Shown here: piece by piece, positions 1 to 64,000 of the stretch
How the letters are laid out: each line of letters opens with the position of its first letter
How positions within the stretch are numbered: position 1 is the stretch's first letter
Assembly: GCF_016592595.1 (NCBI RefSeq)
Contig: NZ_AP012977.1
Coordinates: 868,001 to 932,000 of the forward strand
Reading direction: 5' to 3'
Origin: Abyssogena phaseoliformis symbiont OG214
GTDB taxonomy: Bacteria > Pseudomonadota > Gammaproteobacteria > PS1 > Pseudothioglobaceae
DNA: 64,000 bases
Made by a program: the position numbers and the translations under genes
The notes under the pieces: model-generated
Databases searched by the model: none
The model's input: only the letters and a program-made list of their open reading frames with translations
Told to the model about the DNA's origin: nothing

Positions 1-1257
1 CTCGCCTTCAAGCGCAATACCGTTGATGGTTTTAAACATCGAAGTAAACACTCGTCTGTTGATTCTAAAACCACTCATGACTGTCAATCCAAAATGCCTA
101 GTTTTAGCGGCATCTGGTGCTTTTAATCGGGTTATTTTAGTGAGTTTATTAGGAATTTTTTTAACCGCATTAGTACTAGTTGATTGATTAACGTGGATAC
201 TCATAATATCAAAATTGACTTTATCTAGCGCATCTACTGAATGCGACAGACGACCTGCGCCACCTACTTTAAATGACCCTCCAAACTGGTGTCCATTAAG
301 CTTTTGTTTATCATAATATTCAGCACTAAAACTTTTTAGTCGTAATATTTTTCCCTTACTTTTACCCAAATCAAGCAAAATTTCCACGCGTTCTGCAGGG
401 CCTAATAGCACTCTAGTGAGCGGCACTGGTTTTTCTAAAAAACCACCATCACTGGCAATTTGATAAAACTGAATGTCATCTTCAAAGCCCAAATTATAAA
501 TTCTTGCATTAGAGCCATTGAGTATTCTCAATCTAATCACTTGGTCGTGTGTATTTAAAATAGGTACAGGCCTGCCATTCACCAAAATTGTATGCCCTTT
601 CATGCCACCTGATTTATCAAAATCACCTTTATTTAAATACAGCAATTGAGCATCTTTATCAAACCGCCTATCTTGAATCACCATGGGTAAATCATCAACA
701 CCATAGGTTTTAGGAATATCTAATGATTTGGATGTTTCATCATCAATTAAGAAAAAACCCGCCATGCCTTTATACACTTGCTCACCCGTATAACCCTCAA
801 GATGTGGGTGATACCACTGGGTTGAGGCTAATTGATTGATACGCCAGCTGGGTTTCCACGTTTTATTAGGTGGAATAACTTGATACGGACCGCCATCTTC
901 TTTGGCTGGCAAATGCAATCCATGGAAATGTGTGGTGGTATTGACTGACAAATGATTGGTTATTTCAAAACCCACATCATCTGTATTATTCACCCGAATA
1001 GTTGGGCCTAGAAGGCTATCACCATAGCTCAATACATGCGTTAATTTACCTTTAAAAATTTCTGTTGTGTTGTGATTAATTGAAAATTTAAAGATTTTTT
1101 TACCATTAATAATTCCAGGCTCAATGAGTGGCGGTACAACAAAAATTCTATCTGCATAGTCAGGCAGGATTAATTTGGCAGACTTTTTATCACCACAGCC
1201 CACCACCAAAGCGCTGCTAGCCAATATGGATGTTTTAATAAAATTTCTACGTTTCAT
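1..1257 (-). CDS. Multicopper oxidase, Tat-exported lipoprotein (3' end beyond the left edge)
   Basis: The frame is open over 419 codons from an ATG at 1257 to the window edge, so the C-terminus is missing. The N-terminus MKRRNFIK carries a twin arginine, followed by a hydrophobic stretch ending LVVGCG, which suggests a Tat-exported lipoprotein. Two copper-binding motifs of cupredoxin domain 1 are visible: HFHGLHLP and WYHPHLEG. The type 1 copper motifs expected near the C-terminus lie outside the window. Family members oxidise Cu(I), Fe(II) or other substrates in the periplasm with O2 as acceptor. It is the last visible gene of a minus-strand iron/copper cluster and starts 2 nt after the hydroxylase stop. 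The exact substrate cannot be told from sequence. Confidence 0.85.
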   Translation of the reverse strand, partial: MKRRNFIKTSILASSALVVGCGDKKSAKLILPDYADRIFVVPPLIEPGIINGKKIFKFSINHNTTEIFKGKLTHVLSYGDSLLGPTIRVNNTDDVGFEITNHLSVNTTTHFHGLHLPAKEDGGPYQVIPPNKTWKPSWRINQLASTQWYHPHLEGYTGEQVYKGMAGFFLIDDETSKSLDIPKTYGVDDLPMVIQDRRFDKDAQLLYLNKGDFDKSGGMKGHTILVNGRPVPILNTHDQVIRLRILNGSNARIYNLGFEDDIQFYQIASDGGFLEKPVPLTRVLLGPAERVEILLDLGKSKGKILRLKSFSAEYYDKQKLNGHQFGGSFKVGGAGRLSHSVDALDKVNFDIMSIHVNQSTSTNAVKKIPNKLTKITRLKAPDAAKTRHFGLTVMSGFRINRRVFTSMFKTINGIALEGE

Positions 1258-1259
1258 TG

Positions 1260-2208
1260 TTACTGTATTTTTAGTTTTTGAAATTTACACACTGCTATAA
1301 AATTCTTGACTTTTATTTGCTTATAAATAGCAACAAAAGGGGAAAACAACAAAACTTGCAGACTTTGAAAGTTTTTCATCTGCGCCCTTTCTAAGCCAAA
1401 TTTAATATTAGTTATATTTTTTGAAAGGGTTAATATACCAAATAGATAGTCCCAAGTTGACAAAAAACCACCAAAATTGGTATTAACATGGTTTTTAGAA
1501 TGGTGAATTTGATGTTGTAGCGGAGAAATTAAAAATCGCTCAACCGCATTGCCAGAACCTAACTTAATATGTGAATGCCTAAGATTAGACCCTAACAATA
1601 AAAACATAAAAGAAAATAAATTAGCCCCTAAAATATCATAAACACCCACTAAGCTGCCAAATAAAAATACAAAAATACCTGTCACAAAACCAATGCTCAG
1701 GAAATAACGCAAGCCAAACAACAAGGATTCTACAGGATGCACTCGATAAAACGTCAATGGATTTAAAACCTTGGCACTATGGTGCACTTTATGAAACGCC
1801 CACAACCATGACGTAAAGTGCAATAGACGATGCAACCAGTAGCGGGTGAAATCGCTTAAAATAAATAAACTAAGTGTAAATAACACCATTACTTGCACAT
1901 AAGAAAAGCCATCTATGTGTACAAAACCGTATTGATCTAATAAAGTAATATTAACAAATAATGCCACTTCTTTAGCGCTTATTAGTATTGGTAAAATACC
2001 CGTAACTTTAAAAAATACAGAAAAAATAAAGTAGCCGTAATCCAATAAACTAGAGGGATGTAGCCATAGTTTTTTTTGATAAAACAATACGCTTTTGCTT
2101 TGGGTAGTGCTTTAAAAAAATAAAAGCAATCACCAGCGAACTTAACAAAAACAGCCAATAAATTCGCTTATGAGGGTTTATTGAATATTCAAGTGGATTA
2201 ATCTCCAT
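1260..2208 (-). pseudogene. Fatty acid hydroxylase/sterol desaturase family membrane protein, frameshifted at an A8 run
   Basis: The N-terminal part (ATG at 2208, MEINPLEYSINPHKRIY plus one membrane segment) and the main body (LWLHPSSLLDYG onward) lie in different frames. They join at a run of eight A on the coding strand near 2070-2077; seven A would restore one frame of about 315 residues. The body holds the histidine motifs of the di-iron hydroxylase superfamily: HRLLH, HKVHH and HQIHH, between several membrane segments. The start overlaps the stop of the upstream imelysin gene (ATGGAGATTAA). It is the fourth gene of the imelysin/DUF1111 cluster. It may be dead, or it may yield some full-length protein through transcriptional slippage at the A8 run. 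Substrate unknown. Confidence 0.75.
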
Positions 2209-3145
2209 CAGCATCCAATACCTTAGAGACAAATCCCAGTCTATCCATTAAAGAAATATAATAAGCTTGCATAAGCCTATTGGTTGATTGGTATAAGCAC
2301 TTACCCTTGTTATTAATAAAATCAAACTCGGACATATATCGTTCGCATTAGCAATCGAATCATTTAATGCACTAATAGCCTGATCAATCTCTTTGCTTGC
2401 TTTAAATTGGCGCGCAATATCGCCGAAATCTTGATAATCTGGTGAATTAATAACCTGAACTTGCGTTGCAAGAATGGAATTCATGCTATTGCCACTAATT
2501 GCGTATTCCGCCCTATGATTGTTTGGTCTATTCTTAAATTTCTTACTCAAACCAGCCACATCACCAATGCGCCACTCTTTAAGTTTATAAGTGCCATCAA
2601 CCAAAGTATTTAGCAAAATTGCCCTGGCGTATTGCTCGCTTTCAAGAAATTTTGACTGATGCACCTTATAACTATTTAGAATTTCAGACAAATAATTTTT
2701 GATTGACTTGGTAATCATTAACGCCATATTTTTGACCCTTTGATGGGACAAATCTTTTGTAAAAAGTATGTATTCCAAAGCGTTAATGGTTTTATGTGAA
2801 TGCTTATACATAGCACATCATCATTATTATTAAGTCTAGTTGAGATTTGATATTCTCATTATTGCCATGAAATATATCAATGTGTCTTGGTGTGTCTAAA
2901 TAATCCTCATTTAAATCACCCAATAAATAAGTGGTTTCGACTTTTTTCCAACTTGAAACTAAGTTACCAAATTGCCTTTTAACGACTGTCTGATTAGATT
3001 GGTTAATACTATCAATCAACAACTCAGCATTTTTAATAGCTGATACAACATTAACAATAATAACTTGGTTAAAGAATTTTTCGCCAACTGCATTTGTACC
3101 AACCGACACAAGCAAAAAAACAACCGCCATCAAGTATTTCATCAA
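2198..3145 (-). pseudogene. Second imelysin-like (peptidase M75) protein, broken by two frameshifts
   Basis: A signal peptide (MMKYLMAVVFLLVSVGTNA) leads into an imelysin-like domain with YLDTPRHIDIFHG and ENIKSQLD in the first frame. KTINALEYILF, the counterpart of the GxHxxE region, is in a second frame from about 2811. The true C-terminus (DRLGFVSKVLDADGD) is in a third frame and stops at 2198. The breaks fall near 2811-2830 and near 2275-2285, neither in a long homopolymer. Paired imelysins flanking a DUF1111 protein are a known arrangement in gammaproteobacterial iron-regulated clusters. The longer imelysin at 4497-5804 is intact, so this looks like loss of one paralogue. Confidence 0.75.
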
Positions 3146-3151
3146 TTCGCC

Positions 3152-4516
3152 CTATATTTCATTCAAAAATTGAAATATTTTACCCCTACTACTAATAGGT
3201 AAATTCATAAACAAAATTTTAGACTTCTCAGCCTCACCGCCATGCCAAAGGATTGCTTGTTCAAGGTTGCGTGCACGACCATCATGCAAAAAATTCTTAT
3301 TATCTTTGAGTATTAAAGCAGCTCTACCCAGTCTCCATAATGGCGGTGTACGCCATTCATTGCCCAAAGCATCAAACTCTGAACGAAAATCTGCCAAATT
3401 CTCTCCCATATAATGCAATAGAAAATCACTATATGGATATATAGTAGTGCCAGGTAGTGAGTAACTTGGAACGTGGCATTGCGAACAGCCAATTTCAGAG
3501 AATAGTCTTTGTCCTTGATGTTCTTTAACAATAGATTTTGGCAGTTTTAAGTGTGTCAAATAGTAACTAATGGCGCTTAATCTTTGTGCTGTCAGCTCAT
3601 GCTTTCCCCCATCTTTTGAAGCGTTAATACATGCAACTTGTATTGGTGTACACGACTGATGTTCATGAATAGGATTAGTCAAACCCATATCATTAATAGC
3701 AGCATTGGCTGATTGATGCCTTACCGTTGGTACAGAAGCTTTCCAAGTATAACGACCAATCTCCACTTGCTTGGTTTGACTTGACCAAACCCGATTGGCC
3801 TTGCCAGAAATGCCATCATGATTAGCATCATTCACATCTTCATTGGCTAGGATTTGCGCATCAGTAATTTGCTCTAACAAACCCAATCCCACAAGTGCTG
3901 GTGCAATCCTAGCACTGACAATTGTATTAGGGTGTAAATCACCATAACCCAAATTTTTTAACTTAATTATTGGTTGTTGCAAGGTAACAATAGCACCATC
4001 AGGATAATGAATATCTTTAGTTGAATAATGCACCAAGAGCTTGGCTTCAAAAGGCACGCCTAACACACCATTAATACTAATTTGAGCACCATAACTCGGC
4101 TCAGGAATAAAGCCAATTTTGGCCGTCATACGCTGATGTTCATCAGTGCCATTGGACGGTATAGACAAGCGTATCACATGCGACCTATCAACGATATTGC
4201 TTGCTTCAAATACTTTGCCACGACCATTTTTTACATGACAATTAACACAAGTATTGGCACTAAATAATGGACCCAATCCATCACGTGCTGTTGTTGCAGA
4301 AGGTGCCTCCACCCAAGGAATGCGAAAAAAACTTTTGCCTAAAATAAACTCATCCACCTCATCATTATTTAAGTCAGGCTTGGCTTGTGTAAAAGATTGA
4401 TTTAATATTTGGGTTGATAAATCCTCCAAGCCACTAGCAAAAACCCTTGCCATTAGACTAACAGCAAGGGTTAATATGCTTAGAACCACTAAACGTTTAT
4501 AGTTTGGTTTCCTCAA
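3152..4516 (-). CDS. Di-heme oxidoreductase, DUF1111 (thiol oxidoreductase-like)
   Basis: This 454-residue exported protein has an N-terminal hydrophobic signal (ending around LMARVFA) and two heme c motifs, CVNCH near residue 90 and CSQCH near residue 346. The blocks FFRIPWVEAP and DGLGPLFSANTC are typical of the DUF1111 family, distant relatives of MauG and cytochrome c peroxidase. It overlaps the upstream imelysin gene by 20 nt, so the two are probably translationally coupled. The family co-occurs with imelysins in iron-limitation clusters; its reaction is not settled. The reading frame is intact, unlike the genes on both sides of the pair. Confidence 0.85.
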   Translation of the reverse strand: MRKPNYKRLVVLSILTLAVSLMARVFASGLEDLSTQILNQSFTQAKPDLNNDEVDEFILGKSFFRIPWVEAPSATTARDGLGPLFSANTCVNCHVKNGRGKVFEASNIVDRSHVIRLSIPSNGTDEHQRMTAKIGFIPEPSYGAQISINGVLGVPFEAKLLVHYSTKDIHYPDGAIVTLQQPIIKLKNLGYGDLHPNTIVSARIAPALVGLGLLEQITDAQILANEDVNDANHDGISGKANRVWSSQTKQVEIGRYTWKASVPTVRHQSANAAINDMGLTNPIHEHQSCTPIQVACINASKDGGKHELTAQRLSAISYYLTHLKLPKSIVKEHQGQRLFSEIGCSQCHVPSYSLPGTTIYPYSDFLLHYMGENLADFRSEFDALGNEWRTPPLWRLGRAALILKDNKNFLHDGRARNLEQAILWHGGEAEKSKILFMNLPISSRGKIFQFLNEI

Positions 4517-5804
4517 TATCTGTTATATCTCCAACTGTCAAATCAACGCCATTTGATTTTGCCACATAAATCATTTGATCTCCAATAGCTCTTAACTCAT
4601 TTTTAAGTTTTTTGATTTGTCTAGCTTGCGTATCATTTGGGCGAATTTGATAATCAAAATGACGGCTCACTTGTGCCAATGTATTCATTTGATTAATTTT
4701 GGCATTAGCCGATGCAATCAAATCCATCAACTTAGTTTTATCTTTCATAGCATCAATAGGTGCTACGCCATAATCAACACCATTATAAGTACCAAACAGC
4801 AAATTCTTAAAGCCTTGGAAATTTTGCGTAATATCACGATGTGTGTTATCAGAAAAACAACTGTGCTCGTCCTCTTCAGAAGGTGTAAGCACCGCCACTG
4901 CAATACGCTCATTAGCAAGCTCAGACTTAATAAAAACACCTAAACCAGAAAAGATTTGTCTTAGTGCTACTTTTGCGTCAATATTCTTAGTTGCATCAGA
5001 ATTTTTACCCAATAATGCCGCCTTGTAATTAGCGTTATCGCCATCTGCCCAAGCTGAAACCATTGACTCTAAATCAGAAACAATTAAACTTGCTGCTGCA
5101 TTTAAATATTGCTTACGACGATCAGCATTTGCATTAGTTGTATAATCAGAAAGCGCTCTTTGACCTGCTACCAGCGCACCATTGGTTACACTATCTTTCA
5201 TAAAATTAGCATAATCTTGATCTTGACCCCATAATAAAAATTCAATCGCGTGGTAACCCGTTGCAACATTAGCATCGCCACCATTTTCATTAAGAGCTGC
5301 TAATACACTAGGAGTAATTGTACTGACATCAACCGCTGTTGGGTTTTCACCACCTGGATTGAGTATGCCTTTGGTGTCAATAATATTACCTGACGTTTTT
5401 CTACCCTTAGCATTAGTCGTATAATCAATCATATTTTCATCTAATGGCCAAGCATTTAATTGCCCTTCTGGCGCGCCATAAGACGTGTGCCAACCTTCCT
5501 CTGCATCAATAGGTCCATTAGACAATCTGAATGCTTCCGTTTGGCCATAAGATTCACGAGCATTTAACCATGCTGCTTTAGCATTTTCCATCAAAACCAT
5601 TGTGGGACGATTAGTAAAAGCTTTAAGCTTTGTCTTTAGTGTTTTAGCATCATTTAAAGCATCCGTGTAATTTGCTGTTGCAATGTCTGCATAAGTGCTC
5701 AACAATGGGCTGGTCTCGTCATTACCCCAAAATGCGCTTGCAGTAGAGATTGCCATTGCCACTGTTAAAGCAGATGAAACTATCAATTTTTTTTGTACTT
5801 TCAT
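4497..5804 (-). CDS. Imelysin family periplasmic iron-binding protein (peptidase M75)
   Basis: 435 residues with a clear signal peptide (KKLIVSSALTVAMAISTASA). The imelysin GxHxxE motif is present as GYHAIEFLLWGQD near residue 187. Other family blocks include NGPIDAEEGWHTSYG and RQIFSGLGVFIKSELANERI. Related proteins such as IrpA and EfeO-type M75 domains act in periplasmic iron acquisition. The frame is complete and preceded by a Shine-Dalgarno (AAGGAGAAATACAC before ATG). It lies 50 nt after the relic siderophore porin and overlaps the DUF1111 gene, implying one transcript porin-imelysin-DUF1111. Function in iron uptake is inferred from family and context. Confidence 0.88.
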   Translation of the reverse strand: MKVQKKLIVSSALTVAMAISTASAFWGNDETSPLLSTYADIATANYTDALNDAKTLKTKLKAFTNRPTMVLMENAKAAWLNARESYGQTEAFRLSNGPIDAEEGWHTSYGAPEGQLNAWPLDENMIDYTTNAKGRKTSGNIIDTKGILNPGGENPTAVDVSTITPSVLAALNENGGDANVATGYHAIEFLLWGQDQDYANFMKDSVTNGALVAGQRALSDYTTNANADRRKQYLNAAASLIVSDLESMVSAWADGDNANYKAALLGKNSDATKNIDAKVALRQIFSGLGVFIKSELANERIAVAVLTPSEEDEHSCFSDNTHRDITQNFQGFKNLLFGTYNGVDYGVAPIDAMKDKTKLMDLIASANAKINQMNTLAQVSRHFDYQIRPNDTQARQIKKLKNELRAIGDQMIYVAKSNGVDLTVGDITDIEETKL

Positions 5805-5854
5805 GTGTATTTCTCCTTAAAATTTTTAAATTTTACTCAAAATATTTGCTTTCA

Positions 5855-6743
5855 TTAGAATTCGTAAGCAACTTTTAAGCCATTGACTGCTTTTTGTCCA
5901 TCCACTTTATTGTTTTCAAAAAAGACAGTAACACCTTCTGCCGGTGAAAGACTATAAGTCAAACCTTTTTGTTTATCGCCGCCATCAATCTTACTATAAG
6001 CCAAGTTAAGACTAGCATCTATGCCTTTTAATTGGGTGAGCATAACTCAATTCAATATATTGAGCCTTAATGCTATTTGCCACACCTTGGTTAGTTTTCA
6101 CAGCTTCATAGTAAAAAAAGCCCAAGCCATTGTCCAAACTAACTCCTAAATGATAAGCATTAGAACTGCCGTAACCTGTTGTGCCGCCTTTGAAATAATC
6201 CATACCAGTACTAAAAATATCTTTGCCATAATTAATGCTAACACCAGTATCGTTATCAGTGTCTTTATAACTGTAAATAGAAGCTTGAACATCACCAAAA
6301 TCAGCACTTAGCATTAGCATATCTTTGCTACCCCCTTGTCGGCATTTGTTATGCCCTTGGCAAGTGGGTCTGTTATCATGCCAGTTTTATAAGTGCCAAA
6401 TGATGGCACACCAATACGGACTTTATTAGCTGTAAAGTTACCATTGTGATAATTAATCATTGCCTCATCTAAAATAATATCGTCTTCCCCTCTTCTTTTA
6501 ACTTTGATTGTGCCATCAAACTGCTCATTCACTGCGTGTGAAACAGTCAGTTCTAAATCGCCAAACTCAACCTTTGTCATTACTTGAACTGTATACCGTT
6601 TCAATCAAGCCGCTGACACTTGTTGCTGATTACGTTGTCTCTAAAGCAGTAATACGATCTTTTAATACATCTATTTCTGTACTTGCAAGTGCAGTTGTAC
6701 CAACAATTAACATACTTAATGCTATTACCTTATTTCTTTTCAT
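5855..6743 (-). pseudogene. Outer-membrane porin relic, probably LbtU-type siderophore porin
   Basis: The start (ATG at 6743) encodes MKRNKVIALSMLIVGTTALA, a signal peptide, then a short coiled segment (DVLKDRITALETT). An in-frame TAA follows, then SATSVSGLIETVYSSSNDKG, after which the frame shifts at least three times before the C-terminal VNGLKVAYEF. A terminal Phe is usual for beta-barrels. The blocks DEAMINYHNG and VPSFGTYKTGMITDPL resemble the LbtU siderophore-porin family, in which a plug-less barrel takes up legiobactin. The nonsense codon and several shifts rule out one sequencing slip. It heads the imelysin operon, so import across the outer membrane by this route is lost. Confidence 0.65.
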
Positions 6744-7565
6744 TGTGTCTATCCTATACATTTTAATTAGAAATGTCGCAGAACTACTCCTGCAAATTTG
6801 ATGCCTATACGCATCACTCTTAATTCAACTTCTTTTGTTTTTTATTAGAGGGTTAATTTTTTGAGTTAGTAAATGATATCAGTTCGTATTTGTATTTGCA
6901 ATACGATATAAGAATTTTATGATATATCATTTTCTTAACAGTTCAAACAAACAACTTAATAAGCAAAAATATTGTTTAGTAGCTAAATTTCAGTCAAATC
7001 AAGTTCACTCTCAATTAAAAGTGAATCGTCAAAATCTCTTAAATACTTAGCCATGCTATTAATTAAATTAATTTCCATAGATCTAGTATTTGCACTTAAT
7101 TTAATTAATAATCACTCTTTTCGTACTCCCAATTCTTATTCAAAATGGTTGCTTAAGTCTTTCTTTATTTCATCAAGAAATGTTTGTTTAATCATTTAGT
7201 TTGGAAAATTAAAGCGCCGCTATAGAGTCTAAATCTAATCGATTATGATTGCGCAGATAACTAAGTTTATATTGTTGCCAAAAACCAAACATATTTATAT
7301 TTTATTAGCACAACTACCGCAAGACTTAGATTTGCTTGATGGTGTTATGATATTTTTCATTTGTTTTTCCATGTTAAATAGTTGCCCCTACAAGGCTGGG
7401 GTAACCAATTTACCCATTGAATTTGAGGGGTTGGATGATATAAACCCGTCATGCATTTTTGGTTTGCCTCACACTTGATTTAAGAGCATGAGGCGATGTT
7501 GAAATGATTGCTATCGGAGGTAATTAGCGAAGAGAGATAAGCAATACATTTCTAACCTGCATTAA
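6744..7565. other. Intergenic stretch with decayed remnants, no confident gene
   Basis: No long convincing frame is seen. On the minus strand short pieces look like worn coding sequence: MIKQTFLDEIKKDLSNHFE (from about 7195), a 31-codon open frame at 6983-7078 (MEINLINSMAKYL...), and a 25-codon frame around 7291-7371 ending KSCGSCANKI. None is recognised. They lie downstream of a Fur box and a micro-gene on the same strand, so the stretch may be the remains of a Fur-controlled operon. The open plus-strand frame at 7245-7478 has no ribosome site and no family resemblance. Confidence 0.35.
6884..6930. promoter_or_regulatory. Two inverted repeats upstream of the porin-imelysin operon
   Basis: TCGTATT at 6884-6890 is mirrored by AATACGA at 6900-6906 with a 9-nt spacer. 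A perfect 12-nt palindrome, ATGATATATCAT, lies at 6919-6930. They sit 140-190 nt upstream of the porin start on its strand. The second resembles Fur half-sites (TGATA/TATCA) but is not a full Fur box. Operator function is inferred only from position and symmetry. Confidence 0.35.
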
Positions 7566-7643
7566 TTAATTAGCCAACTTATCAAAATAAGCCAAATAAT
7601 CTTTCAATTCTTTTTGTGACAATATGAAATATTCCTTTTGCAT
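7566..7643 (-). CDS. Fur-box-preceded 25-residue open frame
   Basis: A 25-codon frame, MQKEYFILSQKELKDYLAYF followed by DKLAN, begins at ATG 7643 after a good Shine-Dalgarno (GGAG, 6 nt upstream of the ATG). A near-consensus Fur box lies about 66 nt further upstream. I recognise no family; it is charged, aromatic and lacks a membrane segment. It could be a genuine iron-responsive small protein, a leader peptide, or the surviving N-terminus of a lost gene, because unreadable remnants follow on the same strand. Confidence 0.4.
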   Translation of the reverse strand: MQKEYFILSQKELKDYLAYFDKLAN

Positions 7644-7708
7644 TACACTTCTCCATCAAGTTGTATTTTTTTTGTTAGTAAGCATCTTCTCTTGAAGAAC
7701 TTAAACAC

Positions 7709-7729
7709 AAATGATACTCATTATCATTT
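7709..7729 (-). promoter_or_regulatory. Fur box
   Basis: TGATACTCATTATCA at 7712-7726 matches the 7-1-7 Fur consensus TGATAATnATTATCA with one mismatch. The symmetry extends outward (AAATGATA at 7709 and TATCATTT ending at 7729). It lies upstream of the micro-gene at 7566-7643 on the minus strand, and 55 nt from the bacterioferritin terminator on its other side. A fur gene is present at 24.3 kb in this window. Confidence 0.7.
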
Positions 7730-7777
7730 ATAATTGCAAGTCATTTATGCAAAAAATATATTTTTGTGAAATAACAT

Positions 7778-7807
7778 AAAAAAAATAGCACGAAAAATCG
7801 TGCTATT
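7778..7807 (-). terminator. Rho-independent terminator after the bacterioferritin genes
   Basis: A perfect 10-bp stem (AATAGCACGA at 7784-7793 with TCGTGCTATT at 7798-7807) has a 4-nt loop and, read on the minus strand, is followed by a run of T. It lies 23 nt beyond the original bfrA stop at 7831, which fits a terminator for the bfrB-bfrA transcript. Confidence 0.8.
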
Positions 7808-7830
7808 AAAACATTTTGAGCAAGCTAAGC

Positions 7831-8268
7831 TTACATTTGTGGTTGGATATAATTTTGCAAGCCCAATTGTTTTTCCAATCAATAAGTATGGTCTTGTTCG
7901 GTAGCTTCTAGCTGACTTGTCAACATCGTGCGTGTAATAAAATCCTGCTCTTGTTCGCACAACTTAATAGAGCTCTTTAAATCACTTACCACTTTATACT
8001 TCAACTTAAGGTCATTTTCAATGCATGATGTCACATCACGACCAATATTCAAACCTTCTTGAATTGATAAATCTGGTGCGACTTCTAAAAACAGCAAGCG
8101 TTTGATAATTTGATCAGCATGGTCAGTTTCCTCTTCCATTTCATGATTCAAACGCTCAAATAACTTTGATAAGCTCCTACGTGAATGCGTGAAATATTGG
8201 TCGCGAACCGCCAACTCGCCTTTTAATAAGTCCTGTAACTGATTAATTACTCTTGTGTTGCCTTGCAT
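7831..8268 (-). pseudogene. bfrA: Bacterioferritin ferroxidase-type subunit, interrupted by a TGA at a Trp codon
   Basis: The frame starts MQGNTRVINQLQDLLKGEL with a good Shine-Dalgarno (AAGGA). It reads EETDHADQIIKRLLFLE, keeping the ferroxidase Glu and His of helix B, but has Thr where the heme Met is in E. coli Bfr. At codon 130 (7879-7881) a TGA replaces the Trp of the family motif DHxxWLE. The same frame continues with LEKQLGLQNYIQPQM to a TAA at 7831, exactly the normal C-terminus. A few residues are missing after HSRR compared with relatives (usual MxEDWG), and the ligand Glu near residue 94 appears to be Lys. It would pair with bfrB as in two-subunit bacterioferritins. Truncation would remove the last helix. 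Confidence 0.8.
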
Positions 8269-8339
8269 ATTAACATTCCTTACTATTACATAATTGATTG
8301 ATGATAATTATCCGTACCTACCTTTAAAAGTAGGCTAAT

Positions 8340-8751
8340 TTATGTTTCAAAATAATCTAATCTCTCTTCGCATGCCTCTAAACACTCTTTAAGACAATCA
8401 CGAGTCACATAATCCCTTTCCTTTTCAGCCTTAGCAATCTCTATTTGAAGTATGGTCCTAAAACTTAGCTCCATATTTAAATTAGCTGTTAAAACTTCGG
8501 ACACATCTTCGCCAATGTTGAGCCTGCCTAAATCCTGTAGATTTGGCAAACCTTCTAAAAACAAAATACGCTGAACTATGCTGTCAGATTCTTTCATGGC
8601 TTTGATTGAATACTTAAAATTCTTCTCACTAAGCCCCTTAAAACCCCAATCTTCTAGCATTCTTGCATGCAAAAAATACTGATTAATCATGCTTTAAAGA
8701 CTCTTTGAGCACTTAGTTTAACGAATGATTAATATTATTATCAACTTTCAT
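8340..8751 (-). pseudogene. bfrB: Bacterioferritin heme-type subunit with a broken N-terminus
   Basis: The original start is still recognisable: ATG at 8751 after GGAG, reading MKVDNNINHSLN, then an in-frame TAA, then VLKESLK and a one-base shift before INQYFLHARMLEDWGFKGL. From there the body is open to 8340. Helix B reads IKAMKESD: the heme Met is kept, while the ferroxidase Glu and His are replaced by Ala and Ser/Glu. This is the pattern of the heme-binding partner in heteromeric bacterioferritins. An ATG at 8690 could restart translation but would lose helix A's first half. It lies 71 nt upstream of bfrA on the same strand. Confidence 0.78.
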
Positions 8752-8834
8752 ATTTTTTCTCCTATTGTGTGTGATTGACATTTAATGAATACCTACATTA
8801 TAATATTAACCATTCTTATTAACATTTAATAACC

Positions 8835-9033
8835 ATGTACATTTGCAACGCAGTCACCGATAAAGACATCAAAAAAAGCAATTAACAAGGGTGCTTGTTC
8901 AATGAATGATTTAAGCACACAACTCAACGTCGGTACCTGTTGTAGTCGTTGTAAATCTTGCGCTAAAAAAATACTAAACCAGTTTTCTTTTTCACCCGCT
9001 CAAACCTTAAACCTTAAACATCCCCAGCCTTAA
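8835..9033 (+). pseudogene. bfd: Bacterioferritin-associated ferredoxin relic
   Basis: The plus strand reads MYICNAVTDKDIKK, then one extra A in an A7 run shifts the frame. With six A it would continue AINKGACSMNDLSTQLNVG, then CCSRCKSCAKKIL and a tail to a TAA at 9031-9033. Bfd proteins start MYVCLCNxVTDKD and bind [2Fe-2S] through four Cys; here the first CxC is reduced to one Cys by a two-codon loss, so even the repaired frame would lack a ligand. It is divergent from bfrB-bfrA, the usual partner whose iron core it helps to release. All three iron-storage genes are thus damaged. Confidence 0.8.
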
Positions 9034-9159
9034 AGCAACCCCAATCCCTACTTAATGACCATTACTTAACTATACCGCTTAAGTAAATTACCTTAGATCA
9101 TTTGTACTATTTTTATCAATGAATAATGACATTTCACCATTTTATTCCTTGAATTTTAA

Positions 9160-10050
9160 ATGCAGTTTATTAGCAAACAAGATATTAATAATCAATTAAC
9201 CAAGTATCACTACAGTCAAAATACGGTTCTTATTTATCAATCTTGGATTTTGCGTTTTGTAAAATATCATCATCTTAAAAGTGCTCAATTTAACTTGAGT
9301 CACATTGAAAAATATTTGTCCCATTTACTCAATAAAAAAAATTAAAAGTATCCACTCACAATCAAACGCTAAATTCAATTTTGTTTTTTTATCAAAAGAT
9401 ATTAAAAATTAGCATTAAAAAGAGTTAATCATAAGAAAAACTTGCCTGATATTCTCTCCCAAGAACAAATAGAATCAATCATCTGTCAACTAAAAGGCAC
9501 TTATCAGTTTATTGCTTACTTTATTATATAGCTGTGGTTTAAGACCAAGTGAAGTACTTAAACTTAAAATCAAAGACATTAATTTTAGCACTAATAAACT
9601 CACCATTTCCAACCCTAGGTATTTTAGAACTTTATCTTGCCCACTAAAATTATTAGCCATTTAAACCACCAAATAAAATTGGTTAAAAAACAATTTTAAA
9701 AAGATATAAAAAGTAAATATTTTCACCAAATCAAGCAAGATGAATGTTATTTATTTCCAATAAAACAATTATGCAATAACGTAGATAGGCTACTAATTAG
9801 ATTGCCTATTATTAGAAACACACTTAATTACAACCCTTCCTTGGCAGCAAAAAAGGCAAAAATAACCATGAAAATCAGCACACAAACATTCAGGCATTCC
9901 TATGCAGTGCATTTATTACAAAATCAAATTGACCTTAAAACTGTGCAAAAACTTTTAAGTCACAAATACATAGGCTCTACTTTAATTTACTCACATGCTG
10001 CACAAAAAGAAAGCTCTAATAAGCCATTATCACCACTAGACATGGTTTAA
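9160..10050 (+). pseudogene. Tyrosine recombinase (XerC/integron-integrase-like) relic
   Basis: The N-terminal SAM-like core-binding domain is visible at 9160-9345 (YHYSQNTVLIYQSWILRFVKYH). Then, in shifting frames with stops, come LPDILSQEQIESI, LLYSCGLRPSEVLKLKIKDI with the first catalytic Arg near 9540, and from 9802 the C-terminal block TFRHSYAVHLL, VQKLLSHKYIGSTLIYSH with the second Arg, His and the nucleophile Tyr region. At least three breaks separate these parts. No attachment site or cassette array was seen next to it. It marks an old mobile element beside the dead bfd gene. Confidence 0.75.
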
Positions 10051-10099
10051 TAATTGCATATTTGAACAGAGATAACATAAAATAAGGCAATCGTCATTC

Positions 10100-11254
10100 A
10101 TGATTTTTACCACTTTGGATTTAGCTAAACGCACACAAGCCAGTCAAAAAGTCACCTTTGTGGGTGCTGTTGTTGATTTTTTATTAGCAGTATTTAAAAT
10201 TATTGTAGGTTTTATTGGCAATTCTGGTGCTTTAATTGCAGATGGTATCCACTCGTGTTCTGATTTATTGTCTGATGGCTTGGTTTTATATGCCACCAAA
10301 CATTCAGCCCTTGATGCTGATGAAGAACACCCTTATGGGCATAAGCGCTTTGAAACGGTTGCCACGCTAGGTCTTGCAGTTATTTTAGCCATTGTTGGCT
10401 CGGGTGTTATTTTTGATGCCATGGCCAGATTAGCCAACCCTGCCTCACTTTCGCATAGTGCCCTACTTTTAAGCATTGCCGCTTTGTCAATTTTTTCTAA
10501 AGAGGCTTTATATTGGTATACCTTAAAGGTGGCTAATGCTTATAAATCTGACTTATTAAAAGCCAATGCTTGGCATCACCGCTCAGATGCATTGTCTTCA
10601 ATTGTAGTGTTGATTGGTATTTTTGGCAGTTTAAATGGCTATCCATATTTAGATAACATTGCGGCTATTGTTGTGGGTTTGATGGTTATCTACATTGCTT
10701 GGGAATTGGGTTTAGATGCAACCAAAGAACTAGTAGACACCTCTATTGACGCACAACAAGTGGCGCAATTAAAACACGCACTAGGGCAAATTAGTGGTGT
10801 TAATAGTGTTCACTCCCTACGCACTCGCAAAATTGGGCACACCATTTCTTGTGATGTACATGTGCAGGTTGATCCATTTTTAAGTGTTAGCGAGGGGCAT
10901 ATTATTAGTGTTAGTGTGGAGCGTGTGGCTAAAAAATGCTTAAAAGATTTAAGCGATGTAACCGTGCATATTGACGTAGAAAATGATGAAATTAATATGC
11001 CTTACGAGGCTTTGCCAGAACGCGCGCAAGCATTGGGAATTTTGACTAAAGCTTTATTTAATAATGAGTGCGATGGTGAAATTAGCCGTATTCAGTTGCA
11101 CTATTTAGGAGGCAAAATTCATGTGGATTTTTACCTACCACTTAAATGCCTCCAGCCTGATAATAGTGCCGACAAAATACTAGTAAAATTACAAGAAACT
11201 GTTAGCAAGCTTAAGGGTTTTGGCAAAATTAAAGTTTATTTTAGCCAAGATTAA
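10100..11254 (+). CDS. Cation diffusion facilitator transporter
   Basis: 384 residues, with six predicted membrane segments in the first 220. The metal site of CDF proteins is visible as DGIHSCSDLLSD in helix 2 and HHRSDALSS in helix 5, followed by a cytoplasmic domain with HTISCDVHVQVDP. CDF proteins export Zn(II), Fe(II) or related metals using the proton gradient. The protein is longer than FieF (about 300 residues) by an extra C-terminal segment of roughly 80 residues that I do not recognise. The metal cannot be assigned. It is convergent with ruvC and overlaps its 3' end by 4 nt. Confidence 0.85.
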   Translation: MIFTTLDLAKRTQASQKVTFVGAVVDFLLAVFKIIVGFIGNSGALIADGIHSCSDLLSDGLVLYATKHSALDADEEHPYGHKRFETVATLGLAVILAIVGSGVIFDAMARLANPASLSHSALLLSIAALSIFSKEALYWYTLKVANAYKSDLLKANAWHHRSDALSSIVVLIGIFGSLNGYPYLDNIAAIVVGLMVIYIAWELGLDATKELVDTSIDAQQVAQLKHALGQISGVNSVHSLRTRKIGHTISCDVHVQVDPFLSVSEGHIISVSVERVAKKCLKDLSDVTVHIDVENDEINMPYEALPERAQALGILTKALFNNECDGEISRIQLHYLGGKIHVDFYLPLKCLQPDNSADKILVKLQETVSKLKGFGKIKVYFSQD

Positions 11255-11721
11255 AGACAATGATAAGCATGGCAAATAGCGCCTGATAATGCATCTGCTG
11301 CATCTGCTTGGGGCGCTTTATTAAGTTTTAATAGCTCCTGCACCATAAACGATACTTGCTCTTTAGCGGCATGTCCATTCCCAACAACAGCTTTTTTGAT
11401 TTGATTAGGACTGTACTCAACCATCAGCCTATGATTTGAACCTGCTGCTGAAATAATAGCACCTCGCGCATGCCCAAGCTTAATTGCTGCATCAGGATTT
11501 GGACGATCAGGGCGCATAAAAGCACGCTCAATCACCACAACATCAGGCTGATATTTCTGAATAATTTGCTCGATTTCTACAAAAATAGTCGTAATGCGCT
11601 CAGGCAGCGTACCTTGAGTACGGATACAGCCACTAGATAAATAATTAAATTTAAGCTTATTGGCTTCAATTAAGCCAAAGCCTGTTATTCTTGATCCGGG
11701 ATCAATCCCTAAAATTTTCAT
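11251..11721 (-). CDS. ruvC: Holliday junction resolvase RuvC
   Basis: 156 residues, slightly short for the family. The catalytic acidic residues are visible: Asp in GIDPGS near residue 7, Glu in VVIERAF, and the two Asp in QADAADALSGA near the C-terminus. RuvC cuts four-way junctions brought by RuvAB. ruvB is present separately at 19557-20585; ruvA is not in this window. The gene stands alone between the CDF transporter and the thioredoxin gene. Confidence 0.95.
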   Translation of the reverse strand: MKILGIDPGSRITGFGLIEANKLKFNYLSSGCIRTQGTLPERITTIFVEIEQIIQKYQPDVVVIERAFMRPDRPNPDAAIKLGHARGAIISAAGSNHRLMVEYSPNQIKKAVVGNGHAAKEQVSFMVQELLKLNKAPQADAADALSGAICHAYHCL

Positions 11722-11751
11722 AAAAATATTTTATCAAAAGCTTGGGCTTTG

Positions 11752-11782
11752 TTCGACACATATTACACCCTTATGATATACT
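11752..11782 (+). promoter_or_regulatory. Probable promoter of the thioredoxin gene
   Basis: A -10 hexamer TATACT at 11777-11782 is preceded by TATGA, giving an extended -10 character. A weak -35 (TTCGAC at 11752) lies 19 nt upstream. It is 30 nt before the ATG and in the only gap between divergent ruvC and trxA. Confidence 0.45.
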
Positions 11783-11812
11783 TTTATTTTTTAAGTTTTA
11801 GGGATTAATCAA

Positions 11813-12172
11813 ATGGCAGTATTAGAATTAAACCAAAGTAATTTTGACGAAACCATTCAAAATAACGATATTGTTGTGTTGGATTTTTGGGCACCATGGT
11901 GTGGTCCTTGTAAGCAATTTGCACCTACTTATGATGAAGTCTCTGACAAAGTAGATGGTGTTATTTTTGCCAAAGTAAACACTAAAGATCAACAAGAACT
12001 GGCAAGTAATTTTCAAATCCGCTCCATTCCTACTTTGATGATTTTTAGAGAGCAAGTTGCAGTCTTTTCTCAACCAGGCGCAATGTCAGGTGCTGACTTG
12101 AAAGCTGTTATTGACAAAGCCAAAGCGCTTGATATGGATAAAGTACGTGAAGAAATTAAAGAGCAAAAATAA
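11813..12172 (+). CDS. trxA: Thioredoxin
   Basis: 119 residues with the active site WAPWCGPCK near residues 28-36 and the cis-Pro segment IRSIPTLMIF. Thioredoxins reduce protein disulfides in the cytoplasm. There is no signal peptide. The C-terminal tail (AKALDMDKVREEIKEQK) is a little longer than E. coli TrxA. It is convergent with the ArsC-like gene, leaving 3 nt between stops. It could be a second thioredoxin rather than the main one; the window shows no other. Confidence 0.88.
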   Translation: MAVLELNQSNFDETIQNNDIVVLDFWAPWCGPCKQFAPTYDEVSDKVDGVIFAKVNTKDQQELASNFQIRSIPTLMIFREQVAVFSQPGAMSGADLKAVIDKAKALDMDKVREEIKEQK

Positions 12173-12175
12173 TAG

Positions 12176-12505
12176 TTAACACAACTCTAAATAATATTTT
12201 TCGCTAAATCCAACTATAATATCATTATTCGTTACCAACACTGGACGTTTTATAAGTGTTGGATTTTTTAATACTAATTCTAAAGTAATATTATCTTTTT
12301 CTTTATCATTTAAGTTTCGATAAGTAGTAGAGCGCTTGTTGATTAGTTTTTCCCAAGTGAGCTTATCTACAAATGTTTGCAGTTTGGTTTTATCAATCGG
12401 ATTGTCACGAAAATCAATAAATTCAAAATCAACTTGATGATTAATTAAGAATTTTTGTGCTTTTTTAATGGTGTCGCAGTTTTTAATGCCATACATTTTA
12501 ATCAT
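12176..12505 (-). CDS. ArsC/Spx-family protein (YffB-like)
   Basis: 109 residues with a thioredoxin-like fold signature: MYGIKNCDTIKKAQKFL at the N-terminus with a single Cys (the CxxC second Cys is Thr-Ile-Lys), then FIDFRDNP and a late IKRPVLV block with the conserved Arg-Pro. This matches the YffB/Spx/ArsC-like group. The reaction is unknown; YffB has been linked to glutathione-dependent thiol chemistry. It overlaps the start-proximal neighbour by 4 nt, so it is the last gene of the run 16057 to 12176. Confidence 0.75.
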   Translation of the reverse strand: MIKMYGIKNCDTIKKAQKFLINHQVDFEFIDFRDNPIDKTKLQTFVDKLTWEKLINKRSTTYRNLNDKEKDNITLELVLKNPTLIKRPVLVTNNDIIVGFSEKYYLELC

Positions 12506-13134
12506 TGAATTGTCTCATTATAAAACTCTAAAATTTCTTTATTTTCATCATCAACAATAATACGTAAACCCTTGGTTGGATAATACCAGTACGACACACC
12601 CTGACTGGCCAGCTCTACTCTACTAGGCTCACCAAATAGATTAATAATCGTTTCTTTTGATAAATCTGCTTTGGGTATAAAAGTTAATGACTTAATTTTT
12701 AAATCAAACATTAACGCTTCAGCAGTTAAATTAAACGTTATTTTTCTAACGCCTGAAGGCATAACCATTGATTCTTTAATGTTGTTATTTAAACGCTCAA
12801 TGCGTTTTTGATCAAGCATTAAATTTAAAATAATACTAGTACCAATACCGCCTACTTTGGTGCTGGAAAAAAATGCTTCTAGTTCTGGCATTTTGCCCTT
12901 ACTTTCAAACAAAGAAGCCTCAACCTCAGAGCCGAATAAATGCATTGCATCGGTAAGATTACTACTACCCATAGTTAAATTAAACGCAACTGTATTGCCT
13001 TGATTATTGATAAAACTTTGCCACGGCATGGATTGGTTTTGTGGCATTTGCATGTCACGAGTCAGTAGATAAAACAGCATAAATATTGCCACTGCTGCTA
13101 ATAACACCATCGATATTATTTTGCTTTCTTTCAT
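12502..13134 (-). CDS. Membrane-anchored hypothetical protein
   Basis: 210 residues. Residues 7-26 form one membrane anchor (ISMVLLAAVAIFMLFYLLTR), and the rest appears periplasmic. A repeated idea of beta-strands is seen (FNLTMGSSNLTDAMHLFG; FDLKIKSLTFIPKADLSKE), with the second block followed by LFGEPSRVE, resembling BamE/SmpA-like small-lipoprotein folds in which a Gly-x-Pro turn follows a helix. I do not recognise the family. It is packed between two genes with 3-4 nt gaps or overlaps, so it is probably cotranscribed with dtd and glyS. Confidence 0.6.
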   Translation of the reverse strand: MKESKIISMVLLAAVAIFMLFYLLTRDMQMPQNQSMPWQSFINNQGNTVAFNLTMGSSNLTDAMHLFGSEVEASLFESKGKMPELEAFFSSTKVGGIGTSIILNLMLDQKRIERLNNNIKESMVMPSGVRKITFNLTAEALMFDLKIKSLTFIPKADLSKETIINLFGEPSRVELASQGVSYWYYPTKGLRIIVDDENKEILEFYNETIQ

Positions 13135-13137
13135 GAA

Positions 13138-13548
13138 TTATCGTTTAAATAGAGGTTTATTAGCTTTAGAACGCAGCCAGTTGAGTGTTTTAAAGGTTGG
13201 ATTGTGATTGATTAATTTAATCTCTAATTGTCGCTTGCCTGGAAATTCCATTAAAAACAAACCTAATAAAATTGATACCAGTCCTTGACCTGGCGTCACC
13301 AACATAATAATACCAGCAATCAGTAATATAAAGCCAATCAGTGTTTTAAGTATCAATTTGATTAAGTCAAAGGGTTTGTTTATTTTTAATTGCTTTTCTG
13401 AGTTTTTTAAAAAATAATTTGATGGAATTAATCCTAATAAATAAGGCATTAATAATAAACTAATGATAAAAACCACACCAGAAACGATACCAATCATTAT
13501 TAACACGTCTTCAAATTGACTTAAAAGTACCATAATGTCATCTAACAT
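13138..13548 (-). CDS. Inner-membrane protein, PGPGW-like
   Basis: 136 residues with three hydrophobic segments: residues 14-39, around 66-84, and 85-102. The segment LLIAGIIMLVTPGQGLVSILLGLFL resembles the PGPGW transmembrane family, in which a PGPG-type turn sits between two helices (here TPGQG). The C-terminus is basic (KANKPLFKR). Function unknown. It overlaps dtd by 7 nt. Confidence 0.6.
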   Translation of the reverse strand: MLDDIMVLLSQFEDVLIMIGIVSGVVFIISLLLMPYLLGLIPSNYFLKNSEKQLKINKPFDLIKLILKTLIGFILLIAGIIMLVTPGQGLVSILLGLFLMEFPGKRQLEIKLINHNPTFKTLNWLRSKANKPLFKR

Positions 13549-13979
13549 GATAATAAAAATGTCGCAGGCCCGTCATTAGTTAAAGATACTTGCATGTCAG
13601 CACCAAAAACACCACTGGCAACTTTGTGATAATCAGCCCTCATTTGGGTCAAAAAATAATCAAACAATACTTTGGCTTGTTCTGGTGACTTAGCGGTAGA
13701 AAAACCAGCTCTTGCGCCTGAATTAGTATCGGCTGCTAAGGTAAATTGAGAAACAACCAATATACCACCCAATACCTCTTTAATTGATAAATTCATTTTT
13801 TCTTGCTCACCAGCAAATACTCGATAAATCAATAACTTCTTAATCATTTTATCAACTTGTAGTTTTTCATCATTTTTCTCAAACCCTAAAAAGACCAAAA
13901 TCCCTTGCTTAATTTCCTCTGTTACTTTACCATCTACTTCAACCTTAGCATTGGAAACACGCTGGATTAGGGCTTTCAT
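13542..13979 (-). CDS. dtd: D-aminoacyl-tRNA deacylase
   Basis: 145 residues, the normal length for Dtd. Conserved motifs are SQFTLAAD near residue 78 and NDGPATF near the C-terminus (usually NDGPVTF); together they form the site that hydrolyses D-aminoacyl-tRNA at the dimer interface. It starts at ATG 13979, overlapping the glyS stop by one base (TAATG), so it is translationally coupled to glyS. Confidence 0.95.
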   Translation of the reverse strand: MKALIQRVSNAKVEVDGKVTEEIKQGILVFLGFEKNDEKLQVDKMIKKLLIYRVFAGEQEKMNLSIKEVLGGILVVSQFTLAADTNSGARAGFSTAKSPEQAKVLFDYFLTQMRADYHKVASGVFGADMQVSLTNDGPATFLLSC

Positions 13980-16057
13980 TATTTTGACAAATATGAAAAA
14001 TTAGCAATAGACCTAAATGAATAATTTACTGCCATAAGCAAACCAACTCTTTTCTCTCTAAGTTCTAAATCATCATCAAGTACCATAACATTATCAAAAA
14101 AGTCATCGATAGCAGGTTTTAATTCTAAAAGAGCGCCCACGATAAATAAATAATTTCGTTTATTTCCCTCTATTTTTTCACAGAATTCTGTGTGTGCATT
14201 TAAAAGATTTTTATCAAATTTATTGGTAAATTCTATATCTTCACCATCTATAGTTATAGATGGTTCAAGCATGTATCTACCATCAGCCGTATCTTTAGAA
14301 CTAATATTTTTAAATATATTGTTAATGCGTTTGTAAGCCCCAATCAAGCTTTTTGAATTTTCATCTTGCACAAAATTGTGCACTGCTTTAATGCGTAAGT
14401 GCCAGTCATAAACAATAGACTCACTACTTTTTACTGCTAACACTGCCTTTACAACTGTTTTATCAATATCTTGTTCTTGGTAGTACATCTCTAAACGGCT
14501 AACAGTAAAATCATAAATTTCTTGAATAATTTCTTCGTCAAATTCATACAACTTAACTGATTGTTCAATCAATTCAAATAAATCCAGCTGTGATTTTGAC
14601 CCAATCATCATGCGTAGCAAACCTAATGCCGCACGTTTTAGTGTATAAGGGTCTTTTGAGCCAGTTGGTTTGTGTCCAATACCGTAAATACCCACAATAC
14701 TATCAACTTTATCGGCAATTGCAACACATAAACCCTCTTTTGTAGAGGGCAATGTATCGCCTGAAAATCTTGGATGGTAATGCTCACTGATAGCACTTGC
14801 GACTACTGGGTCTTCGCCATCATTAAGGGCGTAATATCCACCCATCACTCCTTGTAAATCGGCAAACTCACTCACCATATCAGTGATTAAATCCGTTTTC
14901 GATAGTAGCCCTGCGCGTGCACTGTGTTTTGTATTTGCACCAATAATATCAGCAATATAGCCCGATAATGTTTCAATGCGCCTAGCTTTCTCACCCATTG
15001 AACCAAGTCCATCCATGAATAACACTCTGTCTAATTTTGGAATTCTAGATTCTAAAGTAGTTGACTTATCTTGCTCCCAGAAAAATTCTGAATCAGCTAG
15101 CCGTGGACGAATTACACGCTCATTACCATCGACAATCACTGATAAATCACTAGACTCAATATTAGCAACTGAAATAAATGCTGACATCAAATTACCATCC
15201 GTATCCAACATATGAAAATACTTTTGATGCGACTTCATTGCAGAAATAAGCGCCTCTTTCGGCACATCTAAGAATTTATTTGAAAAACTACCCGAAAATG
15301 CACGTGGATATTCAACCAATGCACAAACTTCGTCAAGCAAAGATTCATCAATAACCACAATAGCATTATTATTTTTCGCCACCTGCATCACTTGCTTTCG
15401 AATAATTTCCTTACGTGCATTAAAATTAACTTCAATTTGTGCTTTTTCAAGGAGAGTTTTTTGATAATCCTTAGCGTAAGCAATGCCAAATGTGCGCTCA
15501 CCTGTGAAACGTAAGCCTCTGGTTGTATTGTTAGAAGTCAAACCCATAATCGAAGCTGGCACAACATCAGAACCTAGCATCATAATCAGCCAATGCGTTG
15601 GGCGTACAAAATACGTATCTAAATCACTCCAGCGCATGGGTTTAGCAATAGGGATATTTTGAATGCTAGCATCAATAGCAGATTCAAGTAAATCTATCGT
15701 TTTAAAGCCTTTTTGCTGTTTAGTGAAAAAATAATATTCCGTCTTGCCAAATACTTTTTTCGCTAACACATTCTTGGCCACACCACAAGATTTAGCAAAG
15801 CCCTCAATGGCTTGGTTAGGTGCACTAATTGGTGGGCCTTTGCGCTCAATAGTTTGATCATTTTGTTGCAGTTGAAGGTTACTAACTAGCACTGCTAAAC
15901 GACGAGGCGTGGCAAAAGATTCAACGCTTGAATAAGACAGTTTAAGTTTATCCAGTTCAGTGGTTAAATTGTGCGTAAGTGCATTGGATAATTGTTGTAA
16001 ACGCTTTGGTGGAAGCTCTTCGCATCCAAGCTCTAATAAAAAATCTTGTGTATTCAT
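13979..16057 (-). CDS. glyS: Glycyl-tRNA synthetase beta subunit
   Basis: About 692 residues. Family landmarks are [13 protein letters not shown] at the N-terminus, [32 protein letters not shown], and the HD-like region [16 protein letters not shown]. The start is set at the ATG 16057, which begins directly with the conserved [11 protein letters not shown]; an upstream TTG at 16081 would add eight residues without a ribosome site. With GlyQ it charges tRNA-Gly as an alpha2beta2 enzyme. Unusually, glyQ is about 14 kb away at 30482. It is followed by dtd with a 1-nt overlap. Confidence 0.95.
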
Positions 16058-16073
16058 AAGGGTGTATTTTATC

Positions 16074-16775
16074 TTAGACAATTTGGAATCTTAACTTACC
16101 ATCTGATAAATCAATCATCACTTGACGTGCATATAATTTGGTTGGCACCACATCAAATCGTTTATAAATGCCAGCAATGGATATTAATTGCGCATTAAAA
16201 GATTGCACAAAAATAGTGGCTTTTTCATCACCATCAATGCCCGCAAACAAACACCCTTGTACTTCTTTGTAGGCTGAAATATTGCCAAATGACATAATTT
16301 CAGCGCCCGATTTAACCTCATCCAAAAGAACCAAATCACTATCTTTTGCAATAATTTGTTCAAACGAATTAACCTCATTAGTGACAACTTTAGGCGCTTG
16401 ATAGGCTTTATCCTGAAGTAAGCTTAATGCGGTTTTGGTTGTTTTTTCTTGAATTGACTCGGGCTTATTGGACGTAAGTGATTTACCAAACACAGCCATA
16501 CCAGAAAACTTAGCAAAATCAATTAACTCTTGCTTATCTGAACGAATGCCCACTGCCACCATATCATTTTGGGTCAAAATTTCAACCAGTACTGCCAATT
16601 CATTTGCAGATAAATTTTTATCCTCAATTTGAATAATAACAGGTGCATATTGAAATTGCTGCTTGTTATCGCAACTCAGAGTGTTAATTTTCTGTGCCAA
16701 TACATCAGTATCATTAGTACGTATTTTGAGTGTATAAAGCACTTCAGATTGAGTAATAATTTCAACCTTGTTCAA
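16074..16775 (-). CDS. minC: Septum-site-determining protein MinC
   Basis: The N-terminal domain has [12 protein letters not shown] and MVAVGIRS. The C-terminal beta-helix has [38 protein letters not shown] and [11 protein letters not shown]. MinC inhibits FtsZ polymerisation away from midcell. I place the start at TTG 16775: GGTGGAG lies 4 nt upstream and the TTG overlaps the stop of the upstream gene (TTGA), a usual coupling. An upstream frame to 16811 would add 12 non-conserved residues. minD and minE are not in this window. Confidence 0.88.
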
Positions 16776-17164
16776 TTTCTCCACCCTTGAGTACAATCCA
16801 AAAAATGCCAAACGCGTGTCATACCAGTATCACCACTTAGCATAAGTTCTAACGGCGTTTTATGCTTGAATTTTTTAACCGAGCGCTTTAACCAAATTGC
16901 CCCATATTCTTTATTGGTTGGAAAAGTTGTACCCAAAGACTCACTAATTCCTAAAATCATTTCAGTGCGTTTTGCCAATTGCTCATCAAAATAAAACGAC
17001 TTATCTAAACGTCTGTATAAGTACAAATGTCTAGGCTTAATAACCCCATATAGGCCTAATAATTTCAATTGCTCAACATCTTCTAAATGCCAATTTTCTA
17101 AGATTTGAGACAGCTGAAAAGTAAGCTTTGACTGAGCCTTATCATCTAACTTGGAAATATCCAT
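16772..17164 (-). CDS. DUF2384-like protein (MbcA/ParS/Xre antitoxin C-terminal domain)
   Basis: 130 residues. The C-terminal half reads GAIWLKRSVKKFKHKTPLELMLSGDTG, the pattern of the MbcA/ParS/Xre toxin-binding domain, usually found in antitoxins of RES-domain toxins. The N-terminal half is helical (QSKLTFQLSQILENWHLEDVEQLKL) and could be an HTH. No RES toxin or other partner is adjacent: it sits between tolA, with a 1-nt overlap, and minC. A stand-alone housekeeping role is therefore more likely than a toxin-antitoxin pair. Confidence 0.65.
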   Translation of the reverse strand: MDISKLDDKAQSKLTFQLSQILENWHLEDVEQLKLLGLYGVIKPRHLYLYRRLDKSFYFDEQLAKRTEMILGISESLGTTFPTNKEYGAIWLKRSVKKFKHKTPLELMLSGDTGMTRVWHFLDCTQGWRN

Positions 17165-18045
17165 TAATTGACCCTAAAGTGAAACAAGACTTGCGCATCA
17201 AATACGCTCTTATCAGGCGCATGTGGTAATGGCGATGCTTTATAAACAGCACGCTCAATTGAGTCTTTAAATGATTGCGCCTTAGCGCTGTTATCAACAT
17301 TACAAGATTTAAGGTGGACACTTTTTACTTGTCCATTCAAATCTTGTAAAATTTCAACGTCACAACCCCAACTATCTTTCGCGCCTTGATAACGCCATTT
17401 TTCTTTTATTCTTGAAGCAATTTGATTGATATAGTTAAGTTTTAGCTCATTTAAAATATCCTCTTGAGCGAGTTGTCTATCTTGGTCTTCTTCAGCCTGA
17501 ATTTCTTTTTTCAATGAGCGCTTGTCTTGTTCTTTTTTGAATTTTTTAGCTTCGACTTGGCGTAATTTTTCAATTACTTGTTTTTTATTTTCTGCTTCAA
17601 GGGCTTTCTTCTCAGCCAATTTCTTTTTCTTTAAGGCTTGTTTACTTTTTCTTTCAGCTTTCTTTCTTTTGGCTTGTGCAATGATTTTAGCTTTTTTTTC
17701 TTGTTTAACTTTAGCTTTGAGTTTTTTCAAGCGTTGTTGTTCTTTATAACGTTCATTCTCAACTTTTTTTTCTGCACGTTGTAACGCTTCAAGACGCTTT
17801 TCTCGCTTTTGCTTAATATTGATTAATCGTTGTTTTTCTTTTTTAATTTCAGTTAAATCAATCGTCACTGCTTTAAGTGTCATGCTTGATTTAGCAGTCT
17901 GTTTTGGAATTTCCCAACGTTGAACATTTGAAAATAGCAAGCCAATAACCAACCCAACATGAAGCACAATTGCCACCCAAAAAGCAAAAGGGTGTTGCCT
18001 GGCAATTTTAGGCGGTTTAATTTTTTTTAAAAAATCAATGTTCAT
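17164..18045 (-). CDS. tolA: Tol-Pal system protein TolA
   Basis: 293 residues: an N-terminal membrane helix (PFAFWVAIVLHVGLVIGLLF, residues 20-39), a long Lys/Glu/Ala-rich coiled middle (about residues 68-195), and a C-terminal globular domain with SRIKEKWRYQG and LPHAPDKSVFD typical of TolA domain III. TolA spans the periplasm and links TolQR in the inner membrane to TolB-Pal during constriction. It starts exactly where tolR stops. tolB and pal are not downstream; the next genes are the DUF2384-like gene and minC. Confidence 0.93.
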   Translation of the reverse strand: MNIDFLKKIKPPKIARQHPFAFWVAIVLHVGLVIGLLFSNVQRWEIPKQTAKSSMTLKAVTIDLTEIKKEKQRLINIKQKREKRLEALQRAEKKVENERYKEQQRLKKLKAKVKQEKKAKIIAQAKRKKAERKSKQALKKKKLAEKKALEAENKKQVIEKLRQVEAKKFKKEQDKRSLKKEIQAEEDQDRQLAQEDILNELKLNYINQIASRIKEKWRYQGAKDSWGCDVEILQDLNGQVKSVHLKSCNVDNSAKAQSFKDSIERAVYKASPLPHAPDKSVFDAQVLFHFRVN

Positions 18046-18497
18046 TATTTTGCATCTGGAGATTCAGTCACAATACCAACTTTATCAACCCCGTTTTTTT
18101 GTAAAAAAGACATCAATGATACAACAGAACCATAAGCCACCTGCTTATCACCACGAACAAATACTTTCATTTGTGGATAAATTTCAAGCCGAGCGCTAAC
18201 GCGCCCTGCAATAATGCCTAATGGCAATTTTTCACCTTTGGCAACATCAGAATCATCCTCATTAAGTAAATTGATGAAATATTTACCTTGCTTATCAATG
18301 GTAATAATTGTAGGCTGTTGTTGCGTGAAATCTACCATTTTTGCCTCAGCAGAAGGTAAATCAACCTCAATACCTTGCTCAATAATAGGCGTGGTCATCA
18401 TAAAAATTACCAATAGTACTAACATTACATCAATATATGGCACAATATTAATTTGTGCATCTATGACAGGTCTGTGGCGTTTTGGTAGTTCAATCAT
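18045..18497 (-). CDS. tolR: Tol-Pal system protein TolR
   Basis: 150 residues of the ExbD/TolR family. The single membrane helix holds the functional Asp (INIVPYIDVMLVLLVIFM), followed by the TPIIEQGIEVDLP segment and a periplasmic domain with VFVRGDKQVAYGSVVSLM. With TolQ it forms the proton-driven motor energising TolA. It overlaps tolA by one base and follows tolQ by 3 nt. Confidence 0.95.
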   Translation of the reverse strand: MIELPKRHRPVIDAQINIVPYIDVMLVLLVIFMMTTPIIEQGIEVDLPSAEAKMVDFTQQQPTIITIDKQGKYFINLLNEDDSDVAKGEKLPLGIIAGRVSARLEIYPQMKVFVRGDKQVAYGSVVSLMSFLQKNGVDKVGIVTESPDAK

Positions 18498-18500
18498 TAT

Positions 18501-19166
18501 TTATTTTTGTCTTTGAAACATAACAAACAATTGCTCAACAAAGGCTGTATATTTATTGTTAATCGATCCCACTTGGGAAATTAAACGATTGTAGGCGATG
18601 GTGGCAGGAATAGCAGCAAACAAACCAAATGCCGTTGCAATAAGCGCCTCAGCAATACCCGGAGCAACAATGGCAATGGTTGCTTGCTTAACTGATGCCA
18701 AGCCAATAAACGAGTGCATAATTCCCCAAACTGTACCAAATAAGCCAATATACGGGCTAGATGAAGCAGTCATAGCTAGAATGCTCAAACCGCTATCTAG
18801 GCGATCAACTTCATTATTAACCGTGGTATTCATAATACGATAAGCACGCTCAGCATCTATTAATACCTGGTTAGAATTTGAGGTGGTGTGGGTAAGTTCT
18901 TGAAAGCCTGTGCTAAAAATACGCTCTATTGAGCTTTGATTAGTGGCTTTTTGAAGCGTTTGGTGTGCTAATTTTTCTAAATCAACATCGGCTGAAAACT
19001 TTTGATGAAATAATTTGATATCCTTGTTAGCATCAATCAAGATTTTCTTTTTTGACAAGATAAGCGCCCAAGAATAAATGCTCATCAATACTAAAATAAA
19101 CATCACTACTTGCACCACAAAGCCAGCACTAAGAATTAAACTAAAAATTGATAAACTGTTATCCAT
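18501..19166 (-). CDS. tolQ: Tol-Pal system protein TolQ
   Basis: 221 residues with three membrane helices. Signature region SPYIGLFGTVWGIMHSFIGL lies near residue 135, followed by IVAPGIAEALIATAFGLFAAIPA. TolQ forms the stator pentamer around TolR. Its ATG is embedded in the last codons of the decayed ybgC gene, the standard tol operon order ybgC-tolQ-tolR-tolA. Confidence 0.95.
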   Translation of the reverse strand: MDNSLSIFSLILSAGFVVQVVMFILVLMSIYSWALILSKKKILIDANKDIKLFHQKFSADVDLEKLAHQTLQKATNQSSIERIFSTGFQELTHTTSNSNQVLIDAERAYRIMNTTVNNEVDRLDSGLSILAMTASSSPYIGLFGTVWGIMHSFIGLASVKQATIAIVAPGIAEALIATAFGLFAAIPATIAYNRLISQVGSINNKYTAFVEQLFVMFQRQK

Positions 19167-19560
19167 TTATTTTCTCCAAAATTGCACTGGGAATAGCACA
19201 AGGCTTAAAACTAATTGCATTCAAACAAGCTACGGTTATTTGCACTTTAAATAATACCTTATTTTGCTTTAAACCCACTATTTTTTGTGAAAAAATCAAA
19301 CTGGCGCGCCAGTTTGATTTTTCTATTTCAGTGTAAACGGTTAATAAATCATTAAATTTGGCTGGGAGTAAATACTCGGCACTCAGTGATTTGACAGCAA
19401 AAAATAATTGCTTGATGATGCATTAATTGATCTTGTTCAAAACCCAACTCTCGTAAAAATTCACTACGCCCCTTTCGATAAATTTAAGGTAATTGGCATA
19501 ATAAACCACACCACCACTATCAGTGTCATCGTAATAAACACGAACGTTTAATTGACTCAT
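19159..19560 (-). pseudogene. ybgC: YbgC acyl-CoA thioesterase, two single-base frameshifts
   Basis: The first frame gives [20 protein letters not shown], then [11 protein letters not shown] with the family catalytic Asp in the DTDxxGVVY motif. A missing base at the GGGG run near 19465 shifts to [16 protein letters not shown]. An extra T in a T6 run (about 19406) shifts to FAVKSLSAEYLLPAKFNDLL and on to a TAA at 19159 overlapping the tolQ start. YbgC is a hot-dog fold thioesterase tied to phospholipid metabolism and is dispensable in E. coli. A 32-nt palindrome lies within the gene. Confidence 0.85.
19291..19322. repeat. 32-nt perfect palindrome inside decayed ybgC
   Basis: The 16 bases at 19291-19306 are exactly the reverse complement of 19307-19322, with no spacer; the centre is GGCGCGCC. 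In the gene it spans the codons for KSNWRASLIF. No other perfect palindrome this long was noticed in the window. Confidence 0.9.
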
Positions 19561-20585
19561 TGATTAAATAAATCATTCGATTTTGAGCCATTGGTTAAGC
19601 CTAAATGTGCATAAGCTAAGTCTGTAGCACTACGCCCACGTGGCGTGCGCATAATAAAACCTTGTTGAATCAAATACGGCTCTACCATGTCTTCTAAGGT
19701 GCCACGCTCTTCACTAATAGCGGTTGCCAGTGTGTCCAAACCCACAGGACCACCAGAAAATTTATTCATCATAATAGCAAGATAATCACGGTCTAATTGC
19801 TCAAGTCCTGCCTCATCTACTTTAAGTGTTGTTAGTGCTTCTTTGGCAATGGCTTGATGAATCACACTATTGGTCTTGACATCAGCAAAATCACGAACGC
19901 GACGCAATAAGCGATTAGCAATTCTAGGCGTTCCACGAGATCGCTTGGCAATTTCTAATGCGCCTTTTGATTCAATTTGAATGCCCAAAATACCTGCTGA
20001 ACGCTCAACAATCGTTTTTAAATCTTTAACATTGTAAAACTGCAAACGCTGGACAATGCCAAAACGATCTCTAAGTGGTGAAGTTAACATGCCAGCACGA
20101 GTAGTGGCACCAATTAACGTAAAAGGTGGTAATTCAAGTTGCACAGAATGCGCAGCCACACCCTCACCCACCATAATATCTAATTTAAAATCTTCTAAAG
20201 CTGGATAAAGAATTTCCTCAACTACAGGGTTGAGGCGATGAATTTCATCAATAAATAAAATATCATACGGCTCAAGTTTTGTCAAAATTGCTGCCAAATC
20301 TCCTGAACGCTCTAATACTGGACCAGAGGTTTGCTTAATACCTGTGGACATTTGATTGGCAATCACATTTGCTAGTGTGGTTTTACCCAAACCAGGAGGG
20401 CCATAAATTAAACAGTGATCCAGTGCATCTTTGCGTTTTTTTGCCGCTTTAATAAACAATGCCATTTGCGACTTAACATCATCTTGTCCAATATAACTCT
20501 CTAAAGAATCTGGACGCACTGAAGTCATCACCAAATCTTCATTGCCTTGGTTTTGCCCACCTACTAAAGAATCTTCTTCTATCAT
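19557..20585 (-). CDS. ruvB: Holliday junction branch migration ATPase RuvB
   Basis: 342 residues. AAA+ motifs are Walker [12 protein letters not shown] near residue 63, Walker [11 protein letters not shown], sensor 1 [10 protein letters not shown] and the arginine-bearing [15 protein letters not shown]. The winged-helix end holds [10 protein letters not shown] and [15 protein letters not shown]. RuvB hexamers drive branch migration with RuvA. The stop overlaps the ybgC start by 4 nt. ruvA is absent here and ruvC is 8 kb away. Confidence 0.97.
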
Positions 20586-20607
20586 GCTAAATTACTTAAT
20601 TTTTATG

Positions 20608-21120
20608 CTATTTTAACTGATTAACTTCATTAATCAGTAGTTTGATTTTGATGGGTTTAGTCAAATGATTAAAACGAATCACTTTTGGATATTGAATACC
20701 ATTAATCAATTGATAACGACTAATTTTAGTCTGCCAAAGACGAGTGCTATTTATCTCATTTTTAAACAATATCTTTGCCAAGATGTCAATAGGCAAGTAC
20801 CACCCCATCTCACTCATCATCCACTGATTGAACATTAGATTGATTAACTTATCATTAACCAACAATTTTTGTTGATTAAATTCAATCGAAATTTGACCAA
20901 AGCCAAGGGCTGTGCTTAATATAAGTTTATAGTCATGGTGATTAAAACTCACCTCAAAACCTGATGTTTTTGTGTCATTATTAATACTCACACTTAATCT
21001 GCCATGCGCCTCCCAAACACTCGGCAAAGTTTGTTGATATGCTAACTTTATAGGCTGGATGTTAAGTGTTGAGCAACTTGATAAAAACAAAGCAAAGCAC
21101 GTCATTATTATTCGTTTCAT
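20608..21120 (-). CDS. lolB: Outer-membrane lipoprotein LolB
   Basis: 170 residues with a lipoprotein signal (CFALFLSSCST, lipobox LSSC). The mature part begins with VWEAHGRLSVS and LSTALGFGQISIEF, as in LolB, which accepts lipoproteins from LolA and inserts them in the outer membrane. The position, divergent from hemA-prfA, is the same as in E. coli and supports the call because the sequence itself is divergent. Confidence 0.82.
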   Translation of the reverse strand: MKRIIMTCFALFLSSCSTLNIQPIKLAYQQTLPSVWEAHGRLSVSINNDTKTSGFEVSFNHHDYKLILSTALGFGQISIEFNQQKLLVNDKLINLMFNQWMMSEMGWYLPIDILAKILFKNEINSTRLWQTKISRYQLINGIQYPKVIRFNHLTKPIKIKLLINEVNQLK

Positions 21121-21158
21121 ATAAGTTGCTCATTGTAGCGTGAAACTTGTCCTTTGGG

Positions 21159-21164
21159 TATAAT
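21159..21164 (+). promoter_or_regulatory. -10 element ahead of hemA
   Basis: TATAAT at 21159-21164 lies 33 nt before the hemA ATG in the 76-nt divergent gap with lolB. The -35 is weak (TAGCGT at 21136 with a 17-nt spacer). Confidence 0.45.
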
Positions 21165-21196
21165 CAAGCGTTTATTTGAGTTATCTTTGCTAATTT

Positions 21197-22447
21197 ATGT
21201 CTCGAATTGCAATTTTAAGTGTTAATCACCAGCTCGCGCCTGTTGAAGTGCGAGAAAAAGTTGCTTTTACGCCAGATAAATTAACTCAAGCACTCAATAA
21301 TCTTCATCATATTGATGGTATTGACGCCTGTATTATTCTTTCTACTTGTAACCGCGTAGAGATTTATGTCGCTTCTAATCACCAAAACCCTAAAGAACTA
21401 TTGAGTGATTATCTTGCCAAAACGCACAATATTAAACGTGACACAATTAATTCTTATTTAAATTATTTTGAAGACAATGAAGCGCTTACACATCTGTGTA
21501 ACGTTGCCACAGGTCTTGATTCATTAGTACTGGGCGAAGCGCAAATTCTGGGTCAATTAAAAGATGCCTACCACATAGCAAAAGAAGCCAAAACCCTAAA
21601 CAAGCTATTAGAAAAACTATTTCAACATGCGTTTTCAACTGCCAAAAAAGTACGCACCGATACTCAAATTGGTACTTCACCCGTCTCAATCGCCTATTGC
21701 GCGGTTAAACTTAGTGAAAAGATTTTTGAACAGTTGTCTGAACAAACTGTTTTGCTCATCGGTGCAGGAGAGATGATTGAATTGTGTGCGCAATATCTTA
21801 ACCAGAAAGGGGTTAATAAGATGATTGTTGCCAATAGAACCATTGAAAATGCACAAAAAATTGCTCATTTATACCAAGCACAGTCTATTAGTCTAAAACA
21901 ATTCTCATCCGTTGTGCACAAAGCAGATATTATTATTTCTTCAACAGCAGCTTCAGTGCCCATTATTGGCAAGGGCTTAATTGAAAGCGCTTTAAAAAAG
22001 CGCAAACACAAACCAATATTTATGCTTGATATAGCCATTCCTCGTGACATTGAACCTGAAGTAGGCCAATTAGATGATGTGTATTTATATACCGTTGATG
22101 ATTTGGAACAGGTGGTTAATGATAATATTGGCAATAGAGAAAAAGAAAAAGGCTTGGCACAAGAAATTATTATTAAGCAAAATCAAGTTTTTAATCAATG
22201 GCTGGATATTTTACCTAATGAGCAATTGGTGCAATTTTACCGATTTGGTGCCAATTCAATTAAAGACGAACTCTTAGAAAAAGCCATCAAACAACTAAAA
22301 AATGGTGCTGATTCTGAAGATATTATTCGTAAGCTTGCTGATCAATTAGCCAACAAACTATTACATTTACCCTTTAAAAACATCAAACAAACTTCCATTG
22401 AAAATTTATCCCAATGTGAAGGTTGTATACCTCCTATTAAAAAATAA
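21197..22447 (+). CDS. hemA: Glutamyl-tRNA reductase
   Basis: 416 residues. The catalytic Cys is in [11 protein letters not shown] at residue 51. The substrate region has [16 protein letters not shown], and the NADPH domain has [17 protein letters not shown] with [10 protein letters not shown]. It reduces Glu-tRNA to glutamate-1-semialdehyde, the first committed step of heme synthesis. The stop overlaps the prfA start by one base (TAATG), preserving the E. coli hemA-prfA pair; prmC does not follow. Confidence 0.96.
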
Positions 22448-23538
22448 TGAATACATCTATCCTTGCTAAATTAGAACAACTATCAATGCGCCTTGAAGAA
22501 GTGGGTGCCATGTTATCCGACCCAGAAGTTGCTAGTGACGTTAAAAAATTCACAAAGCTGTCTATTGAGCATGCTCAATTAACCCCAGTTAATCAACAAT
22601 TTCAGGCCTATTTATCACATCAGAAAAATCTAGAAGATGCACAGTTAATGCTGCTTGAAGACGACATGGATATAAAAGCCATGGCCAAAGAAGAAATATT
22701 GGATGCTAAAAAAAATTTAGACCATCTTGATTTAGAGCTTAAAAAATCTCTCTTAGCAAAAGACCCTAACGATTCTCGAAACATTATCATTGAAATTAGA
22801 GCAGGCACAGGTGGCGATGAAGCCAGTATTTTTTCAGGCGATTTGTTCAAAATGTACAGTCACTACACCGAAAAACAAAAATGGCAAATAGAAGTTATAA
22901 GCACCAGCCTTGGCGAGCATGGTGGTTTTAAAGAAATCATTGCGCGCATTAGTGGTGTGGATGTGTACTCAAAATTAAAATTTGAATCTGGTGCACACCG
23001 CGTACAACGTGTACCAGAAACTGAAAGCCAAGGTCGAGTGCACACTTCAGCATGTACAGTTGCCATCATGCCTGAGGTTGAAAATATTGAACAAGTCAAT
23101 ATTAATATGAGTGATGTCCGCATTGATACCTTCAGAGCCAGTGGTGCAGGTGGTCAACATGTTAATAAAACTGATTCTGCTGTACGCGTAACGTACATTC
23201 CAACTGGTACTGTGGTTGAATGCCAAGATGGTCGCTCACAACATAAAAATAAAGCGCAAGCTTTATCAGTATTAGCATCACGTATTCTTGACGCACAACA
23301 GCAAGAGCAACACAAACAACAAGCATCAACTCGCAAGGAATTGATAGGTAGTGGCGACCGTTCACAGCGCATTCGTACCTATAATTACCCACAAGGACGT
23401 ATTACCGATCATCGCATTAATTTAACCTTATACAAACTGTCAGAAATTATGGAAAGCGATTTAAGTGCAATTATTGAACCATTAATCGTTGAGCAACAAA
23501 CCAATCAATTAACAGAATTGAATGACGCTCTAAGCTGA
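22447..23538 (+). CDS. prfA: Peptide chain release factor 1
   Basis: 363 residues. The GGQ loop lies in [18 protein letters not shown] near residue 235. The anticodon-like loop of RF1 that reads UAA and UAG is in the preceding domain, with the conserved [20 protein letters not shown] block (here GAHRVQR...). It ends in TGA, showing TGA is a true stop in this genome. It overlaps the convergent znuB 3' end by 9 nt. Confidence 0.96.
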
Positions 23539-24318
23539 TCTTTTATACACAAGTTGTGACAATATAAACAATCCACCCAACGCAATCACAATTGCTGGTC
23601 CTGTGGCTAAATCATAAACCATTGAAGTACTAAGACCAATACCAACTGCAACCATGGAAACAATAACTGACTGAAATACCATGCCACTGGGGGTATTAGC
23701 AAATGCCCTGGCAATAGCTGGTGGAATAATCAGCAAAGAAGTAATCAAAAGCACGCCCACAATTTGCACTGAAACAGAGACAGCCAACGCAATCATTAAC
23801 ATAAATAACAACTGATAAAAATCTCGATTAAGCCCTTGTGCGACTGCCAGCTCTTCATTTAAGGTTAGTAATAATAAACGTTGCCAAAAAATAGTAAGTA
23901 GTGAGCCAAGCACCATTAAAATGACATACACCCAAACAATATCAGCGTTAGTAATAGATAAAATATCACCAAATAAGAGTGAAAAATAATCCGTATTAGC
24001 GCCACCAATAAAACTTAAAACAACAATGCCTAATGATAAGGCAATGTGTGAAAAAATACCCAAAATAGCATCATTAGACAAAAACCGCCTTCGTTGTAAG
24101 ATAACAATAAGTATTGCAAATATTGCACCCACTATTACCAAACCAAAATGAATACCTAGACCACTAGCAAGCCCTAAAGACACGCCCAAAAGCGCCGAAT
24201 GCGAAATCGATTCTGAAAAATAACTCATGTGTTTCCAGATAATAAAACAGCCCAATGAACCTGCAATAATTGAAATGCCAATAGCCGCTAGAACAGCCCT
24301 AAAAATAAAATCTTCCAC
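23530..24318 (-). CDS. znuB: Zinc ABC transporter permease ZnuB
   Basis: 262 residues with about eight membrane segments. Typical ABC-3 family blocks are the N-terminal [24 protein letters not shown], broken here for length, and [17 protein letters not shown] near residue 195. ZnuB imports Zn(II) with ZnuA and ZnuC. Neither partner is in the window; upstream sits a Fur-family regulator 6 nt away. Confidence 0.88.
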
Positions 24319-24324
24319 AATGGA

Positions 24325-24732
24325 TTAGTGGCAGTCCTTACAAAGCCCGTATAAATACAAACAATGATCGGTAAGTTGATAGCCATATTTGTTAGCGATA
24401 CCATGTTGGTGCTGCTCAATAACCTCATCAGCAAATTCATCGATTTTACCGCATTTAACGCATACTAAATGATCATGATGATCCACATTGGACAACTCAA
24501 ACACACTTTGGCCATTGTCAAAATTAAGTTTATTGACCATACCCGCCTCTTCAAATTGAGTGAGTACTCGATAAATCGTTGCCACACCTACTTCTTCACC
24601 CTGCATGATTAAAGTGCGATAGATATCTTCAGCACTCATATGATGATTTTCACTGGTTTCTAAAATTTCCAAAATCTTCAACCTTGGTAGTGTGACTTTA
24701 AGCCCTGCGCTTTTTAAATCTTGAGCGTCCAT
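24325..24732 (-). CDS. fur: Ferric uptake regulator Fur
   Basis: 135 residues from ATG 24732, chosen because AAGGA lies 9 nt upstream and MDAQDLKSAGLKVTLPRL is the family start; a longer frame to 24762 lacks this. The winged helix has VGVATIYRVLTQFEEAGMV. Metal ligands are visible in DHHDHLVCVKCGKIDEF and the C-terminal LCKDC. It is linked to znuB, so a Zur role is possible, but the N-terminus and HHDHLVC pattern fit Fur better. It is the obvious ligand for the Fur box at 7709. Confidence 0.85.
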   Translation of the reverse strand: MDAQDLKSAGLKVTLPRLKILEILETSENHHMSAEDIYRTLIMQGEEVGVATIYRVLTQFEEAGMVNKLNFDNGQSVFELSNVDHHDHLVCVKCGKIDEFADEVIEQHQHGIANKYGYQLTDHCLYLYGLCKDCH

Positions 24733-24796
24733 ATTTAATATCCTTAATGTAAAATTAGCCAATGATTTTTAATCATTTTAAATCAAAAACCAGCAA

Positions 24797-25231
24797 ATGA
24801 ACAAATTAACTTTGATTGTATTCTTATTACCATTCTTATCTGCATGTTTGCCTGAAATACCAGATATGTCATTACTAACACTATATAAAGATGACATCCG
24901 CCAAGGTTCGGTACTGGAAAGGTTTAAAATTAATCAATTGAAATTAGGCATGTCTAAAATACAGGTGCAAGATTTAATTGGATCGCCAAGCATTATTGAC
25001 TCCTTTCACAATAACCAATGGGACTACATTAACCATTCTACTTTGCATAAAAAGGATGATATTCACTATCGCTTAGTATTAAAATTTAACGATGACGTAC
25101 TGACACATATCAACACAACTGGTATCGGCTCATTATCACAACTCACTGACAAAGAAAAAGAGGCAGAAAACAAACGTATTGGCGATGAAAAAGAGGCAAA
25201 AAAGCTAAAATTGCTAAAGAAAAAGCAGTGA
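24797..25231 (+). CDS. bamE: Outer-membrane assembly lipoprotein BamE, tail frameshifted
   Basis: 144 residues as read. The lipobox is LSAC (PFLSACLPE). The BamE/SmpA core has QGSVLERFKINQLKLGMSK, VQDLIGSPSIID and WDYINH. The core is intact, so BamE function in the BAM complex is likely kept. The basic tail shifts frame at an A6 run near 25197-25202: with seven A it would read AKIAKEKAVTKAKALESYAK to a TAG at 25300-25302, about 24 residues longer. The tail is Lys/Glu/Ala-rich and probably tolerant of change. Confidence 0.85.
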   Translation: MNKLTLIVFLLPFLSACLPEIPDMSLLTLYKDDIRQGSVLERFKINQLKLGMSKIQVQDLIGSPSIIDSFHNNQWDYINHSTLHKKDDIHYRLVLKFNDDVLTHINTTGIGSLSQLTDKEKEAENKRIGDEKEAKKLKLLKKKQ

Positions 25232-25382
25232 CCAAAGCCAAAGCATTAGAGAGTTACGCTAAACAGCCAAAAAATCCATTCGTAAATTTGCAAACCAATT
25301 AGAAAATAGCACCAGCAATGAAAAGATTGTTAATACAAAAACACCTTAATATAAGTTTTAGTAAAGGCCTTTACCTAATTAC

Positions 25383-26330
25383 TTACTGTAAAGATCCAAT
25401 GAGGTTTTGAAATGTTAACTTATCGCCAATAGCCAATGTAACACCTTTAGCACTTGCTTCGGTTAACTGCTCTAACAGGGTCTTTTCTTTTTCAAATAAA
25501 ATTCTTGAATCAATACCAATAATATGCTTAGCGATATAATTCGCATCTGCAATGCCATCTATTAACCCTAGTTTATTAGCATCTTGCCCAAGCCAGATCA
25601 AACCTGTAAATAAGTCTTTATGTTTTGACAATCTGTCACCCCTGCCCGCTTTAACGGCATCAATAAAGTTTTGATGTGATTTATCTAAGATGTTGGTTTG
25701 AATGTGTATTAATGTTTTTTCATCTTCTGGGGAAAAAGAATCTAACAAGCCCTTATATTTTCCTGCGGTATAGAGCCGCCTTTTAATGCCTAGTTTTTTA
25801 ATAGCATCAACCGCACCAAAACTAGACATAACCACGCCAATACTACCAATAATTGAAGATTCGTCTGCATATATTTCATCAGCAGCTGAGACAATATAAT
25901 AACAACCTGAAGCGCAAACATCTTCAATGACCGCATAGATTTTTTTATCAAACTGCTTTTTAAAACGCACAATGGCTTTGTAAATTCTACTAGATTGCAC
26001 GGGTGAGCCACCTGGTGAATTAATTCTTAGAATAACGGCCTTTGCATTTTCTGATTCAAATGCACTACGTAGTAATTCAATAGCCTCATCAGCATCAATT
26101 GAACCTGAACTTTGAATGGTGCCACTTAGTACCACTTCAGCAACAAAAGGGGATTCTTTTTTAAGTACAGTTTCTAATAGACCGCTTTCACTCATACCAA
26201 TATAAGATACAAAAGAAAAATAACCAATAAACAATAGGCCAAATATAATACGCCAACGACGTTTGGATTTATTTTGACGTACAAATTCTTGTGCAATATC
26301 GGCTAGTTGTTCATCAGTGGTGCGTTTCAT
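25383..26330 (-). CDS. sppA: Signal peptide peptidase SppA-type, S49 family
   Basis: 315 residues, the short single-domain form. One membrane helix spans residues 25-45 (RRWRIIFGLLFIGYFSFVSY). The catalytic Ser is in VCASGCYYIVSAADEIYA near residue 147 and the general-base Lys in TAGKYKGLLDSFSPED near residue 199. INSPGGSPVQSS is the substrate-binding strand. S49 peptidases degrade cleaved signal peptides in the inner membrane. It is convergent with bamE and divergent from ccmA with 15 nt between. Confidence 0.9.
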   Translation of the reverse strand: MKRTTDEQLADIAQEFVRQNKSKRRWRIIFGLLFIGYFSFVSYIGMSESGLLETVLKKESPFVAEVVLSGTIQSSGSIDADEAIELLRSAFESENAKAVILRINSPGGSPVQSSRIYKAIVRFKKQFDKKIYAVIEDVCASGCYYIVSAADEIYADESSIIGSIGVVMSSFGAVDAIKKLGIKRRLYTAGKYKGLLDSFSPEDEKTLIHIQTNILDKSHQNFIDAVKAGRGDRLSKHKDLFTGLIWLGQDANKLGLIDGIADANYIAKHIIGIDSRILFEKEKTLLEQLTEASAKGVTLAIGDKLTFQNLIGSLQ

Positions 26331-26345
26331 ATATAATCTTCGTTT

Positions 26346-26942
26346 ATGTTAAAAATAGATAATCTTAGTTGCCAAAAAGGCTACAATCTTTTATTCAACC
26401 GTCTTTCTTTCGAGGTCAACTCAGGTGATATTTTACGCATTATTGGTACCAATGGTAGCGGTAAAACTTCACTGCTCAAAATTTTAGCAGGCCTTGACGT
26501 GCAAGAACAAGGCTGTGTTTCTTTAGACAATCATGCGGTCAAATCAGAAGCCTACCAAGAAGAAATTTTTTATTTAGGCCACTTATCAGCACTCAGTGGA
26601 GAATTAAGTGCGCTTGAAAATCTTGAATTTTTAACTGGGCTTAATAAATCTACCAACCAAGTGCAATTAATTAAAGCATTAAGTAGCATTGGTTTAAAAG
26701 GTTATGAAGATGAATACTGCGCCAAACTATCAGCAGGACAAAAGCGCCGCGTTATCTTGGCAGGATTATTCATCTCCAATGCTAAAGTTTGGCTACTAGA
26801 TGAGCCTTTTACTGCACTTGACCCTAATGGTGTAACCATTATTGAGCGTAGAATCAGCAAACACTGCGAACAAGGTGGTTTGTGCCTATTTACTACACAT
26901 CAAAGTTCAACCCTGCTTAATCAAAAGATGTTAGCGCTGTGA
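26346..26942 (+). CDS. ccmA: Heme exporter ATP-binding protein CcmA
   Basis: 198 residues. ABC motifs are Walker A IGTNGSGKTSLLKILAGL near residue 37, signature LSAGQKRRVILAGLF and Walker B VWLLDEPFTALDPNG. With CcmB it forms the CcmAB ATPase that releases heme-loaded CcmE during cytochrome c maturation. It is coupled to ccmB by a 4-nt overlap. The di-heme protein at 3152 would need this pathway. Confidence 0.92.
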   Translation: MLKIDNLSCQKGYNLLFNRLSFEVNSGDILRIIGTNGSGKTSLLKILAGLDVQEQGCVSLDNHAVKSEAYQEEIFYLGHLSALSGELSALENLEFLTGLNKSTNQVQLIKALSSIGLKGYEDEYCAKLSAGQKRRVILAGLFISNAKVWLLDEPFTALDPNGVTIIERRISKHCEQGGLCLFTTHQSSTLLNQKMLAL

Positions 26943-27604
26943 ATATTTACCTTAAAGCCTTAAAGCGTGACTTGCGTATTGCTATTCGCAACCCTTCTAG
27001 CATACTAAACCCCCTATTATTTTTTATAATATCAGTATCACTATTTCCCTTAGCCATCAGTCCTGAAGCTACCACGCTTGCTCAAATTGCAGCGGGCATT
27101 ATTTGGGTTGCTTCAATGCTTTCAGTACTGCTTTCACTTAACGCTTTGTTCCATCACGATTTTGAAAATGGCGTTTTAGAACAAATGGTGATTTCTCATC
27201 ACTCATTGCCTTTGCTTATTTTATCAAAAATAATCGCTCATTGGATTTTAACTGGTATTCCCATTATTCTACTATCGCCTTTATTGGGGTTGTTTTTATT
27301 TCTTGATAGCGATGGTATTTGGGTACTAATGATAACGCTATTACTAGCCACACCGAGCTTGAGTCTTATTGGTGCCATTGGCGCTTCACTGATTGTTGGT
27401 ATTAAAAATTCTGGCATGTTGTTATCTTTACTGATACTACCTTTGTATGTTCCCATTCTTATTTTTGCCTCAAGTGCAGTATCTCAAGCACAATTTGGCT
27501 TAGAGATTACTGGCCAATTGTATTTTTTAGCCACAATTCTCATGGTAAGTTTAATGACTGCACCATTTGTCAGTGGTATTGCCTTAAAAATAAGCCTAGA
27601 GTAA
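26939..27604 (+). CDS. ccmB: Heme exporter permease CcmB
   Basis: 221 residues with six membrane segments. The blocks LFFIISVSLFPLAISP and GIIWVASMLSVLLSLNALF are typical, as is the terminal FVSGIALKISL. Its GTG start overlaps the ccmA stop. ccmC and later genes, usually next, are not here; metK follows instead with its own leader. Confidence 0.9.
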   Translation: MNIYLKALKRDLRIAIRNPSSILNPLLFFIISVSLFPLAISPEATTLAQIAAGIIWVASMLSVLLSLNALFHHDFENGVLEQMVISHHSLPLLILSKIIAHWILTGIPIILLSPLLGLFLFLDSDGIWVLMITLLLATPSLSLIGAIGASLIVGIKNSGMLLSLLILPLYVPILIFASSAVSQAQFGLEITGQLYFLATILMVSLMTAPFVSGIALKISLE

Positions 27605-27618
27605 TTAATTACCTCTGT

Positions 27619-27624
27619 TATAAT
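27619..27624 (+). promoter_or_regulatory. Extended -10 promoter element of metK
   Basis: TATAAT at 27619-27624 is preceded by TGT, an extended -10. A start site about 7 nt on would begin the transcript just before the riboswitch P1 stem. Confidence 0.6.
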
Positions 27625-27632
27625 TTCAATCA

Positions 27633-27698
27633 CACGCTGATTTGCCCCGATTGCTAGCGTTGTTACCTAAAAGGTAGCTAAAACAAGCTAAAGTAGGT
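27633..27698 (+). promoter_or_regulatory. SAM-II-like riboswitch aptamer ahead of metK
   Basis: The leader contains ACGCTGATTT at 27634-27643, the P1 partner AGCGT at 27656-27660 after a CGATTGCT segment, and GCTAAAA at 27677-27683. These match the SAM-II core in order: CGCUGAUUU, C-rich loop, AUUGC-AGCG, then GCUAAA, whose U and A runs form the major-groove triplex. A small hairpin (TACC/GGTA, 27664-27676) is inserted, and GCTAAA occurs a second time at 27687-27692. The gene controlled, SAM synthetase, fits feedback by SAM. SAM-V is a close structural relative and cannot be excluded. Confidence 0.65.
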
Positions 27699-27712
27699 GT
27701 TCTTCTTTATTG

Positions 27713-27736
27713 AAAACCCGCTTTAAGGGTTTTTTT
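27713..27736 (+). terminator. Intrinsic terminator in the metK leader
   Basis: AAAACCC at 27713-27719 pairs with GGGTTTT at 27727-27733 around a 7-nt loop and runs into seven T. It lies between the aptamer and the metK ribosome site (AAGGAG, 27744), so it is well placed as the expression platform of a transcriptional SAM switch. Confidence 0.75.
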
Positions 27737-27757
27737 GTTTTACAAGGAGAATAAACA

Positions 27758-28891
27758 ATGATATTCACTTCTGAATCTGTCTCTGCTGGTCACCCTGATA
27801 AAGTTTGTGATCAAATTTCTGATGCCATCTTAGATGCAGCATTAACACAAGATAAAAATTCACGTGTTGCTGTTGAAACTTTAGTTAAAGACAATCATGT
27901 CGTACTGGCAGGTGAAATTACCACAGGCGCCAACATTAACTTTGAGCAAATTGTGCGCAACACTATTATTGACATTGGCTACAATTGTGATGAATATGGC
28001 TTTAATGGTCACACTTGCGACATTACTAATTTATTAGGTGAACAATCTCAAGATATCGCCTTAGGCGTTGACGAATCATCTAATCACGAACAAGGTGCAG
28101 GCGACCAAGGTTTAATGTTTGGTTATGCTTGCAATGCCACTAACGTATTGATGCCGGCACCTATTTTATATGCACACCTTTTGGTTGCACGTCAAGCAAA
28201 ACTAATGAAAGATGGTACATTACCTTGGTTGCGCCCTGATGCAAAATCCCAAGTGTCCATGATTTATGATGGTCATACAATTAAAGGTATTGACGCTGTT
28301 GTTTTATCAACCCAACATGATAATGATATTTCGCTTACAGATTTGCGAGAGGCTATCTTGGAGGAAGTCATAAAGCCTGTACTGCCTAGTGAATGGCTAA
28401 GTAATAAAACCCAGTATCACATCAACCCAACAGGTCATTTTGTCATTGGTGGCCCAGTAGGTGATGCAGGTCTTACAGGTCGTAAAATTATTGTTGACAC
28501 TTATGGTGGCATGGCTCGCCACGGTGGCGGTGCATTTTCTGGCAAAGACCCATCAAAGGTTGACCGCTCTGCAGCTTATGCAACGCGTTATATAGCTAAA
28601 AATATTGTTGCTGCTGGCTTGGCTGATAGGTGTGAGATTCAAGTCTCTTATGCCATTGGTGTGGCAGAACCTACCTCAATTAATGTGGAAACCTTTGGTA
28701 CAGGAAAAATCAGCAACCAGGCAATTGAGCGCTTAATACACGAGCACTTTGACTTACGTCCTAAAGGCTTAATTGCAATGCTTGACCTTAAACGCCCTAT
28801 TTATCAAAAAACTGCCAGTTATGGTCACTTTGGACGTATAGAAAATGACATCAGTTGGGAAAAAACTGACCGTGCTCACTTATTAAAATAA
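27758..28891 (+). CDS. metK: S-adenosylmethionine synthetase
   Basis: 377 residues. Motifs seen are [18 protein letters not shown] at the N-terminus, [12 protein letters not shown] (the methionine/ATP loop) near residue 113, and [19 protein letters not shown] near residue 255. It makes SAM from methionine and ATP. A strong ribosome site (AAGGAG) precedes the ATG. A SAM-II-like aptamer and terminator lie upstream, and ahcY follows after an independent SAH riboswitch. Confidence 0.97.
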
Positions 28892-28902
28892 ATCATTATT
28901 GG

Positions 28903-28908
28903 TATAAT
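28903..28908 (+). promoter_or_regulatory. -10 element of the ahcY transcript
   Basis: TATAAT at 28903-28908 lies about 10 nt before the conserved start of the SAH aptamer, as expected if the riboswitch is at the 5' end of the mRNA. Confidence 0.55.
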
Positions 28909-28918
28909 AACCAACATA

Positions 28919-28980
28919 CCAAGGAGCGTTGCATTGAAAAACCCTTTTCAATCAGGCTTGGCAAATCAAAACGACGCTCA
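28919..28980 (+). promoter_or_regulatory. SAH riboswitch ahead of ahcY
   Basis: GAGCGT at 28924-28929 pairs with ACGCTC at 28974-28979 (P1). ATTGAAAA/TTTTCAAT at 28933-28952 makes a perfect 8-bp P2. AGGCTTGG at 28954-28961 corresponds to the conserved AGGCUCGG of the class. CCAAG at 28919-28923 can pair with CTTGG at 28957-28961 as the pseudoknot. SAH riboswitches switch on ahcY when the toxic product SAH builds up. No terminator follows; the ribosome site AGGAG is 20 nt downstream, so control is probably at translation. Confidence 0.88.
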
Positions 28981-29011
28981 TTTTTTTAAACCCTTTTAGG
29001 AGAACAAAAAA

Positions 29012-30382
29012 ATGAGTAACCCAACCTTAAATAACCAAGATTACAAAGTTGCTGATATGGCACTAGCCAATTATGGCCGTAAAGAAATAGAGCTTGCAGA
29101 AGCAGAAATGCCAGCACTGATGACACTTCGGGAAAAATATCGAAGCACGCAGCCATTAAAAGATGCCAAAATTCTTGGCTGTATTCACATGACCATTCAA
29201 ACCGCTGTTTTAATGGAAACATTGATTGATTTAGGTGCACAAGTGCGCTGGTCAAGTTGCAATATCTTTTCAACCCAAGACCACGCCGCTAGTGCTATGG
29301 TAGCAGCCAATATTCCAACTTTTGCTTGGAAAGGCGAGACTGAAGAGGAATTTTTATGGTGTATTGAGAAAACTATTTTAGAAAATGGCAAACCCTGGGC
29401 AGCCAACATGGTGCTTGATGATGGTGGTGATTTAACCCAAATGCTACACGAAAAATATCCAGAAATGTTGGCTAACATTCACGGTATTTCTGAGGAAACC
29501 ACAACGGGTGTTCATCGTTTATTAGAAATGATGGAAAAAGGCTCGCTTAAAGTGCCTGCTATTAATGTAAACGACTCAATCACCAAATCAAAAAATGACA
29601 ATAAATACGGTTGTCGTCACTCGTTAAATGATGCTATTAAGCGCGGCACTGATATGCTCATGTCGGGTAAAAAAGCACTGGTGATTGGCTATGGTGACGT
29701 TGGTAAAGGTTCTGCGCAATCATTACGCCAAGAAAGCATGATTGTTAAAATCAGTGAAATTGACCCAATCTGCGCCATGCAAGCTTGTATGGATGGTTTT
29801 GAAATTGTTTCTCCTTATATTAACGGCATCAATACAGGCTCAATTAATGGTATCAATAAAGACTTGTTAAGTACAACTGATTTAATCGTCACCACCACAG
29901 GCAATATTAATGTTTGTGATGATGCGATGCTACAAACCCTTAAATCAGGCTCAGTAGTTTGCAATATTGGGCATTTTGACAATGAAATTGATACACAGTA
30001 TATGCGTGATAATTGGCGTTGGGACGAAGTAAAGCCTCAAGTTCATCGTATCTTTAGAACAGATAATAAAAATGACTATTTAATTTTATTATCCGAAGGT
30101 CGCCTAGTTAACTTGGGCAATGCAACAGGACACCCAAGCCGTATTATGGATGGCTCATTTGCCAATCAAGTCTTGGCACAAATGCACTTATTTGATGCAA
30201 AATTTGCCGACAAAGGCGGTGATATTTATGTTGAGGTACTGCCTAAAAAGTTAGACGAGGAAGTGGCCTCAAACATGGTGAGTGGTTTTGGTGGTGTACT
30301 TACAGTTATGACAACTACTCAAGCTAACTACATTAATGCCCCTAAAAATGGCCCTTTCAAGCCTGAAAGCTATAAGTATTAA
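29012..30382 (+). CDS. ahcY: S-adenosylhomocysteine hydrolase
   Basis: 456 residues. Landmarks are [31 protein letters not shown], the NAD-binding [14 protein letters not shown] and [19 protein letters not shown], with the C-terminal Lys/Tyr end FKPESYKY that reaches the neighbouring subunit. It splits SAH to adenosine and homocysteine. Transcribed in line with metK but with its own promoter and SAH riboswitch. Confidence 0.97.
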
Positions 30383-30481
30383 ATAATCATGTCAAAAAGA
30401 CGCCCAGAAAAAACACTTTGATACAAGACTTTTTTATGGCAATTTGCGGTAAAATTTTTGTTATTTTTCTGTTGAATTAGT

Positions 30482-31405
30482 ATGTCAATTTCAGACTTAG
30501 ACGCCTGTACTTCATTCCAAAATTTAATCTTAAAATTGCAAACTTTTTGGGCTTTAAAGGGATGTGCTTTATTACAGCCCTTTGACATGGAAATGGGTGC
30601 TGGCACCTTTCATCCTGCTACGTTTCTAAGGGCCATTGGTCCTGAACCCTGGAAGGTGGCTTATGTGCAACCTTCTCGTCGCCCCACCGATGGTCGCTAT
30701 GGCGAAAATCCAAATCGTTTACAACACTATTATCAGTTCCAAGTATTGCTAAAACCTTCACCTATAGACATTCAAGATTTGTATTTAGAGTCTTTAACTG
30801 AAATTGGTATTGATTTAACCAAACATGATGTACGCTTTGTGGAAGACAACTGGGAATCACCAACTTTAGGGGCTTGGGGCTTGGGTTGGGAAGTTTGGTT
30901 AAACGGCATGGAAGTTTCTCAATTTACCTATTTTCAGCAAGTGGGTGGCTTGGTTTGCAAACCTGTATCGGGTGAGCTTACTTACGGCTTAGAACGTTTA
31001 GCTATGTACCTACAAGGCGTTGATAGTGTATTTGACTTGGTCTGGGCTGAGGGCGTTAGTTATTTTGATGTATTCCATCAAAACGAAGTTGAACAATCAA
31101 AATATAACTTTGAAATTTCCAATACCGAGGTACTATTCAGGCAATTTAATGAGGCGGAAACCATGCATAAAGAATTAATTAAAGCATCATTGCCTTACCC
31201 TGCCTATGAACAAGTAATAAAAGCGTCACACTTATTTAATTTACTTGATGCGCGCCACGCTATTAGCGTGACAGATCGTGCACGATTTATTCGTAAAGTA
31301 CACGCTATGAGTCAAAAGGTGGCGCAAACTTACTATGCCTCACGTCAAGCTTTAGGTTTTCTAATGCTCAAGCAAGACACAGAAACTAAGGCAAGTAAAA
31401 AATAA
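30482..31405 (+). CDS. glyQ: Glycyl-tRNA synthetase alpha subunit
   Basis: 307 residues. Class II core with [38 protein letters not shown] and [16 protein letters not shown]. It carries the aminoacylation site of the alpha2beta2 enzyme. The beta subunit gene glyS is about 14 kb away on the other strand; in most bacteria the pair is adjacent. Followed after 1 nt by a DedA/YqaA-type gene. Confidence 0.97.
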
Positions 31406-31406
31406 C

Positions 31407-31979
31407 ATGGATATATTCTCCCAAATTTATTTAAGAATTCTTAACTGGGCTGAAAGCAGATATGCCATTTATTATTTATCTGTGATTAGTTTTTTAGAAT
31501 CTAGCATTTTGCCTTATCCACCGCCTGATGTAATATTAGTACCCATGGCGCTCAAACGCCCTGACAAAGCCTACTATTTTGCTTTTATTTGTACTATTTT
31601 TTCAGTGCTTGGTGGCTTGGTTGGGTATTTTCTAGGCGAAGTATTATTGCAATTTTTATTGGGTTTTGAACTCATCAAACCAGAATCAGTTGCACACATT
31701 AAAACATTTTTTGATACTTATGGCATCTGGGTAGTTGGCATTGCAGCATTTAGCCCTATTCCATACAAACTGGCCACCATTACTGCTGGCACTATGTCCA
31801 TGGCATTATTGCCATTTATTATTATGTCACTCATTGCGCGTGCAGCCAGATATTATTTAGTTGCCTCTCTGGTCAAAGCTTATGGCCCACAGTGTGATCA
31901 GTGGCTACAAAAATACATTGACCGTTTAGGTTATGTTCTAATTGTGGTTATTGCACTGGGTATTTGGTATGCTAGTTAA
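31407..31979 (+). CDS. yqaA: YqaA/DedA-like membrane protein
   Basis: 190 residues with four to five membrane segments. SVISFLESSILPYPPPDVILVPMAL and GIAAFSPIPYKLATITAGTMSM match the SNARE-associated (VTT) domain of YqaA. The family is thought to handle lipids, by analogy with DedA flippases; the substrate is unknown. Its 3' end overlaps the next gene by 11 nt. Confidence 0.82.
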   Translation: MDIFSQIYLRILNWAESRYAIYYLSVISFLESSILPYPPPDVILVPMALKRPDKAYYFAFICTIFSVLGGLVGYFLGEVLLQFLLGFELIKPESVAHIKTFFDTYGIWVVGIAAFSPIPYKLATITAGTMSMALLPFIIMSLIARAARYYLVASLVKAYGPQCDQWLQKYIDRLGYVLIVVIALGIWYAS

Positions 31980-32493
31980 ATTTTTAGCCCTTGGGCTTGT
32001 TTTGCTATTAATGACAGGTTGTTTTTCTTCTCAACAAGAAGTTATTATTGTCGAAAAATCCATCAACTTACAAAATATTAGTCAACACAAGTTGACCAAC
32101 GCCAAGAGAACAAAACAAAAAATTGTTAGAAAGGAAAATAGAAAAACCAACAGGTGGTCTATTCCAGTTAAAGGCAACATCAGTAAAACTTTCTCAACAA
32201 GAAACAAACATTTGGGCTTAACTTTTGACACTAAAGCCGGGCAAAATGTACGCGCTATTCGTAATGGTAAAGTGGTATATGTTGGTAATAAAATGAAAAG
32301 CCATGGCAAAATGATTATCATTCGCCACCTGTTTGGCTTTTACAGTTCATACACACAAAATAAAGACTTAATAGTGGAAAATGGTGATACTGTCACCAAA
32401 GGACAAATAATTGCCATCACTAGTAAAGTGCCATTCTACTTTGAAATGAAAAAATTTAAACAACCGATTAACCCGATTAAGTATTTGAAATAA
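31969..32493 (+). CDS. LytM-domain lipoprotein (NlpD/EnvC-like, degenerate)
   Basis: 174 residues from ATG 31969, chosen because it begins a lipoprotein signal (LLLMTGCFSS). The LytM/M23 domain has HLGLTFDTKAGQNVRAIRNG and SHGKMIIIRHLFG, but the second metal motif HxH is lost: YSSYTQNK and PFYFEM stand where Y.H and HxHFE are expected. It is therefore probably a non-catalytic amidase activator like NlpD or EnvC. No LysM domain is present, unlike E. coli NlpD. Confidence 0.72.
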   Translation: MLVKFLALGLVLLLMTGCFSSQQEVIIVEKSINLQNISQHKLTNAKRTKQKIVRKENRKTNRWSIPVKGNISKTFSTRNKHLGLTFDTKAGQNVRAIRNGKVVYVGNKMKSHGKMIIIRHLFGFYSSYTQNKDLIVENGDTVTKGQIIAITSKVPFYFEMKKFKQPINPIKYLK

Positions 32494-32522
32494 CAAACCA
32501 AAAGTTAGTTAAAATAAAATTC

Positions 32523-33548
32523 ATGAATGACTTTTTACAAAACATAACGCCCTATCAATCCATTGGTGCTTTATTTGCTATTGCATTCACTGCGCACCTA
32601 ACACTTAGCTTTATTTTAAACAGCATCGCTAAACATACCAGCAAAACAAAAAACCAACTAGATGACCATTTAATCAAAGCAGTGTCACCACCACTTAAAG
32701 TGTTAATTTGGTTTGGTTTGGTATTTTTATCAATTAGTGTATTTAAAGACCAAATTAAAATCTTAGCTAGTGTTATTGCCTATATTGATACCATGCCCAT
32801 CTTTATCATTACTTGGGGCGCTGTTCGAATGATCTCAGGCGTTGAGGCTTACTTAATTGAAAAAGATACACAGATTGATAATGATTCGGTTAGACTATTT
32901 TCAAGACTAGCTAGAATTTTAATTATCATTGCTATTGCCTTAGGTGTGGCGCAATACTTAGGTTTTTCAATCTCTGGCTTGCTTACATTTGGTGGTGTTG
33001 GTGGCATTGTGATGGGCTTTGCTGCTAAAGATATGTTGTCAAATATTTTTGGCGGATTGATGATTCAAATGGATAAGCCTTTTTCAACAGGCGACTGGAT
33101 TCGCTCTGATAAATTTGAAGGCACGGTTGAAAAAATTGGCTGGCGTATGACGCGTATCCGCACTTTTAGCAAAAATCCTGTTTACATTCCCAATTCAATT
33201 TTTGCCACCATTCCCATTGAAACACCATCACGCATGACTAATCGTCGTATTAAAGAAGTGATTGGCATTCGTTATGACGATATTGAACAACTCCCTGTCA
33301 TTATGAGTGAAATAGAACAAATGCTTAAAAAGCATGCAGACATTGACCATTCTCAATCACTAAGAGTTTATTTTAATCATTTTAATGCCTCCTCGCTTGA
33401 TTTTAATGTGTATGCCTTTACCAACACCATTAATAAAACCACCTATCAGAAAGTAAAAGAGAAAATCCTATTAAGCATTGCACAAATTATTACCAAACAC
33501 AACGCTGAGATTGCCTACCCTACCCAAACCTTGTATATTCAGAAATAA
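32523..33548 (+). CDS. MscS-family mechanosensitive channel
   Basis: 341 residues with four or five membrane helices. The pore helix and following beta domain read FGGVGGIVMGFAAKDMLSNI and GGLMIQMDKPFSTGDWIR, then YIPNSIFATIPIETPSRMTNR. MscS channels release solutes on hypo-osmotic shock. The extra N-terminal helices make it a YnaI/YbdG-sized type rather than the minimal MscS. It ends 6 nt before miaB. Confidence 0.88.
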   Translation: MNDFLQNITPYQSIGALFAIAFTAHLTLSFILNSIAKHTSKTKNQLDDHLIKAVSPPLKVLIWFGLVFLSISVFKDQIKILASVIAYIDTMPIFIITWGAVRMISGVEAYLIEKDTQIDNDSVRLFSRLARILIIIAIALGVAQYLGFSISGLLTFGGVGGIVMGFAAKDMLSNIFGGLMIQMDKPFSTGDWIRSDKFEGTVEKIGWRMTRIRTFSKNPVYIPNSIFATIPIETPSRMTNRRIKEVIGIRYDDIEQLPVIMSEIEQMLKKHADIDHSQSLRVYFNHFNASSLDFNVYAFTNTINKTTYQKVKEKILLSIAQIITKHNAEIAYPTQTLYIQK

Positions 33549-33554
33549 AAATTT

Positions 33555-34874
33555 ATGCAAAAATTATACATTCGTACTTTTGGATGCCAGATGAATGAAT
33601 ACGATTCTAATAAAATGGCTGATGTGCTTAAACACTCCCATGGTTTGGTGCTAATTGATGATGCAACTAGTGCCGATGTACTGCTACTTAATACTTGCTC
33701 AATTCGTGAAAAAGCCCAAGAAAAACTATTCCATCAACTCGGTCGTTGGCGCAAATTAAAAGACAAAAATCCTAATTTAATCATTGGCGTAGGTGGCTGT
33801 GTTGCCTCACAAGAAGGTGAGTTAATTCTTAAGCGTGCCCCTTATGTGGATATTATTTTTGGTCCACAAACCTTACATAGATTGCCAAATATGCTCAATG
33901 ATGCACTCAATAAGAAGCAAACTAATATTGATATTTCATTTCCAGAAATTGAAAAGTTTGACCATCTGCCAAAACCAGAAACCAACGCCGTTACAGCTTT
34001 TGTCTCAATTATGGAAGGTTGTAGCAAATATTGTACATTTTGTATTGTGCCTTATACACGTGGTGAAGAAGTATCACGCCCATTTAATGATGTCATCAAT
34101 GAAGTTAAAATTTTAGCCAACCAAGGTGTTAGGGAAGTTAACTTACTTGGACAAAATGTCAATTCCTATCAGGGTTTGATGGATGATGAGGAGGTGGCTG
34201 ATTTAGCATTGTTAATTAACATTGTGGCTCAAATTGATGGTATTAAACGCATTCGCTATACTACCTCACATCCAACCCAATTTAACGACAGTTTAATTGA
34301 GGCTTACATGGAGGTGCCAGAATTGGTTTCACACTTACACTTGCCCATTCAAAGCGGTTCTGACAAAATTCTCAGACTAATGAAGCGTGGACACATGACC
34401 ATTGAATATAAATCAAAAATTAGAAAATTACGTAAAATTCGCCCAGATATCTCTATATCAAGTGATTTTATTATTGGTTTTCCGGGTGAAAATGAGCAAG
34501 ATTTTCTTGCCACCATGGCACTGATTGATGATATTGGCTTTGATAAATCATTTAGTTTTATCTATTCTGCTCGCCCTGGAACACTTGCTGCAAGTTATCC
34601 TGATGATGTCGATATGAATGTTAAAAAACAGCGTCTGGCATTAGTACAAAAAGCAATAGACAAAAACACTGAACACATTTCTAAATCAATGGTCGGTAAT
34701 ATGCAAAAAGTATTGGTAGAGAATGTAGCCAAAAAAGGAAATCACTTATTTGGACGTACAGAAAATATGCGTAATACACACTTCAAAGGTGACAAATCCC
34801 TGATTGGTCAAATTGTCAATGTAAAAATCACCCAAGGTCGTGGCAACTCTTTATTGGGTGATTTGGTTACCTAA
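33555..34874 (+). CDS. miaB: tRNA-2-methylthio-N6-dimethylallyladenosine synthase MiaB
   Basis: 439 residues. N-terminal cluster Cys are in [24 protein letters not shown] and GGCVASQEG. The radical-SAM motif is [15 protein letters not shown] near residue 155, and a TRAM domain closes the protein ([17 protein letters not shown]). It adds the methylthio group to i6A37; miaA, which makes i6A37, is at 53728. In E. coli ybeZ and ybeY follow; here two copper genes intervene before phoH. Confidence 0.96.
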
Positions 34875-34949
34875 ATATATTGTGATTTGGTAAAGTAGCA
34901 ATTTAAGATAAGCCCTTACAGGTCACCTAACAATAACAAAAGATTTTCT

Positions 34950-35627
34950 TTAATAATTTTCAACCAATAGTTCAATATCATCAGCCATTTCGAGCGGATT
35001 GTGTGGCGATGGGAAGCCAGCAAAAATTTGCCCATCCGGATTGACCAAATAAATCCAAGCAGTATGATTAATTAAATAACCGGATTCCAGCACCCCTTCT
35101 GGCAATGGCTCGTCATTTTTAAGAATTGTTGGCTTGCCATTTTTTGCATAAACTACTCGTTCATAATAAGCACCAAAATCTTGCACCAATTGATTAATCT
35201 GGTTCTGATCTCCAGACACACCTAAAAAACTTGTATCAAAATGGGTTACATAAGTTTTTAACACTTTAGGCGTATCTCTAATCGGATCAAAAGTAATGGT
35301 GACAAGATTGGGCACAATGCTGGCACTTCTTTTAATAAGCGTGGATTTGAGTATTGACATATCCACCAATCCAGTGGGGCATACGTCTGGACAATGTGTA
35401 TAAATAAAAGACAATAACGTCCACTTACCCTTAAAGTTTTTGTTATCAAATTTATTATTATTATGATCAATCAGCGAAAAAGAAGACAATTCTTTATCAG
35501 GATTGTAAAGCATGAAAGAAACTTTAAGTTGTTTTGCCAGCTCTTTGTAATGGTTGCCAAAATTGACATACAAAGACAAAGCAATTACTGTCGCCACAAC
35601 AGTAATAATTAATACTTTTTTAAACAT
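34950..35627 (-). CDS. SCO1/SenC copper chaperone
   Basis: 225 residues with an N-terminal anchor (VLIITVVATVIALSLYVNF). The copper site is YTHCPDVCPTGLVDMS (CxxxC) near residue 85, with the distal His in INHTAWIYLVNPDG. SCO proteins deliver copper to the CuA centre of cytochrome c oxidase. It directly follows the PCu(A)C gene with no gap, a usual pairing. Confidence 0.92.
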   Translation of the reverse strand: MFKKVLIITVVATVIALSLYVNFGNHYKELAKQLKVSFMLYNPDKELSSFSLIDHNNNKFDNKNFKGKWTLLSFIYTHCPDVCPTGLVDMSILKSTLIKRSASIVPNLVTITFDPIRDTPKVLKTYVTHFDTSFLGVSGDQNQINQLVQDFGAYYERVVYAKNGKPTILKNDEPLPEGVLESGYLINHTAWIYLVNPDGQIFAGFPSPHNPLEMADDIELLVENY

Positions 35628-36098
35628 TTAAAATTGCTGATATTTCATTGTCATATTTCCTTTTCTTACTTTGGCGCGTAATGTTATTGATAAGCCATTG
35701 TCAAATGCCAACTCTATCATAACAAAGTCGCCTTCATTTGGTACCAACTCAGGGCTAATCATCATAATATGCCAACTACCCGGTTTTAAAGTCAGTTTAC
35801 TGTGGGCGAGAATAGGCATAAAATCTTGCTTAATCATTTTCATCATGCCATTTTTGTGCTCAGTTTTATGCAACTCAAGTCGTTTGTATCCGCTAGCATT
35901 TGCAGATAACAGTTTAATATTATGATCAGAATTATTATGAATTTCCATAAATACACCTAACGCAGGTGCGTTAGGTGGCGCTGAACGTATCCATGGATTA
36001 TGAATAGTAATATCAGCTGTGTCATGACTCATTGCACCTGCTTGAGCAATAACCAATAAGGATAAAACCAGCATCAAACTTGATATCATTTTATTCAT
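35628..36098 (-). CDS. Periplasmic copper chaperone PCu(A)C
   Basis: 156 residues with a signal peptide (SLMLVLSLLVIAQAGAMS). The copper motif HxnMx22HxM is seen as ELHKTEHKNGMMKM followed by GSWHIMMI. It hands Cu(I) to SCO and to CuA. Cotranscribed upstream of the SCO gene. Together they imply a copper-dependent terminal oxidase encoded elsewhere. Confidence 0.9.
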   Translation of the reverse strand: MNKMISSLMLVLSLLVIAQAGAMSHDTADITIHNPWIRSAPPNAPALGVFMEIHNNSDHNIKLLSANASGYKRLELHKTEHKNGMMKMIKQDFMPILAHSKLTLKPGSWHIMMISPELVPNEGDFVMIELAFDNGLSITLRAKVRKGNMTMKYQQF

Positions 36099-36208
36099 TG
36101 TTTTTCTCTTAAGTTATATTGGTAAAATAAACATGATTATATCATAATGAGGAAATTTTTGACATTCTCAAATATGATCTAATTGATTTTTTTTGATAAA
36201 ACAACTTA

Positions 36209-37126
36209 ATGAAATTCACACTTGATATTGATAATGCAGAACAACTGGCTAATATTTGCGGCTCATTGGACAAAAACTTAGAAACCATTGCTAAAAGTTT
36301 TGATGTTGAAATTAGCAATAAAGGCGTTGATTTTAACATCACTGGGGACAACAAAACCTTAACCAGTAAGCTACTTCAAGATCTAGCCATACTAGCAAAA
36401 ACTCAAACAATCAATCTTCACGATGTTGAGCTGGGCATCAAAACACAAACTGATTTCGATTCATCGAGCAAAATTATTAGTATTAAAACTAAGCGTAAAT
36501 TTATCCATGTGCGAAACGTCAACCAACAGCATTACGTTAACGCTATTAAAAATCAAGATTGTACTTTTGGCATTGGTCCTGCAGGCACTGGCAAGACCTA
36601 CCTTGCAGTAGCGCGCGCTGTTGAAGCGCTAGAAAGATCTGATGTACGTCGACTGGTTTTAGTGCGTCCTGCAGTTGAAGCAGGGGAAAAATTAGGGTTT
36701 TTACCTGGCGATATGAATGAAAAAGTTGATCCTTATTTACGCCCTATTTATGATGCACTATATGAAATGATGGGCTTTGAGAAAGTCACCAAATTATTAG
36801 ATAAAAATGTAATTGAAGTCGCGCCACTGGCATTTATGCGTGGTAGGACTTTAAATGAAGCATTTATTATTTTAGATGAGGCGCAAAACACCACCATAGA
36901 GCAAATGAAAATGTTTTTAACCCGATTAGGGTTTGGCTCAAAAATGGTCATTACTGGTGATATCACTCAAATTGATTTACACAAACCCAACCTGTCAGGC
37001 TTATTACATACAATAAAAGTGCTAAAAAATGAACATAAAATTTCATTTTGTCATTTCGAATCAAAAGATGTTGTCAGGCACAAGTTAGTACAACATATTG
37101 TTTTGGCGTATGAAAAATTTGAATAA
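36209..37126 (+). CDS. phoH: PhoH-like ATPase (YbeZ)
   Basis: 305 residues. Walker A is GIGPAGTGKTYLAVARAVEA near residue 123 and Walker B AFIILDEAQNTTIEQM. The N-terminal KH-like part (FDVEISNKGVDFNITGDN) matches YbeZ. It usually pairs with the rRNA-processing enzyme YbeY, but no ybeY follows; the next gene is mnmA, overlapping by 17 nt. Role in RNA metabolism inferred from family. Confidence 0.92.
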   Translation: MKFTLDIDNAEQLANICGSLDKNLETIAKSFDVEISNKGVDFNITGDNKTLTSKLLQDLAILAKTQTINLHDVELGIKTQTDFDSSSKIISIKTKRKFIHVRNVNQQHYVNAIKNQDCTFGIGPAGTGKTYLAVARAVEALERSDVRRLVLVRPAVEAGEKLGFLPGDMNEKVDPYLRPIYDALYEMMGFEKVTKLLDKNVIEVAPLAFMRGRTLNEAFIILDEAQNTTIEQMKMFLTRLGFGSKMVITGDITQIDLHKPNLSGLLHTIKVLKNEHKISFCHFESKDVVRHKLVQHIVLAYEKFE

Positions 37127-46222: not shown

Positions 46223-47631
46223 TGAAGGATTTGCGCATGGTGTTTAAGTCTAGAATGCATAATATTCATTTTGTTGGTATTGGTGGTTCGGGTATGAGTG
46301 GCATTGCTGAAGTGCTTCATAACCTTGGTTATAACGTGTCTGGATCAGACATTAACCCTAACAAAATCACTGATAGATTAGAAGAAATGGGTTGCAAAAT
46401 TTATCATAAACATCATCAAAATAATATAAAAAATGCACAAGCAATCGTTGTATCTAGTGCGATTAAGAATAACAATCCAGAAGTAATCAAGGCACATCAA
46501 CTTAACATTCCAATTGTGCCTCGCGCAGAGATGCTAGCAGAATTAATGCGCTTTAGATTTGGCATCGCGATTGCAGGCACTCATGGGAAGACAACAACTA
46601 CCAGTATTATCACTCACATACTCAATACGGCTGAACTTGACCCAACCTATATTATTGGCGGGATATTAAATTCAAGCGGGATTAATGCCAAACTAGGTGA
46701 AAGCGATTATTTAATTGCTGAGGCGGATGAATCTGATGCTTCATTCTTGCACTTACAACCCATGTTAAGCGTTATCACCAACGTTGATTATGACCATATG
46801 GCAACTTATGGCAATGACTACCAAAACCTAAAAGATGCCTTTGTCAGTTTTAGTGCTAATTTACCATTTTATGGCACTTGTGTTATGTGTATAGATGATG
46901 AAGGTGTGAATGAAATATTGAATGATATTCATCGTCCAATTATCACTTATGGTTTTAAGGATGGTGCTGATATTCAAGCTATTAATGTAGAACAAGTGAG
47001 TATGCAAATGCACTTTGATGTTATTTATGATAAATATACAAAGCCATTCCCTATCAAGCTAAATCTAATTGGCAGGCATAATATTCTTAATACATTAGCA
47101 GCGATTGGTATTTGCTGTGAGCTTGATATTGATATTGATATTATTCAAAAAGCATTGGCTAATTTTTCTGGTGTTGCTAGACGACTTGACCATCATGGAA
47201 AATTAAATATCAACAATACCCAAGTATCTTTGTTTGATGATTATGGTCATCATCCAAAAGAAATTAGCGCTGTGTTCAAGTCTATTAAAGACACTTATCA
47301 AGATAGACGTTTGGTGGTTATTTTCCAACCACACCGCTATTCTCGTACGCGTGATTTGTTTGATGATTTTGCTCGTACACTCAGTAGTGCCGATGCACTC
47401 ATATTGCTAGACATATATCCAGCCCAAGAAAAACCCATTGCCCGTATTAATTCTTCCACCTTGGCTGATGCAATTAGAAAGCGTTCTGGCTTAGAACCAG
47501 TGGTGATAAAAAATCCACAAGAAATTTTAACTGTGCTACCTAACATTATTAATAATAACGATGTATTATTAACTCTAGGTGCGGGTGATATTCACACTCT
47601 ACCTGATTTGCTAAAATCCAACTATGCTTAA
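46222..47631 (+). CDS. murC: UDP-N-acetylmuramate-L-alanine ligase
   Basis: 469 residues. GIGGSGMSGIAEVLHNLGY opens the UDP-binding domain, the ATP loop is AGTHGKTTTTSII near residue 114, and DDYGHHPKEI with FQPHRYSRTRDLF mark the C-terminal domains. It adds L-Ala to UDP-MurNAc. The ATG at 46222 is coupled to ispF; an internal ATG at residue 12 (MHNIHFVGIGG) is a possible alternative. Confidence 0.96.
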   Translation: MKDLRMVFKSRMHNIHFVGIGGSGMSGIAEVLHNLGYNVSGSDINPNKITDRLEEMGCKIYHKHHQNNIKNAQAIVVSSAIKNNNPEVIKAHQLNIPIVPRAEMLAELMRFRFGIAIAGTHGKTTTTSIITHILNTAELDPTYIIGGILNSSGINAKLGESDYLIAEADESDASFLHLQPMLSVITNVDYDHMATYGNDYQNLKDAFVSFSANLPFYGTCVMCIDDEGVNEILNDIHRPIITYGFKDGADIQAINVEQVSMQMHFDVIYDKYTKPFPIKLNLIGRHNILNTLAAIGICCELDIDIDIIQKALANFSGVARRLDHHGKLNINNTQVSLFDDYGHHPKEISAVFKSIKDTYQDRRLVVIFQPHRYSRTRDLFDDFARTLSSADALILLDIYPAQEKPIARINSSTLADAIRKRSGLEPVVIKNPQEILTVLPNIINNNDVLLTLGAGDIHTLPDLLKSNYA

Positions 47632-47642
47632 GGATAACTGGT

Positions 47643-48475
47643 TTGCTATTGCATAACGAGCCTATAAGTTTGCATTGTTCATTCAAAACAGGTGGATTGG
47701 CACAAGATTTTTTTATCCCCAATGATGTCACTGACTTATCTAATTTTCTAAAAACCAATACCAAGCCATTGTTATTTTTAGGATTAGGCAGCAATTTGCT
47801 TGTGCGCGACCAAGGTTTTGAAGGTGTAGTGATAAAATTAAGCAACTTAAAACAAAAAAAAATTAAAAAAATACGCTTTGGGTTGAGGCAGGTACAACAC
47901 TAGCAAAACTATCCAGATTATGCCGTGCAAACTATTTATACGGTGGTGAGTTCTTGTCTGCCATTCCAGGTACTGTTGGTGGCGCACTGATGATGAATGC
48001 AGGTGCATTTGGGTCTGAATTCTGGCAATACGTTATTAGTGTGACTACTATTAATCAATCAGGCGTTATATCTAAACGCACCAAAAATGATTTTGATATT
48101 GGGTATCGACATATCCATGCTCAATATACTAATGAATACTTTGTTAATGCAACCTTGGTATTTAACCAAAAAGAACCTCAACAAAATATCAAGCAATTAC
48201 TGGATAAGCGCAATCAACACCAGCCAATTGGCAAAGCAAGTTGTGGCAGTGTGTTTAAAAATCCAAAAAATAATTTTGCAGCAAAACTGATTGAACAAAG
48301 CCAATTAAAAGGCGTTTGTATAGGTGGTGCTTGCGTATCAAACAAGCACGCTAATTTTATCATCAACCAAAATAAAGCCAGTAGTACTGACATTATAAAT
48401 TTAATTACCCACATTCAACAAACCGTAAAATCAAACTTTAATATTGATCTAGAATTAGAGGTGGTGATTAAATGA
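47643..48475 (+). pseudogene. murB: UDP-N-acetylenolpyruvoylglucosamine reductase, single -1 frameshift at an A7 run (may be rescued)
   Basis: Frame 1 from TTG 47643 (AAGGA 8 nt upstream) reads NEPISLHCSFKTGGLAQDFF and LFLGLGSNLLVRDQGFEGV to a TAG at 47901. The rest, WVEAGTTLAKLSRLCRANYL, YGGEFLSAIPGTVGGALMMN AGAFG, CGSVFKNPKN and the end ELEVVIK, is in another frame. The join is the A7 run at 47865-47871, just after an A9 run at 47854-47862; eight A in the second run would give one 277-residue MurB. All catalytic motifs are intact. MurB is essential for peptidoglycan, flanked by intact murC and ddl, and translationally coupled to ddl (ATGA). I therefore suspect slippage rescue or a sequencing error rather than real loss. 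Confidence 0.85.
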
Positions 48476-49353
48476 TTGCAGTGCTAATGGGTGGAAATTC
48501 AGCAGAAAGAGCGGTTTCTCTTAAAAGTGGCGAGGCTGTTTATCAAGCGCTAATCAGCCAAAATATTGATTGCTTTAAATTTGATTGGTACAAAGATAAC
48601 TTGTCAAAACTTTGGCAACAAGAATTTGACCAAGCCTTTATTGTTTTGCATGGTCGTGGCGGTGAAGACGGATATATTCAAAAACAACTAGAAAGCCGAG
48701 GCATTCGTTATACAGGATCTGGCTCAAATGCTAGCCATAATGGCATGGATAAAGCACGTACTAAAATGATCTGGAGGCAGCACAACCTTACACTTGCACC
48801 CTCTATTGTTGCAAGCATTAATCAACCTATTGAATCTATTGACTTTCCACTACCTTGGGCAGTTAAACCCACCCTAGAAGGCTCTAGCATTGGCATTAGT
48901 AAAGTTGATAGTCAAATACAATTAGATGATGCACTAACACTTGCTTGGCAATACAACCCACATGCTTTAGTTGAGCAATGGATTGAAGGTGATGAATACA
49001 CAGTGGCAATTTTGGGCGACAAAGCCTTGCCCGTTGTGAAAATTATGACTGACCAAGGTTTTTACGATTATGAATCAAAATACCACTCGAATGAGACCCA
49101 ATACTCATGTCCTTGTGGTTTAAACCCATCCCAAGAGCAAGCATTACAAGCCATTGCGCTTGAAGCATTTTTTGCTATTAGTGCCAAAGGATGGGGGCGA
49201 GTAGATTTCATTATTAATCAACACAACAAACCTTATTTATTAGAGATTAATACCGTCCCAGGCATGACATCAAACTCATTAGTACCCATGGCAGCAAAAG
49301 CAATGGACATGAGCTTTGATCAACTAGTCGTGGCAATTATTGATGAAATATAA
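48472..49353 (+). CDS. ddl: D-alanine-D-alanine ligase
   Basis: 293 residues. N-terminal MGGNSAERAVSLKSGEAV, HGRGGEDGYIQ, the ATP-grasp PWAVKPTLEGSSIGISKV and metal-binding FIINQHNKPYLLEINTVPGMT are all present. It joins two D-Ala for the pentapeptide. Overlaps murB by 4 nt and ftsQ by 11 nt. Confidence 0.96.
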   Translation: MIAVLMGGNSAERAVSLKSGEAVYQALISQNIDCFKFDWYKDNLSKLWQQEFDQAFIVLHGRGGEDGYIQKQLESRGIRYTGSGSNASHNGMDKARTKMIWRQHNLTLAPSIVASINQPIESIDFPLPWAVKPTLEGSSIGISKVDSQIQLDDALTLAWQYNPHALVEQWIEGDEYTVAILGDKALPVVKIMTDQGFYDYESKYHSNETQYSCPCGLNPSQEQALQAIALEAFFAISAKGWGRVDFIINQHNKPYLLEINTVPGMTSNSLVPMAAKAMDMSFDQLVVAIIDEI

Positions 49354-50092
49354 GCGTAGGAGTAGACGCAAAAAGTCTATTTATCAACCTGTATTTAAAC
49401 TAATATCTATTATTGTTTTATTAGGGTTCATTACATGGGGCATACAAAATACCCACCTAAGTGAGTTCTTAAAAGTTGATATTAATTGGGAGATTGATAA
49501 AAATCTTCCAGTCACACAGCAGGCATTAAAACAACACATACTCCCCTTAATCACTGAAACGTACCAACTAAATTTACACGAAATTAAACACGAATTAGAA
49601 CGCCATCCGTGGGTAGCAGAGGCAGAAGTAAGTCGTCTTTTTTGGAATTTTATCAATATCAAAATCAGTGCACAACAAATCAGTATGCGCTGGAAAAACA
49701 AAGACTGTCCGAATGATACCAAAACACAAATCTGCCAAGGTTATATCTCCACCAAGGGTGGGCTATTTACACCCGATAAAATAATCAAATCAGATGCCAT
49801 TATTGCCACTTCAGCACATAATAAAGACATTGCAAAAACCCTATTTGATGATTACCAAACCTATCAAACCATTATCAAGCCAATGGTCATTACATCCGTC
49901 TTTAAAACTAATATTGATACTCTTTTTATTAAGCCTAATATTAAAGTCGTATTAGGCTACCAAAAACAGCAAAAACGACTCAAAAACTTTGTTAAAGTCT
50001 ATAAAAAATTAAGACAATCAATTGCGCACGCTAAACTCAATCGTGCTACATTTGATATGCGCTACGCTAAAGGATTTAGCCTCAAGCTTTAG
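49343..50092 (+). CDS. ftsQ: Cell division protein FtsQ
   Basis: 249 residues from ATG 49343: a basic cytoplasmic tail, one membrane helix (LISIIVLLGFITWGIQ) and a POTRA-like domain with HPWVAEAEVSRLFWNFINIK. FtsQ anchors FtsB-FtsL at the septum. In most relatives ftsA and ftsZ follow; here the run ends against a convergent minus-strand gene. Confidence 0.9.
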   Translation: MKYKRRSRRKKSIYQPVFKLISIIVLLGFITWGIQNTHLSEFLKVDINWEIDKNLPVTQQALKQHILPLITETYQLNLHEIKHELERHPWVAEAEVSRLFWNFINIKISAQQISMRWKNKDCPNDTKTQICQGYISTKGGLFTPDKIIKSDAIIATSAHNKDIAKTLFDDYQTYQTIIKPMVITSVFKTNIDTLFIKPNIKVVLGYQKQQKRLKNFVKVYKKLRQSIAHAKLNRATFDMRYAKGFSLKL

Positions 50093-50774
50093 CATTTTGT
50101 TTAACAACAAGTTGATAGCACAATGCCAGGCTAATCAATGTCCAATAAAACACAATGGCTTTAACCATCCACCCCAGCATGTCAGGAAGTCCAATTAGTG
50201 ACACAAGGAATGAAAAAATCATGCCCGCCAATGCTGGCAAAAAAATCTGCAAAAAGAACAAGTTAGCTTGAGAGATGAAATTCAAATTCCATTTGTATTT
50301 TGAAGGCTGATCAGTAGCAATGTTAATAAAATTTAAGGTGATTGGAACCACCAAAAAATACATAATTAACTGCAAAAAAGCAATACCGCTGATAATCACC
50401 GGTGCCATGGTTACCAAGCCAATAAACAATGTTAAACCAACAAAACGAATAATTTTATTAAAATTAAGCACTGGCACAATCCCAGAAACGCTATTTTGAC
50501 CCAAAATAACCAAGCGATACATATTGATTGAAAGCGTTAAATAGCCATAAAAAAACAACAACAAATATATCATCATATTGTCGGGTAGCTGAATATCAGC
50601 AACTTCCTTTTTGCTAAAAACACTGTTCATTATGCTGAGTATATCAGGCAAAATTGCTAAAAAAGGAATGGAAATTAGTACTGGCAGAATAGAAATTTCT
50701 AGTATTTTTTTCCAATGGGTGAATGCAAAAGCAACGCTCGCTAGCATTATTTTATAAATTGGGAGTGCGTTCAT
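50082..50774 (-). CDS. Multi-pass membrane protein of unknown function
   Basis: 230 residues with about five or six membrane segments. No catalytic motif is seen. The general layout (LPIYKIMLASVAFAFTHWKK start, long hydrophobic helices, few loops) resembles YciC-like uncharacterised proteins, but this is weak. It follows mltD by 4 nt and overlaps ftsQ 3' ends by 11 nt. Confidence 0.6.
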   Translation of the reverse strand: MNALPIYKIMLASVAFAFTHWKKILEISILPVLISIPFLAILPDILSIMNSVFSKKEVADIQLPDNMMIYLLLFFYGYLTLSINMYRLVILGQNSVSGIVPVLNFNKIIRFVGLTLFIGLVTMAPVIISGIAFLQLIMYFLVVPITLNFINIATDQPSKYKWNLNFISQANLFFLQIFLPALAGMIFSFLVSLIGLPDMLGWMVKAIVFYWTLISLALCYQLVVKQNAKA

Positions 50775-50778
50775 ATTT

Positions 50779-52353
50779 TTATTTCATATTAGAGTTAACA
50801 ACATTAACAATGATAGTTAATTTTTGTTTGGGCTGTAGTGGTTTTTTAGCTGTCAATTGGTTCCATTGCCTAATCTGACTAACACGCACCCCAAATTTAT
50901 GTGCAATGGTTGACAAATTATCACCGCTTTTAACGTAATAGGTAACCTTTCTATCGATATTTATACCCGCATTGACTAGCTTTGATAAGTCTTTAGGTTT
51001 GGTTGAATTGGGCTGCCATAATACCAATTTTTTTCCCACTTGAAGTGGTTTGGTTTTGGTAATATGGTTCCACTTTATGATGCTATCTACATGAGTATTG
51101 TACTGTCTGGCGATAAGCCATAAACTATCGCCACTAACAACGGTATGAACTATTTTAATACCTGTTTTTTTCGCATTCATTCTTTGCACTTCTCTTTGTG
51201 CTTCTGACAATGAATAATACTGGGCATTTTTTTGTGAAATTGGCACAATCAAATACTTACCTACTTTAACCACATTGCCATGCAAATTGTTCACACTCTT
51301 AATTTGGCTTATTGTGGTATTGAATTGATGAGCAATCTTGCTTAAACTATCGCCTTGGTTAATTTGATGACGCACCCATTTCATTCTGGCCTCTTTGGGA
51401 TGTTTGGCTAAATTCTTCTTAAAAGTTACGATTTTATCAATCGGCAATAATAAATTATAACTACCCTTACTTGGCGTTGCCCAGCGTTTGAGCCCTGGAT
51501 TTAAAGTATACAATTGTTCTAAATCTAATTGTGCCCATTCAGAAATTAATGCCAAATCAAATTGCGAATCAAGCTTAATGGCTTGTATTTGAGGTGTGTT
51601 ACTAACTGTTGTGATTATTTGCCCGTATCTTTCAGGGTGCTTAATGAGTTGCGCCACTGCCAACAATCTTGGCACATAGCCTCTGGTTTCTTTTGGCAAG
51701 TCTAGGTGCCAAAAATCAGTTGGCCTTCCTTGTTGTTTGTTTTTAGCAATGGCTTTTTGTACGCGCCCAGGGCCTGAATTATAAGCAGCAATTGCCAATA
51801 GCCAATCTCCCTTAAATAGTTTATTAAGGTTTTTCAAATACCTAACAGCCGCCTTAGTTGAAGCTAGCACATCACGACGTGCATCATACCACCAGTTGTT
51901 TTGCAAGCCGTATAGCTTTCCAGTCGAAGGAATAAACTGCCACAAACCTGAAGCTGTGCCATGCGAATAAGAAAATGGATAATAAGCCGACTCAACAATG
52001 GGCAACAAGGCAATTTCAATGGGCAATCCAGCACGCTCTACTTCTGTTTTCACTAAATGCAAATAAGGTTGTGCACGCTTGGTAACACGAATTAAATAAT
52101 CAGGATTTTTTTTAAACCAGTCAATATGCCAGAACAATTCTTTTTGGCTAGGTGCGTTTAACGTATAGCGATTAGCAATATAACGCCAGAGGTCTTTTTC
52201 GACAACCAAGTCGCTAGTATTAATTTGAACTGGTTTTGGCGCTACTTTTATAACAATCGTTGAAACTGTCGTACCCTCACAAGCAGTAAACAGCAAAAAT
52301 GAAAGATATAAAAACCGTTTAAAAAACTTTAAGATTCTGAACCGCCTGCACAC
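50779..52353 (-). CDS. mltD: Membrane-bound lytic transglycosylase D with three LysM domains
   Basis: 524 residues. A lipobox (LLFTACEG) follows the signal. The SLT domain has LLPIVESAYYPFSYSHG with the catalytic Glu near residue 119, then GLWQFIPSTGKLYGL and AAYNSGPGRVQKAI. Three LysM repeats follow near residues 335, 405 and 470, each with the GDSL or GDNL turn. It cleaves glycan strands of peptidoglycan. The GTG start at 52353 overlaps bolA by 25 nt. Confidence 0.93.
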   Translation of the reverse strand: MCRRFRILKFFKRFLYLSFLLFTACEGTTVSTIVIKVAPKPVQINTSDLVVEKDLWRYIANRYTLNAPSQKELFWHIDWFKKNPDYLIRVTKRAQPYLHLVKTEVERAGLPIEIALLPIVESAYYPFSYSHGTASGLWQFIPSTGKLYGLQNNWWYDARRDVLASTKAAVRYLKNLNKLFKGDWLLAIAAYNSGPGRVQKAIAKNKQQGRPTDFWHLDLPKETRGYVPRLLAVAQLIKHPERYGQIITTVSNTPQIQAIKLDSQFDLALISEWAQLDLEQLYTLNPGLKRWATPSKGSYNLLLPIDKIVTFKKNLAKHPKEARMKWVRHQINQGDSLSKIAHQFNTTISQIKSVNNLHGNVVKVGKYLIVPISQKNAQYYSLSEAQREVQRMNAKKTGIKIVHTVVSGDSLWLIARQYNTHVDSIIKWNHITKTKPLQVGKKLVLWQPNSTKPKDLSKLVNAGINIDRKVTYYVKSGDNLSTIAHKFGVRVSQIRQWNQLTAKKPLQPKQKLTIIVNVVNSNMK

Positions 52354-52637
52354 TTAGGCGAATCTGGTGCGCCATTTTTCATCTGCCACTCATCAGGCGT
52401 ATAAGTGTGCATTGCCAATGCATGAATATGGCTCATCTCTTCTTTAAATAATCGGTTAATAAAGCGATGTCTTTCAATTAGTTTTAAATCGTTAAAATAA
52501 TCACTCACGACAATTAATTTAAAATGGGATTCCCTGGCAGGGCCAGAATGATTATGAGACTCGTTAATCACCTCAAGATGACTTGGGCTTAGTGCTGTTT
52601 TTAATTGTTCGGTCAAATGTTGTTGCATATTACTCAT
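52329..52637 (-). CDS. bolA: BolA family protein
   Basis: 102 residues. HLEVINESHNHSGPARESHF holds the conserved Ser/His-rich loop, then VVSDYFNDLKLIERHRFINR and IHALAMHTYTPDEW. BolA binds [2Fe-2S] with monothiol glutaredoxin and acts in iron-sulfur and stress regulation. The position between an iron-sulfur reductase gene and mltD, overlapping both, suggests one operon. Confidence 0.92.
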   Translation of the reverse strand: MSNMQQHLTEQLKTALSPSHLEVINESHNHSGPARESHFKLIVVSDYFNDLKLIERHRFINRLFKEEMSHIHALAMHTYTPDEWQMKNGAPDSPKCAGGSES

Positions 52638-53647
52638 AACGTACTACCCTCAAAAGCAAATTCAAAAGCATCAGAAAAGAAATCTTCTTTAAACATGCCT
52701 CGCTTCACAAATGTATCTGCTGTGGCCTTAACCATTGCTGGCGGACCACAAGCATAAACTTCATAATCGACTAAATGCTCAAAATCAGCCAATACGCTTT
52801 CGTGCACATAGCCTGTTCTTCCTTTCCAAGCACTGTTCGCTTGTGATAATACAGGAATAAAACTAATATTTTCATGGCTTTTAGCCCACTGTTCAGGCAA
52901 ATCAGTATACAAATCCTTCTCATCTCTTGCGCCCCAATAAATATGGATAGCTCGCCTAGATTTGGTTTCAATTGCATGCTCAACCATGGCTTTTACAGGA
53001 CCAAAACCTGTGCCACCAGCCACTAAAATAATGGGTTTTTCGCTTTTCTCTCTAAAATAAAAATCTCCCTTTGGTCCTTCAATTTTAAGTAGTGACTTCT
53101 CTTGCAACTCATTAAAGACAAAGTTGGTAAATTTACCATCTTCAATTAAACGTACATGGAGCTCAATCAAGCTCGTATTACTAGGTGCATTAGCAATGGA
53201 AAAAGCACGGGGCTCAAAATCAGGATGGATTAAATCAATATACTGCCCTGCTAAATATTGCAACGACTCAGAACCAGGAATTTTTAAAAATACTTGTGCC
53301 ACATCATGGTTAAGATGATTGATGCTTTGCACCTTACAAGGCAAGGTTCTCACTTCAATATCTGCAACACTGTCTAACTCAGCCACCACCAAAGCAACAT
53401 CAGATTTAGCTCTGCATTGGCACAATAAAGCCATGCCTTCTGCCACTTCTTCTGGAGTGATGCCAGAAGGTATCTCACCTTCATAATCAACCTCGCCTTC
53501 AATAATAGTCGCCTTGCATTTGCCACAAAAACCTTTCTGACAACCATAAGGAAAATTTAACCCATGAGCCAATGCATCATTTAGAATATTGTCTTTACCC
53601 TCAGTTTGGAAAACTCTACCACTGACTTGATTTTCAATTGTAAACAT
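52634..53647 (-). CDS. Ferredoxin-NAD(P)H reductase-like flavoprotein (2Fe-2S, FAD, NAD domains)
   Basis: 337 residues. The plant-type [2Fe-2S] domain has CQKGFCGKCKATI and a later CQC. FAD binding shows PRAFSIANAPS and the NAD domain has LVAGGTGFGPVKAMVEHAI and VYACGPPAMVKAT. The architecture matches the CDP-6-deoxyglucoseen reductase/Fre-like group often found beside ubiquinone or iron-sulfur genes. The electron acceptor is unknown. Overlaps bolA by 4 nt. Confidence 0.85.
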   Translation of the reverse strand: MFTIENQVSGRVFQTEGKDNILNDALAHGLNFPYGCQKGFCGKCKATIIEGEVDYEGEIPSGITPEEVAEGMALLCQCRAKSDVALVVAELDSVADIEVRTLPCKVQSINHLNHDVAQVFLKIPGSESLQYLAGQYIDLIHPDFEPRAFSIANAPSNTSLIELHVRLIEDGKFTNFVFNELQEKSLLKIEGPKGDFYFREKSEKPIILVAGGTGFGPVKAMVEHAIETKSRRAIHIYWGARDEKDLYTDLPEQWAKSHENISFIPVLSQANSAWKGRTGYVHESVLADFEHLVDYEVYACGPPAMVKATADTFVKRGMFKEDFFSDAFEFAFEGSTL

Positions 53648-53727
53648 GTGTTTGTGTCTAATAAATTTTGTGCTGACATTATAATGTAGGTTGCGTTCTA
53701 TTAATACCCAGTAATTAAAAGCTTTTT

Positions 53728-54645
53728 ATGCCAATTCAAATCAACAAAACCGTGATATTTTTAATGGGCCCTACCACCTCAGGTAAAACTGATTTAGCCA
53801 TTCAATTAAGCCAACAATTCAAAACTCGACTCATTAGCGTTGACTCCGCCCTTATTTACAAAGGCATGGACATTGGCACTGCCAAACCAGACAAAGTAAT
53901 CTTAAAAAAATATCCTCATCACTTAATTGATATTTGTAATCCAGAAGATTCATACTCAGCCTTTGACTTTACTCACGATGCTAATGCACAAATCAAAACC
54001 GCTTTTGCCAATAACGAGTTGCCCATTTTGGTAGGTGGCACATCATTCTATTTCCACGCATTAGAATATGGATTATCTAAATTACCAAAGTCAAACCCCA
54101 AATCCAAAAAAAAATTCAACCAACTACTTAAAAGTAAAGGTACAATTGCACTACACCAAAACCTTAAAAAAATTGATCCTCAAGCCGCCAATCGCATCCA
54201 CCCAAACGATGCACAAAGAATCACACGCGCACTGGAAGTATTTGACTTAAGTGGCAAAACACTCAGCGAACTACAAGGCAACAAAAAATCCATTATTAAC
54301 CACCCTATTAAAAAAATTATTCTCATGCCCGAACGAAGCGAACTACATCAACGCATTGAAAAACGTTTTTTATCAATGATGGGCAACGGTTTTTTAGGCG
54401 AAGTAAAAACCCTAAAACAAAACCCCAACCTCCACGAAAATCTACCTGCCATCCGCTGTGTCGGCTACCGCCAAGCATGGCAATATTTAAACGGCGAAAT
54501 AGGCAAAGCAGAAATAATAGAAAAAGCCATCATTGCTACCCGCCAACTATGCAAACGCCAAAGCACTTGGCTGAAAAGTGAAACTGATGCACTGCTTCTA
54601 CAGAATACAGATATACAACAAGTATTAGATTTTATTCAACTGTAA
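53728..54645 (+). CDS. miaA: tRNA dimethylallyltransferase MiaA
   Basis: 305 residues. P-loop FLMGPTTSGKTDLAIQL, then SVDSALIYKGMDIGTAKPD, HHLIDICNPEDSYSAFDF, PILVGGTSFYFHALEYGL and AIRCVGYRQAWQYL. It prenylates A37 of tRNAs reading UNN codons and supplies the substrate of MiaB (33555). hfq, the usual neighbour, is not here. Confidence 0.96.
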   Translation: MPIQINKTVIFLMGPTTSGKTDLAIQLSQQFKTRLISVDSALIYKGMDIGTAKPDKVILKKYPHHLIDICNPEDSYSAFDFTHDANAQIKTAFANNELPILVGGTSFYFHALEYGLSKLPKSNPKSKKKFNQLLKSKGTIALHQNLKKIDPQAANRIHPNDAQRITRALEVFDLSGKTLSELQGNKKSIINHPIKKIILMPERSELHQRIEKRFLSMMGNGFLGEVKTLKQNPNLHENLPAIRCVGYRQAWQYLNGEIGKAEIIEKAIIATRQLCKRQSTWLKSETDALLLQNTDIQQVLDFIQL

Positions 54646-54691
54646 TTTTTATTTAGAAATTATTAACAAAACACAAGGTTACTTTGTAAGC

Positions 54692-55348
54692 CTAATTATT
54701 TTCAAGTCTATTCTTTACTTGCTTCCAATTTGGCATATGCGCTGTTAAATAAGTATAAAAATTCTTATCGTGATTTGGATAAATTAGGTGCGTTAATTCA
54801 TGGAAAATCACATATTCTACACATTGGATAGGTGCTTTAATCAACTCAGAATTTAGGTTAATATAAGACTTAGAAGGATTGCAACTACCCCACCTAGTTT
54901 TCATTTTTCTAATTCTGACCCGCTTGATTTCTTTGTTGACAACTGGTTGATATTTTATTAATACCTTTTGAAAATATTTTTCTGCCTTGTTGTAATACCA
55001 CTGCCTAACAAGCGTCTCCTTTCTTATAAAATTGTCTTTATTTTTAACAAATAAATTCAAATACCTGCCTTTTAACTTTACTGATTCTTTATGGCTTTGA
55101 GTTACTTTTAAACGATAATGGCGGCCTAAAAACTTGCAATCCTCTCCACTTACATATTCTTGTGACACTGCAATATTTTTACTTCTAAAAAAAGCCAATT
55201 TAGACTCAATCCAATCATTTCTTTTATCTAAAACATGCTCAATATGCTCATCAGTTGTTTTCAGTGGTGCGCTTAAAACAACATCAAAATTAGGCTTTAC
55301 TCTTAAATTAATATTTTTAATATCTTTCCTGATAATAATTGGCTTCAT
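54692..55348 (-). CDS. YgjP-like metallopeptidase
   Basis: 218 residues. The zinc motif is FHELTHLIYPNHDKNFYTYL (HExxH plus a third His) near residue 185, with KTRWGSCNPSKSYINLNSEL before it, a hallmark of the YgjP/DUF45 family. This family is often encoded beside type I hsdR genes. The frame is complete and its ATG overlaps the dead hsdR stop (ATGA). It is the only intact gene of the restriction island; its role is unknown. Confidence 0.85.
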   Translation of the reverse strand: MKPIIIRKDIKNINLRVKPNFDVVLSAPLKTTDEHIEHVLDKRNDWIESKLAFFRSKNIAVSQEYVSGEDCKFLGRHYRLKVTQSHKESVKLKGRYLNLFVKNKDNFIRKETLVRQWYYNKAEKYFQKVLIKYQPVVNKEIKRVRIRKMKTRWGSCNPSKSYINLNSELIKAPIQCVEYVIFHELTHLIYPNHDKNFYTYLTAHMPNWKQVKNRLENN

Positions 55349-58250
55349 AAATTATTAAGACTAATACTTCTAACCTTATCAAGTATTTCTTCTATATTAA
55401 AACTCATATTAAAATCATCTTCAACCTGCCATAATAAATCTTGAATCTCGCTGTTTATTTTATTTTTAATGTCTGTGCTATTTTGCCAATCTGGTCTTTT
55501 ACTAAACTGCTTAAAAATACTTATCACTTTTAAAGAAAAATTAATATTAACCTGCATCAAATCATCATCCGATAACTCAGAAAAATAATCAGCACTATTG
55601 GCGTAAATAATCTTAGCAAAGGTATTATTCTGAATTTCCTTTGGATAATTCATAGCTTCTTTTTCATCATTTGTCTTTAAAAGCATTTGCTGTATTTCCT
55701 CTTCGCTTAACCTCTTATCTCGATAATCATCAATAATTTGCTTTATTTTTTGTGGTAACCTTTCATAATGAGCAGGATTTGAATCCATTTTTTCACTAAT
55801 AAAGGCACTACTGGCACTTAAAATAGCATCTGCCCTAGCATTACTACCTTGTAGTCTTTCCATCTCTTTGTTAAAACCGTCATCAAAGATATTAACAGTT
55901 TTAGTGAGTTGATTAACTTCATCTCTACTGATAAAAGTATCTAGTAATTTTTGCATTTGTTTTTCATGTTGTGAAAAATCTACTACCTCAAAATAACGAA
56001 TTTTTACCGACTTTCGTAATTCAGCATAAAATCGCATTTTTGCTTTAAATTCCTGTATTTCATCATCACTAAATACATCATCTAACTTATCAGAAGATAG
56101 TGCTATTTTTAATGTTCTGGCATATTGTGAAAGAAAATCATAAAATTGCTTTCGCTTTGATTCATTTTCTAAATAAACCTTATAGCTCTCTTGGTCTGAT
56201 TGATTGCCCATACCTGTAAATAATTCTTTCAAATTAGTATAGTAAGTCTTAACCCTAGCAATCTCACCTTTAATATCGAACACTACCGAGGTAATATCAT
56301 CCTCATTAAATTCACTTAATCCAGAATAAGTCGTTAATGCCTTGTCTAAATTCACCAAGTAGCCCACGATAATCGATAATAAATCCAAAATCCTTGCCCT
56401 CATAAAGACGATTAACCCTTGCTATGGCTTACAATAAATTATGCTCTTTAAGCTCCTTATCAATATATAGATACCCTGCTCTTGGCGCATCAAACCCTGT
56501 TAATAATTTATTAACAACAATGAGTAAATCAATCTCATCTCCATGCACAAATTCATCTTTTACCTTGGCAAGATATTTATCTTCATCACCATATTGTCGC
56601 ATCAGCCTGTTCCAATGCTCATTCACAAAAGCCTTGTTGTCTTCTGTTTCATCTACCTCCTCATTACCTTCTACACCATCAGACTTGGAAATAACAAACG
56701 CAGTTTTAATATCAGGATAAGACTCTGCAAATAATTGATGATATTTAATGGCTTCATATTTACTACTACTCACCAACATTGCTTTAAATCCAGTGCCTTG
56801 GATTTGCGCTTTAAAATGCTCATAAATATCATCTGCAATCACCTCTAAACGACGCTCAGAACCTGCAATACGTTGAAATCTTGCCCACTTCTTTTTTAAA
56901 TCTAATTTTTGTTAATCACTTAAATTCTTGGCTATTTTGTCAAAACGCCTGTCCATATATTTTTTATCTGTAATCCATTGATTAACAAACCGCCCTTCAT
57001 ATAAAAGTGGCAAAATTGCCTTATCTTTAACAGCTTGGTCAATGGTATAACGATGTATCTCCCCACCAAACTTTTCAAAAGAATTTTTCTCTTTTTTCAT
57101 CAGTGGCATGCCAGTAAAGCCAATATAACAACTATTAACCAAAACATTATTCATCGCCCTGCTCATATCGCCACTTTGCAAAAGTTCAATTAAATTTTTA
57201 CCTGAGGTGGCTTTTTTAGCAGGTATCTCGCTATTTTTAAACGTATCGTGAATTTGCCTGTCTAAATCTTTCCTGTCCGTAACGATAATAATTTTTGCAT
57301 TCACAATCAATCTTTTAACCTCTTTAGCAAGCATCACCATCGTCAGTGATTTTCCACTACCTTGGGTATGCCAAATCAAACCACCAGCACGCCTACCAGT
57401 ATTATCGGATTTAGAGATTTTATTCATCGCACTTTTAATCGCAAAAAATTGTTGATAACGGATAATTTTTTTCACCCTACCATCAAACAAAGTAAACGAA
57501 TGGATTAACTTAATCAATCGCTGTTTTGCAAACAAGGAAAAAATAGCCTTGTCCAATTCACTTGGCATTCTGCCCTCAATCAAATGCGTCAAATCTAGCC
57601 CGCCTTCCTCTATCCACGATGCGTAGAATTTTTTAGAAGTGCCAACCGTGCCATATTTTGGCGTGTGATTATTACCTGCCAAGGTAATTTGGGCGTATTT
57701 AAATAATTGCGGTATTTCTGTCTCTCTTTGATTTCTCAGCATTTTCGAAACACCTTGAGACGTATCAACACTTGATTTTTAAAGCTCAACCACGCCCACA
57801 GGAATACCATTGATAAACAAGACTAAATCAGGTCTTCTGGTTTTATTACTCTGATTTTTAACCACTCTATCAACAATAAACTCTTCACTAAAATGAAATA
57901 CATTATTATCAAAGTTATCAAAATTAATATAGTTAATACTAAAACTTTTACGCACACCATCGCTCAAAACCTCCTCAAAAGCATTACCTAAAAGCAACTG
58001 ATCGGTTATTTTTTGGTTGGAACGACTCAGCCCCTCATTTAAAGGCACATCAATACTACCAATCGCTTTTGCCAAATTTTTAGCTGAAAATAGATAGCGA
58101 TTATTTTTATACTCAAAACTATTTAAAACTTGCAATCGTTCTAACAAAATATCTTTTAATATCACTTGATTGGTATTCTCGCGATAGTGGTGTATTTCTT
58201 TAGGTGTGATAAACTAGTCAACCCATGGATTTTAATAAGGCAATGGTGTT
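55345..58250 (-). pseudogene. hsdR: Type I restriction enzyme R subunit, multiply broken
   Basis: The remnant covers about 970 codons, near full length. The N-terminus (NTIALLKSMG at 58250, then FITPKEIHHYRENTNQVILK) has a stop and a shift near 58220. The body carries in-frame TAA codons near 57779, 56912 and 56429, each at a place where relatives have Gln or Lys, and one extra base near 56370. Walker A is seen in HTQGSGKSLTMVMLA, then VTDRKDLDRQIH and FTGMPLMKKE. The DEAD-box segment expected between LLQSGD and CYIGFTG (VLVDEAHR) is missing through an in-frame deletion, so even a repaired protein could not translocate. Confidence 0.88.
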
Positions 58251-58319
58251 TTTCGTTTGTTCTAGGAATCATTTTTTACTCTCTATAAAATTATTGCCGA
58301 CCATTTTATTACTTTATGT

Positions 58320-58393
58320 TATAATTTTTCCTGAGGAACGCCGAATTCGTATTCAACAAAAAACCTTTGCAGGGTTGCGAAGGTTTTTTGTTG
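58320..58393 (+). ncRNA. Candidate small RNA with its own promoter and terminator
   Basis: TATAAT at 58320-58325, preceded by TATGT, is followed by about 60 nt with a small hairpin (GAAT/ATTC near 58343-58354) and then a perfect 14-bp stem (58354-58367 with 58380-58393) whose 3' arm carries a T6 run. The unit sits between hsdR and the DUF3800 relic. A -35 is weak (TTGCCG, 20-nt spacer). The stem is symmetric, so it may simply be a two-way terminator. No known RNA family is recognised. Confidence 0.4.
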
Positions 58394-58402
58394 TCTTATG
58401 CT

Positions 58403-58721
58403 TTAATCTGGAAAAATCTTTAATCCTGCTCTTTTATAATGTCCTTTATATTTTCTAAATTTATCTTTAATCACTTCAAAAGCCTTATTTTTCTGCTCTA
58501 GTTTTAATACCGATAAGCCAACTGCATTATTTTGTTTGTTCGCCATTCTCTTTTTAAAATAATTATCACCATTGCATATTAATAACTGTTTGCAAATAAT
58601 CTGTTTTCTTAAAAATACAAAATACCAGCACAAAAACAGGATAGCATTTATTGATATTACTCATCCCGTGATCACCACTTTCATCAACATAAATAATATA
58701 GTCGCTGTGTTTATTACTCAT
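58403..58721 (-). pseudogene. DUF3800 family protein, internally deleted
   Basis: ATG at 58721 reads MSNKHSDYIIYVDESGDHGM, with the YVDESGDH motif of DUF3800 (RNase H-like fold). The frame stops after VINMQW. In another frame the C-terminus GHYKRAGLKIFPD ends at 58403. The middle, about two thirds of a normal DUF3800 protein, is lost. DUF3800 proteins are often found in defence islands. It lies between the KAP NTPase and hsdR relics. Confidence 0.7.
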
Positions 58722-58757
58722 ATTTTCACTCCAATTTATTCAGTTAGTAATTTTGCA

Positions 58758-60190
58758 TTAGTCAAAATTAAATTTATCAGCAAAATCTACTTTCTTTATT
58801 ACGGCTTTTGTCATCTGATTGTATCTATAATCGTCCCAGTCACCAGGTGAATACTTTAATATTGCAATATAATAACGAAGCTTTAAATACTCTTGACTAT
58901 CTTTATTATCTATTGTTAATAATTCATCTTCTTTTTGTTTAATTAAAGCATCTAATTCATTATCACTAAGTGTCGTAGTATCAATAATTGCACTTATCTC
59001 AATTTTAAAATCCTCTAATTCATTACCTCGAAACTCATCATCTTTTATGGCTATTATTAACGCTTTAATTGCCTTTTTAGCCTCTGCTCTTCTATTTATT
59101 AAGCCGAGGTATAAATTATTATCATAAGATTTTAAAGACCCAAACAATGCCAATACTAAAAGATGTTTAGGAACTATTCTATGTTCGGTAGTTTTAAAAA
59201 TAATTTGTAATTTGATAAAAATTTGCTCCACTTGTCTTAGCGATAGGTTAAATCCAGTAGCAAGTGTTCTCATTGCAAATAAATAGCTACCCCTTTCGTG
59301 TACCTCATTAACAGATATTTCTTTGCTCACAAGAATATCGTTTAACTTAAAATTTTGACACAAAACATCACAAAACTTATTAATACCGGGATTTTTAAAA
59401 TCGAATTCAAGGTCTATAAACCGTCTTAAGTAATTATTAGCATCTATATTGCCATATTGAGATTGAATAGATTTTGCTAAATTTTTCTTATCAATTGATA
59501 ACACGAAAACCAAGCGTTCAATGCCAAATATATGCTTAATTCTCTCTAGGTACTCTATGGTATAAAGCGGTCTACATTGGTCTAATTCATCAATAAAAAT
59601 AACAAAAGGCTTGTTCTCTCTTATCTATTGCCTTTAATATCTCAAAAATAGCATTTTTAAAATCTTCCAGTGTTGTTTTTTCTTCTTGATAATTATCAAT
59701 AAGTACGGTTAGTAGAATTTTCTGTAAAATCGTTCTCAACTTGAGCAACAGCCTCGCCTCCAATAAATTTTTCCACCGCCCCTTTAATACTACTGGCAAG
59801 CTATTTCTAATAATCTTACCACCCATTTTTTTAACACCCTCAAAACTTGTCTTTTAATTCACTATTATTTTCTTCAATATAAGCGTTCAACTCCCCTAAT
59901 ATTGCAATTAGTGGGTCACACTGGTAAAATTATCCTCCCACGCACTAAAGTAAATACTCTTTACTGTGTGTTTGTTAAATAAGCCTGCCATAATTTTATA
60001 AAAGTAGTTTTTCCTGCACCCCACAATCAGCATTAACACTAAAAACAAAAGGCTGGGTATCAGAAATAATTAAGTGGGATAAATCCTCTATAATATCTTC
60101 TCTATCTAATAAATCATTTTCAAATATATTGTTATCTGGTATTTCTATTGGTTTATTGATAGTAATTATATTTTCACCCTTATCTACCCA
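58758..60190 (-). pseudogene. KAP family P-loop NTPase, broken
   Basis: Read from the right: IITINKPIEIPDNNIFENDL, then in shifted frames FVFSVNADCG and GAGKTTF (Walker A, about 60015-60035), YFSAWEDNFTS, DPLIAILGELNAYIEENN, then FVIFIDELDQCRP (Walker B, about 59595), EYLERIKHIFGIERLVFVLS and YLRRFIDLEFDF. The last 251 codons are open. KAP NTPases are membrane or phage-defence associated ATPases; this one sits between hsdS and hsdR and probably was an accessory defence gene. Four or more shifts are needed to join the parts. The 5' limit is uncertain. Confidence 0.72.
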
Positions 60191-61445
60191 GTTAATAATT
60201 TTTGCATGAGTCCTTTTTTCTGGGTTTTAAAAAGGGCTGATTCGGTTTGTAACTTTGTTATTTCATCATCGGCAAGACTTAGGACTTGGGCGATCTTTTG
60301 TTGTTCTTTGGTTGATGGTGGTAATTTAACTAATACTTGAGAGAAATCATTTATAGAAATAGTAAATCTAGTACTACCGGTAGCAACTCTAGAAATTTGT
60401 TTTAAAATATAATAAGTATTACAAAAATAATGAGAATAAATAATGTTAAGCTTTAATTTTAGCCCAAATCTCATCAAGTGATAACTATATAAAGTATTTT
60501 CCAAGTCTTCAAAAATTACGATAGAGCGCCCAATATCATCTGGTGTTTCACATGATGGCGTAAATAACATATCATTCTTTCTTAAGTTGCTACTATTAAG
60601 TTGTATCTTATTGGCTGACACTGTCATCAAATTTTCAACAGATAGATTGTTGATGTTTTCATGCTTATACACATTCATGTAATTAACTAATTTTATTAGT
60701 TTCTCGCCTTTAACTATTTTCTTATTAACACTATTTGTTTTAAATTTACCAATATCCCCCAACTTAACAAGCTTCCAATCATCGCTAAACTCACTAAAAC
60801 GGGTTTTTGCTGTGAGGAGTTGTTGCATTAAGTCTTTTTTAGCTGTTATTTTTGTTGGATTAAGGCGGTTTGTTGGTCAATGACTCTGTCCCAAGTCGTG
60901 AGAACACCCGCTATTTTTTGTTGTTCTGATTTTATTTCTGGCAAACCAAAATTAATCTTATTTAATGCTACAATTGTCAAGGCTTTTTGAGTTGATCCAA
61001 TTGAACTTTTTAATAATTTATTCTTATTGTATTCAAGTAAATATTCAAAAAACTCAGGGCATGCTTTTATTAACTTGAGCCAAATCAAATTTCCATCTTT
61101 AAAATAAAACTTAGTATCATCTTTTACTCTAAAAATATTTCCAAGAGTTCCTACGGCAGTTATCAATAAATTACCTTGTCGTGATACTCCATATTTTTTC
61201 TGAATATCTTCATACTTTTGATTAGAGATATACAATAAATCCATTATTAGTTGATTGTTTTTTAATTCAGATATTTCCTTGCCCCTATAAAAAGGTATAC
61301 CTGACTTTGTGTATTCTGATAAATAAATTCTTTTATTTGAGGCAAGAGTAGCAATATCTCTCAACCTCATCACTCCCCAATCCTTTGGAATAACCCCAAC
61401 TTCGGTTTATTGATACTCCTTTGGAATTTGCAATACTTTATCCAT
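60184..61445 (-). pseudogene. hsdS: Type I restriction specificity subunit, broken between its two recognition domains
   Basis: The start (ATG 61445, MDKVLQIPKEYQ) is followed by an in-frame TAA, then TEVGVIPKDWGVMRLRDIA. The first target-recognition domain runs to QQTALIQQK at 60846. A single missing A (A5 instead of A6) shifts the frame in the linker, after which ITAKKDLMQQLLTAKTRF and the second domain run to QKLLTG at 60184. TEVGVIPxDW and QQKIAxVL are typical HsdS repeats. Both halves after the first stop are open, so two half-subunits could still be made. Confidence 0.85.
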
Positions 61446-62264
61446 TTTTATCATCCAATTGTTTGGCCTTATTATTATTTATCACTGCTTCGCCTGTTTA
61501 TTTTTCAATTTCTAATCTGGCTTGTTTGGCAATTTTTCCGCCTTTTAGGGCAACGATTTTATTTTTATTTAATCCTGTTGGTTGCTGTTTTTTGGATATT
61601 TCAGCGGTTTAGGCTTAGGCTAACATGGTTAAAACCAGTTCTAAATTTGACATATTATCTCTGAAGTTTTACTGCTTTAAATTTTAAAATTTTTTATATT
61701 GTTTGGTAGTTTTATCTGACCACGCTTTGGTAATTTCATCAGTTAATATTGCATATTCCAAACCTTGTTTTATGCCTCTTTGCTCCCATTCATCGGTTAG
61801 GTCTTTGCGGATTTCAATGCTTTTTAGGCGTTGATTTATCCGCGATTTAGAATAGCTTTTAGCAAGATAAGTTTGCATTGCCCTGTCAAAAGCAAGTTCT
61901 GGGTCTTCTGTCTCGGCAATACGCTCACTACCAATTTTAGCAAGCCATAATTTATAAGGCTCTGCTTTTTTGGATGGGATGGATTGAATTAGGCGTAATA
62001 ATTGCTCAGTATCTGCCACATCAATTAGCTGCATTTTACCATCTGCGGCTATCATTTTCAAAGCGTGATAGATTATCACGCTTTGATTACCTTCTGCTTT
62101 TAACCTTTGTTTTAATTTTCTCCAATAAGCAGTTGAATTGCTGCTTTCGCTTAAAACTGCCGCCACATCAACAATAGAAAAAACCATTGTTCTTTTTCAC
62201 CATCCCAGTGTGTTCTAATATTTTTATTTTTAAACAGTTTAATGGTTTGATTTTCTTTAGTCAT
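61438..62264 (-). pseudogene. BRO-N/DinD-like protein, broken
   Basis: The start (ATG 62264, TKENQTIKLFKNKNIRTHWD) shifts at a T6 run (T7 needed) near 62190 into SIVDVAAVLSES. The BRO core YWRKLKQRLKAEGNQ, LIQSIPSKKAEPYKLWLAKIG, LTDEWEQRGIKQGLEYAILT is open to 61684. After a TAA at 61684 the same frame goes on with NMSNLELVLTMLA, more stops, and KKQQPTGLNKNKIVALKGG to a TAA at 61438 that overlaps hsdS. Such genes occur in prophages and type I loci. It begins inside the hsdM stop (ATGA). Confidence 0.78.
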
Positions 62265-63747
62265 ACCCCTAACTCTTGTAAATAGCCTTCCATTTGTTTT
62301 TTAATGCTCACAAGTTCTTTTTCTATTTTGCTAATATCTTTTTTGGTTTGGGCAATATCCACAATTGCCTCTTCTTCAAAAGTATCGACATATCTTGGAA
62401 TGTTGGGGTTGTGGTCATTTTCTTAGATTTCTTTAAGTGTGGCTAAATGGCTGTATTTTTCTAATTCTTTGCGGTTTTTATAGGTGGTTAAGATTTTATC
62501 AATATGTAAGGGTTCGAGTATATTTTGATTTTTATTCTTAGTAAATTCTTTGCTTGCATCGATAAATAAGACATCGGTGTTTTGTCTGTTTTTCTTAAAA
62601 ACTAAAATGGTTGCAGGGAATAGAAGTGCCAAAAAATAGATTGGCAGGTAAGCCAATAACGCAGTCCAATAAATTATTATCCAAAATTTGTTTTCTAATT
62701 CTGCCTTCACTTGCCCCACGAAATAACACACCATGTGGTAGTATTACGCCCATTGTGCCTTCTGCATTTAGACTAGACAGCATATGCAAAACAAACACAT
62801 AATCGCCTTTTGATTTAGGAGGTAAACCGTAATCAAAACGCTTATATAAATCATTCTCTAAATCATCACGCCCCATTTATCCAACGAAAAAGGTGGGTTT
62901 GCCACGACTATATCGAATTTCATTAAATGGTTATTGTCTAAATGTAGGGGGTTTCTGAGTGTGTCACTCCAGCAAATATCTGCCTCGTTAATTTCATGTA
63001 AAAACATATTCATTTTGCTAAGGGTTTGGGTTTATCCGTTTTTCTCTTGGCCGAACAGGGCAAAATTGTTATTGCCTATTTCTTTAGCGGCTTTAATAAG
63101 TAACGAACCAGAACCACAAGCGGGGTCGTAAATTCTATCGCCCTCTTTAGCCCCTACCAATTTAGCCAATAAGATTGATACGCTACTTGGGGTGAAAAAC
63201 TTCCCGGCTTTTTTGCCCGCATCAGAGGCAAAATGGGCAATTAAAAACTCATAAACATCGCCAATAACATCATCCCCTACTAGCATTGATGGGAGTAAAT
63301 CCAATCTTGAATCAGCAAAATCTTCTAATAAATGTTTAAGTATGGCGTTTCTTTCTTTAGTGCGGCCTAAATTTACCTCATTATTAAAATCAATACTTCT
63401 AAAAATACCTTCTAATTTCTCAGGATTGTCTTCTTCAATTTTTTCCAATACTTTATTAATGACTTGCCCCAATTCACTCGACTCTTTTGTGTGAATAAGT
63501 ATTCAAAGGTGTATTTATCATCAAGAATAAATTTTTCAAGTTTGATGGCTTTAGCAATTCTATCTTTATTATTGTTATATTTTTTATGTAATAATTCTAA
63601 TTTTTCACGATAAAAATCAGACAAGTATTTAACAAATAACATTGTTAAAACATAGTCTTTATACTGCGTTCCATCTAGTGTGCCCCGAAAGGTATCGCAA
63701 GCCTTCCAAACAATATTGTTAATCGTTTCTTTTGTTGTCTTTGCCAT
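62261..63747 (-). pseudogene. hsdM: Type I restriction enzyme methylase subunit, multiply broken
   Basis: The N-terminal helical part (WKACDTFRGTLDGTQYKDYV) starts at ATG 63747. After a frameshift near 63475 come FFTPSSVSILLAKLVGA and motif I DPACGSGSLLIKAAKE, then a TAA after FGQEKNG, and ANPPFSLDKW (catalytic NPPF). Further shifts near 62875 and 62610 precede FIDASKEFTKNKNQNIL and an in-frame TAA before ENDHNPNIPRYVDTFEEE. Three shifts and two nonsense codons make methylation impossible. With hsdR also dead, the system is fully silenced. Confidence 0.88.
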
Positions 63748-64000
63748 TATTTTGCTCCTTGAAATTGTTTCATTATTGCATCTAGCATATTTTGGGTAAA
63801 AATTTGTTTTTTCTTGGTTAATTCCATCAGTAACGCCTGTTCTTTATAAAGTAAATCCATGGTTTTAATTACTTTTTTTTGCTGATATTGGTGGTAAAAA
63901 AACATCCAGTTCCGCAACATCTCCCGTTCTTATCATTGGTATGGCTGTACCTTTAACGGCTGTATTGAATATTTTTTGACTTTGTTTTGAATTGAGGTAA
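63747..64000 (-). pseudogene. Second HsdS-like specificity subunit, C-terminal end only in window, frameshifted
   Basis: From the right edge the minus strand reads NTAVKGTAIPMIRTGDVAEL, then DVFLPPISAKK. An A8 run (A7 would fit) near 63873-63880 shifts the frame, after which VIKTMDLLYKEQALLMELTK and NMLDAIMKQFQGAK follow to a TAA overlapping the hsdM start. The pattern (IRTGDV, FLPPISxQKKV, coiled end) matches the end of a specificity-type domain. The rest lies beyond the window. Confidence 0.65.

Follow-up and report, generated by a model that had tools for sequence, protein, structure and literature searches.

The murB locus of this symbiont raises the question of whether the single-base frameshift that divides the gene is present in the symbiont DNA and, if it is, how the enzyme would still be made. 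The window, which is the whole 64,000-nucleotide stretch of DNA that was analysed, covers bases 868001–932000 of a genome of 1,542,177 bp assembled as one contig and 99.99% complete. The relatives of this genome are symbionts of vesicomyid clams; the host is a deep-sea clam, and the symbiont is sulfur-oxidising. Two congener genomes measure 1,160,782 and 1,022,154 bp, and the published sizes for R. magnifica and V. okutanii are 1.16 Mb and 1.02 Mb, respectively (PMC3202245). For murB, comparisons were made with 11 congeners (G001–G011), or 12 genomes including the one that holds the window.

Like its counterparts in all congeners, the gene has a TTG start codon, here at 47643; its TGA at 48475 overlaps the ATG of ddl at 48472. 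Both halves are recognised by curated models. The N-terminal half matches PRK13905.1 (68.9 bits), and the C-terminal half matches the same model (216.2 bits) as well as TIGR00179 (149.1 bits, above the cut-off), with a MurB_C domain match that is also above the cut-off. The similarity to MurB therefore extends over both domains, while the single uninterrupted reading frame is broken at 47865–47871. Other than this frameshift the gene carries no further lesion. No second murB was found genome-wide: there is one MurB_C match, and no other FAD_binding_4 match adjoins a MurB_C domain. The sequence-only reading had described a murB divided where an A7 run lacks one A, between intact neighbours and with ddl still coupled to its 3' end, and had proposed a search for another copy; all of this description holds, and the gene is the only murB in the genome. 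The features of the locus are collected in the table.

Features of the murB locus, with positions in the window
Feature	Position	Strand	Remarks
murC, intact	46222..47631	+	TIGR01082, 548 bits
murB (UDP-N-acetylmuramate dehydrogenase), sole copy, frameshifted	47643..48475	+	NCBIfam murB models on both halves
murB N-terminal reading frame, 86 aa, premature stop	47643..47903	+	TTG start
A9 run in murB	47854..47862	+	unique to the window lineage
TAA in the frame of the murB C-terminal part, between the A9 and A7 runs	47864..47866	+	
A7 run in murB, site of the lost base	47865..47871	+	A8 in the closest relative, G007
murB C-terminal ORF, 173 aa from TTG, without the N-terminal FAD-binding part	47954..48475	+	
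ddl, intact, 4-nt overlap (ATGA) with the end of murB	48472..49353	+	NF002378, 377 bits
ftsQ-like, open	49340..50092	+	weak PRK10775 match

Since both halves match MurB models and the TTG at 47954 could restart translation, the two ORFs might be thought to yield two polypeptides that associate into a functional enzyme. However, it is the FAD-binding domain that the break interrupts, a product of such a restart would miss a stretch of conserved codons that separates the TTG from the break, and a split murB occurs in none of the 11 congeners. A functional split gene is thus highly improbable.

Comparison with the congeners defines the missing base. The gene is 833 nt long in the window genome and 834 nt in all 11 congeners, whose frames are open up to the first stop at codon 278. 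The frameshift is seen in one of these 12 genomes only, and the shifted state is not conserved among them. The site of the A7 run reads TTGAAAAAAA(T/C) in nine congeners and TTAAAAAAAA(C/T), i.e. A8, in the remaining two, G007 and G009. G007 is the closest relative in murB, with 93% identity. Because this relative (like G009) carries A8, the simplest history is a G-to-A change followed by the loss of one A (A8 to A7). A one-step loss of the G from TTGA7 is also possible, but is less likely given that the closest relative is already A8. The neighbouring A9 run was created by a C-to-A change on the window lineage. In other respects the congener genes resemble the one in the window, with the same TTG start and, in the loci examined, the same murC-murB-ddl order; they differ in their 834-nt length, in keeping the frame, and in having GA7 or A8 in place of A7.

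Two further observations were made at this locus. The closest relative varies by gene over 46222–49353, being G010 for murC and ddl and G007 for murB, a pattern hinting at recombination between lineages. In addition, the metagenome-assembled genome G008 contains ~700 bp of unrelated sequence between murB and ddl (L006:2333-3055; L031:about 6250-6976), which leaves a false ddl start behind murB.

A single base at an A8/A7 homopolymer next to an A9 run is a typical place for an error of assembly or base-calling, in which case the symbiont DNA would have A8 and murB would be ordinary and intact. The intact gene in 11 of 11 congeners, the normal flanking genes and constraint, and the otherwise undamaged murB all fit such an error. 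Moreover, errors escape selection, so a lone break in a conserved gene is how an error would be expected to look. To set murB against the background of the assembly, 269 orthologous ORFs (664 kb, or 43% of the genome) were compared with those of one congener. Of these ORFs, 18 contain just one frameshift and lack an internal stop; in nearly all of them the frameshift lies at the very start or end of the ORF, or the ORF is short. No other gene of 450 nt or more among the 269 shares the condition of murB, in which one frameshift in the interior is the sole lesion; within the window, murB is the only sense-strand gene common to the relatives that is frameshifted here. The frameshift is not background noise.

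A 464 kb sample bears on errors of a more general kind. Its 214 intact genes contain 36 A/T runs of at least 8 nt, there is no shortage of long A/T runs, and the run-length spectra resemble those of two relatives. Because murB is the sole case of its kind and long runs are not depleted, the assembly is unlikely to suffer from systematic homopolymer errors, and a general error of this type was rejected. These observations also count against an error at murB itself, although a rate of about one error per 40–50 long coding runs is still compatible with murB as the only case among the 269 ORFs. An isolated error thus has a substantial claim, nearly as likely as a real deletion with leaky expression, and would make the locus a useful correction to the reference genome. 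A separate lesion was noted elsewhere in the genome, where 2 bases are inserted in a 302-aa gene that G007 keeps intact (G000:C1:815715-816691); by eye, the product of this gene resembles an FMN-binding protein of the glutamate-synthase type.

If the DNA does have A7, the arithmetic of the reading frame limits the ways in which full-length MurB could be produced. Both runs were lengthened and shortened in silico. Changes of A9+1 and A9-2 end at 73–74 aa whatever happens at A7. Slippage at A9 cannot restore the frame, since the TAA at 47864–47866 sits in the restored frame between the two runs. If A9 is kept as it is and A7 is altered by at most 3 bases, the normal end of murB is reached only by A7+1 (277 aa) and A7-2 (276 aa). 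The proposal that polymerase slippage on A9/A7 would restore the frame in part of the transcripts is therefore confined to A7, the A9 tract being blocked by the TAA. A ribosome that slips by -1 on A7 has the same effect as A7+1 and restores the frame equally well, a route that was absent from the sequence-only reading.

The A7 site does not have the features of programmed -1 frameshifting, that is, an X-XXY-YYZ heptamer with a stimulator. The zero-frame slip site AUU AAA AAA AUA gives U-AAA-AAA, not the classical A-AAA-AAA/G heptamer. The hairpin downstream of A7 amounts to only about -9 kcal/mol, and no obvious Shine-Dalgarno stimulator was seen upstream of the run by eye. A tract of seven is also short for transcriptional slippage.

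A mutational setting for a real deletion is provided by the mismatch repair genes. No match to MutS (PF00488) was found in the window genome, in any of the 11 congeners or in four sampled members of the family (G000–G015), while MutS is present in 11 of 14 control genomes. This distribution suggests that mismatch repair was lost long ago. Runs of A8 are expected to be unstable without mismatch repair. A real deletion from A8 to A7 is plausible because MutS is missing throughout the genus, and the genus-wide loss is a reason to expect more such frameshifts.

The population biology of related symbionts is also relevant. For 'Ca. R. magnifica' the effective bottleneck per generation was estimated at about eight genomes, and a related symbiont is cited as having about ten copies of its genome in each cell (PMC13345212). 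With a small bottleneck and polyploidy, a deleterious allele could drift up in frequency or coexist with an intact copy. Such drift would also accommodate a recent null allele, in which murB is inactive or has begun to decay and either the wall is dispensable or intact copies persist in polyploid, mixed symbiont populations. One published comparison suggested that peptidoglycan synthesis may be unnecessary for vesicomyid symbionts (PMC2642828). The expectation that loss of murB should be lethal unless the wall is lost is not assured for this group.

The state of the rest of the wall pathway speaks to both sides of this reading. No match to FtsZ (PF00091) was found genome-wide, though the ftsQ-like gene and two transpeptidases remain. 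A Mur-ligase fragment, named Mpl-like by eye and open over 253 aa (L187:1575-2336; G000:C1 about 97.1–97.8 kb), is probably a decayed recycling gene, and further genes are decaying in the window genome and its relatives. These losses are consistent with a null. However, murA, murC-G, mraY, ddl and the two transpeptidases are all open in the window genome, murB has no second lesion, and even congeners of ~1.0 Mb keep murB, murC and ddl intact and under constraint. The wall pathway is retained, as the sequence-only reading held, and a wall-less organism was rejected because most of the murein-precursor pathway is open.

Changes along the window lineage are in keeping with this retention. Codon changes unique to the branch number 12 nonsynonymous (N) to 15 synonymous (S) in murB, 5:16 in murC and 5:20 in ddl. 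The ratio in murB does not differ from that on the murB branches of G007 and G010 together (19:34, P=0.48); N changes are slightly raised in murB relative to murC and ddl combined (12:15 versus 10:36, P=0.06). The branch counts of the three genes show purifying selection, and the pathway appears still to be constrained. By these counts, selection acted on murB along the whole branch or the greater part of it, though the deletion may be too recent for them to reveal whether murB has stayed under selection since. Overall, a real null is unlikely, while clearly more credible than two cooperating half-proteins.

Two elements of the favoured model are inferred: A7 as the true state of the DNA, and slippage as the source of the enzyme. 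A real A8 to A7 deletion with leaky rescue at A7 is the leading candidate, held tentatively and with less than even confidence. Under this model, replication slippage would recently have deleted one A in the sole murB, with MutS absent. RNA polymerase would then add one A at A7 (giving A8) in some transcripts, yielding some full-length MurB; alternatively, the ribosome would slip -1 on AAA-AAA, where the next codons are AAU-ACG. Occasional slips at A7 would provide enough of the full-length protein, and the A9 run would play no part. A broader version of this model is more doubtful: that an essential wall gene has become fixed in a frameshifted state in a marine clam symbiont without mismatch repair, is expressed only through low-level recoding at A7, and marks poly(A) recoding as a general part of symbiont erosion and not one restricted to insects. 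If real, the locus would add a chemosynthetic clam symbiont to the insect symbionts in which poly(A) frameshifts are tolerated. It would also be a clean test case, because one 7-nt tract alone can restore the frame.

The closest natural parallel is found in the genes of Blochmannia and Buchnera that are frameshifted at poly(A)/(T) tracts. Blochmannia vafer has eight such genes, among them dnaG, dnaX and pth (PMC3017870). As in those cases, murB has a single homopolymer indel in an important gene that shows no other decay, in an AT-rich, maternally transmitted symbiont, and rescue by slippage was proposed there as it is here. The comparison with insect symbionts made from the sequence is apt in that the tract is of a kind with documented bypass; it departs from them in the host, which is a deep-sea vesicomyid clam, and in the run of seven, shorter than the tracts of 9–12 nt discussed for the insect symbionts. 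By the usual description of poly(A)-tract genes, murB has the single indel in an A/T homopolymer within an otherwise intact gene, but lacks a frameshift conserved across species, all 11 congeners being in frame. Unlike some of the Blochmannia genes, its shifted state occurs in one genome only. Against such rescue, a genome-wide survey of Buchnera and E. coli saw insertions rise exponentially with run length but no case of a reading frame restored by a transcription error (PMC5574713). An experimental counterpart comes from M.HaeIII in E. coli: its 8A repeat likewise had one A deleted, and bypass of the deletion reached functional levels (PMC3812077). Functional full-length protein was made in that system through slips of the polymerase and/or the ribosome, although M.HaeIII was a laboratory plasmid gene under selection and not a natural chromosomal gene like murB. 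The murB case is, in this company, a fresh instance of an already known phenomenon.
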